Origin: Ciborinia camelliae
Taxonomy: Eukaryota > Ascomycota > Leotiomycetes > Helotiales > Sclerotiniaceae
Direction: 5' to 3'
Assembly (NCBI GenBank): GCA_025890175.1
Contig: JANPYM010000017.1
Coordinates: 108,659-172,658 of the forward strand
Length of the DNA: 64,000 nucleotides
How positions within the stretch are numbered: the first letter of the stretch is position 1; each line of letters starts with the position of its first letter. Below the pieces are notes generated by a model. That model did no database searches. It was not told the origin of the DNA and saw nothing but the letters and a program-made list of their open reading frames with translations. Position numbers and translations under genes: made by a program. Below, piece after piece: positions 1 through 64,000 of this stretch.

Positions 1-764
1 ATTGAATTTTGGGATTTTTTAGGTGGGGGGGGAGGGGGGGGGGGAGGATAGAAACATAGAAGGTAAAAAGATAAAAATGCCCACTCCCTCCCTTCCTTCC
101 TTTCTTGATCTCTAAAAACTACAATAAAAACTAAAAATTCCCTTCCCTCATACAACAAGTAAAGATAAGCAAGCAAAGAGAGATAATAGTAATCATAAAC
201 TGAAGCCTTCAAGTTGTATCTTATTTCATATATATTTCATCTATCTTCTCTCTGCTTTTCTCTGCTTTTCTCTATATACCATATCTCTCCAACTAATCTC
301 AAAGCCATATATCATGTCCATATCTCATCTGTATCTGCATCTATATACTCGCATCTATCCATCCGTCCATTATCATCTAATCCAATCCAATGGATCCCAT
401 CGCACTCATCTCGATCCGTCCATTATCTACATCTCAACGCATCCATCGAAAAAGATATTCGTCGCTCCATCCATCACGTACGTATACTAGTAGAGACCAA
501 AGTCACTAGACTCTTAAAAAACATCCACCCATGCATGCATGCATAATGCATATGATAAACCAGTGTGCCCCCTCCGATAATAATGAGGATAACAACCACC
601 CACCCGATTACTTCTGGATAAAGATATCATATATGTATATGCATATGCATCCAAAAGAAAAGAAGAAAGAAACGCTCGCTTGCTTGCTTAATGCTCGTCG
701 AAGAATGAAGGAATTCCCCCCATTCAATCTAGAATCTAGACTCTAGAAAGTAGAAGTCAAGAAT
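1..764. other. Gene-free left edge
   Basis: No supported gene. The first 50 bases are a G-rich tract with runs of 6-8 G, followed by purine- or pyrimidine-rich low-complexity DNA. The open frames here encode only low-complexity Ser/His/Tyr strings typical of AT-rich intergenic DNA. The stretch lies downstream of the purine nucleoside permease gene. Confidence 0.6.
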
Positions 765-2200
765 TTAGATACGAATTTTCCTCATCAAACCCTTCTTTCC
801 CTTCATAGTCCTTCGACTTCTCTCTTCCTTCTGCACACCTCTCTTAGTATGAATAACCTCCTCATCAGGCACGACCTCTTGACCCCCAAACTCACTTCCC
901 GGGCCGAAATCCGGTTCGCCACCCAAGGTACCAAAGATATCTCCGATGTAATTAGTAGCATTAACACCGTGTTTGAAAGTCGTGCTCCAGCCATCGAGAA
1001 CTCCCTTGATGACTTCGGTACCCGCAAGATAGATGTTTTGGACGGCGGGCTCGAAACCTCCTTGGTGGGAATACAAGAGGTTGAATTCCGATGAGGCACC
1101 AGGGTATGGACGATCAAAATCAGAGGCGGTACGCATGATGATGATGCGGGAGAAATCGACGAGGTTGAAGAGAGCGGCGCGGACGAGAGCAGAGAGGGTG
1201 GCGTTGTCTTCTTGTGCTGTCATGCAGTAGACTCCCGATCCGTTGGTGAGGAGCGTCGTGGTATTTTCAAATGCTTCTCCGAGGAGGGTACCCGAGAAGT
1301 AGACATCCGAAGTAGCGGTATCGCACGTGATGACCGTGGGAGCGTGGGTGGCGGCTTTATATAAGTTGACTTCGCCGGCGGTGCCATTGTATAAAGCACG
1401 GTAGGCGATGGAAGTCTCGGAATCGTTCAAGGTTGCCTTTTTGGCGAATCCGACGGCCAAGTCTCGGAGTGGTTCGCTGACTTCAAATACTTCGGTTCCG
1501 TAGATGTTTCCGGGGTATTGACCTGGGGCCTCGGAACCTTGGGGGAAGTATCCGGTGGTGAAGTTGTCGGGTTTGTCTCGGGCGTCGAATTCGTATTGGA
1601 GAGCTACTTGGATGGTGTATTTGGAGAATGCTACATCACCGAGGGTACCGTGTTTTGGGTTGATACCGGCGATTCCACCAACGAGGAAGTAGGTTGATTT
1701 AAGATCGAAGGCGGAAGAGAGGGTTAAAGCAGTGATGGTTGAGGCGGCGTTGATTTCGGATTCACCAGTGGTGAGTTGACAGACGGAACCATCGGCGAGA
1801 CAATGAGCTTGTGGGAAGAGAGGAGAGAAACCGGGAACGGTGATGTTCTTTGCGAGGAGGTTTCCAATTGAACCAGTGGTATTGGAGTTTTCATACCAAA
1901 TATCCGCTTCAGGCGAGAACTACAAATTTGGTCAGACAATATTCATACATAAAACATAATCGTCGCAACTTTTCAGACGAGAGCTGTTAAGGAAAGTTCG
2001 GATGTGAGGATAGATGAGATGATATGGCAAAAATCACATACCATGGAAATGATGAAAACCTTAGGTTTTACGACATCCACCTTAGAATGGTGAGCATTCT
2101 TCTTCTCCAAATTGGACATTGGGAGTCCATATGGTTTAGCTGCAGCAGCAGTAACAGATCCAACACCTGCCAAGAGGCTGAGAAGAGCCGAAGTACGCAT
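765..2200 (-). CDS. Purine nucleoside permease (NUP) family protein, secreted
   Basis: Predicted 437-aa protein from two exons, complement(765..1919, 2042..2200). The 121-nt intron has a GTATGT donor and a TTGTAG acceptor, and both flanking exons are in phase 0. Residues 1-20 form a signal peptide (hydrophobic LLSLLAGVGSVTA, then Ala-rich). The mature part begins with the block KPKVFIISM, spliced to FSPEADIWYEN, as in fungal members of the purine nucleoside permease family related to Candida NUP. Other family-like blocks are GINPKHGTLGDVAFSKY and NIYGTEVFEVSEPLRDLA. Despite the permease name the protein has no row of transmembrane helices, and its fold is thought to resemble nucleoside phosphorylases, so a secreted or wall-associated role in purine handling is plausible. 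The last ~25 residues are very basic. The family call is from recognition; substrate is unknown. Confidence 0.85.
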
Positions 2201-5200
2201 TTTCGATTAAGACCCGAGGGATTATGAAGAAATGGTCGTGAAGAAAAGTTTATTAGAGGAGTAGTTCGGTCTTGTCTTGCCGGGGAATCGATGAGGAAGA
2301 GAAGATCTTTGGATAAGAATACACAAAAGATCTATCTATCTAGTATCTACCCAAGGAAGTATGTATTGGAAGAGAGGTTATAGGAAAGGTAAGGAAAAAA
2401 AGAAAGAAAAGAAACTTCTGCACCTCGAGGTTCTGGAAGCTTAATATATTCATTCCATCTTCCATCGTACCTGCAGTGAATTCCTTGGTACCAGAAAAGT
2501 AAATGTAAATGTCGATGACCAGGCCTATTCCCCATAAAATCTCCTCAAAAAGATCACACTTTTCGGATAACTAGGTCCTATTCACGCATATCTCCCCCCC
2601 TGTTTTTGATCCCTTCCTTGGTTCATCCAATAGTAAGCTCATTCCGTTGAGAAAAAAAGTTGACCGATTCGGATTGACCGTTAAGTTGATCTTTTTGATC
2701 TTCCCTTCCTTGCAGATAGCTTCAGGGGTAGATAATAGCTAGCTGCTAGATAGGTAAGGTAGATATGTACCGTAGATAGGTATGAGTAAGTAGTCTGTCT
2801 TGGTACTGTACCGGCAAGGTAGATATGGAGTAATAACAAACCAAACCCCACCCATCAATCGGATTTCTCATACAGTTGTATGATAAGATATGATACATTG
2901 ATACAGCTCCGTATTAAATAATATATATCAAGATACCGGTACCGATACATGATACATGATACATCATACAGTATTGAACATCTACGCGTCCTGTACCAAA
3001 TATCCATTCCATTCCCCGTCTTCTTCTTTCTTTCCCAAAAACCCCATACCTACATTCATCCCATCAATCAAAAGCCCGATAGGTATCGTCAGATTCGTCA
3101 CTAATGTTGGGTTTATATCGGCACTATGCTTCCCTTATCGGAGTGCATTGCATAGGGAGTACGAACCCATCAAGACGGCATAAACATAAGCATAGGTAGG
3201 CATACATACCTACCTGCATGCACATAAGCCTTGGAATCTTACCATACCATAATACCATCTGCATATGCATATGTATATGTACCTCGTTCCTCCACAAGTT
3301 GCAACCTTCCATAATACAGGATATTCTCCATAATCATCGAATCAAGTCTTTGGCGTAATACCAGACCGAGTACCGGGTAAAAAGGTCGTTTAACATGTTA
3401 TCATCGTGCCAAAACAGATAGAAAGCAATTGATTGTATGGTTAATTCCAGTACTCCGTAGACACTGGACAGTGGACAATGGAGTAAGTAATTTCCATTGT
3501 CAATAATGTCAATATCAATACCTATCACGATATCGATAAGAGAAATAAATCCCAAATCCCTCGTCCGGAGTCCCGACCATGGAAAGAAAAAATGGATCTT
3601 TTTCGCTACAGACTACTCAGTACAGTACACTAAAATTTGGTTCCTGGCTACTGTAGTCTGTAGGTAAGGTAATAAGTTAGTAATAAGTAACATATCATTT
3701 CCTATTCGAGACAAGAGAAAGTTCGATACACAAAATAAATAAACAAATGAAAGATTTTTGATTCTTGATTCCTGATCGATCGAAATATTGAATTCTTTTC
3801 TTAAATTTCGTTTTTTTGTGTCGTTTTCATTTCCATATCTAGACCTCTTCATCCCCCTTACATTCATTCATTCATCTACAAACCTACCTAGATACTCACT
3901 CATACAGTACATATGATCCCATCGACCATTATCTGACATCGAAATCGAAGTATAGGATAAACCTCGGAGAGCTCCGCCCGCCCCTCAAGTTCCGCAGCTC
4001 AAGACCCGGCTCTCAGCGCCCACCCATAAAAGATAAGGAAGGGTAGGGTACTAGGTAGGGACCGTAAGGTAAAAGAACCCCCTGTCAATCACCTTGTCAT
4101 CAGTTACTCCATTTCTCAATAGGGGGAAAGAGGAACGTAGAGCTGGATTCCATCGAGTCTTGAAGTGAGTCTTGATGGAGTTATAACTTATCCTGTGATT
4201 CCTGTCAGCATACTTTCTTGGGGTTGTAATGATATAAAATATTCATGGTAATCAGATTCATGCTTCAAGTTTCTCCCCTATACTAATTACAGATGTCAGA
4301 GGTATTATATGGTCTCATTGGTATATATATCAGATGAACGATGGTATGGATGGTATGTATATCAGATGAACCATTGCATCGGAAAAGCATCAGCATCAGC
4401 ATTTGAATGAATTGAGTCCGTTACCTACCGACCTACCGATAGTCATCTATCAAGTAAGATATAGACCTAATATATACAACATCTACCCCTTATACAAAAG
4501 AATACCTACAAATTTCATTCTCCTCTGCTCTACTCTGCTCTCCAGAAACCGATCAATTCCAAAACCATATATACCAGAGCATCCATCAAAGCATCCGTTA
4601 TACAATACAATACCACACCACACCAAATTCGCAGAACCGTGACCGGAAAAACATGCTGAGTACATACTCGTAATATTTACTCAAGATGTGATGTTACGAC
4701 TTACTTACTCAATACTGGGGTGAGTAATCATATGTACTCCGTACCTATCTATCCATAGGTACTGTAACCGATCTAAATAAAATTCCAAATATATTTCCTC
4801 GTGGGTGGTACTGTAGCTACCTAGCTATCCGAATCCGATATTCGTACTGAAAATAAAATACAAATTCATCATATTATTAATTGATTGATTGATTGATTTG
4901 ATTAGTTTCGTCTCGGGGAAGTCTCTAGGCTTTCAATCCAATCCAATTCAATGTCTCAATTCCCAATTCTGGAACATTAACATATTCAAAATAAAAACGC
5001 GAGATTTTTTTTTGATTTGGCTTGATTTGATTGACGGATAGATTGATTGAAATGTTGATTATAGTTAATCATAATAGTACATAATGACTATAAACCTCAG
5101 ATACTACCGGCCCTGTACTTGATAAAATAACAATCCATCCATCATGAAATAAATGAGTTTGGTTTGGCAGGCAAAATTTTTAAGCGCTCAGGGGTCAGGG

Positions 5201-6949
5201 GTCAGGAACATGAATATTTCATCTCATCCATCGTTCGTTATCAAAATCAAATCAATCCCAACACCATCACCATTACATCATATCCAATCTCCAAGATTCA
5301 AAAGAAAGAAATCTCTCTCGAGTCTCGACTCTCGAATCTCGATAGCTATCATTAAATCTCCCTACAGTAGTATGAGGCTTGAACATCTAATGTGGAGCCA
5401 GATATTATAATTTATTACAGGATTTATATTACCCGGGAGGCCCAGGAGGCGCGGATAAATTCTCCTATCACGCCAGCCAGCCAGCCAGCCAGCCAGCCAC
5501 GATTTATGGTTCAACTCTATTCGATTTGATTTATCACGATATGTCGCGGTATGATTACCCGAACCTTTTATAACATACCATCCTTTCCTTTCCTTTCCTA
5601 TCCCGTCCCGTCCTGTCATGAAAACGAAGGACGAGATGACACGAGGTGAAGATTACTTGTATGAGGGAGGAGAGTTATTCATTTAGCCAAGACCCCAACG
5701 TAATCCAACCTAATTCTTCCAAGTTGGTTGCAGTGGTCATCGATATTTACCTAGTGGTTGATCATCGTGAATCGTGATGAATGTGATGAATGTGAAAGAT
5801 CGAGAGATAGAGAGAGAGAGAGAGAGTTGATTTGGTGCTTCTTTCTTTTTCTTTCCTTTCCCTTTTCTTGGGTATTCTTTTACTGGTATAGTTGGATGGA
5901 TAGATAGACGGATGGATGGATGTATATATCTTACAAGTACACTATATTCGCTAGATACTTACAGTAAGGTAAGACTACTAGGTAACCTTACGTCTCTTAT
6001 TCCAAGTCCTAGGGATATTTTGATGGATAGCACTATCGAGTACGATAGATGATGGCGGGATATTTATAACTTGAAGATATATCCACTCGAGTTGAGTGGA
6101 TTTGATTTATAAGAGATGGATGGGGATAGAGTGAGATAAATTGTTCCCATTTTTCTACTGTATATCTTCATTCGCCTGTCCTTTTACTCTTTGCTCGAAG
6201 CCAAGCAAAGCAAGACAGTCTCTCGTCGCCGTGGCTGTCGTCATACTAATCTCATTTCGAGATCCTCTGGCATCGTCACGAATATTCAATGTGATGTGAT
6301 GCCTGGTTTTCTCTCACTATATGCATGCATGCATACCATACTATACCACGATAGCAATGATAAAGTCAATAATGTACCAAGAAACTACTTGCCCAACAGA
6401 GATATATTATAATTTCCTATCATCCAGGAAATGAAAGAGGTAGGAAGGGAGGGGGAATACATATCTCGTTTCTTGCACTTGCAGTCAGTCGTGTTGTCTA
6501 TTCTATTCTATACCAGCAGTACTTCTTTCGAAAGTTTTCGTCATTACTGTCCCTTTCAAGTTTCTAAATCCAAAAATTGATCGATGTTTTTATTGAGGAT
6601 AAGAGTCACGTAAGGTTAGGTCACATGGTTAGCTAAGTAATCCACATTGGGAATGGGGCCATGGTTGCGAATTGCTCCCACAAAAGTGCTTGTTTTGAGA
6701 TTACTTCGCCTCAATGGCCAATCTATTAGGCGCAAAAGATTTGCTTTTAGAGGTGATATATCAAGGCGACCGGTTTTGCAATATGCCTACGCTGTTGTGA
6801 ACGTTGTGTTACCACTCAAGCGTCGTACTGTGATACATCACAAGATCACCCCATAGCCTCATTCAAATCTCGCTTGTTTCTTTTCTGTCAAGAACACACC
6901 AAGTTAACTGTGATAGCTGGTCGAAGAACTAAATCCACATTTGATCGCA
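2201..6949. other. Long gene-free AT-rich interval with simple repeats
   Basis: About 4.7 kb without a supported gene. It contains many short TAGGTA/ACCTAC-like motifs and several microsatellites, including (CCAG)6 at 5473-5496, a GA run near 5808-5826 and a GGAT/AGAT run near 5892-5922. The open frames are short and low in complexity, with no recognisable domain. The first few hundred bases are presumably the promoter of the nucleoside permease-family gene; the last part precedes the HET pseudogene. Confidence 0.6.
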
Positions 6950-8418
6950 ATGCCTTTATGCACCAAGTGTAAAAGCTTCCGGACCTGGATCACTTCGAGA
7001 GAGGTTAGACAAGCCTCGATGCCAAATTCGATGTCGGACAGTCTCGTTGACTCATATAAATTGATTTGTACCCACCATGATCAGTTATCCAATCTCGAAA
7101 AGTCGGCTGCGAGTGGCCGTCAGCTTTGTGAGATGTTAGCCAAGTTTCTTTCAAAACGCTATCCCGGATGTCCCGCCACCCACCTATTTTCGACGGATAG
7201 ACCGGACTTATATTTTAGGCTTCTTCCAAGAGGGAATGGAATGGTTTTATATGGGGGATTCTGTTTAGAGCTATATGTGCGCGGAGACGATCATGAAATT
7301 TGGCCTTCGACGTACCATCGAGACTCTGATCCACTATCATCGAATACTGTGGATATCGCAAAGCAATGGCTGAGCAGTGCACGGAAACGCATCCACAATG
7401 CCGCGATAGCTTAATCCAACATATGTTCCATCAAGGCTTACTGACGTCGGAATTCGTGATCCCAATGGCAACTTCACGGTGCCACGGCTGGTTGAAACGA
7501 AGGAAAGCTCAGGAGATCGACAGAATACCAAAATCGGGTCGCGGTACATAACCTTGAGTCACTGCTGGGGCGAATCCAAACATCTAGAAACGCATAAGCA
7601 AAACATTGATGAAATGAAAGTTGCAATCCCAGTCGAAAGTATGAACAGATGCTGTACGTGTCGCACGTGCTTTTCAGATGCGATATTTATGGATCGATTC
7701 TATTTGTATCATTCAAGACTCGGAGGATGATTGGAACGAAGAAGCTTCCAAAATGTGTTTCGTATATAGCAACACCGCTTTTAACATTGCAGCCGTGGCA
7801 GCAACAAATGGGGATGATGGGTTCCTATCGGATAGATTGGTTGTCAAACTTGGTCATGTGCTTCGTCCAGATGGGAAGACTATTGCGAGATCTTTGTGGA
7901 TCCGACCGTGCCTTCGGAATACCTGTCATGAGCGGAAAGATATCAAGTTGTTGAGATTTTCACTGTTCCGCAGAGCTTGGGTCCTCCAGGAAAACATTCT
8001 AGCGGCTCGGACATTGGTTTTCTGTCCAGTTGGTATGCATTTCCGTTGTCGTGTAAAACAAAGGTCGGACCAAAATCCCTTTGATGATGTCAAACATCTT
8101 GGTGTCTTCAATGGTATGGAGCATGCTGTATTCCCCAATCTATTAATGAAAAGTGCAATTTGCTCGAAGTATGTTATGGATGTGTAGTATCGACTATTGG
8201 CTACATATTCTTCCAAGGAAATGTCGTCCAGAAGGGACAAACTTCCAGTGATCGGAGGACTGGCCTTTCAGATTGGAACTGTCACGGGAGGCAAATATTT
8301 GGCGGGTCTTTGGGAGAAAGACTTTCCTCAAGCGCTTTGTTGGACAACTTTCAAAACTGCCCCAAACCTTTCACGGTTACTTTCGCTCCACACACACAGA
8401 CTGCTCCTTCAAGGGTAG
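6950..8418 (+). pseudogene. HET-domain (heterokaryon incompatibility) pseudogene
   Basis: HET blocks appear in the normal order but in different frames. From 6950 an N-terminal part runs to a stop near 7412. The block CTETHPQCRDSL continues in a second frame. YVPSRLTDVG through the signature YITLSHCWGESKH lies in a third frame. DAVRVARAFQMRYLWID and SICIIQD follow after a further shift near 7645. The downstream blocks RRAWVLQENILAARTL and KLPVIGGLA...YLAGLWEKDFPQALCW share one frame but are split by an in-frame TAG at 8185-8187. The C-terminal APSWSWAS-type block is not intact. HET proteins trigger non-self recognition cell death. No consensus introns remove the shifts, so I call it a decayed copy rather than a multi-exon gene. 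Confidence 0.85.
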
Positions 8419-9025
8419 TGATATCTCCTCCTATCGATTCTTGAAAAAGGCGATCTTGCTCGTCAGAGGATGAAGTTTGAGGGCTGGTGAAGACAGAATG
8501 TAGATTAATCGATGATGGTAAAGGTATGATTTAGGTTAATCGTTGCAGGCGCAGTTATGAGCACCGGAGAAACCATTAGCTGTTTAAACAATCTTTAGGA
8601 TATGGAAAGTGGGAGGATAGTGTCTAGTTTGAATGTTTAATTGCCGGTAGTTGTTTGAATTCATCAACAGTTATAGCCTCTATCACTCACATCGAAAGTA
8701 TTAGTAATGCATACAAGTCAAAGAGTCACTATAAGACAAAAATGTTACGCTGCATGAGAAGTGATGCGGAATTTTGACATCTGGATTTTAGGAAACGATA
8801 GCTATGATGCTGTCGAATTTAAGCCCATGATCTTATCAAATATTCCTCATTTGTCGAAATCCTCCATCCCTCTATCCATCTTATCACCTCACCCCCACCA
8901 GTAAATATCGAAATAGAACCTTAATGTTACAAGTCGTAAGCTGACCCAACCCTCTCCGCCTTCCCCCCCGCTCCATAAATAGCACCTCCAACTCATATCC
9001 GACTATTGAGTAGTACGTAGTGCAG
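8419..9025. other. Intergenic, including the left end of a segmental duplication
   Basis: No gene seen. From about 8880 the sequence starts to resemble the stretch from about 10115. This is the 3' flank of the first duplicated PPxY gene. Confidence 0.6.
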
Positions 9026-9830
9026 CTAGTACGCATACCTCTGGTAAGGCGGGGCCGGATCGGGGATAGACTGGATAGATTGATGAGTGTTCGATCTGGA
9101 GGGGCTGTTCAATCTGGAGAGGCTATTCGATCTGGAAAGGCCATCTCTCTGAACAGAGGCTTCAGGGACCCTCAAGGTGACTTGGGTAAAATCGTTGCGA
9201 GTGGAGTTCGAACTTTGATACGCAGGAGGAAGGTTGTTGGGATTTTGATGCATGGGATCATCAGACACGTTGCCGTAGACCATAACTCGATCCAGAGTTG
9301 CTATGACGGGTGTGTTACTCGCGGGGAGAAAGTTTAACTCGGAGGCTCTCCCCATGTGAACGTTAGGTTGTCCATATAGCATGCGTTGGAGGCGCTTTGA
9401 GATCCACAACACGATCCATACAGTACCAAGAAATATAAATTTCAGAATATCATAAACAATACATCCTATAAGATAAATAATAGAAAGAACGATATAGATG
9501 ATCCATATTATCGGATCGAAATCATCCATCGCTATTTAACGCAGTGTGGTGTTTGCTGATGGATGGGTCCAAATCGGGCAGGGATAAGAAGGGATTCGTG
9601 GAGAGTTGGTGTAGTGATCTTAAGTTTGTGTTTGTGTCTGGAGATGATGGCATGGATTGAATATCGTTCGGGAGTATCAACACTTGTGAAAATCTCATTT
9701 CTTGAGAATTGTGTTGAGCTTGAGGAACAGAGAAATCGTAGTGGGGATTGTGGTGTCTTGAGCACTTTTGGGCAGTTGCCGAATTCCTAAGGTGTGAGTC
9801 AATATCTCAGTTCAAAATTTGCTGCAGACA
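8880..9830. repeat. Segmental duplication, copy 1
   Basis: Similar to 10115-11030 in the same orientation. Shared landmarks are the block around the stop codon (CGACTATTGAGTAGTA), the coding region of the small PPxY membrane protein, and the 5' flank, where GTGTTTGCTGATG and TCGTGGAGAGTTGGTG recur in both copies. The copies have diverged clearly, most strongly in the membrane segment and the Ser-rich C-terminal half. Ends are approximate. Confidence 0.8.
9026..9529 (-). CDS. Small membrane protein with PPxY motif (paralogue A)
   Basis: Intronless 167-aa ORF with an ATG at 9529. Residues 7-27 and about 29-44 are strongly hydrophobic, giving one or two membrane segments, and a short basic stretch (SKRLQRM) follows. 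The rest is hydrophilic and Ser/Asn/Pro-rich. It contains LPPAYQ at residues 100-105 (a PPxY motif) and ends with APPYQ near residue 162. PPxY motifs are ligands for WW domains, including those of Rsp5/NEDD4 ubiquitin ligases, so the protein could act as a membrane adaptor; that role is inference. Its neighbour at 10276-10746 is a clear paralogue from the same duplication. I recognise no named family. Confidence 0.7.
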   Translation of the reverse strand: MDDFDPIIWIIYIVLSIIYLIGCIVYDILKFIFLGTVWIVLWISKRLQRMLYGQPNVHMGRASELNFLPASNTPVIATLDRVMVYGNVSDDPMHQNPNNLPPAYQSSNSTRNDFTQVTLRVPEASVQRDGLSRSNSLSRLNSPSRSNTHQSIQSIPDPAPPYQRYAY

Positions 9831-10114
9831 TTGAAATTATCTAATGCTGTGAGTTGTGGTGGTGGATTTTGATTATGACTCGCAGGTATCTTCATATAGG
9901 CCGTACTGGGGGGGTAAAGCGTATAGAACTTCAATCTGTATGTATAATCTCTCTTGTCATTCGATAAAGCTATGAAGAGGTTGATCTCTTATATAGAGGT
10001 CGATGCCGTATTAGAATGCCTAGTATGTTCTAGTACGTTCGTACGCTAGTAGCTCGTACGGTTCGTACGGCTAGTCACATGATTATACCGACAATATCCT
10101 TCGTTCCTTCATTC

Positions 10115-11030
10115 ATCCTATCAACCAAATATTCGCCCACCAACAAAAGCAACGAGATAGAACCCTATTCTCACAAATCATAAGTTGGCAAGATTCCCCC
10201 TCCCTCGCCCCTTGGCCTCCGTCGAATAGCACCCCGATTATAAATCCCATACGCGACTATTGAGTAGTAGAGCTACTACTGTTGGTAAGGCGGAGGCGGT
10301 TCAAGTACAGAGCTAAGATTATTCTCTCCGGAAGTACCATCGCTCTGAGCAGAGCCTTGATGAGCTGTCGCAGCGAGTTCGGTAGGATTATTGATATCAG
10401 TCGTGTGAGGGTAGCTCAAAACTTGATATGCAGGAGGAGGGTTCGAAATTTGATCCGCCGAATTTTCAGATATAGCGCCGCATGCCATAACTCCATCCGG
10501 AGCTGCTGTTACCGGCGTGTTGCTCGTGAGGAGAGGATTTGACTCGGAGGCTCCATCAATCTGATCGTCAGGTCGTTCACCTCGTATTGCGCGAAAGCAG
10601 TATTGGAAGTCCTGGTAGATCCATAACACGGTATCTTTAATAGTACAGTATATGGCTTCCACGATAAACCAAACCGCGAGTACAGTGCCGAAAACAATTG
10701 AAATAATTAAATAGAGGCCCAATCCTATCAGTTCTGGGCCACACATCGCTCCTTAACTCAGTGTGATGTTTGCTGATGAATGGATTCAACCGAGAAGAGA
10801 GGAGTTCGTGGAGAGTTGGTGCAATGATTTCAAGGCCGAGTTTGCGTCTGTTGAATGTTTTTCTGGAGTATCAAGGCTTGCAAAACTTTTATAACTTGAA
10901 AGTTTGTTGAACTTAAGAAGGGAGAAATCGTAGTAGAGACAGTGGCGTCTTTTAATACAGTTTTGGACACTTGCCGTATTCCAAAGGCAAAGGTCGAATA
11001 CCTATCGAAATTGTGATTCAATAACCCAAT
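10115..11030. repeat. Segmental duplication, copy 2
   Basis: Direct repeat of 8880-9830 (see that entry). It contains paralogue B of the PPxY membrane protein plus matching 5' and 3' flanks. The unit therefore includes promoter, gene and downstream DNA, about 1.2 kb from copy 1. Confidence 0.8.
10276..10746 (-). CDS. Small membrane protein with two PPxY motifs (paralogue B)
   Basis: Intronless 156-aa ORF with an ATG at 10746. Residues 5-33 are hydrophobic, including LYLIISIVFGTVLAVWFIV. A hydrophilic tail follows with NPPPAYQ (PPAY at residues 104-107) and a C-terminal PPPYQQ (PPPY at 151-154). Middle blocks match paralogue A, for example GASESNPLLTSNTPVTA against GRASELNFLPASNTPVIA. The two Pro-Tyr motifs are among the best conserved parts of the pair, which suggests they matter. 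Binding to a WW-domain ubiquitin ligase is inference. Confidence 0.7.
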   Translation of the reverse strand: MCGPELIGLGLYLIISIVFGTVLAVWFIVEAIYCTIKDTVLWIYQDFQYCFRAIRGERPDDQIDGASESNPLLTSNTPVTAAPDGVMACGAISENSADQISNPPPAYQVLSYPHTTDINNPTELAATAHQGSAQSDGTSGENNLSSVLEPPPPYQQ

Positions 11031-12830
11031 TCAATATCCAAAGCAAAATTCAACCGTATCATTGTGCGTTTGCTTGGTATAATGATACGACACCCTCACA
11101 TCGTCAGCTTGAATGCTAATCCTTATGTAGATCCAATCTAATATGACCTTGATATTATAATTATTTTGTATGAATTATTTTGTATGAATTATTATTTGTG
11201 TCTTTCTATGAAGATTAATAGGGTATCATCTTATAGCTACACAGATTTTCTGATCCAAAATTCATTATAAAGAACGTCTCTTTAAACCAATTCACTTACC
11301 AGATAAAAAAGACTCGAGGTATTATATAAGCTAAGGAGTTGTCAGATTCCAGGCTAATATCGAAGAATTTGCATCAGGCCATGGCTGTTTCGGTGAGGGG
11401 ATATCATGACGCGCTGATGCAGTGGCAACAAATTTTCCATGCAGTCGATGAATATCGCAAGGTCACATAAGACATCATGATGGCAGAAGGAAGTTCACAC
11501 AACACCTAGACTTCAATATTTGGATACATATTGAAGATAGGCATCAAAGCAAGCCCTATAGAATGTGCTATAAGTGAACAACCAGTAAGTCATAAGAATG
11601 AAAATCTCCAAATGTGGGTTTTGAGAGTCAATAAGGCAAGATTTTGGGGAACTCAGAAAGGTAAATAAAAGTCTCCTGTCCTATACGGGAATGCTGCTAC
11701 TATGCAATATGTACCGTGTTATGCCAAGAAAAACAAGTACAATTGATTTTGCAAATAGTAGTTCATGCTTCACCATGCTAGCATATTGTAGATTGAACTG
11801 ATTCCCAGAGGCGGTACGCAATCGATATCAAACTATCAAATATCTTTAACCCCAGTTCCTTCCGGACTACCTGCACCAAGTAAAGCTGATATCTCATCGG
11901 ATTACTACATTTCTCATTATTTACGTCCAGAGGCTCTCAAAGTCATTGAAGTATGCGAGACGCTCAAATATATCATCCCCCTTTTCCGCAGGAACATGGC
12001 CGAAACCGCAACATCATTCTTGATCTTAGAGGTTTCAAGTTCCATCCTTCTCAAAGGCAGCCTCCTATCCAAGCAGTACCCAGTGATGAAAATGCGCATA
12101 TGGAGCTTGCAACTCGAAATCGTAAGAGAAAGAAATCCATTATTGTTTTCTTGTTGCTAGTTTGACCATGGCTTCAAATGACTTACCGTATGCTTTATAG
12201 TCCTGACTTCCACAGGATAACCTCGTACCATAATAATACCTCCCATCACCCATCAGTATTTGTCTCTAGGGGTAGAAAGTTGATGAGAATCATTACTTAC
12301 CGATGCATATATCAAACTCGTACTAGTTTTCTGAATTTCGTATCAGGAGGTGGTGTTGATTACAAACTTTTCTATGCAATTGTTTTACAGCGAAAAACAA
12401 ATATTTGTGAAGCCTATGACCAAGTGGTAATTTGTATGTTGTAGGCTTAGAGTTACTTCTTTCATTGGTTGGTAAATATCTACGTAAAGAATCCCTACAT
12501 AAATCACGAGAGATATTAAAATCACATAAACCAGCAAGATACATGCATTCAGTGACCAAACACATGTATCTAGAAAGATCAGATATCACTAAAAGTTTCT
12601 CTTTGCCCAGTGAAAGTTTTATCTTCAAACACCTTTCCAAATCATATTCCTAGAGATCCAGATGGCTGATTGTTGCGTATGCCAACTGACATCCAAATGC
12701 GTCCCATTTCGGAAGACATCAAGTTGAGAATAATTAGTCTTCATATACCACTGTCAGTTACAGTAATAAGAAAACCTCAACCAGAATTCCATCTTCTACT
12801 GCATATTTCGACCCAAATAATACCCTCCAA
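11031..12830. other. Gene-free interval between PPxY genes and H3-variant gene
   Basis: AT-rich and without a supported gene. Open frames near 11950-12170 and 12320-12650 overlap on both strands and encode no recognisable motif. The right end is the 3' flank of the histone-like gene. Confidence 0.5.
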
Positions 12831-13420
12831 TCACCCGCTTAATTTCCTCATAAGCCCCAATACAAACTTATTATCTTCTTCCTTAATCGTGACTCGATTC
12901 GCATGACTCGCACAAAGCTGTAGCACTAAAAGAATCCGAGTTAGTACATATGCCAAGTTAAATCCACGACTCGAATATCTCGAATCGAAATAAGGAATGA
13001 AAAGAAAAGAACCATACTGTGGAAATGTGCAACCAGAAATGCTTCTGCAGATTCTTGTAAGGCTTTAAGGGCATCCCATTTCCATTGCAAGTCCGAATGA
13101 AAACCAACCAATATCTCACGTACGAGACGCGTAAATGGTCTTCTTCCCAAGACGAGTTTGGAAAATCCATGATATTTGCGAATTGCGCGAAGAGCAGCGG
13201 CTTGAAAGATGAACAAGTTAATAGGTACTCAGTATCATAAGTGAATGACAGAAGGCTAAGAATACAATCATTCTCACATACCTCCAGGCTTGCAGGGTCC
13301 ATATTTCTTAACCCTCCCAACTCTTCCACTGCCAATCTTTCTGTCAGTAACAGTAACTTTTGTAGCTTTACTAGAAGATGCTCTACCGGTAGATTTCTCC
13401 GGCTCCTTGATGCTTTCCAT
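12831..13420 (-). CDS. Divergent histone H3 variant
   Basis: Three exons, complement(12831..12925, 13018..13200, 13282..13420), give 138 aa (canonical H3 has about 135). Both introns are GT...AG, 81 and 92 nt, and the downstream one has a perfect TACTAAC branch site. The join restores an H3 fold without gaps: a tail with EKSTGRA (compare RKSTGGKA), VKKYGPCKPG then AAALRAIRKY (the alpha-N region), RRPFTRLVREI (alpha 1), ALKALQESAEAFLV (alpha 2) and LCASHANRVTI (alpha 3). Residues matching H3 C110, H113, R116 and D123 of the four-helix bundle are kept. K56 is replaced by Gly, K79 by His and R83 by Gln; two Trp lie in loop 1. The C-terminus lacks the ARRIRGER end. Loop 1 is not lengthened as in typical CenH3, so I call it an H3 variant rather than CENP-A. 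No individual exon is long enough to be obvious alone. Confidence 0.85.
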
Positions 13421-14847
13421 GCTTGAATTGTGTTTACACATAATTGACCATTTTCATGCGTTTGAAGACGGGAAGGTAGCTGAATAACGTTGTATTAGCT
13501 ATGAACTTCCACTTTTTGTAAAAATAGGTTTCTATACCTACCTACATATCGGGGAAGTTTGCACCTATTGAAATGATTAATGTGCTGAGTGTTTGCGGTA
13601 TTATTACGCTACTCTGAGTTCGTTTGTATATCTTAAAGGAGGTTGCGCGGGGATTCTGCCGATCCCTGTAGCGAGGCATGTTCTAGAGACCCTCCTATTT
13701 TATAGGAATCATCCATCTGGGAAGAACCGGCCAATTACCCTGTAAGCATGCGAGTTTAGTCTATCAGTCCCGATAAAAAGTAATCGGTGCATTATCGACT
13801 TCAAATACAGGGACCCCGTCACCAATCGTCCAATTATAAGCCATCGCCCGAAACCGCTACAAGTTTAACCCTTTCCCTGATTTTGACTGGTTCTTGATAA
13901 AGCTTATTTTGATAATAATAATCCCTAAAACGGTTCAATAATGATTATTCCCCTGGAAGGTAACCCTAAAGAGCATCGCTATATTGTATATACGTTCCGG
14001 TCACGGGTAACGAGATTTTTTCATATAAAATCCAAGGACTCGCAATCGTAATATATATGATGATAATCTTGTATCTTAATTGAAAATGAAAGAGAAGAAT
14101 GAGAACGAGGGAGAAGATGTGGAGTTTCCACAGCCCGATGGATGGGAAAATATAATGGAAGTGCATGAAGATATAGACGAATCCGAAGAAGGGGGGGATC
14201 CGAGATATCAAATAAAGAAGTTCCATCGATTAAAGTTAAGGACATTAATATTAGGGCCATGAATTTAACACTGGACTATAACCAGGTACATATACTAAAA
14301 AAACATCGGCGATTACAATCCATGTATTACAAACTAGTATATGCAAATTTGAAGAGGCTCTTTAAATATGATTATATCATTAGGCCATCATGTCACGCGC
14401 GGGAATATCTTCATGGATTGCCTAGTGATCAGTTGTCGATAAATCTATAGATATCATAATGGAAAATTGAAATCGACAGGACGATATGGAATTTTCCCAT
14501 ATTAAACGGGTTACAAATCAGGCTACTATTCCGTATGAAAAATGATAAGAAAGGATAAGTGTCACCTTAACTACTAGCCATTTCAAACCTTTAATTAACA
14601 TATATACACACATATAAAGAAAATATCTATATCCCAGGAAACCTCCTCACGAGATATTCAACCGACAACGGCGAACCGTGTGGAGAAATCACGCATCATG
14701 GAGATACTCGATACTCAGAGAACAACATGAAACATACATCTTCGCCATACTTTGACTTCGTGATGTATACATGATATCACTAAACCATAAAGCCAACAAC
14801 TCTTCATCCTCGTTTTCAATCAAGAACCACGAACGAAGAATCATGAA
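13421..14847. other. Intergenic
   Basis: Promoter side of the H3-variant gene plus AT-rich DNA. A 60-codon acidic ORF at 14080-14262 has no family signature and I do not call it. Confidence 0.5.
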
Positions 14848-15074
14848 TCAAAGCCACCCAGCCCAAAGCCTACTTAAATTAAACCAGCCATCGTCCCAAA
14901 TCCGAGTGCTCGTTGAACGCTCGTGAAACCAAGCTCCAAAGATAAAAAAAGCGACGAGAATAAAGAAGACGAGGAATGAAAATAGCAAAACCAAGCAGCT
15001 TAACCGTCCCCGTCAATCGACTCATGAATCCGGATCCGAAGTTTGGGAACTCACATCTGGGATTGTACATACAT
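14848..15074 (-). CDS. Possible 56-aa single-pass membrane protein
   Basis: Two short exons, complement(14848..14998, 15055..15074). The 56-nt intron has a GTGAGT donor, a TTGAC branch and a TTAAG acceptor. Exon 1 encodes MYVQSQ plus two bases; exon 2 encodes a strongly hydrophobic segment (CLVLLFSFLVFFILVAFFIF) followed by a hydrophilic tail ending WAGWL. One membrane-spanning helix near residues 8-27 is clear, with a short tail rich in Trp and Arg (FHERSTSTRIWDDGWFNL). I do not recognise a family. The support is good splice signals, a coherent hydrophobic helix and a clean stop, but the gene is too short to be certain from sequence alone. Confidence 0.4.
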
Positions 15075-15937
15075 CTCGCAGGTATGAAAAACAATCAATC
15101 CAAAATAATACTCACCTCACAACCTACATTTCTCCCACCCCACACCTCACCCACTCCCCTATATTTCTCCCAATTCAACCTACCCTCCATCTCCACTCCC
15201 ACCACCACTATCACCATAAAATCCCAATCCCAATCGCAATCTTCTATTTAAAATAAAAACCTACTATATCCTCCTTCTTCCGTATCCTTCCCCCCATTTT
15301 ATCCTATTCTATCTGATCCTATTCCATTCTATTACCATTACTGTAAAATTCCAATCCCAATCCTAATCCCAATTCTTTATTTAAAAGAAAAACCCATTAT
15401 ATCTCTTTTCTCCACTTTTTTTCCTTTTCCTTTTGGGTTTTTCCCTTTATTTCATTCTATCCGATCCCATCCCATCCCATTCTATTCCATCTCATCCCAT
15501 CCTATCCTATCCCTAGGAATCACGAAGACCTTATTTATTAAAAAGAAAAGCCCGACTCAGCCGATTATTTTCTTTCTCGCGTTTGATAATGTTTACATAC
15601 CTAGGTAGGTAGGTATTGATTTGAAATTGAGCTGCTTTTTCTTGGCGAGTGGAGCTGCGGTAGAAGTAACTACCGATGTTCGAGGAGCAGTTGGTTAGTT
15701 AATGGTGCTGTGAATGCTACCGCATAATTAACTTAAAGTACCTATTGGTAAATGTCATGGCTCAGGGTATCGATCCCCTTTAAGACTCTTCTATGAATAC
15801 CTTAGAATCACAAGTTGAGCACGAGGCCTGAAATAAAATCATCATATATTCTCATAAATTGACGTATCGCGCTATCCAACTCCCATATTTCACAGTTTAT
15901 ACAACATGACATGCAAGTTTCCCTTTCTAGGCATTCA
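15075..15937. other. Intergenic, C/T- and A/T-rich
   Basis: No gene seen. The interval contains stacked CCCAATCC- and CCCATCCC-like low-complexity tracts (15200-15540) and a TAGGTAGGTAGGTA motif near 15605. Confidence 0.6.
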
Positions 15938-17581
15938 TCACCTCAATCTTTCAATCAATCTCCCCTCTCTGATCCGTCCCATCAAAAACCAAGCACAACT
16001 AGCCCAACACATGCCAAATCCAATCCAACTGTAAGCTGGCATCTTGAACCCCGTCATGATAGGTAACAAGAACGCAGCTCTTGGGACAAATAAGAAGCTG
16101 GTCGTAAGTGAACTAGTTGCCCTGGTCAATGCAATCGTGCACCAAAATACTGCCCATGATCCAGTGCCTCCACAAAGAACCATCAACCAATGAAAAAATA
16201 CATCCATGAAATAGCAATTGCGATAGATGTTTCCGAGTTCGCCAGATAGAAGAAGAATAGGAATAAAGATGAGGATGGAGAGAAGGGATGTATAGTGGAG
16301 AAGACGCCAATACGCCCGGGTTTCTTCGCGAGACCCGGAGAAATCGGACGGGCCGTTGCTCGAAGTGAAAGCACCTATGAGGTCGCCTTGGGGAACCAGT
16401 TGAGCGACGAGAGTTTTATATGTACGTTGAATCTGAACAGGGTATAATGCGACAAAAATGGACGAAAAAACTCCGGCGACTATACTTTCCCATGGAGCAC
16501 GAATACCTGCTTTCATCGTGCCGAGTAATAGAAAGAGGGTGGCGATCAAGGCTGATGAGATAGTGGATGCAGAGTGTTGCTGTTGTCCAAGAAGTGCCGT
16601 AAATAGTAGCGAAAATGGTACAATCCCAATTCTAGCCATGACATATATGGGTAATTGGGCGTATGCGAAAGAGATATTGCTCAATATAACTTTGACCACG
16701 AAAATGATGGCGAGAGGTAAGACTTGCCGTGCAACAGCCGTATCAAATTCGAACAATCCACCGCCAGCTATACCCCCAGAACTTGCAGATGATATTCTTC
16801 CAAATGTCGAAAGCACCCCTTCTTTCTTTCCATCCCCCCGGAAGCCAGGTGAATTCGAATTATATAAAGGTGTACTTGGCGCAACCGCACTCGACACGCC
16901 AGCCGTGATGCAGACTGGACTCGCCAATCTCGTAAGAAAGGCCGAAAGCCATATAAATCCATGGGTAATTAACAACTCGATAAAAGTTGTCGTCACAGGC
17001 CAGGGAAATTTATAAACTCCGGCTAATAAGATCATAAGCTTAGTATGTGAAGTATAATTTGCTTGGAGGTACCCACTCCAGAGAATTATCCTATTCATGA
17101 TAGTAAGACCTATGCCACAACCTCCAAGCCACAGGACGAGAACCCCAATGTAGAACTGCCAGCCTCTTGTAGTATTAAAAAGGAATTGACCTAGTCCTCC
17201 ACTGTAAAGCGCCCATCGCCAGCCTGTATATTTTGGTTCCTCTCCAGAGAGGAAAGGTCGCCTAGATGATGTGCCCCAATCCTCATATTCTTCATCACTT
17301 TCTGATGTGGGACCCGAACTGGCTCTAGGGCGATAAGGGGAAGGGCTTCGAGATATATTTATGAGGGGTATCGATGGATGAAGTTCGGATGAGGTCGTTG
17401 GATTTCGAGAAGGCATCTTGTCACCACTCTCCCCATCTGAATCCAAACTACTAATTGAATAACTTCTTCGACGATGTGACCGCGTTCGTGGTAGCGGGAG
17501 GTTTGAATTCGCGTTATTAATAAGGTATTGAAGGGCAGGTCGAAAAGGATTGGGAGTATCGGTGTTGCGAACTGAAAACAT
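15938..17581 (-). CDS. Drug/metabolite-transporter superfamily, nucleotide-sugar-transporter-like
   Basis: Single-exon 547-aa protein with an ATG at 17581. Residues 1-130 are hydrophilic, Ser/Arg-rich and acidic (a cytosolic tail). About ten hydrophobic segments follow. Family-like blocks are GVYKFPWPVTTTFIELLITHGFIWLSAFL (about residues 188-216), the conserved centre NISFAYAQLPIYVMARIGIVPFSLLFT, and AGVFSSIFVALYPVQIQRTYKTL. These resemble the triose-phosphate/GDP-mannose transporter (TPT/SLC35) branch of the DMT superfamily, which moves activated sugars or phosphorylated metabolites across Golgi, ER or plastid-type membranes. The substrate cannot be read from sequence. An insertion of about 60 residues, rich in Gly and Ser, lies between segments 3 and 4 and is probably a loop. 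Confidence 0.7.
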   Translation of the reverse strand: MFSVRNTDTPNPFRPALQYLINNANSNLPLPRTRSHRRRSYSISSLDSDGESGDKMPSRNPTTSSELHPSIPLINISRSPSPYRPRASSGPTSESDEEYEDWGTSSRRPFLSGEEPKYTGWRWALYSGGLGQFLFNTTRGWQFYIGVLVLWLGGCGIGLTIMNRIILWSGYLQANYTSHTKLMILLAGVYKFPWPVTTTFIELLITHGFIWLSAFLTRLASPVCITAGVSSAVAPSTPLYNSNSPGFRGDGKKEGVLSTFGRISSASSGGIAGGGLFEFDTAVARQVLPLAIIFVVKVILSNISFAYAQLPIYVMARIGIVPFSLLFTALLGQQQHSASTISSALIATLFLLLGTMKAGIRAPWESIVAGVFSSIFVALYPVQIQRTYKTLVAQLVPQGDLIGAFTSSNGPSDFSGSREETRAYWRLLHYTSLLSILIFIPILLLSGELGNIYRNCYFMDVFFHWLMVLCGGTGSWAVFWCTIALTRATSSLTTSFLFVPRAAFLLPIMTGFKMPAYSWIGFGMCWASCAWFLMGRIREGRLIERLR

Positions 17582-18179
17582 GATATTAATTAAGATATTA
17601 GATGGATAGGAGAGAACCGTGGCTGCATGCCTAGTAAATGATAAAGTGAGAACAGTATAAGTATATGTATAATATCATTTAAGATATCATAAAAGTTATA
17701 CAATACAATGACAATATACTTAAAATTGCTTCATCGAGATAGTCGACTTATTTTATTGTGTACACATCCGTAAACATGACACGATCTCCTTTTTAATTGG
17801 AGTCGTCGTTGTTGTCATAACCGTACTTGTACTTAAGGGATTGAGAAATCTTATTGCTGACAATTTGGAAGGACAGGATAATAAGCTTGGATTAGATAAT
17901 CACCTGCAATTGATGTTCAAATGTTGGATCCATCAATTGATCCTATTATAGCTCTGGAGACCCATGTCGTCGATCTATTTACCCCGGTCCTTGTAATTTT
18001 CGCCAGGTGTTGCCCTTTGCAACGGAAAATTGTTTCGCCAGTTTCCGGGATTCTCGTGATTCTCATTCGATCGCTGAGGTAATCCACAATTCTTCGAGAT
18101 CTAATTGATATCTCACCATGCCACTTTCTCCCCTCCAATTCTTCTTCATTTCATTTCTCTTCCTTTAAATTCTGGATCA
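17582..18179. other. Divergent promoter region between transporter and COX15
   Basis: The two flanking genes are transcribed away from each other, so this 600-bp stretch must hold both promoters. A CT-rich tract (18120-18165) lies just before the COX15 start. No gene seen. Confidence 0.6.
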
Positions 18180-19792
18180 ATGGCTTCAATATTACCAGGA
18201 CTGCGTAAAGCAGCTCCCAGATTATCTAGGGACTTCTTTATATGTCGACAATGTTTAAAACAACCTCAGCCATTATTACGACAGACGAAATTCCCCGCCA
18301 AATCCATATCATCTCGCAACATTCGATTCAATAGCAATACTGCTACAATCACTGAATCTGCGAATGGAGTCTCTCCACTCAGCTCATTGGCTGATTCATT
18401 GAGTAAACCGAGTCGATCAATAAGCAAACAATCATCACGCAGCAGATTTCCAGAAACAAGTTCGAAATCAGTGGGTTATTGGTTATTGGGAAGTGCTGCA
18501 AGTGTATTCGGAATTGTCGTATTTGGAGGTCTCACGAGATTGACAGAGTCTGGGTATGTGCAATATCATTGAAGGTCTTTCTTAATGCCATCCTTCATTC
18601 TTTTGGTCTGCCAGTTCTTTCAAATAGAGCATTTTACTAACTCGCCTCAAGCCTCAGTATTACGGAATGGAAGCCTGTTACCGGATCTCTTCCACCTCTA
18701 TCTGCTGCAGATTGGGAGAGCGAATTTAACCTATATCGCGCCTCGCCAGAGTTCAAGCTCTTAAATCCACATATGACAATGGAGGAATTCAAGAAGATAT
18801 ATTTCATGGAATGGTTCCATCGATTATGGGGTCGATTTATTGGACTCTCCTTCGTTGTCCCGGCTATTTATTTTGTGGCCCGCCGTAAAGTCTCCAAACC
18901 CATGGCCCTTCGTTTATTTGGAATCTCGGGACTCATTGGATGCCAAGGGGCTATTGGATGGTGGATGGTTAAGTCAGGATTAAAGGACGATCTTTTTGCC
19001 CCTGGGTCTCATCCCCGTGTTTCCCAATATAGGCTCACCACACATCTCGGTGCTGCATTCATATGTTATACCGCAATGCTCTGGAATGGACTCTCAATTC
19101 TTCGCGATCACCGTTTATTATTCAACTCTACTCCCGCTAAGGCGCATGCGCATCTTCTTCGCCTATCTTCACCCTCTTTATCCGTATTCCGGAAATCAGT
19201 TGCTGGTCTCGCTCTACTAGTTTTCACCACAGCTATGTCCGGTGGATTAGTGGCAGGCCTTGATGCAGGTCTTATTTACAACGAATTCCCTCGAATGGGT
19301 GTTGGGCTCACACCACCGAAATCCGAACTCTTTTCAGAATTTTACTCTCGAAGACCGGATCATAGTGATTTATGGTGGCGTAACATGCTCGAAAATCCCT
19401 CGACAGTACAACTAGACCATCGTATACTAGCCACTACATCTTTCACTGCCATTCTCGCCCTCTGGGCGTATTCACGCTTTAATCCTAGAGTCAAAGCTGC
19501 GCTTCCAAAGGCTGGGGCAAAGGGCATGTTGGGCGTAGTGCATCTTTTGATGATGCAGGTTACTTTGGGTATTAGTACTTTGATCTATTTAGTGCCCACT
19601 CCGCTTGCCTCTGCCCATCAAGCTGGAAGTCTGGCCTTGTTGACAGGTGTTGTGGTACTGGGAAGTAGAGTTTGGGTACCTAAAAGGACGATGGCTATTT
19701 TGAGAAGAGAGCTGGCAGCCCATAGTCCAAAAACCGCTCGGGTGAAGCATGTTGCAAGCCGAAGTGCACCGGCTGCTGCGAAAACTTCTTGA
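18180..19792 (+). CDS. COX15: Cytochrome c oxidase assembly protein COX15 (heme A synthase)
   Basis: Two exons, 18180..18553 and 18652..19792, encode 504 aa. The 98-nt intron has GTATGT and CTCAAG ends with a TACTAAC branch and restores [24 protein letters not shown], a COX15 signature. COX15 converts heme O to heme A in the mitochondrial inner membrane for cytochrome c oxidase. The N-terminus (residues 1-95) is Arg/Ser-rich with almost no acidic residues early on, as expected for a targeting peptide. Other family blocks are MEWFHRLWGRFIGLSF, GCQGAIGWWMVKSGL, RLTTHLGAAFICY, GGLVAGLDAGLIYNEFPRMG and QLDHRILATTSF, which supply the conserved heme-ligand histidines. Length and order match fungal COX15. 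The start at 18180 is chosen because upstream in-frame codons do not look like a targeting peptide. Confidence 0.97.
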
Positions 19793-20398
19793 TGCTAGAG
19801 TTTTTTATTGTATATTTGAAAGCAAAAATGATAAAGGTATTTGGGAGAAAAGAGAAAGGCGTACAGTTAGGCTTATCTCATGTATATACAATCCGCTTCT
19901 CAACTCTGTATATCAATTGAACCTTTTCATATCACACCCGTCCTCGTAAGTTAAGTGTTTTTTAGTCAAAAGTCCCAAGATAACTTTCCCAAATTTTCTA
20001 TCGTTTCACGGGGCCTGAAATCGACAAGACAAGATCTCCATTGTTAATTCACATGGCGAAATATAATGGAACAGCTTAGTATGATATTATTTGGCCTCAG
20101 TATGCGGAAATCGGCATCAGAATTACTAGATGTTAGTTTATATCGATGACAACGCCATTGAGGAAATCCGAAACCGGAGTTTTGTCATTTGTTGAAAATG
20201 AACATGATTTCGATACTGCATTAGTGCAGTCAAATCACCCCTCACCAGGGCTACCTCTCCACCCCATCCCTCATTGCCACCCGCCATGAAAAAAAACCCA
20301 TCTCCCCATCTTTTATTCCTCTGACTGGCCCATAAATGTCCACTGCGCTAGTCAATCCTTTGCTTAATATACCCATTCCCAGTTTTCGCCCGACCCCC
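19793..20398. other. Intergenic between convergent COX15 and RiPP precursor genes
   Basis: The COX15 and precursor 3' ends face each other here. No gene is seen. This is the left boundary of the putative RiPP cluster. Confidence 0.6.
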
Positions 20399-20798
20399 TC
20401 ATTTTCGTTCGACGTCGGAGAACATTTGATATGCGTTTAATGCCTCCTTGGCGTCACTACGTCGTTCGATTTCAGAGAACATTTGATATGCGTTTAATGC
20501 CTCCTTGGCGTCACCACGTCGTTCGATGTCAGAGAACATTTGATATGCATTCAACGGCTCCTTGACATCACCACGCCTTGAAACATCCGCTCCCGACGAC
20601 GCCTCATCAATAAAAAATCCCCGAGCATGAGCAGCTTCTTTCACATCCCCTCTTGTGGCTGCCACATTCATGTCAGTATATGCAAAAATTGGAATAGAAG
20701 ATGGTGGAAATACCTAGGGAGTTGGCTTCAATTATTGGGGCTGCCATAACGGACATCGCAAGTGCGGCTGATACGAGAAAGAACGAGTGGAAATGCAT
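20399..20798 (-). CDS. Putative dikaritin-type RiPP precursor with Kex2-site repeats
   Basis: Two exons, complement(20399..20658, 20714..20798), encode 114 aa. The 55-nt intron has a GTATTT donor, a CTGAC branch and a GGCAG acceptor. Residues 1-20 form a signal peptide (FFLVSAALAMSVMAA). After a non-repeated spacer come three near-identical 19-residue repeats beginning at residues 56, 75 and 94, each opening with Arg-Arg and carrying the invariant block LNAYQMFS. The final pair is Arg-Lys at 113-114. Dibasic pairs are Kex2 sites in the secretory pathway. The layout (signal peptide, then identical Tyr-containing cores between dibasic sites) is that of fungal Kex2-processed precursors such as those for ustiloxins, phomopsins and epichloecyclins. 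Core limits are uncertain; Tyr 67, 86 and 105 are the likely modified residues. The gene is divergent to a UstYa-family gene 0.8 kb away. The mature product is not predicted here. Confidence 0.85.
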
Positions 20799-21602
20799 GC
20801 TGGTGATGGATTCGGATATGATGTAGGTTTGTTATTGATGGTGCTAACTGAAATAGATTGTTCTAAGACTACCTCGAGCTGGTTGATAATGTTGACAGCG
20901 GAGTTCGTAAGGTATTATATAAAGAAAGCCCTGATCCATGATGTATCTTCCAAGTGCAGAGTTGGGTGGCATTTTCAATCCATCTTTCCACTCTTCTTTC
21001 CTACTGTCCCGAGAACCATTTCACTCACTTCATCACAATGCTTGACCAAGCAGTGCTTCCATCCACCCTAGACGGAACCGAGAGGAGTGTGAATAATGTC
21101 GCAACCCCGATTAGTTCCCCTTCTAGACCCTTGGTATCTCGCTTGCTATTTCCTATTTTGCTTCTGCTGTCTGGTCTGCATTGCCGGCACTCGTGGTAAT
21201 AAGTAGTCTCGTGTCTATGTATTTACACGCTACATTATCGAGCCCGAACTAATATCTAGTCATTACCATCAAGCCAAGAATTTCGACCTTTCTAGGCCTT
21301 CCATCTATTGTACAAAGACCCGACCGAGTAGTCCGTTGTGATCTCTCGCAAGTTTTTATGGTGCCACTACGAAAGTGACGAGAAAAGCCGACATGCTGTA
21401 ATACGTGAAACGTGGAATGCAGTGCGTTTCTGTTGAGTGCATCTTTGAAAAATATCATGTGAAATTCGAGATTTGTACTACAAAAAAAATCAAACTCGGG
21501 TGCCATGGTTCTACAGCTTTACCTTCTGTCAAAGGAGCCATTGGATATTTCTCAGAGGTTTGAACTTCTCACTCCGACGTTCATCGAATCTATGTGGGTA
21601 TC
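20799..21602. promoter_or_regulatory. Bidirectional promoter region of the putative RiPP cluster
   Basis: About 800 bp between the divergent starts of the precursor (20798, -) and the first UstYa gene (21603, +). It includes one CGG-AA-CCG inverted triplet near 21073, of the form often bound by Zn2Cys6 dimers; a single occurrence is weak evidence. A 53-codon ORF from 21040 to 21199, with a hydrophobic segment (RLLFPILLLLSGL), might be a remnant of another membrane-anchored gene. Confidence 0.45.
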
Positions 21603-22631
21603 ATGTCAACTCTTCTCAAAATCCCAAGGTTCGAAACCCAAAAATTCATTGGGAAAGAGGGCTTTTCTCTCTTGGAACCAAACTTAGATATCGAAGATGA
21701 TCAAACTCATGAGCTTCTTACCCGTCGAAAGTTGTCCAGTTCAGTGGTTCTTCATATCATTCTGATAATTCTCTACACCATCATTGCTTTCACATTCGTC
21801 TATACCAAACCTTTTTGTAGCTCAATTTGTTCCCAAAAATCAGTAGTGTTTTGTAAGTTTCGACGTCATATTGCTAGGCATATCAAAACTGACTATGCAC
21901 AGCACCAGCTCAAGAGTCAGTATCTTACGAAAGCGTTACCATCAACACACCTCTCGAAGACAAAAATCCTTTCAAAGGAGAACCACGACAAGAATTAGAA
22001 GATGCATGGTACAACATCCTAAAATGTAATCTTACAACAACCAATCCCCAAACCAAGCACAACAATTCCCACTAAAACACAACCGCAGACCAAAACATCC
22101 GCGTAACAAAAGAAGAACTCGACCTCATCAACCGCACGTCGGTCCCGCTCAACGATGCCCAAGGCGGCTATCTCGCCAACCTCGACGTCTTCCACGAACT
22201 CCACTGTCTGAATATCATCCGCGAACACGTGTATCGCGAATTTTACCCCGACCAACATTCGCTCACATTACAGCGTCAGCATGTCGATCATTGCATCGAT
22301 ACTTTGCGCCAGACGGCCATGTGTCATGCCGATATTTCCCTCCTGACGTATACTTGGATCGATGATTATCGTTGGCCCTGGCCGAATTTCGATATCGCGC
22401 ATGAGTGTAGGAGTTGGGAGAAGGTGTTGGAGTGGACGAAGGGGAGATATGTGGAGAGGTTGCTGGGGCCTATTGTTAGGCATCCGGTTTTGGGTGGGTT
22501 TTCTTTCTTTCTATTTTTTTCTTTTTTTTTTCTTTTTTTTTACCTTGATGTTTGGTTGGTTTGTTACTTACTGACCTCTAAAAGGCGACTCGTGGAGAGA
22601 AGATGAAAAAAATGAAACTCATGGCGCGTGA
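21603..22631 (+). CDS. UstYa-family (DUF3328) oxidase-like protein 1
   Basis: Four exons, 21603..21852, 21903..22025, 22089..22493 and 22585..22631, encode 274 aa. The joins restore family blocks: PAQESVSYESVTINTP, GEPRQELEDAWYNIL-KYQNIRVTKEEL, then DVFHELHCLN and HVDHCIDTLRQTAMCHADI. A cytosolic N-terminus of about 45 residues precedes one transmembrane helix (47-67). The two HxxHC motifs that define the family lie at 160-164 and 189-193, and the typical C-terminal ...CRSWEKVLEW block is present. UstYa-type proteins carry out oxidative cyclisation of Tyr-containing precursor peptides in ustiloxin-like pathways. The last intron, with a long T-rich tract, is needed to end the protein DSWREDEKNETHGA; without it the frame runs into 35 low-complexity residues and stops at 22606. 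It is divergent to the precursor. Confidence 0.9.
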
Positions 22632-23652
22632 TGGTGAGTAAGAAGTCTGGAATTGGAAGATTTCATTAAAAGATGGAATGGGATTGGAACAGATACAGCT
22701 TGCCTGCAGTCAATTTTCATAGTCAATTTTCATAGTCAATTTTCATAGTCAATTTTCATAGTCAATTTTCATAGTCAATTTTCATAGTCAATTTTTCATG
22801 AATGCAATATGCAGAATAATAACGAATAATGAATATCGGGAACACAATGCAGAAATTGGAATAGTAATCAATCAATCAACTACTTTTTTTTTTCGTATTT
22901 TGGTTATACATGTATATACCATACATACCTATCATACATACCTAGGTACATATAATTCATATCATGCATTACCTACCTACCTTAGTACCCCCCCCCTTCT
23001 CTCTCTGCTACCTTAACCACCTACGAAAAAGATTTTTTGTTTCCCTTTCTATCCCGAGTATTCGCACGTTACAGGTAACAGTAGGTACTTACCTACCTGT
23101 CTATCCTTATGGACGGGAGTACATGTTAATATTACGATGTGATGTTAATGTTACGATGTGAGGTGATCAAGGGTATCACATACCTAGTATATATTGAACG
23201 GGTTGGAAGGAACTTGGATTGCCGAAAAGAAACTGCATATGGTGGCGGGTGGCAACGATTTACCCGGAAAGAGGGGAAGGTGAGGGAAGGTGCCAAGAAT
23301 ATATGTCTCTTGGCGCTTGGGGTGTCTAGTGTGCTATAGGAAGGTAGGACGCGGTTATTGAGGGAGGTAGGTACCTAGATAGTAGGTAGGGATAGGTAGG
23401 TGTCGATTTATCAGGACATTGGTTATCTCATCCGATAAATATCATATAGATATTTTTTGAGGGATTGAGATGAGATGGTGGTTGATTTTTATGTTTTGAG
23501 TTTTTGGGTTTGTGGTTTGTGTTTTGGGTTTTGTATGCGGATGATTTGATGTGATCGCGAGGTACAGAAAAAAGAAGAAAATCACGACTTGGAGATTGTC
23601 GATTTAGGAGAGAAATTTGAAGAGAGAGAAGAGAGAAAAAAAAGAAAGAAAA
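22632..23652. other. Intergenic between UstYa genes 1 and 2
   Basis: No gene seen. It contains the 13-bp tandem repeat (22708-22799) and AC/GGTA-rich low-complexity DNA with CCTACC and TAGGTAGG motifs. The last part (23580-23650) is a purine-rich leader just before the UstYa-2 start. Confidence 0.6.
22708..22799. repeat. 13-bp tandem repeat, seven copies
   Basis: Seven consecutive copies of AGTCAATTTTCAT. Six are exact, and the last has one extra T. The array starts 76 bp after the UstYa-1 stop, in its probable 3' untranslated region. Confidence 0.95.
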
Positions 23653-24636
23653 ATGTTAACAAGTCATCCATCCAAGAACAACCGATCCACCCCATCGCGT
23701 TTTTTCCTCTCATTCCTATTTCTGGGGATTATCGTTATCGTCACTACGCTTGTATATTTGGTACAAATATGGCCGTCACAATTCTCCCTTGAGGGTTTCT
23801 TCCCCTCGAACTCATACTCATTATCTTCCTCGGACAATCATGATTCGAAAACCCCACTCACGACCGAATCACTCAACCCCTCCGCTCCCTACAACACGAC
23901 GATGATTTTCGCCGAACATCCGGCGTATGAAAATCTCTCGCATGTTTTTGATTCGTTGTGGGATGGCTTGGTTCCCGCAAATGGGGGGTTTTTGTTGCGG
24001 GTGGGGGATGTTAAGGGAGGTGGGGAGGGGAAGGGGGATGGCGATGCCGATGCCGATTTGAAGAAACATAGGGTTGGCATTACGATGTTTCATAGTTTGC
24101 ATTGTTTGGGGATTATGAGGGGCGGTGTGCAGGAATTGTTTCGGGAGGTGGAGGGGCTTAGGAGAGGGGAGATTGGGAGGGAGGGAGTGGAGGGGGTGCA
24201 TGGGATGGGGAAGGGGAATGGTGAGATCGGGGAGAGAGGGAAGAGTGGAGGAGCGGGCCATGATTTTGGACATGCAGAGCATGGGGATCCGTTGCATTGG
24301 TTGCATTGTTTTGATTATTTGAGACAGGTATGACGCTTTCTTTCTTTTTGTGATGCTGCGTATAGAGAGGTGCTGTGAAGATATATCATGTTTCATATAT
24401 CAGATAGATGATGAGGGGTAGCAGATGAGATGGAGTGAAAGAGACAACTGAATGTACCCCGCTAATTCTGTACTGGGAAATTCTAGACCATCTTATGTAA
24501 TGCGGATGGAACGCTTGAACCACCTAGAGTTAATTCGAAGGGGAAGGAAAATGTAGATGGAATGATTGAGAGACAGTGTAGGGATCCAGATGAGTTATGG
24601 AGGTTGAGTGTTGAGTCTTTTGAAGAGGGGAATTAG
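23653..24636 (+). CDS. UstYa-family (DUF3328) oxidase-like protein 2
   Basis: Two exons, 23653..24327 and 24487..24636, encode 274 aa. The 159-nt intron sits within the second motif region and joins HWLHCFDYLRQ to TILCNADGTLEPP, the usual family continuation. One membrane helix lies at about 17-39. HSLHC is at 147-151 and HWLHC at 215-219. The distance between the motifs (63 residues) is much longer than in its neighbours (24 and 36) because of a Gly/Arg/Glu-rich insertion (about 168-212), and a shorter Gly/Asp-rich insertion lies at 121-137. The start is the first ATG of the frame; codons upstream are a purine-rich leader. The function is inferred from the family: cyclisation or oxidation of the precursor peptide. 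Confidence 0.88.
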
Positions 24637-24842
24637 TTGATTATGGGAGATGAAGAGAAATAATGATGGGGTAATTTTATACTGTATGGCTTCATGATGG
24701 CACTCAAATACAGATACATACTGGAAATCTGATGGAGTTTCTGGTTCAGTCTGGACAATACATTCTTACAAACAAGACTGATATTCAAATCATTCCAACA
24801 ATAATATGAGAAAGTTAATCTTTCCTGCCAGCAAAAAGGCAT

Positions 24843-25821
24843 TCACGCAATCCCCGAAAAATTGGCCGGGCTCCGATGCTCTCCCATCCACTTCAAAACA
24901 CCCTCCCAATTTCTACACATATGCGGGATTCCCCATCCATCAACCGAAAATGGAGCTTTCCCTTCCGGCACCTCCTCTGCCCATTCGATTGTCATATCTG
25001 CAGAACACATAATTGCTTGTCGTAAATAATCAAAACAATGACCCGTGTGTTCTCGATCGGATTCTTGGGCTGCTGCGTCGGATAGTTTCTCGTCGCCGTG
25101 GATGTGAGGGCGTGTTCCGAGAAGTGTGGAGTAGTAGGATTCGCGGATCACGCCCTGGGGATATTAGATGAGAGTTGGAACTGAAATAAAAACAATGGGG
25201 ATTGGAAATGAAGTGAAAGGCAATTTACAAGGCAGTGAAGTTGGTGGAATACTGAAACGGAATACCGATCTGGGCCGTTTAATGTTGGCAATCCAGGTCG
25301 AAGACCATATTTTTCGGGCTCTTCAACAAGTATGAAACCTCGTCCAGCTGTAAACTTTCCATCAGTAAATGGTTGACGAACCACTATTGCGGGTATGAGT
25401 TACCAGGCATCAAATTATCCCATGCCGCATCCGTGTCTGGACTTGGGGCCGCTTCAAAGATTTCGTATTTCTGAAAAGTAACGGTATGTGAGGAAACTAC
25501 TTGATATGAGTGCTTATGAACGGAACACGCTTGAGCCTGCATGAGACAAAAGAGGATCATCAAAAACTCACAATCCGGAGGAAATGTTCTCGGTATAGTC
25601 GAGTTGAAAATGTATGAAAATGTGGCATATATAAACAAGATTACAGCCAGTCCACTAAGAAGTCCCACCATTACCCCATACAAAAACTTTCGTTGCAAAG
25701 CGTTCGTTCCAGAATCTCCAAGGTATGGTGCTTCATCGTTCTCTATTTTAGGGTTCAGAAGTGAATGATATGGCAAAGACGTTCTGCTGGTACTGGGTTC
25801 GTACATGGGAACTTCTGGCAT
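24843..25821 (-). CDS. UstYa-family (DUF3328) oxidase-like protein 3
   Basis: Probably four exons, complement(24843..25154, 25229..25347, 25404..~25499, 25572..25821), about 258 aa. Introns 2 (56 nt, CTGAT branch) and 3 (74 nt) are well supported: they join WDNLMP-AGRGFILVEEP and VSVFHQLHCL-GVIRES. The acceptor of intron 1 is ambiguous; CAAG at 25500 or at 25530 (42-nt intron) both keep the frame, so the protein could be 10 residues longer. The first exon is 250 nt ending in phase 1, exactly as in UstYa-1, which supports common descent. One membrane helix lies near residues 47-69. HQLHC and HTGHC are separated by 36 residues, and the typical end CRNWEGVLKWMGEH is present. It is transcribed towards UstYa-2 (206 bp tail to tail), and its start faces the NYN gene. 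Confidence 0.88.
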
Positions 25822-26457
25822 GATGAATATTGTAGATTTCGTGTAACCTTTTGGCAATTGAAGGAATGAAACTTTAAATTCTCAACAGATGGGATTGAGA
25901 TTGACAACTTGGATAATCAATCAGTCAGAAGGAGACCTTCCCACTTTCTCTTGATCCTCGAGGTGTGGTTCTTTCAGATGTTTGAACACCATAAAGTTTG
26001 TCACACTGCAGTCAAGATAATAAGTTGTGTGCATAAAGAATTCTCTAGCTACTCGTTAATGAAATGTGACATCTCAATTATACACGTCGTGAAGCTAGCA
26101 AAACCCTAGCTGCATATACTGTACGATGAGAGAGGGGCACACCGACATGATTTTCTGAAGCCGAGATCACTCGATCTGTGGACATGAAAGTCTAGTACCG
26201 AAGTATGTGAGTCTCAACATATGACCCATCGAAGTGATGTGATGTGGAAGGTTATCTATGTGTAAGGCGAGAGCGCCGCCGTGGAAGAAAGTGACTTGTG
26301 TAGATTAGGCAAGGTAAGGCATGTTTTAATTAATCACGTGCGCAGAGATTGCGGGTTAACGTGAATGGTGGAAGAAAATCGAATCGAATGTTGAATCACG
26401 ATTTTGAAAAATCACGACCCTCACGAAAACAGAAAGCTAGGGATCATGAGATGAAAC
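25822..26457. other. Intergenic, right boundary of the RiPP cluster
   Basis: A 640-bp region between the divergent starts of UstYa-3 and the NYN-domain gene. No gene seen. Confidence 0.6.
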
Positions 26458-27963
26458 ATGAGTCCTCGGGTCACTTGGAGAAGTACGATTCTCACCTCAT
26501 TGTCATCCCCCAACAAACCATTCCTCACTTTTCTATACCCGCGGTTTATCAATCGCAATGTAAAAAAAAACCAATTATCACAACACCTCTGCGAGTCGGC
26601 ACCTACATCCAAGGCTTCTTTGAATGAAATATGTAGTCGAGTACATCTTCCACAAGCTCCAAAAGCACTTGTTTTACCAATCTCGAGAATTTATGCTCGA
26701 TCAGTTCCGAGACGGGTTGTTTCTTCACGAGATCCAAAAGAACCTTATATTTCACCAACTCCACGTTCGGCTTTGACTTCACCACCCGACTCCCGCAAAT
26801 TGCCTCCTTTAATGGGACATCCAATGCCGAATTTCAAGCGGATGAGCCATCAACCAGAAATTATAAGCTCTACATCCGATTTAAGTCTGAAGCCAGTCTC
26901 GAGTCAGAAAAAGGTTGTAGTCCAGAGCCAGGGTAACACCTTTGTGCCAACACGGAAAGAAGGCATAAACAAGAATCGGGAAGAGACATCCAGGCCAGCA
27001 CAAGACAAAGTCATGGTTTTATGGGATCTCGATAACTTAAGGCCGGAAGATCCGCCTTATGATACAGCAATGTTGTTGAAACAATTTGCTGGCCTGTTCG
27101 GTGAAGTCATGGCAATCAAAGCCTTTGGAAATGATGTAACGTGTTCTTCGGTCAAATCAAATCGGAACACCTGTCCTGTCTGCGCTATGATCCGTGAGGA
27201 ATTAGAGGAACACTTTAAATCCTATGACGGCTTTTGCCAAGATGGAGAGGAGGGGAGGCTCCAGGGGAGCCAAAGAAGTCGTCAAAAACTCAAGAAATAT
27301 TTAGCGGCCTTTCATTATACAAATTTTCCCAGAGCTACATTAGAAAACGAGCTGAAAAGGGCTGGTGTGCACGTTGAACGTGTGAAGAGCACTCCTCAAG
27401 CTGCAGATGTAGCTTTAGAGCGTGAATGGCAACGAAATACGCGGGGAATGAATGCTTCATACGATTGGTTAATTTTGCTTTCGAATGATGCGGATTTTCG
27501 ACACATGTTGGAGAAGGCGAAGATGGAGGGGGTTGCAATTGTTATGGTGTGTAACAATCCCTCGATGGGTATCAAGGGAGACTTCTGGCTACCGTGGAAA
27601 GAATTGAGAGAGGGGCATGAAAGTTTAACGTTGTTGTCCAAGCAGGTTGTGAAGACTTCAACCTCGGGGCAAAGTAAGAACATAAGTTCAAGCGTAGTCT
27701 ACGAGCCCAAGAAAGTATATGGGAAACAAATGTTGACTCGGAAGGAAGGAGGGAGATTACTGAGCTGGGAAATGAGAAGTAAATTATTATGGGGTTTGAG
27801 TGATTCGGATTTTGCTAGTTTGATGAAGAGGGTATCGGAACGCTGGATTTTAAAGAATCACAAATCGCGGCGAAAGACCCGGATCGCTGGCTTCCAAAAA
27901 AGAATTGCAAAGCAATTGAAACGATTTCCATTGGGGCTCCAAATCGTTGAAGCAGAACAATAA
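26458..27963 (+). CDS. NYN (PIN-like) domain protein
   Basis: Single-exon 501-aa protein with an ATG at 26458. The NYN domain starts near residue 185 with VMVLWDLDNLRPEDPPYDTA, where D190, D192 and N193 match the acidic/Asn first motif of this nuclease fold. It ends around WLILLSNDADFRHMLEKAK with the second acidic motif, followed by VAIVMVCNN and GDFWLPWKEL. NYN domains are PIN-like RNases or RNA-binding modules. Between these lie an insertion with a CPVC pair and a Gln/Arg-rich loop. The first ~90 residues are basic with few acidic residues (RFINRNVKKNQ, RSVPRRVV), which would suit mitochondrial import, but this is inference. The C-terminal 100 residues are basic. It forms the right border of the RiPP cluster and is unlikely to belong to it. 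Confidence 0.8.
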   Translation: MSPRVTWRSTILTSLSSPNKPFLTFLYPRFINRNVKKNQLSQHLCESAPTSKASLNEICSRVHLPQAPKALVLPISRIYARSVPRRVVSSRDPKEPYISPTPRSALTSPPDSRKLPPLMGHPMPNFKRMSHQPEIISSTSDLSLKPVSSQKKVVVQSQGNTFVPTRKEGINKNREETSRPAQDKVMVLWDLDNLRPEDPPYDTAMLLKQFAGLFGEVMAIKAFGNDVTCSSVKSNRNTCPVCAMIREELEEHFKSYDGFCQDGEEGRLQGSQRSRQKLKKYLAAFHYTNFPRATLENELKRAGVHVERVKSTPQAADVALEREWQRNTRGMNASYDWLILLSNDADFRHMLEKAKMEGVAIVMVCNNPSMGIKGDFWLPWKELREGHESLTLLSKQVVKTSTSGQSKNISSSVVYEPKKVYGKQMLTRKEGGRLLSWEMRSKLLWGLSDSDFASLMKRVSERWILKNHKSRRKTRIAGFQKRIAKQLKRFPLGLQIVEAEQ

Positions 27964-28290
27964 GGACTTTACCAGTATGGCATAACAAATCACCAATCAA
28001 AATCCACCATATAGATCAATAAAGACTGGAAGTATTATCAAATATAAGATTTAATACTCCTAAATGCAACCGAAGAAATAAATAAATATAATTTCTAAAC
28101 CTCATATTATTGAGAGCATCTAGTGAAAGTATATGTCCATCTTATTGAGATAAATCAATACATATTGTCAAGAAATTCGAAATCCATAGCTTAAGTATTG
28201 TGAACTTTCTCTCCATAACGACTTTTGCAAATCTGCACGTGCAATATATACTCCAATTCTTGTGGCTTATTCATCAAACAACACAAAACA
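27964..28290. other. Intergenic between NYN gene and tRNA-Ser
   Basis: AT-rich 3' flank of the NYN gene and 5' flank of the tRNA. No gene seen. Confidence 0.6.
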
Positions 28291-28371
28291 GGCGTCGTGA
28301 CGGAGTGGTTAACGTGATTGACTAGAAATCAATTCCTTTCGGGGGCGCATGTTCGAATCATGCCGACGTCG
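28291..28371 (+). tRNA. tRNA-Ser (AGA anticodon)
   Basis: An 81-nt type II tRNA. The acceptor stem is GGCGTCG paired with CGACGTC (one G-U pair), plus a discriminator G. The D arm has GAGTGGTTAA and an ACG/CGT stem. The anticodon stem ATTGA/TCAAT encloses loop CTAGAAA with anticodon AGA at 28324-28326. There is a long variable arm with a CCTTTCGGGG hairpin, and a T arm GCATG-TTCGAAT-CATGC. There is no intron. A and B boxes for RNA polymerase III are intact. Confidence 0.92.
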
Positions 28372-31300
28372 TTATTCTTTTGTTTTTGATATCTTCATTT
28401 TTCTTTTTGGAATTTTTGTGATATGTTTGATCCCCTTCACCTGCGACTTGGTGCAAATGGATTGAAATTCGATATCTTCAGAACATCTCGTCTGTGGTTT
28501 TTGGTGGAGTGCAGTTTATTAAAGTGGATAAATCTTTTACCCGGAGATCAAGCGTGGTGGTTGATGGATACGAATCTTTTAACTCCCGGTCTTGAGCAAT
28601 CAACCTTCATCACACAACAACCATAGGGTCGCGATATTTCGAAGAAATGGGCGAGGAGAAAAACATATAATGATAAAAAATGCCTTGCAAGCGCAGTGGA
28701 ATACAGTCAAGTGAAGAATCTATCATGTGTATGCCTATGATAGGTAGCTTCATCTTTTCGAAGATCAGCGTATCATCTTCGCGGACATTTTTCTCGTCAA
28801 TTCCATCCATCCATTGTTTTTTTATCATATACACATCGAGAGATCAAAGTAATCATTCTTCAACAATCATTCCCAAAACTCATTCAATCAATCATAAATT
28901 ATCCTCGCAGTTTCCAGGCATCGCAGATATATCCCAGACATCCCGATTCTCCATTCCCAACCCGATAACCTTACAATACCGAGTCCGAAAAACTCCCCGT
29001 GTTAAGTGGCGTCTCACATGGTAGCCACGCATGTACTAGATCTGCTGTGTATATTTGCAAGTACGGGTCTTGATCTTCGGACCATCGAGGCGAGACCGAG
29101 TGCGTTTTTCTGTTTACCACCATGTGCACGATAATTTATTTCTTGTCCGCTGGTGGTATGCAGTGCGACTCGGATCTTCGCATCTTGGACGTTGAATCTA
29201 GATTCTGGAATCTCGATGGTGTGTGTGTCTCTGGTATTTGTAAGACTTTCAACGTTTCTTTCGTGTTTAGCGGGGCTTGTGTCCGGATTTTGGGGTGGGT
29301 GAGATGCCATTGTGAGGGGTAATTGAATCTTAGTTCGGTCCGGGAACTGGAAGCGGGATTCGGGGTAATCAAGATCCCTTTGGGAGATCCATACTGCGTC
29401 TCTTCCATGACGGGAACCTAAGATCAAGGATATACTCGTCTTTACGCATACTTTGAATAGTTGACTGAAGATATATATTCCGAAACTCCATTTTCCCCGT
29501 GACTCGGTTCCCACTAACTAAAGCGTATGCATCCTCAACTCCATCAATGACCGCAACACCGGCATTTAAAATGCAAAAATCGCATCTCTCACTTCCACTA
29601 TGAAAATGAAAATGAGAATAGTTTCCTTATTATCATACATTTCACTCTATTTCTCTTCCCTTTCGTCAACTGCTCAATCATGATGATTCCTTAACTACTA
29701 TGGCCACGAGGTTGGTTTGATATCCTCGAGTATTGTAAGCTGGTATGCATCTAGGTACTGTTGTAAATTTTCGAGGTGAGATGAGATATACTTGATCCAC
29801 TTCCGAGTCTCCATTTCCATAATCCCCAGTAACCTTCCCACCCCCCATCCAAGCTCTCCCGCTCTGATGTATGTATAATCTATAATCTAATATCTAATAT
29901 CTATGAAGTAATTATTATCCGGGAATCATGCGAGTAGGCTTCTATTATTCTATTGTCAATACTTGAATGATTGTAATGTAGTTTAGTAAATATATATCCA
30001 ATTTCCCCATAAGCTTTTAATGGAGAACAGCAAGAACAAGAAAGGTTATTATGAAAATAAAGATAAATTTTCGGACGGGGTGGGAAGTACGAGGGAGAAA
30101 GAAATAGTTTGTTTTGAAAACTGCGTATCTATGTATCTATGGATGCGATTGATGATATGGAGTAGGGAGCGGGGGGTCTTTGTTTTTGTATTCTTTCTAC
30201 GTGCATTTGGGATACTAATCACGATCCCAGTTTCAACTCTACTCCCGTCTCCCACTCTTTTCTTGTCCTCCCCCCGCCCCCTCCCATCCCCTTCCAAACC
30301 ACTCAAACTCAATATAAAGAACCTGGCCAGATCAAACCAAACCAAACCGCTCACTCATCACATAAAACCAAACCACCTCCTACAAATCCAACTCCTCGAT
30401 CTCAGATTCTCAGATTCCCAGTCTCTTAGTGTATACATACAGGTATATTTCTATTTTCCTAGGACTATTATTGTTATTGTGTCTATGTCTCTCTTTTCTA
30501 CACTATCCTCAAGTTCCATCTCCATCTCCGTATATGAAATCCTACTTCTTCTTCCTCGTTGGAATATGAAGTCCCCATATTCGGTTGGAAATCTATCTCT
30601 AGTCAGCGTATATAGATAATATAGAAAATAGAAAATGGAAAATGGGAATTTTGGCATCGTATATCATACGTGCATGCATGCATGAATGAGTGTATGAATG
30701 GATACTCAGAGTGGCCTGGATTCGGGTTCGGGTTAGTCGATCGAGTAATAGAATAATAGAATAATAGTATTGAGGAATAGGGAGGCTGGTGGAGAGAGGG
30801 TTCTTGGGGAACCTGATTTTGGCCTTGGGCATGTAGTAATATAAACCAGGAGTCGAGGGATATAGAGAAGGGGAGGAGTGGGAAAGGAGAAAGTGGAAGA
30901 TGGGAGAGGAGAGAGAGCGCCGAGTTTCTAGCTGCTTATGTTGGGGTATAATAGTACGATGAAGAGCAAGGTAGGGACATTGAAAATCTCCTGATTCAAC
31001 AATCAATCCTCGAGCTTGAATATTTGCAATATTCCCTCTGCCTTGGACAACAGATACCTTTCGATTTAAGAATGAGGAACATCAAGAAGAGAATTCCGAG
31101 TCAAACACGGGTAAAAAAACAAAATCGGAATCAAGGCAAACTCATCGAATTAATTTAATCATATTTATCTATGTCATTTCCACTGTAATCATACCATCCC
31201 GGACAAGACCAAAAATAAGATAAAACCGAATAAAACATTACAAAAATGATAATAAAGAAAAGTCTCCAACCCTGACGCATCCAACCAATCTCCTCTAAAT

Positions 31301-31384
31301 CCTATTACACGATACTTTCCTCGCTCGGTTTACTTTTATTCAGTCTCCATTCATGTCCTGAAGCCCACTGCAGATGTCCATTTA
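28372..31384. other. Long gene-free interval
   Basis: About 3 kb with no supported gene. Overlapping ORFs at 29014-29514 and 29136-29408 on the minus strand share no family signature. Those at 30020-31006 fall in purine/pyrimidine-skewed low-complexity DNA. Candidate 3' untranslated sequence of the wall-protein gene lies near 31000-31384. Confidence 0.5.
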
Positions 31385-32978
31385 TCAGAGTGCGGCCTTG
31401 GAGGAACTTGAAGACGGAGTGATCCCGGTAGCCGACGAAGATGAGAGAACGATCGATGTCGATAAAACGGTAGACGACGAGAGGGCAACAACAGAGGAAC
31501 TAGAGGATGGAACAAAAACCGTTGGGACAGAAGTCGATTCAGGGAGAGGTGTAGATGAAGTTCCATTAGAAGCACTCGTGGAGGTTGAAAGATATGCCGT
31601 TGGCGGAGAACCTAAAATAATGTTCGTTGTCGTCAATGTTTGGATGAAAGTAGTAGTAGTCGTGATTGTTGAGAAGACTAGACTGGGGGTTGGGCAAATT
31701 CCATCCGAGGGTGTGATGGGAGGTTGAGGAGTAGTGAGGACACCTGTACAATGCTTGCATGGAGGTTCGGGGGTGGGGGTGAATCCTGGGTCGAAGGTTG
31801 TTGAACCACTAGTTATAAGGATGGGTGGTGTGATCGTTGCAGGTGGAGGCGTAACAACTGTTGTAATAACGGATCCTGGGATTGTAATAACGGAGGTAGA
31901 TCCTGGAACGGTAGTAGTTTGAACAATTTCACCAGTTTGAGTTATAGTTACTGTGCTTGCTGAGATAGTTTTCGTGATCGTGGTAGCTGTCACAACAGTA
32001 GTATAGATATTTGATGTGTAAGTTACATACAGAGTGGATGGTGGATTGGTGGAAGTGACTATTTGTCCGGATTCGGTAAATGTGATTGTAGACACAGGAT
32101 GAATTGTCTTAACTACTGTCCCTGTCTGAGTTAATGTTATGGTTGAATCACATGGAACTACAGTGACTTCAGTAGTTGGTGGAATCGTTTTCGTGATAAT
32201 GACGACCGATCCAGGAATACTTGAGGTGATAATAGAGCCAGGTATGGTGGTTGTAATGACAGTTCCAGGTACTTAACATTCGTTAGACACACCACGGAAT
32301 AAGGGGATAATGAGAAGATGACACACCTGTTGTAATTATGGGGGTTCCCACTATGGAAGTTACAGTCTGGACAGGGGGCTGGCTAGGTGTGATAGTGGTG
32401 GTTATTACAACGATAGTGCCTGATGTTGTGATAGTTTGAGTGATTGTTTCGCAAGGTATAGTACTTTGGGGTGGAGGTTGACTAGGCGTAATAGTGCTGG
32501 TAACGACGACCTCACTGCCTGAGATGGAAGTGGTCCTGGTGACGACCTCGGTAGTAGTAGGGGGGGTAGGGACGACAATTGGTGACGAAGGTAGTCCCGG
32601 CGGAGGTTCACTAGGCGTAATAGTGCTGGTAACAATGACCTCACTGCCTGAGATGGATGTGGTCCTGGTGACGACTTCGGTAGTCGTAGGGGGAGTAGGG
32701 ACGACAATTGGTGATGAGGGTACTCCCGGTGGATCGGTACTAGGATTGGGAGTGGTATTTGCTGGCGGGGTCACTTCACCGCTGATAGTTTTCGTGATGG
32801 TGACGGTTTGAATAGGGGTAGTTGTGATAGTAGTGTAGGATGTGACAACTGGAGGGCAGTTTGAAGGTGGACAAATGCAAGTCTCTCCAATCAATGACCC
32901 GCCTGCAACAGGTTTACCCAGAGATGATCCGGATAGAGCAAGCATTGCCAAAACACCCAAATTTCGGCTTTGAAACAT
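31385..32978 (-). CDS. Secreted Ser/Thr/Pro-rich cell-wall-type repeat protein
   Basis: Two exons, complement(31385..32271, 32327..32978), encode 512 aa. The 55-nt intron has a GTGTGT donor, a CTAAC branch and a TTAAG acceptor. The signal peptide is residues 1-20 (LGVLAMLALSGSSLG). The mature protein is dominated by Thr/Ser/Pro/Val with many TTT-x-TVTITKTIS-like units, as in heavily O-mannosylated wall proteins and flocculin-like stalks. A 43-residue block (SSPIVVPTPPTTTEVV...TSTITPS) is repeated twice in exon 1 with only a few differences. Short Cys-containing blocks (CICPPSNCPP, PPCKHC) may make disulfides. The C-terminus is Ser-rich and ends KAAL with no obvious GPI-anchor hydrophobic tail, so either the protein is released or a small 3' exon is missed. 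The start is the ATG at the signal peptide, not the longer upstream frame. Confidence 0.75.
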
Positions 32979-34346
32979 GGTGGAAATGTAGAATATGAGA
33001 AGATAATGTAGATATGTAAAAGGATTGATGTAAAGTAATGAGAACGACGGACAAAAGAATGAAGACCGTCGTAAACGCACAGAATGAATGGATGACTGTG
33101 AGGACAAAATGACTTCGCTGACGATAAGAAGTTATAGAAAAGGAGCACATGCCTCCTTTTAACTATGATGCCACAACGCATCAAGGGTTATCTTTTGAGG
33201 GCCGTCGGACATATAGTAAAGTGAATGTTGATCAATATATTGCACTGCCTTGCAGGTACTGAGAAGATAGTAGTTAAAAATAAGGGAGAAAACTATCGTA
33301 CTTCTAAGGGAAAGAAGAGTCGGATAGAGTAAGGCAAGGTCGCCAGATACGTGAAGGGGTTTTCGAAAGGTAAAGTTGCAACCAAGCAAGGGATGAAAGG
33401 TCGTCAAGTAACACAGGTACTGGGAAACCAAAGCAGCAGAGTAAGGAAATCATCAAGAATTCTATTGATACAGTAGAAAGATGAAAGGGATTGTAAGCTT
33501 GAAGCAAAATCCCCCGGACATTCTGGTCTATGGAAGAAAAAGATATCTAAAAGCTACAATCACACTTGATAGAGCTGTACCACTCTTGAATAAAGCAATT
33601 GGGTTAACTTTCGGAGTCCTAAATCATTGTTGAATCTATGACATATCGCTGATCTCGCTTTTCTTACCTGTGAAGGGAAATGTGAAGTTATTCCCAAGGG
33701 AGAAGACATCATAGCATGTTGGAGGGATGTCAATCCACATGAAGGGGTGATTTGAATTCTTGCTTGTACCTATGTATTGATTGGATATACCGAATCGGTC
33801 AAGGTAGAGCAGGGAGGTTTAATTGATGCCGCTCTCCTGGGTCACTGCCGCGAGGGCTTTCTTCACTTGACTCTAGGAGAAGTAGAAGTTGAAGAAAACG
33901 AAGAATCTTTGCTTTATATTGGTGAGTAAAGGGGGTGAACTGGGAAGTGAGGTTTGTTTGAAGTGAATTTGGTTGCTATGTCAGCTTACGAAATATTGTG
34001 AATGTTTCTCCGTACAAAGCACCACTAAAATCCTTAACCGTAATTTAGCCGGGAAGTTGGAGTTCGCTCCAGCCCATCCAAATAACTTTCTTATCGAAAC
34101 ATCCCCAAAGAGTTGAAGAATGCTTCTATGAATAATTTTAACAACATCACCTTGCTTTCGCAACAAGAACCTAATGCAAGTATAATTGTCGCATACCTGG
34201 ATATTATCGATCTCTTGAGTTTTGATCCCTAGATTTCCTGCCGATGATTGATTGTAGGTAGTGCAGTTGGTGTTGTGTATGGGATCAATCAACCTATCCC
34301 TGGGCTGGCAGATAGAGAATAGAGAATAGAGAAGAAGGTAGTCAAA
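32979..34346. other. Divergent promoter interval
   Basis: Between the divergently transcribed wall-protein and LAMTOR1-like genes. No supported ORF. Overlapping short frames at 33159-33507 and 33981-34292 show no family signature. Confidence 0.55.
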
Positions 34347-35022
34347 ATGGGTAATTGTTCTTCTTGTCTTGGGTTGGAGCGCGATCGAGATTTATCGGAT
34401 GAGGTTTGATGTTCTCTGCAATATGCAAAATAATGCTGTCGCTGACGAGTTTGCGAGTAGGATGAAAGTCAGAGGTTGCTTTTTGATGACGCCCATCCCA
34501 ATCATTATGGCAGTTTCGGAGATCAAAATCCAAATACTATTCAAGCAGATCCACAAGAAATTCAAAGGGAGACGGAGGCCTTGCAAAAGGTCGTAGCGCA
34601 GACGTCTAAGTACGTATGCTCCAAACATTCCTCCCACATCAAACTCCGCAGCCCTCAAGGTGTCCATTGTCGGAACCAACTACTCCATTGCATTGATGTC
34701 ATTTCTAACCAACTTTCGCGTCAGTCATCTTGTCGATATCTTCGCCATGATCCCTCCAAATGTCCCTCGCGCACCCGTCACTATGTTCACTGGACAAGAT
34801 GCAAGACTATTGCGGTATCAAGACGTTCTGGCCAAGATGCCAACACAGGTCGAATCAAGCAATACAAAACAAACCCCCGTCGAAGGTACCCACCCAATTT
34901 CCGATGGTTGGATATCGGATGATGAAGATGTGGAGGAAATGAAGAAGTACAAGCCGGTCAAATCAGAAGACGTGGGACCATTATTGGGAGGGTTTGCGGA
35001 TGCAGAGTCGGCCATGGAGTAG
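34347..35022 (+). CDS. LAMTOR1/Meh1-like lipidated Ragulator (EGO complex) subunit
   Basis: Three exons, 34347..34403, 34461..34609 and 34725..35022, encode 167 aa. The introns are 57 nt (GTTTGA...AGTAG, CTGAC branch) and 115 nt (GTACGT...TCAG, CTAAC branch). The protein starts MGNCSSCLG: Gly2 is a myristoylation site and Cys4/Cys7 are palmitoylation sites. It continues DESQRLLFDDAHPNHYGSF and EIQRETEALQKVVAQTSN-HLVDIFAM, the hallmark of the LAMTOR1/Meh1 family (Pfam LAMTOR). Its role is to anchor Rag GTPases and TORC1 on the vacuolar membrane for amino-acid sensing. The acidic C-terminus (ISDDEDVEEMKKYKPVKSED) is typical of fungal members. The GTTTGA donor is unusual, but the spliced frame is convincing. 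Confidence 0.88.
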
Positions 35023-36226
35023 AACATGGATTGGACTTACACGGGCATCTTTGTGTTCCACGGCGTATTGGAGTTGGGAAGGTCGTTACAATATCCTCAT
35101 ACCACGGCCCGTCATGCTGCCGCAATTTCCCAGGAGGAGTATTAGGAATCGAATTTTGACTGGACCAGCTAAGCGTAATTTGACTATGCGTTGTATCATT
35201 CAAGCATTTCCTTTGTCAAAAGCGCCTGCCTACTGGCTACTTGATCATGAATCAGAGCCTATCACGTCTCTTTCTCATGCTCTGCAGTCAGGCTGCACAA
35301 ATATCCATTGAGGATTAGCCACGTTACAATTTACTACTACACTCAAGGTCATTCAGTCTGAAATTCATAAAGGAAGGGGAGGATCCAGTTGGGGATTTTT
35401 GGAAAGCGTTTCTCGACTTCTTCCCTTTTTACCATATATATTTGTTATCCGTACCTTTATCTATACCTCTCGATGAAGAAAACTGGCCAGTGATGACAAA
35501 TATGCCGATCAGTGTGTATAGTTGAGTATGCATAATAGGCTAATTGCAATAGGAAAACTTTACACAACACCACAACACATACATACCTACATACGATACT
35601 TCACAACGTACAGAGGTATATATATACATATATATATCTAACGACCCACTACAAGGAACATTCATCTGGGACATCTCCGTTATCGTTGGAATATTGATCA
35701 TCATCGACGGCCAAATTCTCCGAAGAATCTTTTGGTATGATCGCCTTTTATGATCTTGGATGTTGCCTCATTTTTCTGCCAATTCAGGCAAACTTCCTAT
35801 TTGGTTCGCATACACCAATTTCCGGAGCCGCCCAATTTCTTCATTTAAGCGCCCGGTCAACAGCAGAAGGCCCCCTTCATTTTGACTGGATCGAATGAAA
35901 ATATACAACTCCATTCACAGCTTATTGGCAATTTCCAAGAACTTGTTCAAAGGATCGTTTCATCATTAAGTCGTGAGACTATCTAATTCAAAAGAATTCC
36001 CTTCATCTGTCACCGAAAACCAATCATTCCCAATATCCTTAAATGAAAGACCACTCTCCCGTTCCGTCATTTCACTCCATCAAAAGAAAGACAACCCTAA
36101 GAGAAAAGTTTGAAACGCGACAAAATCGTTCGCTCGTCCTCTACCGTCTTGTTATGTGGAAAGTTTCACTGAGAAGAGATCAGTATCAGATATCACAACT
36201 CAACCAAGCGATTGGTCTCTTACCTT
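35023..36226. other. Intergenic
   Basis: No supported gene. It holds the 3' flank of the LAMTOR1-like gene and an AT-rich stretch with TATATACATATATATAT near 35618-35635. Confidence 0.55.
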
Positions 36227-36562
36227 TCACAAAGCCAAGGCATTCTGCTTGCGTTGCCATTCGAGATTGCTGACCTCTTGTTGCAGCTCCCGGATCTTGT
36301 CCTCTGACGCTTCGATCGAGTGTTGGCGACTCTTTCCATTCTCTTTCTTCCATCGGAGCACACGCTCTTGCTCCTTTTGGATACGGCCCCATTTTGTTTC
36401 GATCTTTGTGCAAATCTTGCACTTCTCATGACTCTGATATGTGGTCATGACCAATTTCATACCGCACGTCTCGCCCGTACGGTACTCTTTGGCACAATGC
36501 TGTCTAAAGTGGCCCCACTTATAGTCGCCACAAACGAATTGGCACTGGTCGAAAAAACACAT
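36227..36562 (-). CDS. Small Cys-rich protein with C-terminal coiled coil (lineage family)
   Basis: 111-aa protein beginning MCFFDQCQFVCGDYKWGHF. Conserved-looking Cys and His residues (C2, C7, C11, H18, C23, C33, H45, C48, C51) suggest zinc binding. The block FRQHCAKEYRTGETCGMKL resembles a family of small proteins I associate with Sclerotiniaceae and related Leotiomycetes; this is memory, not search. Residues 55-110 are Glu/Lys/Gln-rich and probably a coiled coil (KWGRIQKEQERVLRWKKE). A GTAAGT...CACATAG intron lies upstream and joins, in frame, to a possible upstream exon starting near 36842, so the protein may be longer. I call the ATG at 36562 because the upstream part is low-complexity and looks like leader. 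Function unknown. Confidence 0.65.
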   Translation of the reverse strand: MCFFDQCQFVCGDYKWGHFRQHCAKEYRTGETCGMKLVMTTYQSHEKCKICTKIETKWGRIQKEQERVLRWKKENGKSRQHSIEASEDKIRELQQEVSNLEWQRKQNALAL

Positions 36563-39500
36563 ATTGATGGGAGCTATGTGTAACCATTCACATTAGCCTG
36601 AACTCTATACGACACCCCATTTGAAACACGATAATAGTTCAAGGCTCAAACTTACTGGTTGTAGTATGGATATGTTGTCGATAGATTGATTGAGGTGACT
36701 TGGTTAGAGACAATGTGTGATGATGTCTCGAGTGAGAATACTGGACTGGATAGAGATGATGCTTTGAGGATGAAGCAAGAGTTGGAAGATCGTTTGCTGA
36801 GATACGTTGAAGGATGTGGTTGATGATGGAGTTATTCGACATTCTGGGGACATAGAGAGGACTATTTATACACGACTTGGACAGCGTTGTTTTGGTCCGA
36901 ACACCATGCCATCACAATCCTTCCAGCCTGGTCCTGCGTGTTTGTCTACTAGCCCCCTCGAGACCTTCGCACTTCCATTCGAGCCAACAAACGAAGTGCA
37001 TATTGTGTGCCTTTCTCACCAAGACATACATGATACTAATCACATCCTTGGCCCAACTGCAAGAAGAACTGCCACCTATCGTATTCTGCCAATCTGCCGA
37101 TGCTTGGTTCAAATTCTCTCGCGTTCAGTTACCTCACTCGCCTCGACAGGGTGGACACTTCATGTTGGAATTGCTGCATCGGTAATCACAGTCCGTTGCA
37201 GCACCATGTGCCCCCCTCCCCCCCCTACCGAGTGTAGAAGTTTACGCTATGGCAATCACGTTATGAATTTCTTGTCCCGTCATTTGCTTGATTTTACTGC
37301 TTGCAACAAATACGTCTTCCCGATTACTGGATCATCCGTTCTCTATTTGCAACGAAAGACCCGCTAGACCCAATGACGGGCCGCAACAACCTTCTTTGTG
37401 GAGAGATATCGACCCAAACCTATCACACAATTGCCGGCTACTTCTTATTCCAAACCAACCGGAGTCTGTTCACAAAGGATGATCGGTCGATCGTCATCAT
37501 TTCCATGAAATGGCTGTGGTAGAAGACTACCATTGGATGTTTACTTTTCTTCTAGTCTTTTCTCTAATCTATATCCTTGATATTGAGATGTTAAAATCCA
37601 GCATATTTTTACTGTCACATGTTGATAGCCCCCTGATTTTTGACCGAGATGGCGTCGATTAATATCTGCCTGAAAGGAAGTGCTTGATAACAGGACATAG
37701 TTTTCCAGTCTGCTGATTGCAAGCCACTTCGAATGCTGGTTCTATTTTCTACAACATTGACATGGCCGCAGATTGTGCAGAAGACGGCCTCGATGTGCAT
37801 ACGAACTTTCCGTCTTGCCGAGATGAAGGTGGTCAGGAATCGATGTGTTGTCAGATACGGACAAAGTCTTGAAGCCAAAAGTCATCTATGCATTGTGTTT
37901 GCAAATCAACATACCCCGATCTGCTTAGCTACAAGATGTCACAAATTCTCGCCACTCACGTTGCATCTCACACCTACGATACCTTCGCTAAGCTGTTGGT
38001 TAACACGATGCACCACGCACGTATCTTGGAGGAAATTGGTCCCAATGGGGGCCTTCGGATGGTCACTGACGTGGCGACCTAAGTTTGGCCGAGCAAGTTG
38101 CAACTAGATTACAATATCGAAGTTTCCAAACTACGGCTTTGTCGGGCTGCAATCATGCAATTTGGCAAGGTTACACATACTACCTTCTTTGTTTTCCCTC
38201 ACATTTTGTCACCGGAGAATTATTCTGTCATATTCTTTAGGGAATATGCGGCCTCACTTTTCAATCCTTTCCGGTCCTCGATCTAAATGCATCCCCTCCT
38301 TCTCAATGAAGTCAAGATTTGCCGGTAATCCTTCAAATTGCCCCTGAATGGTCATTCGAGGAAAGACCCGATGATGCAGATGATAATCATTCTTGTTGCT
38401 GCTTTGATCTGGGATGGACCGTTTTGGCATGGTCAGCATGCAAAATTGGCAAAGGTAATATGATCGGGGCGTCAATGACAAGGCACTATTGAGCGAATAT
38501 GTTGCTTGTAATGGTGGCAAAATCCAATGCAGTAAAATCGTCACACCAACGGTATGTGATTCTGGAGATCGAATGTGCATCTGAGGGGCGAAAAATATCT
38601 GGTACGTCTGTCCTGTTTGCATGGCAGGTGTCAGCCAACCCACGGGCAAGCACGAAATACAAATATCACAAACATAGGATGAAGGCTGAGTGGCCATCTT
38701 CTCCAGTTTGCCTTACCTTACGTTGTACTTGCGTGGGTCAGGGGTTCAACATATCAACGTTTATACGGTGTTGTGCCAATCTTATGTGTCATTATCATAT
38801 GATATCAGGATGTTCTCTATTGATGAGCCATTTCTTCTGTCCATCAGGGGATGGTGAGAGGGAAAGGCATTCCAGTGAGGCAGATTCTATTCGATGATTA
38901 TTATATTCGAACGTATCTTACCCATTCCTGGCACACCGAACAGATGAAAACGAGGGGCTGGGAGTCAGGAGCCAGCTGAGTTCGTCTAAAGTGATGAAAT
39001 CAAGTTAATTCTGGGATCATTGAAAGCCCAGCGAGTGAAATTATGCATGATGAGATGATATGAACTATGATTCCTACTGTTAATGGCGAAATAATGGCTG
39101 GTGTCGGTGTTTCCCTCCAGGGTAGTTGCTCGATTTGGCCCCCTTTCCTCTTGGATGATAAAGTTAACAATAAACAAAGGCCCTCGATGGGTCCAGAAGC
39201 GAGGAATTTAAAGTTCTACGCCCCCAAGAAAACAATAAACATCAACAAACGGGAATCAACATCAAAGACATTCAGATTTTGTCATGAATTGGAACTCCTC
39301 GATTTTTTCAAACGTCATGAAATTTGGCGCGCAGAAATCAAAGCGCGAATGCTACTGACCTTACCGTCGGGACTGAATTGAATCATGTGTTTAATTGGTG
39401 ATGCGGAATCACAGTAAGGGACAGGTCAATCTTCCCAATTGGGCAAGTTTAAAGAGCTCAAATAAAACCAATTGACATTATCCACCTGTAAAAGAAAGGA

Positions 39501-42275
39501 ATGAGGCGAATTGGAGGCCATGATTGGGTAGAGCTTCGCGGGTTTCTTGGTTATTGGCTAGGAGAGGTTCTGTGTGGAAGCCTCTAGAAAACGGGACCAA
39601 TAATGGCTAAGCTTGTGGATTGGGCAATCGAAAGGACGATGTGTGATAGCGCTTACTTAATTTGCATGTAGTGTTCTTGAAGGTGGTCAGATAGTAAAGG
39701 TGCGATGCGTGCTTCTCGAATCAACAGTCAAGCTACCCATTTACATGACCTGAAGATCTGCCGTGATGGCCTGAGTTTACGAGCTGAGAGACATGTCGAA
39801 GTGTGAATATGTATGTGATGTTTACAAATAGATGTCAGGGAAAGGAATAAATGACAATTACTGCCATTAGACGTTTATTGGATATGTAGGTCATCTTTGG
39901 GGTCTACATGTCAGGTCTTTAGCTTCTACATTCACCACTGCATCGTAACGGAAAATGCGGTATAACATCACAGCCATTTTGTAATCAATCTATTACATTT
40001 GCCGCAGATGTATGTATGTGAATCTTGGACTTCGGGCATGAGCTTTTTGACCGATTGATGGGCCGATTGATCAAATAGGCTATGTGTTAATCAATGAACG
40101 CCTTACCTTGCACTTTGGAGTGGAGGGCGTTACAGCGCGATTGCATCGGTGCGATTTCTTTGGATGACGGAATGCTTGACTCGTACGGCAAGGCAAATAA
40201 GTAAGATTCAGATAGATTGATAGATAGATGCACATAGAATTTCAAAGCATGGTATACAAGTCCTCGGATCGAGTTGACACGGTGAAAACCATACCAAACA
40301 TGCATGGGAAGCAGTATAGTATATGCGGGCCACCCTTCGGGTCTGCAAAGTTATGAGTGAATATGAGGCGTCCAGATATCAGCGACGGTAGACTTGGTGG
40401 CCTCTGTATTTACAAACAAAAAAAGATGGAATCGACTCGGGCCGTCACGGAGCCGGTGGCAATAGCTTGTTGTTTGGGATATTTGATTGGATGAGGGGGT
40501 GGTGGTACCGTGACAGATGGGGTCGAGACCTTGTGGTCGGGGCCTGTGGGAGTTTTAGAGTGTGGTGTTGTCGTGTAACTTGAGTGAGATCTTGAATTGT
40601 CGCCTTGTATTGACATCGTTTGGATGTATTGGATGGAAAATGGAGAGGAAGTTTGATTGCATGATTTGATATGAGAGTAATGGCGATTGAGAGGTCGCTT
40701 CCGGAGTGTTGGGCTTCTATGGGATGACGGGAAAGTTGTTGGGAAAGTTCGGATTGGATTGAGGAATACAGAAATCGCAAATAAGATCTATGTAGAACGT
40801 TTACGTGAGCGATCAATTGACCGATGGATAGAAAGATTGTGCTGTACTCGGGCCATTGTTATCACAAGAACGCCTTACTTACTGATAGATCTATTGATCA
40901 TCGTACTATCCATACTAAAATGTAGTTCGTGATAGCTATACAAATTTACACGTTGAGATAAGCGGATTGTCATTTGATATGCATGGAATAATGGCACGAT
41001 TATGATGTACTGTACATATGTGCAGTAGCTTGACAGCATACATACGCCTCCGCCTTGGATTGATGTATGTACCAGTATGGAGATATCACATACACGCTAC
41101 AGTGGAACCTTCTATCTTGTACCTAGTCACCCATGCTCTTAGCACGCACGATGGACGTGAGACGGAGATAGAGTGTTGCTTTGGGGGTAGGCTATCTGTA
41201 CTCCATATGCAGGGCTGATGGAAGGGTGATGGTTGGTGCTGGTTTGCTGGCGAGTTTTCTTTGAAAGGTGTGTTGGCGGGTGAGCGGGTCGGTCCTGTTT
41301 GTAGGGTATGGTTACCGATAAGTTGTCTGCTTGCTTGCCTCTGGCAGCCTTGGAATGCTCAAGCTGTGGGGATGGAAGAAGGGAGGAGGATGATTTGCGG
41401 CTCTAAGAAGGCAAAGAAGGTCGGTTTGTGGGACGCGAAAAGGGGGTTATGGGTGTGGTGGGACCTTTTCGTGTTGCGGGAGGTGTTGAGTTGGGGGAGA
41501 TGGGAGGCGGAGGGAGGTGTGGTAAGAGAAAATGGAAGGTCGTGTTGGGGGTCGCAGGTTTTGATGGGCGTATTAAACAGGGGTGTAATTGACGATGACG
41601 AATGGCGGTGATGATTGTTTGCTGTAACTTTTGAGTAGAGGTCAATCTCAATGATAGCTCCATGAAAGAGAGGGTGGGCATCATTATCGTAAAGGAAGAA
41701 TGGGGGTTATGATTGAGGGTTGCATTTTTGAGGTGATCATCAGTACATATGTACTGTGTTATTGAATGCATGAGGGGTCCAGAGAATGGTTGACCTCAAA
41801 ATAGAATTCTGCTGCTTGCTTTATTCCATCACTTTCAAGAATACAAACTAAATCTTGTTTTTTTTTGAAGGGGAGCCAAATGAAGGGGCTTGAACGAATG
41901 AGCTGGGAAACAAACTCGAGCAAGAGCTCCTTCCCCGTCTCATACACGTAAACTTCATGAAAACTTCATGAAATTGGCATCTTCAACGATCATGATACTT
42001 CATCAATTGATTGAAGTATAGTCAATTTTGTAAGTAAGAAAGTAAGTTGTCGTCGTGATCGTGCGTGATTGACCTCGTTCGTTTATCAGAAACATTCATT
42101 CTTTGTCTCGGAATGTCTCAGATACCTCCGACTGTGACGGCATCTGCTGCAGATTGATTGAACCCCGCTATTTCCTAACGACGACGACGTCGTCAACCGC
42201 AGAGAATATCATTTCAGTCAATTTGTTTTCATTCAATCACGAATTGGCAGATATTCCTATCATTTCGCTCGCAAT
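36563..42275. other. Long gene-sparse interval (~5.7 kb)
   Basis: Contains the 5' region of the Cys-rich gene (to about 36842) and then no gene I can support. Several ORFs of 80-147 codons occur (for example 36807-37367, 37733-38107, 38254-38697 and 40445-40816), but they overlap in several frames or lack any motif. The 500 bp before 42276 are the promoter of the F-box gene. Confidence 0.45.
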
Positions 42276-43159
42276 ATGATGGAGGTAGCCTCACAAAATG
42301 ATGAAAGGACCACGGACATGGCAGATCTCCTACCATCCGAGGTTAACAGCGATAACGATATCGATATCAGGGAGCCCAGCTTATCGCAGTTTCCCGACGA
42401 ATTGATCCTGGAGATCCTATCCTATCTAGACGTCGATGACCTGCTAATTGCCTCAAGGGTACGTGAATAAACACCCTTCCATCACATCTTGCCTATGCCG
42501 TATTTCATCAGCAAAGAGTCAACAACTGACATGTTTCTCTACAGCTGTCTCACCACCTCCGAACCCTCTCCTTTGACCCTCTTCTCCACGCCCATCGTCT
42601 CCACGATGCATCTAATACTCTCTCCCGACGTCTTTCCCATCGGGCTCCGCTCACAGATCTCATGAGCCAACGAATATACATAACTCGCACCTCGCTCGTA
42701 GCGCGCAATCTGGGTCGAAATCTCATAAAGATAAAATTGAATAGGCAGCTTGGACAAAGACCGACTGTCGAAACATTAGTGGAGAAGAATGTATTGCCGA
42801 AAGAATGTTATGGGCATGGAAAAGTAGCACCAGGACTGGTAGGAGTCAAGAGGAGAGTGGAGAGGGAGAGGGTGAAGGATGGGCTGAGGGCTTTGGTGGA
42901 GGGGTGGAAGGGTAGGGTGGGTGAGAAGGAGAGGGAGGTTGAGGAGACGAGAGAGGGAAAGGTGGAGGTTAGATGGTTGGTTAGGAGATTTGGTGGTAGA
43001 GGTGGGGATGAGAGGACTGTGCAGAGAGGGGCTTGGGGAAAGAAGTTAGAACGCAGAGAGATACCGGCGAGGGCCAAAGTCTTGGGTTTGAGGAGATTTT
43101 GGGAGAGGGTGGGTAGAGAAGGGGTGGGGGCTAGTGGGAATGGTTTGGGGTACATTTGA
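42276..43159 (+). CDS. F-box protein with an RPEL-like repeat
   Basis: Two exons, 42276..42458 and 42545..43159, encode 265 aa. The 86-nt intron (GTACGT...CTACAG) lies inside the F-box and joins LSQFPDELILEILSYLDVDDLLIASR to LSHHLRTLSFDP. The F-box (residues 37-70) recruits target proteins to SCF ubiquitin ligases through Skp1. Around residue 125 the block LNRQLGQRPTVETLVEKNVL resembles an RPEL repeat, a G-actin-binding motif, but the Glu-Leu pair is altered to Glu-Thr-Leu. The C-terminal 120 residues are very basic (RR, KK and RE runs). The codon composition of exon 2 becomes strongly G-rich on the plus strand. Confidence 0.8.
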
Positions 43160-44279
43160 GGTTGGAATCTTTTGTCATCTTTTCTATTTCTTTTTTCTTC
43201 TGAATTTCTGCGATGGGATCTTTCTACAAATGGTCAAGTAGAATGGTTTGGGACGGTTTTTCTTCTTCCACTTTTTGCAACTTTCATGTAATGAATATCT
43301 GATTTTATGGTTTTCGCATTCTTTTTATTAATAATAGGAGACTACCCGGAAATGTTTTCATTTGCACGCAATATATCAAGATGAAAAGCTTCTCCTAGAT
43401 ATATCCAAACCTGCTCAATCACCCCCAAAGGGCCAATAATATCATGGGTCAAGTGCATGAAGGTTAGAATTTGTTACAAAAAGTTTGACCTTCGCATTCA
43501 GAGCGCTTCAGAGGGAAAAACGACTATGTGGGATTGAGTCTAATAAATAACCCTGTGGGTGATCACTGGCAAACTTTTGGGCCAATAACCCCGCCAGGTT
43601 AGAACAAAAATAAATCCTTTGAAGTTTGGAAACAAATCACTGCATTACTGCTGTCACGATTCATCGTGCTTCCAGATGCTCTGTTGGTGAGTCTACTCTA
43701 TCTTGATACAGCTTTTGCCAATGTGACTCCCTCCTTGCATAATCATACACTGCAATAGCTCCATGTCCTCAACTTCAAGCCTTTTCTCCACGATAATTTG
43801 CAATTATTTGGCAAGTCCCCCTGCTTTGCTGCTTTGCTGCTTTGCAGTGGAAACGAAGCCAATTATGCCGATGCTACCTCCTATTTTGATACATTCTATA
43901 CTTTGGGCGGTAGTAGCAGATTACCGTTGATATTAACTCAAAATTGAATTTTAGAATACACCATATTCGGACTGACTCCTTCTGCATTATTCAAGAATTA
44001 TGTACCAATAATTATAACACCGTTCACGTGCAAAACCAGCCAAATATCGTACGTCTTTACACGCTGCAATGTCTATTTGTACCACACACTGACTATCATG
44101 CAGTTGGATAGAGCACGTCTATTTCAAGATATTAACTTGGCTCCTCGTACTTCTCATCAACGTGATGACAATGGATGTGTAAATCTGGCCAAGCACATGA
44201 GGACGCACGTGCACCATTGAAGGTCACAGAGCAAATGCGCGTAGATGTAAACTTTATAACTTGGCATTGTGTAGTTGAT
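43160..44279. other. Intergenic
   Basis: AT-rich 3' flank of the F-box gene. No gene seen up to the HET remnant. Confidence 0.55.
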
Positions 44280-44548
44280 GCTTCTGCGAAATTGGATCTT
44301 ATATTTCCCATGAATAAACTCCCACTGGCAGTATTCTCGGGTGTTTTTGGATACTATTAAAAGGTTTTAGAGAGAATATCTTGCAGGTCTTTGGAAAAGA
44401 GACTGGGGAAATGCGCTACTATGGGTTAGCAAATGTCCGTCGGGTTATCATCAAGCTCTTAAGTACTACCGTGCTGTTCCGTATATAGCTCCTACATGGT
44501 CATGGTCTTTAATACATGCAGAAATATGGGAAAATAGTTCGTTGTGAT
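44280..44548 (+). pseudogene. HET-domain protein remnant (C-terminal part)
   Basis: A block in one frame (MNKLPLAVFSGVFGYY, ending at a stop at 44358-44360) is followed, after a frame change and a TAG at 44368-44370, by EYLAGLWKRDWGNALLW, YRAVPYIAPTWSWS and a further stop near 44548. In intact HET proteins the order is ...DKLPALSGLA...YLAGLW+.DL..ALLW...YRAPSWSWAS..., so this is the C-terminal third of a decayed copy. No HET signature (SYTWG/WIDxICINQ) was found upstream. A possible continuation to about 44720 (PTPDFEIFGLYASIVG) is too weak to include. Confidence 0.75.
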
Positions 44549-47500
44549 GTGTCAATCAGTTACAATCGGGAAGCCTGGCACCAACTCCAGACTTTGAAAT
44601 CTTCGGCCTCTATGCAAGTATCGTTGGGATGAACATCTCTGGCTTCGTAAATATGGTCATGCTTACCCAAGGAGGTAATTGTGTCATTCCACTCGCAATG
44701 CCACAGCAATATCGGAATTCTTTCATTCTGGCGATGATCAAATAATCATAGGTAGGGAGCAATGCACCAAGCGATGATATTGCTTCTGGGAACCATCTAT
44801 CAGTTAAACCATCTATTCTTTATGTATTCATAATCAGGCATCGCATTCTTTACCTGACCGGCTCACTTTGTCGCAGCCTCACTTCCAAACTCTACTTTCC
44901 ACCTTTCCACCTCTTGATTAATATCTAGTCTAACCGAGGTTTTTCCTTCTATAACTCCCGAAGACAAAACTAGCGTACACTTCATCCTTTTTGGAAACCA
45001 TTCTTTTTTTCAGATCCTCTTCATTCACTACTCCCCATGAGAATTTCAATGTCGCAGGATCCCCTACAATAATCAATCCCTGCATAGTTTTTCACAGCTT
45101 CGGCATTCATCATAACATCATCGGCATCCAGAACAATGGGCACAACTCAAGGTTGAGAACAAAGCTAATTATACAATCTCCTCAACTGTTGCATCGAAAT
45201 CTCCAATTTATTTCGTGGCCATTCTGTCTTTGCAGCATGAGGCCCTTCAAGATCAATGTAAGTCCTATGAATCGAAGGAAATGCTAATGCTGAACGATAG
45301 ATCGAAAATGTGGGAGTCGGATAGATTTATCAGGGAAGACTGTTTCACTCTCGACAGAATATTTCTGGTGTTCAAAAGTCTTCACAGTCCATGCCTCATC
45401 TTTAATACCGTCTTATCCGTCAACAAACTCCATCTCCGAAAGACAAGTCATGAGCAAAGGGGCATGCTCTTTCACAAATGCAGATTTCTCTTCTGGTTTG
45501 GTGGCCATGGCCTGGCCATGTAAAGCTTCTAAATTAGACGAATGTGTTGCTAACACTTTTTTCTCAACGTTCCTGAGTCCATTCTTTTAGATGGGGTGTA
45601 TGAGACACAAATAGCCGGAATATACGGTGGAGGGTTGGAAGGAATATCCATCATTTGTTGATTCTGTTTTATCGATCGATTAGATTTCGGGTTGATCATT
45701 GAGATTGAGAATATTGAGGGAGATATTGGAAGCGTTTAGGGGATATGTTGGGAGGAGGTGATGGTGGGATTTGTTACTCATGATTTGAGAAGTCGGAAAT
45801 GGGATTGATGGGGTTGAATACCTATTTGAGGGTTCTAGATGGGTTGATAAAATTGGGTGTATTTTGGCTGATTTGTAACACCGTTCCGGATACGATGCGC
45901 TGTGATGGCTGGATTTAAGCTACATACTACATACATGATCATTCGTTGGGACAGCTAACTAACCATTTAAACGTTGATGTTGATCGTGTAAAAGCTGCAC
46001 CTATGATGTCTTTTTGAGGCAATTCGCAGCTCATGAACTCTTTATATTTTTGAGATGGACTTTATTCATGAATGCCTCTACAATTCTGTCTTGTGGCATC
46101 ACATATGGAGTATAAACAATTGCCGGTTGATTCAATCATACACTGCAACTTGTAAGTACGATTTCACGTCCCCTGACAAGACTGTTCCAACCATTATGCC
46201 GTCGTTTAACTTTCTATATATAATTCCCAGCTATATGGTAGGTACTAGTTTAATGATGATATTCAGTATTCATATTATGAAATTCCCACAATCACCATGA
46301 ATCCACCAGCCCCGCAGATGATTCACAAACCTCGGTCCCCCTCATTATAATTCACCTCCTCGATCTTCCAAATCTTTTCTAGATAAAAACATGCAAGGCA
46401 TTGTATGAGAAACCTTGTCCACAATTCTTTCCAAGATCGTGAACAGAAAACAGAACTACAACCAGTTTCTTCCACATGTAAAATGACCAATTTATCAAGA
46501 AAATTATAGGTATACAGTGTTGCAATACAACAATAAACCATCCATTATCCAAGTCTGGGAAACATTCACCATGATACTAAGAAAAAATGACAATGATAAT
46601 AGATTTAGTAACAACAGTCAAATTCTCGATTTTTCGTGACAGTGGAAGAGAATGGGTGGTTATTATGGAAGGAAGGGGAGTTTAAGGAAGATAATAACTT
46701 GTGTGTGTATATAAATCGGTGGCTGTTGGTAAATGGAAGTAGAATAACTGCTGTCTCATTCTTCAATTGTTGCTTGTTTGTTAGGTGGGAATTATGGGAT
46801 GAAACGAATCAAGTAATAGTCAATGTCCTTATGCTCAAAGTAGGAAATCTACCATTGTTTTGCAGGTTAACGCGTGAGTAATATCTAGCGTCTCTAATAA
46901 TAGTTGTTCAAGCCAACGATTTCTCTTCCATTAAGATGGCTTTGTGCGCTAGGCTTTTTTGTGGAAGAAACATTGCTTCAGGCGTGCTCTACTCACGTAT
47001 ATATGGATAAACAAAGTTGCAGTTTTCCCCTCCATATCAAAGATCAAAGTGAATAAACTAACCCCCAATCTCAACACAAAGCACGCACACAAAGCACGCG
47101 ACCAGAAAATTCACCCAGCTATAGATGAGAAGATATTCTGATTGGTATTGATTTATGTAATGGGATACAACTTAGCAACACAATGTGATTCAGACCGAAG
47201 CAAGTCCTCCCAATAACCATAAAAGGGTCTTCTCGCCACATCTTTGCTCGCTCATCGTTCATTATATGCAGCCTTGGAAAAGGAGCTGGGGCCGAGTCAT
47301 GTATTGGATTCATGTCTAGTCGAAGGTTTCCCTGGAAAGTGAAGGATGTCGCGGGACAGATTTGGAAGTGTTTTGATTTGGCTTATGTTGAATGATATCG
47401 CTCATAAGATGTTATATTGTTTTGCTGTCACTATTATTACTGGCATTGCCCCTATATTATATTTGGCGACGGTAGATTGTAACTTGCACTCTTTAGACGA

Positions 47501-48815
47501 TACTGGTGGTCTGTATGACAAGATGATAGGATGAGTATATATTTCAATATAGTTCTAATGCCAATGATAGAGGTATACGGTAAAAATAGAAGCAATAAAT
47601 CCATATTGGTTCGATATTATTGTCCTTAACCGTGGCGACTGAGGAAAGTCGCCAAGTGAAGTGGTCAAACAACACCTGCATTATATTTTTCGGTCAATAC
47701 CAGACATTAATGACTGATATACAATTGTTGGCTTGCTTGATCAACAATATCAAATACTCATTTGATATTTGAAATCATTATAAGAAAAATATAAAAAATT
47801 CGACAATTAAAAGTCAAGTAAAAGCAATAAGGATAGAAATCCCACATAGGCTGATTTCATGGGACGATATCTTAAGATGACTACAATAAAGATGCAACAA
47901 TTATTATATCAACGAGAAATTAACTAAGAGAAAAAAAGATCAAGGTCGACAATAACCAAACTATATTCTCAAAAGCATTGATCCAAAACTTTCAGAAAAT
48001 TGTTGTAGAGATCCAACAGAAACCTCTTTGATAGGAAGCTAGACAGCCCTCCGATAGGAAAGTTTCGATGAGAGTGTATCAAAACACTCCAATTTGAAAA
48101 CACCATTTGAGGGAATTTCTAAAATATCTGAGGCATTGGTGAAGTTTCAGAAAAATTGAAAGATAGAACAGTAAATGACATGTAAGGATCCAAATAAGAA
48201 CCATACATATAAATTCTACCACCTTTAACTTAATCTTTCAATCACTCAATAACGGACAGCCAATACACATTTAATTGAAAGATCTGCAGGTATTCCAACC
48301 GGTGTAAAACCAGAGAGACAATTTATCAAAATTCGACTGTATAAATAATAAATCTCCTCAAATACTCCACTTGGATGTCGGTAAAGATAGCCCTCAGAGC
48401 AGTTTGACTGTCACGGCTTGTCAATTGTTTGGGATTTTGAGTATGAGGCACGCTCATCGTAGTAGATTTATAATAGAAGTTAGGCAAGTTCCTCCTAACT
48501 TTTATCCCATTATTATGCTATGTTGTTTTGTTATCATTGTCATTGTTGAGTGCCCGCGGAGCGACAACTATGTCCTATGGCCTCAGGCATGTTTTACCAA
48601 ATCCCGCCCGGTCGTGTTCCAAGTTCTGTCGGCCACCGTACTTTGCTTACATCCCTCATCCTGATCAACGCAACTACTCCTCATGACAATGAGACTGCTT
48701 GATCTTATGGCTGATGGGTACTAGGCTTGTACTCAAAGGAAGGGTATGATACATCCCGAACTTAGGGGCTAGCTCATTCTTATACTGCAAGTGTCTAGGA
48801 GCTCGAGGGACGAAC
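44549..48815. other. Gene-sparse AT-rich interval
   Basis: About 4.3 kb with no supported gene after the HET remnant. From about 47550 to 48360 the sequence is very AT-rich. The last 150 bp precede the Zn2Cys6 regulator. Confidence 0.45.
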
Positions 48816-51503
48816 ATGGCTGCCTCAACTCCAGCCTCCGACAAGATTGCCACGATCTCGTCAAAGCTACGCAGCTGTGTGGTCTGTCGGAGTCGAAAGG
48901 TTCGTTGTGACAAATTGTCTCCGTGTTCCAATTGCCGTAGGGCAAATATTTCATGTGTTGTTCCCTCAACCGATCGACCTCCTCGATGGGCTCGACGTCT
49001 CGAGCGTTCTGGTAACTTGGGGGTAGCATCAAGTAGCGCAAATGCAACACAAAAAGTTGATCCTGAAGTAGGCCCAGTTATAGAGAGGTTACACAATCTC
49101 GAGAACCTGGTCAAGGAGCTTAGAGGCCAATTGGAGCAGGCCAATGCTACATCGGCGCATTTTAATGGAGACGAGTTGCCCGCACTTGATGCTTCTGAGA
49201 ACTCTCATTTCAATAGTAGTAATGATGTAGACCGCCAGACAGATGCCTCGTGTACCGCAGTAAGTACTTCTGAGGCACAGAACAAATTCGGAAGGCTGGT
49301 CCTCCAGGATGTCAATCGGAGCCGTTACATAAGCAGCGGTTTCTGGGCCCGCATGAACGACGAGGTGGGTCAACCGGCAGTATTCTGCGATCCCTATCAT
49401 ACAAAATTGACAGGTTACCTTTGTTGACACTATAGTAGATTGAGGGACTGCAAATGGAAACTCGTGGCTCTATGGACCGTGAGTCGGATATATCATCAGA
49501 AGATGGCGATGTCCTCGAGAAGATACAATCCACTTTGGAGCATGAACGTACTTCTTCAGATCGACACGGATTCTTATTTCAACATAATCTGAGTCGTTCC
49601 GATCCTGATCTCTCCAAATTGCGGCCTTTGCCATCACAGATACCCTTTCTTTTGAATGTGTACTCGGAAAATATACACGTCTTTATGAAAATTGTAGATA
49701 TTCCAATCATCACCAACATGATCCGTGATTTACGTAGCAATAAAAGTAGCAGCCTCTCACCAGCCAACGAGGCATTGATGTTCTCGATTTACTATGCTAC
49801 GGTAACATCGATGGAGGAAGATGACGTGAGTTTTATTTAGTCCGAACTTACCTCTTATGTCTCTTACTCACAATCCTATCTCACTCTAGATTCTGACAAA
49901 CTTTGGCTGCACGAAATCGGAGCTAAGTTTCAACTACCGGCTAGGTCTGGAACATTGTCTAGCGAAGGCCGATTTTCTCAGTGAGCCTGATATAACTCTG
50001 GTGCAAGCCATGGTTATCTTTCTCTTTCTTGTACGACGCCAAGAAAGTCCAAAATTCGTGTGGATGATGACTGGTTTAGTCATAAGGATGGCGCAGGCTC
50101 TAGGATTGCACCGGGATGGTTCCCATTTCCCCAATCTTACTCCCTATGAGGTTGAAACTCGTAGAAGAGTTTGGTGGGCAGTGTGTCTACTAGATTTGCG
50201 AGCATCAGAAGACCAAGGTACGGAGCTTACCACCACTAGCAGTAGTGTCGACACAAAGATTCCACTCAATATTGATGATGCCGACCTCAAGCCTCATACT
50301 ACACAGATGCCACCAGAGCGTCAGGGTGTGACTGATCTGACTCTCACGGTCGTTTCGGCAGAGATGTGCGATGTTATGAGGCGTTTGATGACTTCAGGTA
50401 TGGGAGAGGGCTCGTCAGGCGCTGAAAATCAAAATCTTCTGCTAAGCGACCTTTACGGGGCAGTCGATCGACGTTTCCTCCAATACAATACAGGGAGTAA
50501 AAACATTGCATCCTGGTGTCTTTCCACTTTAGCGCGCATGGTTGTGTCCAAGATGAACCTCATTCTTAATCTACCGGTGCTCTTCTCTTCTCCCAGCGAA
50601 AATCACTCGGAGAAAGTACGAACCGAACTACTAATCTCTGCAATAGAGGTGGCAGAGTACAATCATGCTCTCAATTCTGAGAAAGATTGCCAACAATGGA
50701 ATTGGCTCTTCCAGACTTGTACGCATTGGCATGCAATTGTTTATCTTTTGATCGAAACCTCGCGACGTCAGTGGTCGCCCATCGTCGAGCGAGCCTGGGC
50801 TGTCCTACATAGCAAATGGTTGATACCTCGACAGTTGACCAACCAGTCTGAAAGGGACAAAAACTCTCGGATTTGGGTACCTCTCCGAAAGCTTATGACT
50901 AAGACACGAAAACATCGTGTAGCAGAGCTTCAACGTCTGCGAGAGGATTCGTGGTCGGCGACACAACTAGAACTAGAAGATGGGCGTATACCTCTCCCAG
51001 CGAGTCCTGTACCATCTTATGATGGGAAGAGTGACAATATCTTTCGCGATCGTTGGCGTGAGCTTCTCGCAATACCCCAGGAAATAGAGAATGGGAAAAA
51101 GACTGGTGAGCCGCATACCTCAGTATCGATCACCGGGAATGCACCCAATACACCCCAACAGACCTTTAATTCTACATCGGGATGTGGAAATGGCGATTTA
51201 CGGCCCATCGACTCAAACAACCTTGTCGGCCAAAATCTGAACAGCATAAATAACTACCAAGCTCAGAGCCCTCAATGTCAAATTGGACGAAAGCAGACTG
51301 AAAATCTACTCCACGACGCAATGGACACAGTCCCGCAAAATTGGACGACCGGTCAACCTCTAGGTTCAAATACAATGTCATCTTCCTGGAGTGATGCTGA
51401 TCCGTCAATGGGCATCTTCGCTGATATGGACGCCAATATGGATTTGGATATGGATGTGAATTGGTATGAATGGATTGAATCGGCCCAAGTCATGGAACTT
51501 TAA
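48816..51503 (+). CDS. Zn(II)2Cys6 fungal-specific transcription factor
   Basis: Three exons, 48816..49364, 49439..49825 and 49890..51503, encode 849 aa. The introns are 74 and 64 nt and both junctions are in phase 0. The zinc cluster is C21-X2-C24-X6-C31-X5-C37-X2-C40-X6-C47 with basic residues between, followed by a linker and a short coiled-coil stretch (ERLHNLENLVKELRGQLEQ). The fungal-specific transcription factor domain occupies about residues 225-560, with the block FVWMMTGLVIRMAQALGLHRDG and RRRVWWAVCLLD. The C-terminal ~150 residues are Asn/Gln/Ser/Asp-rich (MDANMDLDMDVNW), a likely activation region. It is followed on the same strand, 0.77 kb on, by a dienelactone-hydrolase-family gene. 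It is 23 kb from the RiPP cluster, so a link to it is unsupported. Confidence 0.93.
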
Positions 51504-52274
51504 GGGAATAGGCATCCAACATTTGCGTCAGTTCATCAGCCTTTGGGCCGGCTAAATGTGATGGCCCCAAATTTATTCTCCTGTGAAAAATAGGCGTTGA
51601 ATGAATAGTTGGAGCCAACGGAACAGGTTCATGATTTTTGATATTATATTCTCAGAGTGAGTAAATAGTTCCTTGGGAAGGATTGGATGTCAGACAAAAT
51701 ATGTGAAAAAAACGCTATAGATTATGTGTCATTCTCTCATTTATTAACGCTATTATCATGCAGTACTTATCCTTCATCTCATAATTCGGAGGTGAAGCCT
51801 AGGCACCAGAACCTCCCGTTCGCGTTTTTCTCGGATCCCATGAAGCGATATGATTGGTCGTTCGCGGCATCAGCAAGTACCTAGTAGGTACAACTCCTAG
51901 AGGCGAAGCTGACAAATCACGTGTTAGTGGCGAGCCGAGAAGTACGCGAGAAAAAGCGCGAGAAAATGCCGAGATACCTACCTACCTAGGGGATCAAGTT
52001 ACGAGCATCGCGAAATATATTTTTCTATAAAGAGTTGCTGGTCCCATTGATTGAAAAATGCATTATGATTATCCATTTGCACAGATTTATTTTTTGAGCG
52101 TTTACTCATCTTGCATTGAATATTTTATATCTTGGTTGGGTTGATAGCCCGCTTTCGTTAAACAGAGATTACTTTTAAGCGATTACCCCTTGGAACTAGG
52201 TACTACTACCTGTAGGTACGCAGAGTAAAATACCAATTTTACAAATCACGGGAGGTAAACTCGCAAGATTCATA
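51504..52274. other. Intergenic, promoter of the dienelactone hydrolase gene
   Basis: No gene seen. CCTACCTACCTAGG and GGTAC-type motifs occur near 51890-51990 and 52198-52216. Confidence 0.6.
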
Positions 52275-53186
52275 ATGGATCCATCGTGTAATGAATGCAT
52301 TAAGGTATATCCACCCATCTTTCACCTCTTCTACACTTCCAACTAATCCCTCTCTCCACCCCCATAGGGTACAATCCACGCCGGCCTCCCCATCGGCCAC
52401 GAAGAAAAAATCCACAATCTCAACTGCTACGTGGTCGGGAACCCCGCCACCGCACGCGCCATAATAGTAATCTACACCGATATCTTCGGGCTTCTGCTCC
52501 CCAACAACAAACTCCTCGCCGACGCCTATGCCTCCACTGGGGAATATCTGGTGTACGTACCCGATTTTTTCGAAGGGGATCCCGTGGCGCTCAAGGTAGC
52601 GGATCTTTTGATCCCCGTGGATGCGAAGAAACAGGGGACGCTGGGGAAATATACGGGCATGTTGGCTTGTGCGCCGAGTTTTTTGTTGTGGATGGGGAGA
52701 CATAAGGAAGTGAGGTGTTCGCGGGTTTGTAATGAATTTTTGGGGGAATTGAGACGAGGGACGGGGGGGGAGAGGAAAATTGGGATGGTGGGGTTTTGTT
52801 GGGGTGGGAAGTATGCGGTCAGGGCTGGGTTGGAGGAGAATATGATTGAAATTGATGGGACAAAAGTGTCGCTGGTGGATGCGGTGGTGGCGTTGCATCC
52901 GAGTCATTTGGCGCTTCCGCGGGATGTGGAGGGTTTGGTTGTGCCGGTTAGTTATGGGTGGGGGGAGAAGGATGTTGCGGTTGATATTAAGCAGATGGGG
53001 ATGATTGAGGAGATTCATAGGAAGGCCAGGGATAAGGGGAGAAAGGTGCCGGAGATGGAACATATGGTTTATAAGCCGGGACGACATGGGTTTGCTGTGA
53101 GAGGTAATCCGGATGATCCCCAAGAGAGAGCTTGCTTGGAGGACTCGATGAAGCAGGGTTTGAACTGGTTGGGAAGATGGCTTTGA
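52275..53186 (+). CDS. Dienelactone hydrolase family protein
   Basis: Two exons, 52275..52304 and 52368..53186, encode 282 aa. The first exon holds only ten codons. The 63-nt intron has a GTATAT donor, a CTAAT branch and a CCATAG acceptor. Catalytic features of the alpha/beta-hydrolase family are visible: the nucleophile Cys in GMVGFCWGGKYA (about residue 150), the acid Asp in YGWGEKDVAVD, and the His in KPGRHGFAVRG. Family members cleave cyclic dienelactones and related esters, but many fungal relatives have no assigned substrate. After the intron the coding sequence becomes strongly G-biased on the plus strand. Confidence 0.9.
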
Positions 53187-53773
53187 TTGCGAATTGAGAG
53201 ACACTTTGAGTTTCGGTGGGAAATATTTCAGGGAGAATAATATCAAGTAGAACGCCTGATTTCTGATTGCTTCTTTGCAGAAAGTGTGTCCATACAATAT
53301 TGTCGTGAAATGAGTGAGAGAAGAACTAACTTTCTTTATATCCAATACTCTTCACTTTCTGCTAGATGAACTTGGACGCAAATTAGATAGACACTGATAA
53401 ATTTCTCGACCACATAAGAAGACATATAAAATGTTTACATATGACTGGTTTGAAATCGTATGGGAAACATCATTTGCTTGTCACATTATGCTGATCGGAG
53501 ATATTTCGAAAACTTGTTAATAAAAGATCATTTGATGGAGCGGAACATCTACGTTAGCACTTGCTACAAATAGATTGCATATTTCATAGTGAAATAACCT
53601 TCTCAATTCATTGTATCAGCAACTGGTCCTCAAAAACAATCGAGCGGATTAAATTGTTTTACATCCTTGTAGGCAGGAGCCGATATCCTGCTTTAGTAAT
53701 TAGGGGTATAATCAAGGAATATCGAAAACCAACATGACCAGCATTCATACTTCTACATGTCCAGATTTCACTG
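53187..53773. other. Intergenic between convergent genes
   Basis: AT-rich 3' flanks of the dienelactone hydrolase and ZNF830-like genes. No gene seen. Confidence 0.6.
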
Positions 53774-54670
53774 TTATCTTAATCTGAATCCATCCCAATC
53801 ATCCTCATCGTCATCATCTTCATCTTCGTCTTCTTCCAGCACATTATTGATTGCCGAGGTTTCGGTTGGTGCTGTCACTGTTTCCATTCCTCCCGTCGCC
53901 TTTTCTTTCGACCTTAAAGCTTCGCGTTTCTCCCTCAAGCGCTTCACCCTCTGCTCTAAACCTTCCATTTCTTCGAATTCCTCCTGTAATTTTCTTTCCG
54001 CATCTTCTTTATCCCCCTCTAACTCGGCTTCCAACTTCTCTTTCCTCCGCGCCTTCTCTTCTTCTGCTGATCGAGCTTCTACTTCTGCCGCAGTCATGGC
54101 AGGCGCAGATATGACAGCTTCTAATTCGACTTCTGCCGGAACATCTGCGGCGGCAATATCTGCTTCGAATGCGGCCCATTCATCCTCATCCACTGTTGTT
54201 TGTTTAATCAGTGGGGGCGATTTGGTTGGCTTTGCTGGTGTTGCAGGACGAGAGGGGATTTGCATATCATGAGGTATCGCAGATTTCGAGGGTGATTCAG
54301 ATCTCTCTTTCGATGTTTCTGTAGCTGGTACGAAAAATCCATCCAATGCACTAGGTGAAGCTTTACTGCGCTTCTTCAGTGTACCATAATCTATATCCTC
54401 CTCGTCGTCGTCCACTTTCCTCTTTTTATTACTTCCTTCACTGCCATTTGTATCTGCCTCGATATTGCGCTCACGTTCTACCTCTTGCTGTTTCGACAGT
54501 CGCAGGATATGTCCTGGTGATCGTAAATGTCCTTCCCATAATGATTCACTCTTCATCTGCAAATGACAAACGAGACACATCAGAGTACCAGCAGTTGAAT
54601 AGCCAGCGTGTTTATGCTGTATGCGACGAGCAGCTCGCTCATTTTTCAGAAGTGAACGGACGTCTGCCAT
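53774..54670 (-). CDS. ZNF830/CCDC16-like zinc-finger coiled-coil protein
   Basis: Intronless 298-aa protein, start ATG at 54670 (MADVRSLLKNERAARR). A C2H2-type finger (CLVCHLQMKSESLWEGHLRSPGH, about residues 32-54) binds zinc. Next come an acidic and basic linker with KKRKVDDDEEDIDYGTLKKR, a block LDGFFVP, and DEDEWAAFEADIAAA, all typical of fungal ZNF830-family proteins. A long coiled coil lies at about 190-260 (EEEKARRKEKLEAELEGDKEDAERKLQ), and the C-terminus is extremely acidic and ends DDWDGFRLR. Human ZNF830 is a nuclear protein associated with the spliceosome and genome stability. The upstream in-frame ATG at 54832 would add 54 residues unlike the family, so I use the internal start. 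Confidence 0.87.
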   Translation of the reverse strand: MADVRSLLKNERAARRIQHKHAGYSTAGTLMCLVCHLQMKSESLWEGHLRSPGHILRLSKQQEVERERNIEADTNGSEGSNKKRKVDDDEEDIDYGTLKKRSKASPSALDGFFVPATETSKERSESPSKSAIPHDMQIPSRPATPAKPTKSPPLIKQTTVDEDEWAAFEADIAAADVPAEVELEAVISAPAMTAAEVEARSAEEEKARRKEKLEAELEGDKEDAERKLQEEFEEMEGLEQRVKRLREKREALRSKEKATGGMETVTAPTETSAINNVLEEDEDEDDDDEDDWDGFRLR

Positions 54671-55504
54671 GTTTGTTATGATTTGGGAAGAGATGGCGAA
54701 AATAAAAACAAAAGACCAGGCACGGGCGAAGTGAGGATAGGGTATTCGGAGACTCAGTGGTATATTCGTTTGGGTTGATTTGGGATTCGAGGCTGAAGCA
54801 CCTCGGATCTCCTTGACATTTTCTAGTCCCATATGAACCTGGGAGCTCTCATTGCCAAGACGCTAATCAGGTCTTGATAGTCAGCCCAGAGCATACCGGT
54901 CGGATCTAAAAGTCGCCGATATCACATGACTCGCACCCCGCACCTTAGGATTTCTAAGCCTTGCCTGCACCCTTACCGCAAAATTGTTCATTATCTTAGT
55001 GAAAATAAATCAATCGCCGCCTTCCTATCTCGAATCTAAAACATAAACATAAACGACGATTTCATATAACGACCAAGGGAATATTGCCCATCAAATCTCG
55101 AAATACATCGTCGCATTATTGGAATACCTTCATTATCACATTGCGACAAACAATTATCCACCGTTTTAAGTTGTTCAAAGCTATCTGCGCATTCACCACG
55201 CGACCGATCTTTTGAAGCTTATCCCGGATATCAACAAAAGCAATATCGCGACTTCATTTTTTGTACTTGGGCGGGATTACAAAGAGAAGCTTTTCATTGA
55301 TTGTTGATAGCTTCTCATTTATCATCTACATATTGCCCTTTCTTCAACACCCATAGCTTGTTCGTAGAGCCAGTGATCGCGTGAAATCAATTCATCAACG
55401 CGTACTTTGAAATCAGCTCCAGGGCGCATATTCATCCCTTGTAATAACCAAATCCGCCTCCAGAAGAGCGTTGAACCCTCGTATCTTTGATAATATTCTT
55501 CATT
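54671..55504. other. Divergent promoter interval
   Basis: Between the divergently transcribed ZNF830-like and Bye1-like genes. No gene seen. Confidence 0.6.
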
Positions 55505-58162
55505 ATGGCCGGTAAGCAATAGCAACCTCTTGGCATGCCATCCCACTTGCTTTGCGCAAGGAATTGGCAAATGCTTTACCCCCCAAAACGATCATTCGAG
55601 GAGATAGCTAGCTAACAAGGATGCTACAGATGTCAGGAAATCATCGAGAGCGACAAAGGGACAACATCCCAAAGCTCATGAACTCGATCAACCTATCGAA
55701 TCCAAAAAGAAAGGAAAGAAAGGTGGAAAGAAGGCCGCGGTTCAAGAAGAGGAAGCTGAGGTTATCCGCTGTGTTTGTGGAGTTACTTCAACTACCGATG
55801 ATGATGAAGCTGCCTGGATCGCTTGTGACAATTGCGCTGTCTGGCAACATAACGTTTGCGTGGGAGTAAGTCGATTTGAGGAAGATACACCGGATAAATA
55901 CCTTTGCGAACAATGCGCGCCAAATGCCCACAAGGAACTCTTGGATGGCATTTCCAGAGGTGAACAGCCATGGATCGCAAGACAAGAAAAGTACGAAGAG
56001 GAAAAGGCAGAGCAGGAGAGAAAAGAGGCAGAGGAAGCAGCAAGGAAGAAGGGCAAGAAAGGAAAGAAAAGACAAAGTGGAGGTGGAGGTGAACAGAAAC
56101 GCGATGTAACTCCTGCGAATGGAAAGATACAATCCCCTCCAGTTCCACTCAAGAAAGAACCACAAAAGGAGTCGCCCGCGAAGGTTTCCAGCCAAAAACG
56201 CAAGGCAAGAGATGAATCTCAAGACAAAGAGGCTGTTAAAGTAAGTTTTCAATGTGAGTGAATGGATAAATTGTGCTGATCGTATGTTAGGAATCTTCAT
56301 CAAAAGTCCGCAAAACATCTGCCCGTCCTACGCCTAGAGCATCTCCACCGTCAGATTTGCCCACCAAAATTACGGAGCTGGAAAATGAGCAACAGGGCCA
56401 GGCTACGTTAATCAAGAGAGGCTTACTTCAATCCATTCCACTTGCTATCGAACACCGCCATTATACCTTGCGACCTGATGACACCATTGATGCGAAGGCA
56501 GAACGACTTGCTATTCAAATAGAAGGAGCTGTTCGTAGCACGCACCCTAGCAAGTCGGCCTCCATTAAACAAATCCGCTCCATATTTTCCAATTTAAAGC
56601 AAAACCAAGAACTATGCAATGGTTTATTGACACAGTCATTATCTCCTCAGTCACTTGCGGTCATGACAACAGACGATATGGCGAGCAAAGAGTTGAAACG
56701 CGAAACAGCTATCATGAAGGCACGAGCCGACAAACAATCGATCATGATAACGGATGATGGTCCTCGAATTCGAAGAACCCACAAAGGCGAGGAGATTATC
56801 GAAGGGGACAGCAACCCCAATGAATATTCTGACATTCCAATGTCTGCATCACGTCGACGAGAAATGTTGGATCCAAATGCTGGTATGGGTGATAGGTCTA
56901 GGTCACGTTCACCTGAAAATGAGGTTGAATTGCCAGAAGTTGCTGATGACTATCCATCTCGAGACAAAATTCGCAGTTCAGCAACGCCTAAAACACCTTT
57001 GAATATTGATACCAAGCAACCAGCTTTGAGAAAGGGCTCCACACAAAGTTCCGCAACTGGAAATTTCGATATCAATAAAGTCTTCTCTAGCGTTCAATCT
57101 CCCCACCCTTCTACCAACAAACAACGTGTTAGTATAGATCAATACAGACGGATGTCTGGGAACGCACCTCCTGTGAATGGACCGGGAGATGATCCTGATG
57201 TTGATAAGATGCTTCAAGACGATAATGAGTCCCCCCCTTACTCTCCAGTTGAAGACAACCCAGATCCGGACATTGTTTGGAGAGGAACAGTGAGCATGGA
57301 TTCTATAGCAAAATTCCCAGCCTATGCAAAACAAATTGCCGGTCCGGATTTGAGTCGCAATCGCATGCAAACACCATGGTCCGAGCTCCTTCACAAAGAC
57401 TTGAAGGTTCATGGCAGAATTGATGCAGACAAAGCCAACGAATATTTATGTGGCCTTCGATATAGTCCTCCATCGGATGTGATCATCCTCAACATTACGT
57501 CGGCTTCTGGTTCACCAGATTTCCTTGATTTGTATAATTACTTTCATGACAAGAAACGTTATGGCGTACTTACGAACAAAGGTCCTGGAAACGTGCGGGA
57601 TACATATTTAGTCCCAGTGCCCCCCGGACCTGGAAATATCCCCGACTTCGTTGTCAATCTGCTAGAACACAATTTGCCAGAAGATAGACCGGAACCATCG
57701 ATACTGGTAACTTTGGTTGTACGCAATGGATGGGAACAGCCTTCACGTATTCAATCTTTCGACGGCGCATCTGATCCTCACAGCCCTCTTACTGCGGGTG
57801 GCGTCGCTCAACGCCAAATGTCGATGAATCATTCGGGTCCAGCTATGTCACCCAGCCCGGTTGTTCATCCCAGTTCCTTCTACTCTCCTTCTCCTGCTGT
57901 CCCAAAGCCTGATGAACGGAACCAGCAGCAGAATTTTGAAGAGCAGAGACGAATCGCGCAAGTTGAAGGCGAAGCTGTTGCGTTGAGAATTCTGGGAGAG
58001 TACGCTCGGGCTCCAACTGTAAGCTTTTTGATGCCGCAGGCCTATCAAATGAGAGACTTGGAGTGGCAGGCAATTAGGAATATTTTGGAAAGAGATGAAA
58101 AGGCACAGACTGATTTGAAGCACTTAAGCGAGGTTCTGGAGAGGTCCGGACCTCAATCATGA
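55505..58162 (+). CDS. PHD-TFIIS-SPOC transcription factor (Bye1-like)
   Basis: Three exons, 55505..55511, 55630..56240 and 56291..58162, encode 829 aa. The first exon holds only seven bases (ATGGCCG); with the 118-nt intron removed, the start reads MADVRKSSRATKGQ, as in fungal relatives. The domains are: a PHD finger about 48-100 (IRCVCGV...DNCAVWQHNVCVG...YLCEQC), which reads methylated H3 tails; a basic, Lys/Glu-rich linker; a TFIIS central domain about 235-345 that binds RNA polymerase II; and a SPOC domain about 530-690 (GTVSMDSIAKFPAYAKQIAG and PWSELLHKDLKVHGRI). The C-terminal part is Ser/Pro-rich with QFQ-type coiled segments. The order PHD-TFIIM-SPOC is that of Bye1, which modulates elongation. 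The tiny first exon is supported by its GTAAGC donor and the resulting N-terminus. Confidence 0.9.
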
Positions 58163-59206
58163 AGACTCGGTCTATTGGAACCATTTCATCGGATCTAAAC
58201 CTGGATGAAATAGAAATGGAATGGCAGTTGGGTCAAGGGGGTGATTGGGGGAGGATATACTCTGTCGGCGTTCCGGGGTTGCAAAATTAGGGAATCATGT
58301 TGAATCGTTTTCTTGTCCATGTATATTTTTCTTTACCCTTTTTTTTTCTTCCTTACTCTCATTTCTTGGCTAAAAGTACCAAAACAGTAAATTGGAATGC
58401 CAGGGCAAGTCTTTTGTCAAGTCATACCAACGTTTATTGTGGTACAGTTTTAGCAGTCAGCGCACAGCAGATAACAATGTTATGATACCAATACCCAATG
58501 ATTATGATCTCGATTCTCTTTCTACGTTTTGTAGGATGGGCTAGGATGAGATCATGTCATTTTGAGATAGCTATTGACCACTTTTTTCAAGATTGCAATG
58601 GGTTCATATGTGATTTTTGTAATGTGATCGTAAGTTTGTGTACTGTGATTTAAGTCCCGCTTTAGTTCTACTGTGGGATGTTATTATAGTCGGTGCCTTC
58701 TATCAAAGCCGAGTTACTAGTCAGCATACCCTTCCAGCATCCAAGACCTGCATCATCCCTCCCTCGTCCTTGTGAAGAAAAATAGAAGATCCACCTATAA
58801 ACTGAATTGCCCCACTCCCTCTTGAGCCCAACTGGCCTTGATCACTTTATTGCTCACATTTTAATAATATGCCAATTTTTGGCAAATGAGTGGCTATGTT
58901 CAAAAGTGACAGTACTTTTTTATATATAATCTCATCCCAGTTCTAGTCTACAAAACTTAGGGGGAAGCTTCAATGCGTAGCCGATTTGAAAAATTGGGAT
59001 TTTAGCTCACTGCACCGGACCGAAACTCCCCTTTCATTTATGCGATTGACGTCCACCATTGTCCCGTAATTTTTGAGACTAAATGACGTTTGCAGATAGT
59101 TATAGGGGAAGTTATTGAATGAGATAACCCTAGAACGAGAAGATCGAGTCCCCGCCGTCTCAAAGTAAGCATTGCAATTGATTCTATTGATAGTAGCCCA
59201 GAGACA
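58163..59206. other. Intergenic between convergent genes
   Basis: 3' flanks of the Bye1-like and HET genes. Short frames at 58297-58485 are low in complexity. No gene seen. Confidence 0.55.
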
Positions 59207-61519
59207 TCAGCGCAAACAAATCTCCTGCTCCTTCCAATCTGGCAATGTTAAACCCTGTCCATCCATCATTCCATGAATATAACATCCGCCCACTAACTTC
59301 CACTTCTCCAATTCTCTCCCCCTAACTCTCCCCTCTCCCCACTCCCTCAAAACAAATGGCACCCTACCTCCCAATACTAACGCCACCCTATCGCCCACCT
59401 CCGCGTCCAGTGGCACCAATCCAACATAACCTCCGCTCGTTCTACAAACCTTATAATACAACCCCGCACTAACTGCATTAAAATATCCTTCGTTCTCGGG
59501 CTCAAATAAGGCCATTCCCGGATCCATTCCTTGTCTTGGTTTGGCACCTGCAAAGCTTGCTAGTGCAAGGCCGTTGACGTGTTTTCGCCAGCTCGTGTAT
59601 TGTTTTGCATAATCTGGGGGAGCCAAGGAATCATTCGTGGATATTCTGTTCGCTATTAAGGTGCGCCACTTGACTTCTTCCATGCTCTCCCCGGTAGAGT
59701 ACTCGGAAATTGAATTGAAAATACCATCTGCGTCGATCAAGGTTCCTAGAATGGCGAGTGGCTCCAGACCGACCGATCGATCGAGAATGGGACCTATGCC
59801 CACACGGTCAATAGTATCGATCAAACCCCCTGCGACAATCAAATGATCGTTTTGAAGCCCACTGATTCTCACTCGCGGCTCCGAGGTGCCGGTGGCGTGG
59901 TAGATATCTTTTCCGCCTGCACCTAATGTTACACCTTTTGAGGTGGGAAGAATCGGCGTCGTCAAATTGCCTATCCAGGAAGGAATTTCTTCCTCGGGGC
60001 TGTCCAATATATGAATTTGTGATTCGGGATAAGATGGGGATGTGGGTCGAGAAACCTTGTACAAGATATCCATAGCATGTCCTTTCCGTACCAATACCGC
60101 AGCGTACCTACAAACAACCCATTTTAAGGATTTGCTATAGTCTGGCCTCAAAATCTCGCGCTCCTTATCAGTGAGATCATTAGCCAGACTCAAAAGAGCA
60201 AATAAACGATCTCTGGGATCGGTCGCTTCGCAAGATTCGGTTAAATCCATCATCGTCCAGAACGGTCCACCTTGCCACATCGTCTCTCTTACTGGAGGGA
60301 GAGGAAGCCCAAACATTCTACAATTTGTCTCGAGTGTTTCTCTGTCCCATATGTCTTCAAAGACCTGTGACGTTTCCGGAAATTGTCGAAACCAGCCCAT
60401 GAGTCCACTTAGATTGAGACCAGGAAGCTCAGGGAATAGATTATCGGCTTCTCTCAACATTCCTTCATCTAATTCGTGGATATCTTTCATTTGATACTGT
60501 AGATGTTCCATTTGATTTGCTGAACTCCGCATATGACATAGCTTCAACATCGACATTGCACCAGCGTTTGCTTCGTAAAACTCATTGATATCGAATGATT
60601 GCTCGGAAGATTCCGAGCTATAGCCGCCTCTTAATGTCAATCCCAAATCATTGATCTTGATTGCTGCCTCGAGAAAAACTCTCCAGTTTCTTTCCCAGTC
60701 TCCACAAATGATACTGACTTCCCTACTTAAGAGAAACTCCTGTATGATCCAAATCCTCTTAAACCACGACCTCCGCCAAAATGCTCGGAATGCTATCCAA
60801 CTACCACTTTTTCTACCAGGTAGACCAAAGCTGGTGAGAGAAGATGTTTCGATGATCTTAGCCTTCAGAGTATTGAAATTTTTCTTCCCAACTTTTTCAA
60901 TAAGTCCAATGGCGAGATCACTTCTATCGGCTTCTGGGCCGAGGTAAACTACCGTTTTGAAAGCAGATGAGTAAATCTTCGGCATAAGAAGAATCTGTTC
61001 GCTCTTTTCCTCATTATCTTGCTGATTGATACAAATGGCATCGATCCAAAGGACTCGGGATTTACTCAGGAGTCGAAGACGAGTCAAGGCCAATTTGAGG
61101 GATGTGGTTATTGGTATTGCACCTTCTTTGGTATGGAATTCGTGGTACATATTGGGACTTCCCCATGTATATGAAAGCGCTTCATACTCAGGTTTGCTGG
61201 CGAGTGAGACCTGGACTAAGCGTCCGGTAAGAGGCTCTGTCGATTTCCCTGGTGATAAATGAAGGAGACGCACATGGCCGGATTTGAGTCCTTGATAGAC
61301 AAATGAGAGTTTCTTTGGACTCTGTTTGAATAGAGATGAGGGGAAGAGCTCTTCTCGCATCAAATTTTCTAGATCATGGAGATTCGTCTCACTATCTCTC
61401 AAGTTCACGTGCTCCGGCTGAGAATCTTTCTTGAAAGGGTCACACGGCAACTCAGCAACCTGTCCGAACTCCTCCCTCATCAATCTTTCGAACCTATTCA
61501 GAAACAGCGCGTTATCCAT
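59207..61519 (-). CDS. HET-domain protein (heterokaryon incompatibility-like)
   Basis: Single-exon 770-aa protein, ATG at 61519. The HET domain begins near residue 111 with the signature EYEALSYTWGS and continues with RVLWIDAICINQQDNEEKSEQILLM and VVYLGPEADRSDLA, ending near RRSWFKRIWIIQEFLLSREVSIICG. Such domains act as death or non-self-recognition modules, signalling in vegetative incompatibility. The C-terminal two thirds contain DPRDRLFALLSLANDLTDKE, the usual HET-associated block, and a final GDRVALVLGGRVPFVLRE block, as in intact HET proteins. Residues 10-20 and 50-60 share an F/LMREE-containing repeat of unknown meaning. This copy looks functional, unlike the two decayed copies at 6950 and 44280. 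Confidence 0.93.
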   Translation of the reverse strand: MDNALFLNRFERLMREEFGQVAELPCDPFKKDSQPEHVNLRDSETNLHDLENLMREELFPSSLFKQSPKKLSFVYQGLKSGHVRLLHLSPGKSTEPLTGRLVQVSLASKPEYEALSYTWGSPNMYHEFHTKEGAIPITTSLKLALTRLRLLSKSRVLWIDAICINQQDNEEKSEQILLMPKIYSSAFKTVVYLGPEADRSDLAIGLIEKVGKKNFNTLKAKIIETSSLTSFGLPGRKSGSWIAFRAFWRRSWFKRIWIIQEFLLSREVSIICGDWERNWRVFLEAAIKINDLGLTLRGGYSSESSEQSFDINEFYEANAGAMSMLKLCHMRSSANQMEHLQYQMKDIHELDEGMLREADNLFPELPGLNLSGLMGWFRQFPETSQVFEDIWDRETLETNCRMFGLPLPPVRETMWQGGPFWTMMDLTESCEATDPRDRLFALLSLANDLTDKEREILRPDYSKSLKWVVCRYAAVLVRKGHAMDILYKVSRPTSPSYPESQIHILDSPEEEIPSWIGNLTTPILPTSKGVTLGAGGKDIYHATGTSEPRVRISGLQNDHLIVAGGLIDTIDRVGIGPILDRSVGLEPLAILGTLIDADGIFNSISEYSTGESMEEVKWRTLIANRISTNDSLAPPDYAKQYTSWRKHVNGLALASFAGAKPRQGMDPGMALFEPENEGYFNAVSAGLYYKVCRTSGGYVGLVPLDAEVGDRVALVLGGRVPFVLREWGEGRVRGRELEKWKLVGGCYIHGMMDGQGLTLPDWKEQEICLR

Positions 61520-62756
61520 AGATATGAATGTGAACTACGTTACTTCTTGGATTATAATCTTACAACACAGAACACAGAATCGTGAGGTGGTTCTCAGCCG
61601 CACTTGAAATTTTTGAAGGCGCTTTGCCGAAAGAAGCTAGGGAACGCCATGATTATGATATCTCAGCTTAAGAGATAAAACATCATCTATTCAAATATGA
61701 AAGCTACTCGAAGTGTGGAAATATTGTTGACGATAGAAGGAAGTCATAAAAAACTGATGACTAAGCAAAGGTCCATCTACATTACTGTAACCTGTATATA
61801 CCTTGGAACATTATATAAAGCATCAAATTTTACCTCTTTAGTCAAATTAAAATTAAGTTCCTCCAGCTATACATTTACCCTCATAACCGTGACAGGATGC
61901 CACTGAGAATTATATTCTTACTAATTACTACCTACTCTTGCTAGTATATCTGAATAGAATACGTTTCAGTCTCTATAAGTCCTGTCACGCTTCTATATAT
62001 ACTATACGCACCGTACGAATCTATTAAGTATGGGAATCTATTAACTGTATTAGTTGCGTACTTTCTTACTTATTATATATTTTTCTACTATTCCTACAAG
62101 CAATCCAACCCTATGCTTTCCACATACTCTAGTTAGAGTCATACTCTTAACATATTTATGTTTTATAAGATTTTAAATAACTCTAGTTATACATATTAGA
62201 AAATAGACTTGTTTCGAAGATAAAAGATATAAATTAAACATATAAAAAAAAGCTATTGATAAGTCATTTTCTAAGCTAATTCTATACCAATATTTTAAGC
62301 TAGTACTTATATAACTTGAAAAAGCCACCCCTGCTACTATGTCACGTTAACATATCGATTGGAATTGGCCCTAAATTCTAAAAGCAACATTAATAAAGAA
62401 ACGTCTGTATTATTAATAGAGGTGTACGGAAACTACTATAAGATATCTATATAATGTTCATACAATATGTTTGGAATAATTATATAACATAGTACAGGAA
62501 GCACATCCGGCTGCTGGATCGGTACGCATATATACGCACGATCCACAGCAGAGCATAGTTGAGAAAACCAGTCCAAATACAATACGATATAATATAGTAC
62601 GATTACGTCTTTACCACCCATGGTGATACCAACAGTATGAAAAATAACCGACGTTAAATATTAAAGCTCTTTGAGCTGTACCCCGAATAACAACCCTATG
62701 GCGAAGATTTCCCCATTTGCTCGGCCATCCATCGGTCCATCTCAAACTCGTGACGA
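61520..62756. other. AT-rich tract, possible RIP-mutated relic
   Basis: From about 61900 to 62640 the composition shifts to very high A+T with dense TA dinucleotides and frequent stops on both strands. That is what repeat-induced point mutation leaves in old transposon copies, but I find no terminal repeats or transposase motif. The first 300 bp are the promoter of the HET gene. Confidence 0.45.
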
Positions 62757-63249
62757 TCACCTAAGCCCGTAAAGTCTGATGTAATTATTAAGTTTCGGTG
62801 ATCTATGAAGGGTGTGGATAGAAGTTGACTGACCAGACTCAACAATATTGCAGCTTGGATTCTCATTATCATGTTCCCCGACAAGAACACACTTCGGCTT
62901 CTCGACAACATTTCGGCGCTCGGTTATCTGCCAGTTGATCTTTGTGTTCTTAATCTCCGTGACATGATAGGTGCCATGAACATCTTTTGAAGAAGGTGCT
63001 GAATGCTCAAGGCACCAGTTGAAGTGTCCCTTGACGAAACATTGCTTTGTACACTTGGCTTTTTCGCAGTTCTTATAAGGGCTATGTATATGTGTGTAAG
63101 TTATGCAAATTGACTTTGCTTGACAAAACGAACCATTCAAAATTTTCTCCGGACGATTTAATATCATCTAGGACGTTTTCAGTTTCTTCTCTCTTCTCCT
63201 GGGCTTCCTCAATCATCTGGTCCTTCACGTCACGCATTAGACGAGTCAT
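62757..63249 (-). CDS. Possible Cys-rich small protein
   Basis: Two exons, complement(62757..63081, 63134..63249), give 146 aa. The 52-nt intron (GTTCGT donor, ACATAG acceptor) joins KSSGENFE to CPYKNCEKAKCTKQCF. The N-terminal part is acidic and charged (EEAQEKREETENVL), a short helix. The middle block has Cys/His spacing resembling a zinc-binding module: C-x4-C-x4-C-x3-C then HFNWCLEH. The rest contains KCVLVG and ends in a basic stretch. I recognise no family. Frame consistency across the intron and the Cys pattern are the support, but the last ~25 residues look non-conserved and a further intron near SGQS is possible. It faces the HET gene across the AT-rich tract. Confidence 0.45.
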
Positions 63250-63847
63250 GTGCCTTGTTGGAGGGCAAATTCAGGGTATGATTGTGGGAGTTCAGCAGAT
63301 ATGGCTGAAGCAGGGAATGATGGGGATGGAATCAGCAAGATTATATTGTATAAGGAAGCAGAATGCTATGTAGAGGAGAGACATCTTTATTGCAAAAATA
63401 TATATATAGTGAATCTAAAATAAAGTTATATATAAATTCGATTTCAAACTGATTCTATAATCCAATACTTCAATGATTTAATAAAACCGTGTTTGTTATT
63501 ATTTTGAATATGTAACACGCCTCACGTCATCATATGGGAATAGCTTCATGCATCACCAATTAGATAAAAGAACTAAGATGAAGAGATCTTCAAGAGATTA
63601 CCACCTTAAAGAAGGGGTGATCACATACCCAACAACATGACATTCACTAGGTAGGTATGAGCAAACATCGCTAAAATCTATTCAACTTATTGATTTTCAT
63701 CGATTATTTCCCGGATCTAATTTCTTCTTAGGTAGGCATTGAAATGTATTACTATTGTTGTATTATTGTGCATACTATGTACAGTAATATTATGGGATCA
63801 TATGCTACGGTGAATGTATACCATTCATGTGTTCTTATAACAACTTA
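63250..63847. other. Intergenic, AT-rich
   Basis: No gene seen between the Cys-rich gene and the partial CDS at the right edge. Confidence 0.55.
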
Positions 63848-64000
63848 TCATTCTATTGCATCCGACATAATGTTTAGGGTGTCAAATTCCTTACAATCCA
63901 ACCTTACCGGCAAAACCCCCTCACTTCCTTCGGCAACAAGAACATCATTGATATGTCTCAATACATTGATTCTCAAGCCTGAGAATGTATTCCTACCATT
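63848..64000 (-). CDS. Partial CDS, 3' end, running off the right edge
   Basis: The last 50 codons of an open frame on the minus strand, ending with TGA at 63848-63850. The translation is well mixed and ends LDCKEFDTLNIMSDAIE, with LRINVLRHINDVLVAEG upstream. No family recognised from this fragment. It may be the C-terminal exon of a larger gene, but 50 codons could also be open by chance. Confidence 0.4.
   Translation of the reverse strand, partial: NGRNTFSGLRINVLRHINDVLVAEGSEGVLPVRLDCKEFDTLNIMSDAIE

Follow-up and report, generated by a model that had tools for sequence, protein, structure and literature searches.

A candidate KEP/UstYa (dikaritin-like) RiPP locus with three UstYa genes in Ciborinia camelliae

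Introduction

Clusters that combine KEP and UstYa (DUF3328) genes are of a kind already widely catalogued, and the portion of the KEP survey used here reports that the DUF3328 count peaks at the position adjoining the KEP gene and that repeats contain Tyr in 65.6% of cases where DUF3328 accompanies the KEP and in 38.2% of cases otherwise (PMC7329392). According to the part of a second source that we drew on, the older definition of dikaritins also includes tyrosinase, methyltransferase and either peptidase or transporter genes, working clusters without one or more of these genes are known, and the broad definition takes DUF3328 as the class-defining enzyme (PMC12048977). In the DUF3328 hydroxylase CctR, each monomer holds two coppers through the HxxHC double motif, and activity is lost on mutation to alanine; copper-dependent oxidase activity is reported for CctR and, in the relevant part of the same paper, stated also for AprY and ApnU (PMC12435403).

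In planta RNA-seq of C. camelliae exists (PMC7060139).

Here, we have analysed a 64-kb window (the whole stretch of DNA under study, 64,000 nucleotides) of Ciborinia camelliae. At 20399-25821 it holds a precursor gene and three UstYa/DUF3328 genes, with COX15 on one side and an NYN gene on the other. Precursor and DUF3328 enzymes thus lie in one cluster, as in the broad definition of dikaritins.

Results

Organization of the locus

The features, in window positions, are as follows.

18641..19792, plus strand: COX15 flank, the gene's long ORF; COX15-CtaA PF02628, 319.3 bits
20399..20658, minus strand: precursor exon 2, a degenerate first block and then three Kex2-type repeats; stop codon 20401-20399
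20402..20572, minus strand: the three repeats, 57 bases or 19 residues each, with invariant LNAYQMFS
20572-20516, 20515-20459 and 20458-20402, minus strand: the individual repeats, 57 bases each
20659..20713, minus strand: precursor intron, 55 bases, GT-AG (GTATTT..TGGCAG)
20714..20798, minus strand: precursor (KEP) exon 1, with ATG and putative signal peptide (the latter by inspection)
20799..21602, no strand: intergenic region between precursor and UstYa-1, 804 bases
21603..22631, plus strand: UstYa-1 (U1), exons 21603-21852, 21903-22025, 22089-22493 and 22585-22631; PF11807, 188.5 bits
23653..24636, plus strand: UstYa-2 (U2), exons 23653-24327 and 24487-24636; PF11807, 81.4 bits
24843..25821, minus strand: UstYa-3 (U3), exons 25821-25572, 25496-25404, 25347-25229 and 25154-24843; PF11807, 117.8 bits (provisional model)
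26458..27963, plus strand: NYN-domain flank gene; PF01936, 28.9 bits (cut-off 24.2)

The gene models agree with the original prediction of a divergent precursor/UstYa pair followed by two further UstYa genes within 5.5 kb, and both proposed boundary genes are backed by their Pfam matches. The precursor and U1 start 0.8 kb apart, and the intergenic region could possibly act as their common promoter.

The precursor and its repeats

The two exons encode a protein of 114 residues that starts MHFHSFFLVSAALAMSVMAAP. This start resembles a signal peptide by inspection; simple hydrophobicity is an unspecific guide, and since such a rule finds a signal-like start in 253 of 1000 stretches of 300 bases drawn at random from the window, the start by itself carries little weight.

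The repeat array scores 272 in Tandem Repeats Finder with 90% matches. Its three 19-residue units are near-identical and split by dibasic Kex2 sites, as in a KEP, with 17 residues between the sites. That the core block is the same in all three repeats, as had been claimed, holds for the protein, while 5 of 10 flank positions differ; likewise, the Arg-Arg sites said to bound the repeats close the first and second, and the third ends with Arg-Lys at the C terminus. A scan for dibasic repeats returned this precursor as the sole match in the real window and no comparable ORF in 20 first-order Markov copies of it. Amino acids vary between repeats at 0 of 7 positions of NAYQMFS and 5 of 10 in the flanks (Fisher p 0.044, the core having been picked after the repeats were seen). 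The two codon differences within the core are both synonymous, and the core-flank contrast by synonymous and non-synonymous counts, which rests on few changes, is not significant (p 0.17).

Among 5.8 billion proteins, 168 of which shared words with the precursor, no homologue was found at E<=1, and hence no ustiloxin- or phomopsin-type precursor. In the C. camelliae genome the only matches were its own two exons, with no second copy. The strings NAYQMF, EALNAYQ, LNAYQ and NAYQMFS were not found in the literature searched. These searches agree with the proposal that LNAYQMFS is unlike known cores, and the peptide core looks new at the level of sequence. A literature search pairing Ciborinia with DUF3328 or ribosomal synthesis returned no report of a RiPP in this fungus.

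The three UstYa proteins

U1, U2 and U3 comprise 274, 274 and 257 residues and carry the motif pairs HELHC and HVDHC, HSLHC and HWLHC, and HQLHC and HTGHC (final U3 model), respectively. All three score above the curated PF11807 cut-off of 25 bits, U3 as its provisional model, and all their introns are GT-AG. One hydrophobic segment per protein was recognised by inspection as a membrane anchor, so that the anchor and both HxxHC motifs foreseen for each protein can be read directly in the gene models.

The public record of U1 (NHQ30_010872) is the same except for 12 residues at the donor of the first intron, and that of U3 (NHQ30_010873) lacks eight residues holding the first copper motif. The two locus tags are consecutive, and no C. 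camelliae record of U2 was among the matches listed.

The AlphaFold model of the public form of U1 places the motifs on helices 145-160 and 171-191, behind a helix at 46-66 that would be the membrane anchor. No solved structure is related to this form by sequence at E<=1, and a fold search with the model gave 56 matches at E<=10, the best at 1.4 and none at 0.001. The copper-site reading therefore rests on the motifs and the literature, from which U1, U2 and U3 look like membrane-anchored copper-type oxidases.

Distribution of the UstYa subfamilies

U1, U2 and U3 fall in three separate UstYa subfamilies, two or three of which share one contig in Sclerotinia nivalis, Cladobotryum, Colletotrichum eremochloae and Trichoderma barbatum. 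Among the named matches, those of Botrytis, Sclerotinia and Monilinia cover subfamilies 2 and 3, with none of subfamily 1. The locus had been called a self-contained unit, and this stands in part: U2 and U3 have relatives in those three genera, where none was named for U1. U1 shares 77-81% identity with its relative in Rutstroemia. Two published leads from related fungi were set aside: the relevant part of a report on a co-expressed putative RiPP cluster on Sclerotinia sclerotiorum chromosome 3 (PMC6941272) established no tie to the Ciborinia locus, and the DUF3328 mentions in the part of a Monilinia transcriptome study consulted (PMC5987419) were uninformative for it.

U2 has two to five histidines just before its second copper motif, a trait that a control showed to be a tendency and not an exclusive mark. 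It is possible, though doubtful, that U1, U2 and U3 make up an old, undescribed three-oxidase RiPP subclass of Leotiomycetes and Sordariomycetes, in which the enzymes were kept and the precursor core swapped, U2 perhaps performs a chemically distinct step and the LNAYQMFS product would be a new scaffold; the non-exclusive nature of the histidine-rich trait makes this slightly less likely.

Elsewhere in the C. camelliae genome, 6 of 33 other UstYa regions hold a KEP-like ORF, with dibasic repeats and a signal-like start nearby. These starts count for less, since by the same rule 680 of 1000 random 1000-base stretches also hold one.

Other genes of the window and the genome

A Pfam scan covered 26 other ORFs of the window, smaller exons being left out. 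The families found were COX15, NYN, HET (twice), NUP, RPEL, Zn2Cys6 and fungal transcription factor, together with PHD, TFIIS, SPOC and DUF7071 domains. For 16 of the 26 ORFs there was no family match. Among the 26 there was no P450, methyltransferase or tyrosinase domain and no recognised backbone enzyme of another pathway, and no reductase was recognised in the ORFs scanned. NUP (purine nucleoside permease, 768-1919), 18 kb off, is the sole transporter-named family.

Neither tyrosinase nor S41 peptidase has a match within the window. As these are genes of the older dikaritin definition, the original prediction of a complete minimal pathway is open to doubt, although working clusters can do without some of them. 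The genome has 12 tyrosinase matches, none on the contig of the locus, and four S41 peptidase matches, the nearest about 0.4 Mb away on the same contig. A single P_proprotein (Kex2-type) match was found in the genome.

Discussion

We consider it likely that the four genes form a KEP/UstYa (dikaritin-like) RiPP locus of C. camelliae that would yield an oxidised product from the Tyr-bearing block. Assignment to the Kex2-repeat-precursor and UstYa type is well supported by the repeats, the dibasic sites and the three PF11807 genes. The RiPP reading is strengthened by the repeats, the Markov null, the core-sparing changes and the adjacency of three PF11807 genes with double motifs, by the one Kex2-type match in the genome and the three subfamilies sharing contigs in other fungi, and by the survey's placing of DUF3328 beside KEPs and its Tyr-rich repeats, as far as the part used goes (PMC7329392). 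It is weakened by there being only three repeats, by the precursor having no homologue and the window no tyrosinase or S41 match, and by U2 and U3 relatives occurring in genera where U1 was not found.

The precursor anatomy, the dibasic sites and three intact-looking UstYa genes with both HxxHC motifs are read from the DNA itself. From these we infer cleavage and oxidation, and likewise any view of which residues are joined, how labour is split among the three oxidases and what ecological role the peptide has. The precursor would enter the secretory pathway, where a Kex2-type protease would cut after the Arg-Arg sites to give near-identical 17-residue peptides. In the lumen of this pathway the three UstYa oxidases may then act on the invariant Tyr-bearing block, the outcome being a dehydrogenated (cross-linked) or hydroxylated peptide. 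The product is most likely an oxidised peptide from this block and is probably cross-linked. For the three predicted 17-residue peptides the calculated [M+H]+ values are 1955.9055, 1915.8742 and 1917.8535, each falling by 2.0157 with every cross-link; for the core LNAYQMFS they are 973.4448 and, with one cross-link, 971.4291.

Some KEPs, those of mating factors among them, are known to give linear peptides, and cyclochlorotine, the substrate of CctR, is non-ribosomal. UstYa proteins also act in polyketide and non-ribosomal pathways, as stated in the part of the source used (PMC12048977), so their proximity is no proof of action on this peptide. Kex2 cleavage could accordingly be the only processing of the precursor, releasing plain linear peptides for secretion as signals or effectors, while the three UstYa proteins serve another substrate, and it would fit that 6120 of 7878 KEPs have no DUF3328 neighbour in the portion of the survey used (PMC7329392) and that Botrytis, Sclerotinia and Monilinia have U2/U3 relatives but yielded no match to U1 or the precursor. 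We think this unlikely, as the precursor lies next to U1 and diverges from it in a compact group with two more UstYa genes, the invariant block contains Tyr, and the 26 window ORFs (16 of them matching no family) revealed no backbone enzyme of another pathway.

It is less likely still that the locus is decaying, with a Sclerotiniaceae-wide UstYa-2/UstYa-3 pair beside a relic or silent precursor. The small number of repeats, the Arg-Lys end of the last, the degenerate first block, the consecutive U1 and U3 tags and the fact that neither the precursor nor U2 returned a C. camelliae record would be expected of decay; against it, none of the four reading frames is interrupted and their introns are GT-AG, U1 remains close to its Rutstroemia relative and, weakly, amino-acid changes spare the core. 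That the repeat ORF is a chance 57-base DNA repeat, open by accident and not a gene, is hardly credible: the precursor has no homologue or returned public protein and its signal-like start is unspecific, but a GT-AG intron joins the start-bearing exon in frame, six other UstYa regions show dibasic repeats close to a signal-like start, and the Markov copies gave no such ORF.

Should the proposed RiPP locus indeed produce its peptide, the camellia flower-blight fungus would have a defined RiPP, and work on what determines the reaction of a DUF3328 copper enzyme would gain a new core. With oxidase subfamilies that recur together in two fungal classes, it can be tested whether a single enzyme kit serves changing cores. 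Annotation can miss such loci, as the unreturned precursor and UstYa-2 proteins and the public UstYa-3 model without its first-copper-motif residues illustrate.

Compared with known systems, U1, U2 and U3 are predicted to share with CctR the membrane anchor and the HxxHC(x)nHxxHC copper motif described in the part of that paper used (PMC12435403); CctR is a cyclochlorotine hydroxylase, whereas the activity of U1-U3 is predicted from sequence. The ustiloxin and phomopsin clusters also combine a repeat precursor with several UstYa genes (2 and 5), but have a short Tyr/Ile core, absent from the Ciborinia block, according to the portion of the survey used (PMC7329392). Their repeats have 13 and 14 residues, compared with 17 between dibasic sites here, and the Ciborinia window differs from them in having no tyrosinase or S41 peptidase match. 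A tyrosinase is not known from the asperipin-2a cluster, from which the Ciborinia window differs in that no reductase was recognised in the ORFs scanned. That cluster is likewise small, with a repeat precursor and UstYa and, in the part of the source used, no peptidase gene (PMC12048977); it has one UstYa gene against three here, by the portion of the survey used (PMC7329392). The KEP and DUF3328 (ust-RiPS) clusters of that survey average 1.7 UstYa per accompanied KEP gene, compared with three in Ciborinia, whose repeat block had no match in our searches; as far as the part used describes them, they have signal peptides, which the start of the Ciborinia precursor resembles by inspection, and are like the Ciborinia locus in the Kex2-split repeats, the Tyr within the repeats and the adjoining DUF3328 genes (PMC7329392).

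Organization of the cluster and its precursor

In the camellia flower-blight fungus Ciborinia camelliae (Sclerotiniaceae), a candidate Kex2-processed repeat protein (KEP) is encoded beside three UstYa-family (DUF3328) genes, in an assembly of 46.2 Mb and 27 contigs.

Gene models of the cluster
20399-20798, minus strand: precursor, one 55-base intron
21603-22631, plus strand: UstYa-1, PF11807
23653-24636, plus strand: UstYa-2, PF11807
24843-25821, minus strand: UstYa-3, PF11807

The introns are 50-159 bases long and all GT-AG; splice sites were predicted from sequence with homologues as guide, exon 2 of UstYa-3 following the Monilinia protein P0084. UstYa-1 is identical to C. camelliae NHQ30_010872 except for 12 residues at the donor of the first intron, and UstYa-3 to NHQ30_010873 except for two splice differences. 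At 25229-25252 the public UstYa-3 model (P0083) uses an upstream GT and omits eight residues, VFHQLHCL, which contain the first HxxHC motif. The same stretch is absent from a Colletotrichum eremochloae relative (P0149), and the common gap reflects either annotation error in both or genuine alternative splicing.

COX15 and an NYN gene had been named as borders of the group, and both domains were recovered by Pfam profile match. A tandem array of AGTCAATTTTCAT (13-base unit, 6.8 copies, 100% matches) occupies 22708-22795, between UstYa-1 and UstYa-2. ORFs with HET (heterokaryon incompatibility) domains flank the locus on both sides (7645-8184, plus; 59210-61534, minus), and neighbouring ORFs with Zn2Cys6 and fungal transcription factor domains lie at 48750-51500 (plus), ~23 kb from the cluster.

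The precursor starts with a putative signal peptide, recognized by inspection, and its C-terminal end carries the units GDVKEPLNAYQMFSDIE-RR, GDAKEALNAYQMFSEIE-RR and SDAKEALNAYQMFSDVE-RK. The identical core seen earlier is confirmed: none of the seven positions of NAYQMFS varies from unit to unit, against 5 of 10 in the flanks (Fisher p 0.044, the core having been picked after the repeats had been seen). Two codons differ within NAYQMFS, both synonymously; synonymous and non-synonymous changes compared between core and flanks gave p 0.17. A preceding block beginning GDVKEA looks like a decayed repeat unit. Scanning for similar blocks separated by dibasic sites retrieved only the precursor from the real window and nothing from 20 Markov copies of it.

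UstYa enzymes and proposed pathway

As predicted, each UstYa protein belongs to PF11807 and has a single hydrophobic segment along with the two HxxHC motifs. The available text of PMC12435403 reports that in the DUF3328 hydroxylase CctR the double motif forms a two-copper centre, that alanine mutants lose activity and that the enzyme functions as a dimer. An AlphaFold model of the public form of UstYa-1 (46 sequences, mean pLDDT 77.3, pTM 0.65) predicts the motifs on two successive helices.

All 22 aligned UstYa-2 relatives have 2-5 histidines in the 20 residues preceding the second motif, with H193 (P0090 numbering) invariant and H197 nearly so. The counts there are 2, 3 and 2 in UstYa-1, UstYa-2 and UstYa-3, 0-3 in UstYa-1 relatives (n=46; one without two motifs) and 0-5, mostly 0 or 1, in 98 other listed matches of the joint UstYa-3 and UstYa-2 search (6 without two motifs). 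Most relatives of UstYa-1 and UstYa-3 have 0-2. Since these ranges overlap, histidine-richness is a tendency of the UstYa-2 subfamily and not an exclusive mark. These histidines could possibly be extra metal ligands.

With the precursor anatomy and enzyme motifs shown here, the most likely pathway would be secretion, Kex2 cleavage and UstYa oxidation. The signal peptide would bring the precursor into the secretory route, Kex2 would cut at Arg-Arg with trimming alongside, and one or more of the three enzymes would oxidise the Tyr-bearing block, perhaps linking Tyr to Met, to Phe or to an adjacent residue, which is a guess. The genome has one match to the Kex2-type domain P_proprotein. That Kex2 cleavage alone yields linear peptides, the UstYa enzymes acting on another substrate, is less probable than oxidation of the block.

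Relatives in other fungi

The UstYa-1 search returned 82 proteins at E<=0.001, the closest beyond Ciborinia being from Rutstroemia (77%) and Cladobotryum (56%); Botrytis, Sclerotinia and Monilinia were absent from its named matches (many further matches, mostly metagenomic, carry no species name). The joint search returned 821 proteins, of which the best 120 are considered; among the matches listed, relatives in Monilinia, Botrytis and Sclerotinia share 68-78% with UstYa-3 and 52-59% with UstYa-2. Within C. camelliae, the best match of the 33 other UstYa regions to any of the three over at least 100 residues was 37%, so the nearest relatives are in other fungi and are not paralogues.

In a tree of 52 rows (the three window proteins and 49 hand-picked from 202 listed matches), UstYa-1 falls within a 14-row clade (support 100/99) and UstYa-2 within a 17-row clade (100/100), each on a long stem that carries a long-branch warning. 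UstYa-3 joins its Sclerotiniaceae relatives (99/98); proteins of Cladobotryum, Trichoderma and Colletotrichum lie near it in a wider grouping without firm resolution.

Same-contig cases were chosen by eye among the listed matches of both searches, contigs being recognized by the length given for each match, and a shared contig means adjacency only where tags are consecutive.

UstYa subfamilies sharing a contig
C. camelliae: UstYa-1 and UstYa-3, consecutive tags 010872/010873, yet UstYa-2 lies between them in the window
Sclerotinia nivalis: UstYa-3 and UstYa-2, under the consecutive tags OCU04_007991 and OCU04_007992
Cladobotryum mycophilum: all three, contig of 5.6 Mb
Colletotrichum eremochloae: UstYa-1 and UstYa-3, contig of 310 kb
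Trichoderma barbatum: UstYa-2 and UstYa-3, contig of 502 kb

Against these stand Pestalotiopsis sp. NC0098 (UstYa-1-like and UstYa-2-like) and Hirsutella minnesotensis (UstYa-1-like and UstYa-3-like), with the proteins on separate contigs, and contigs of Colletotrichum falcatum, Delitschia and Aaosphaeria, each with two proteins of one class.

The UstYa-1 search also matched P0070, an annotated UstYa-like protein with both HxxHC motifs on a 96-Mb contig of the plant Mikania micrantha, through either contamination or transfer; the available text of PMC12435403 (2025) gives DUF3328 as known so far from fungi only.

Other candidate loci

All 58 PF11807 matches of the genome lie inside the window or the 33 other regions (20 of ~10 kb, 13 of ~5 kb). 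KEP-like ORFs occur in six of the latter, which would bring the candidate KEP/UstYa loci, window included, to seven.

KEP-like ORFs in other UstYa regions
L011:8133-8390, plus strand: dibasic repeats beside UstYa gene
L013:2064-2420, minus strand: two similar units plus weaker ones only
L017:3068-3229, minus strand: two similar units plus weaker ones only
L022:7254-7727, plus strand: beside UstYa gene
L024:6726-7148, plus strand: two exact-spaced units plus diverged ones
L028:9248-9883, plus strand: two exact-spaced units plus diverged ones

Their units include SADEDLIEQY, NLVSVDGTQGPQDTWYYTKAAKKD, DSGAIVVVDAPVVNEIE, EPDRSVVGTGSDRY, ASPNVETILPDPGEIGSPNSHNFAIG and GNGAVEIPNADGSSDAAELWK; six short strings from such units were not found in a literature text search. 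Each ORF has a signal-like start, inside it or at most 113 bases upstream of its 5' end, by a loose rule that random window stretches pass in 680/1000 (1000-base) or 253/1000 (300-base) cases.

Comparison with known dikaritin clusters

Tyrosinase profiles matched nowhere on the contig carrying the cluster and 12 times elsewhere in the genome; of four S41 peptidase matches in the genome, the nearest is ~0.4 Mb from the cluster. Our literature search found no report linking Ciborinia with DUF3328, and for Ciborinia and ribosomal synthesis only a general effector review. In a survey of 1461 strains, the accessible part of PMC7329392 counts 7878 KEPs, with DUF3328 neighbours for 1758 (22%), on average 1.7 each. 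As the available portion of PMC12048977 puts it, the older dikaritin definition required a tyrosinase, a methyltransferase and a peptidase or transporter, the newer one requires DUF3328, and functional dikaritin clusters without one or more of tyrosinase, methyltransferase and peptidase/transporter exist.
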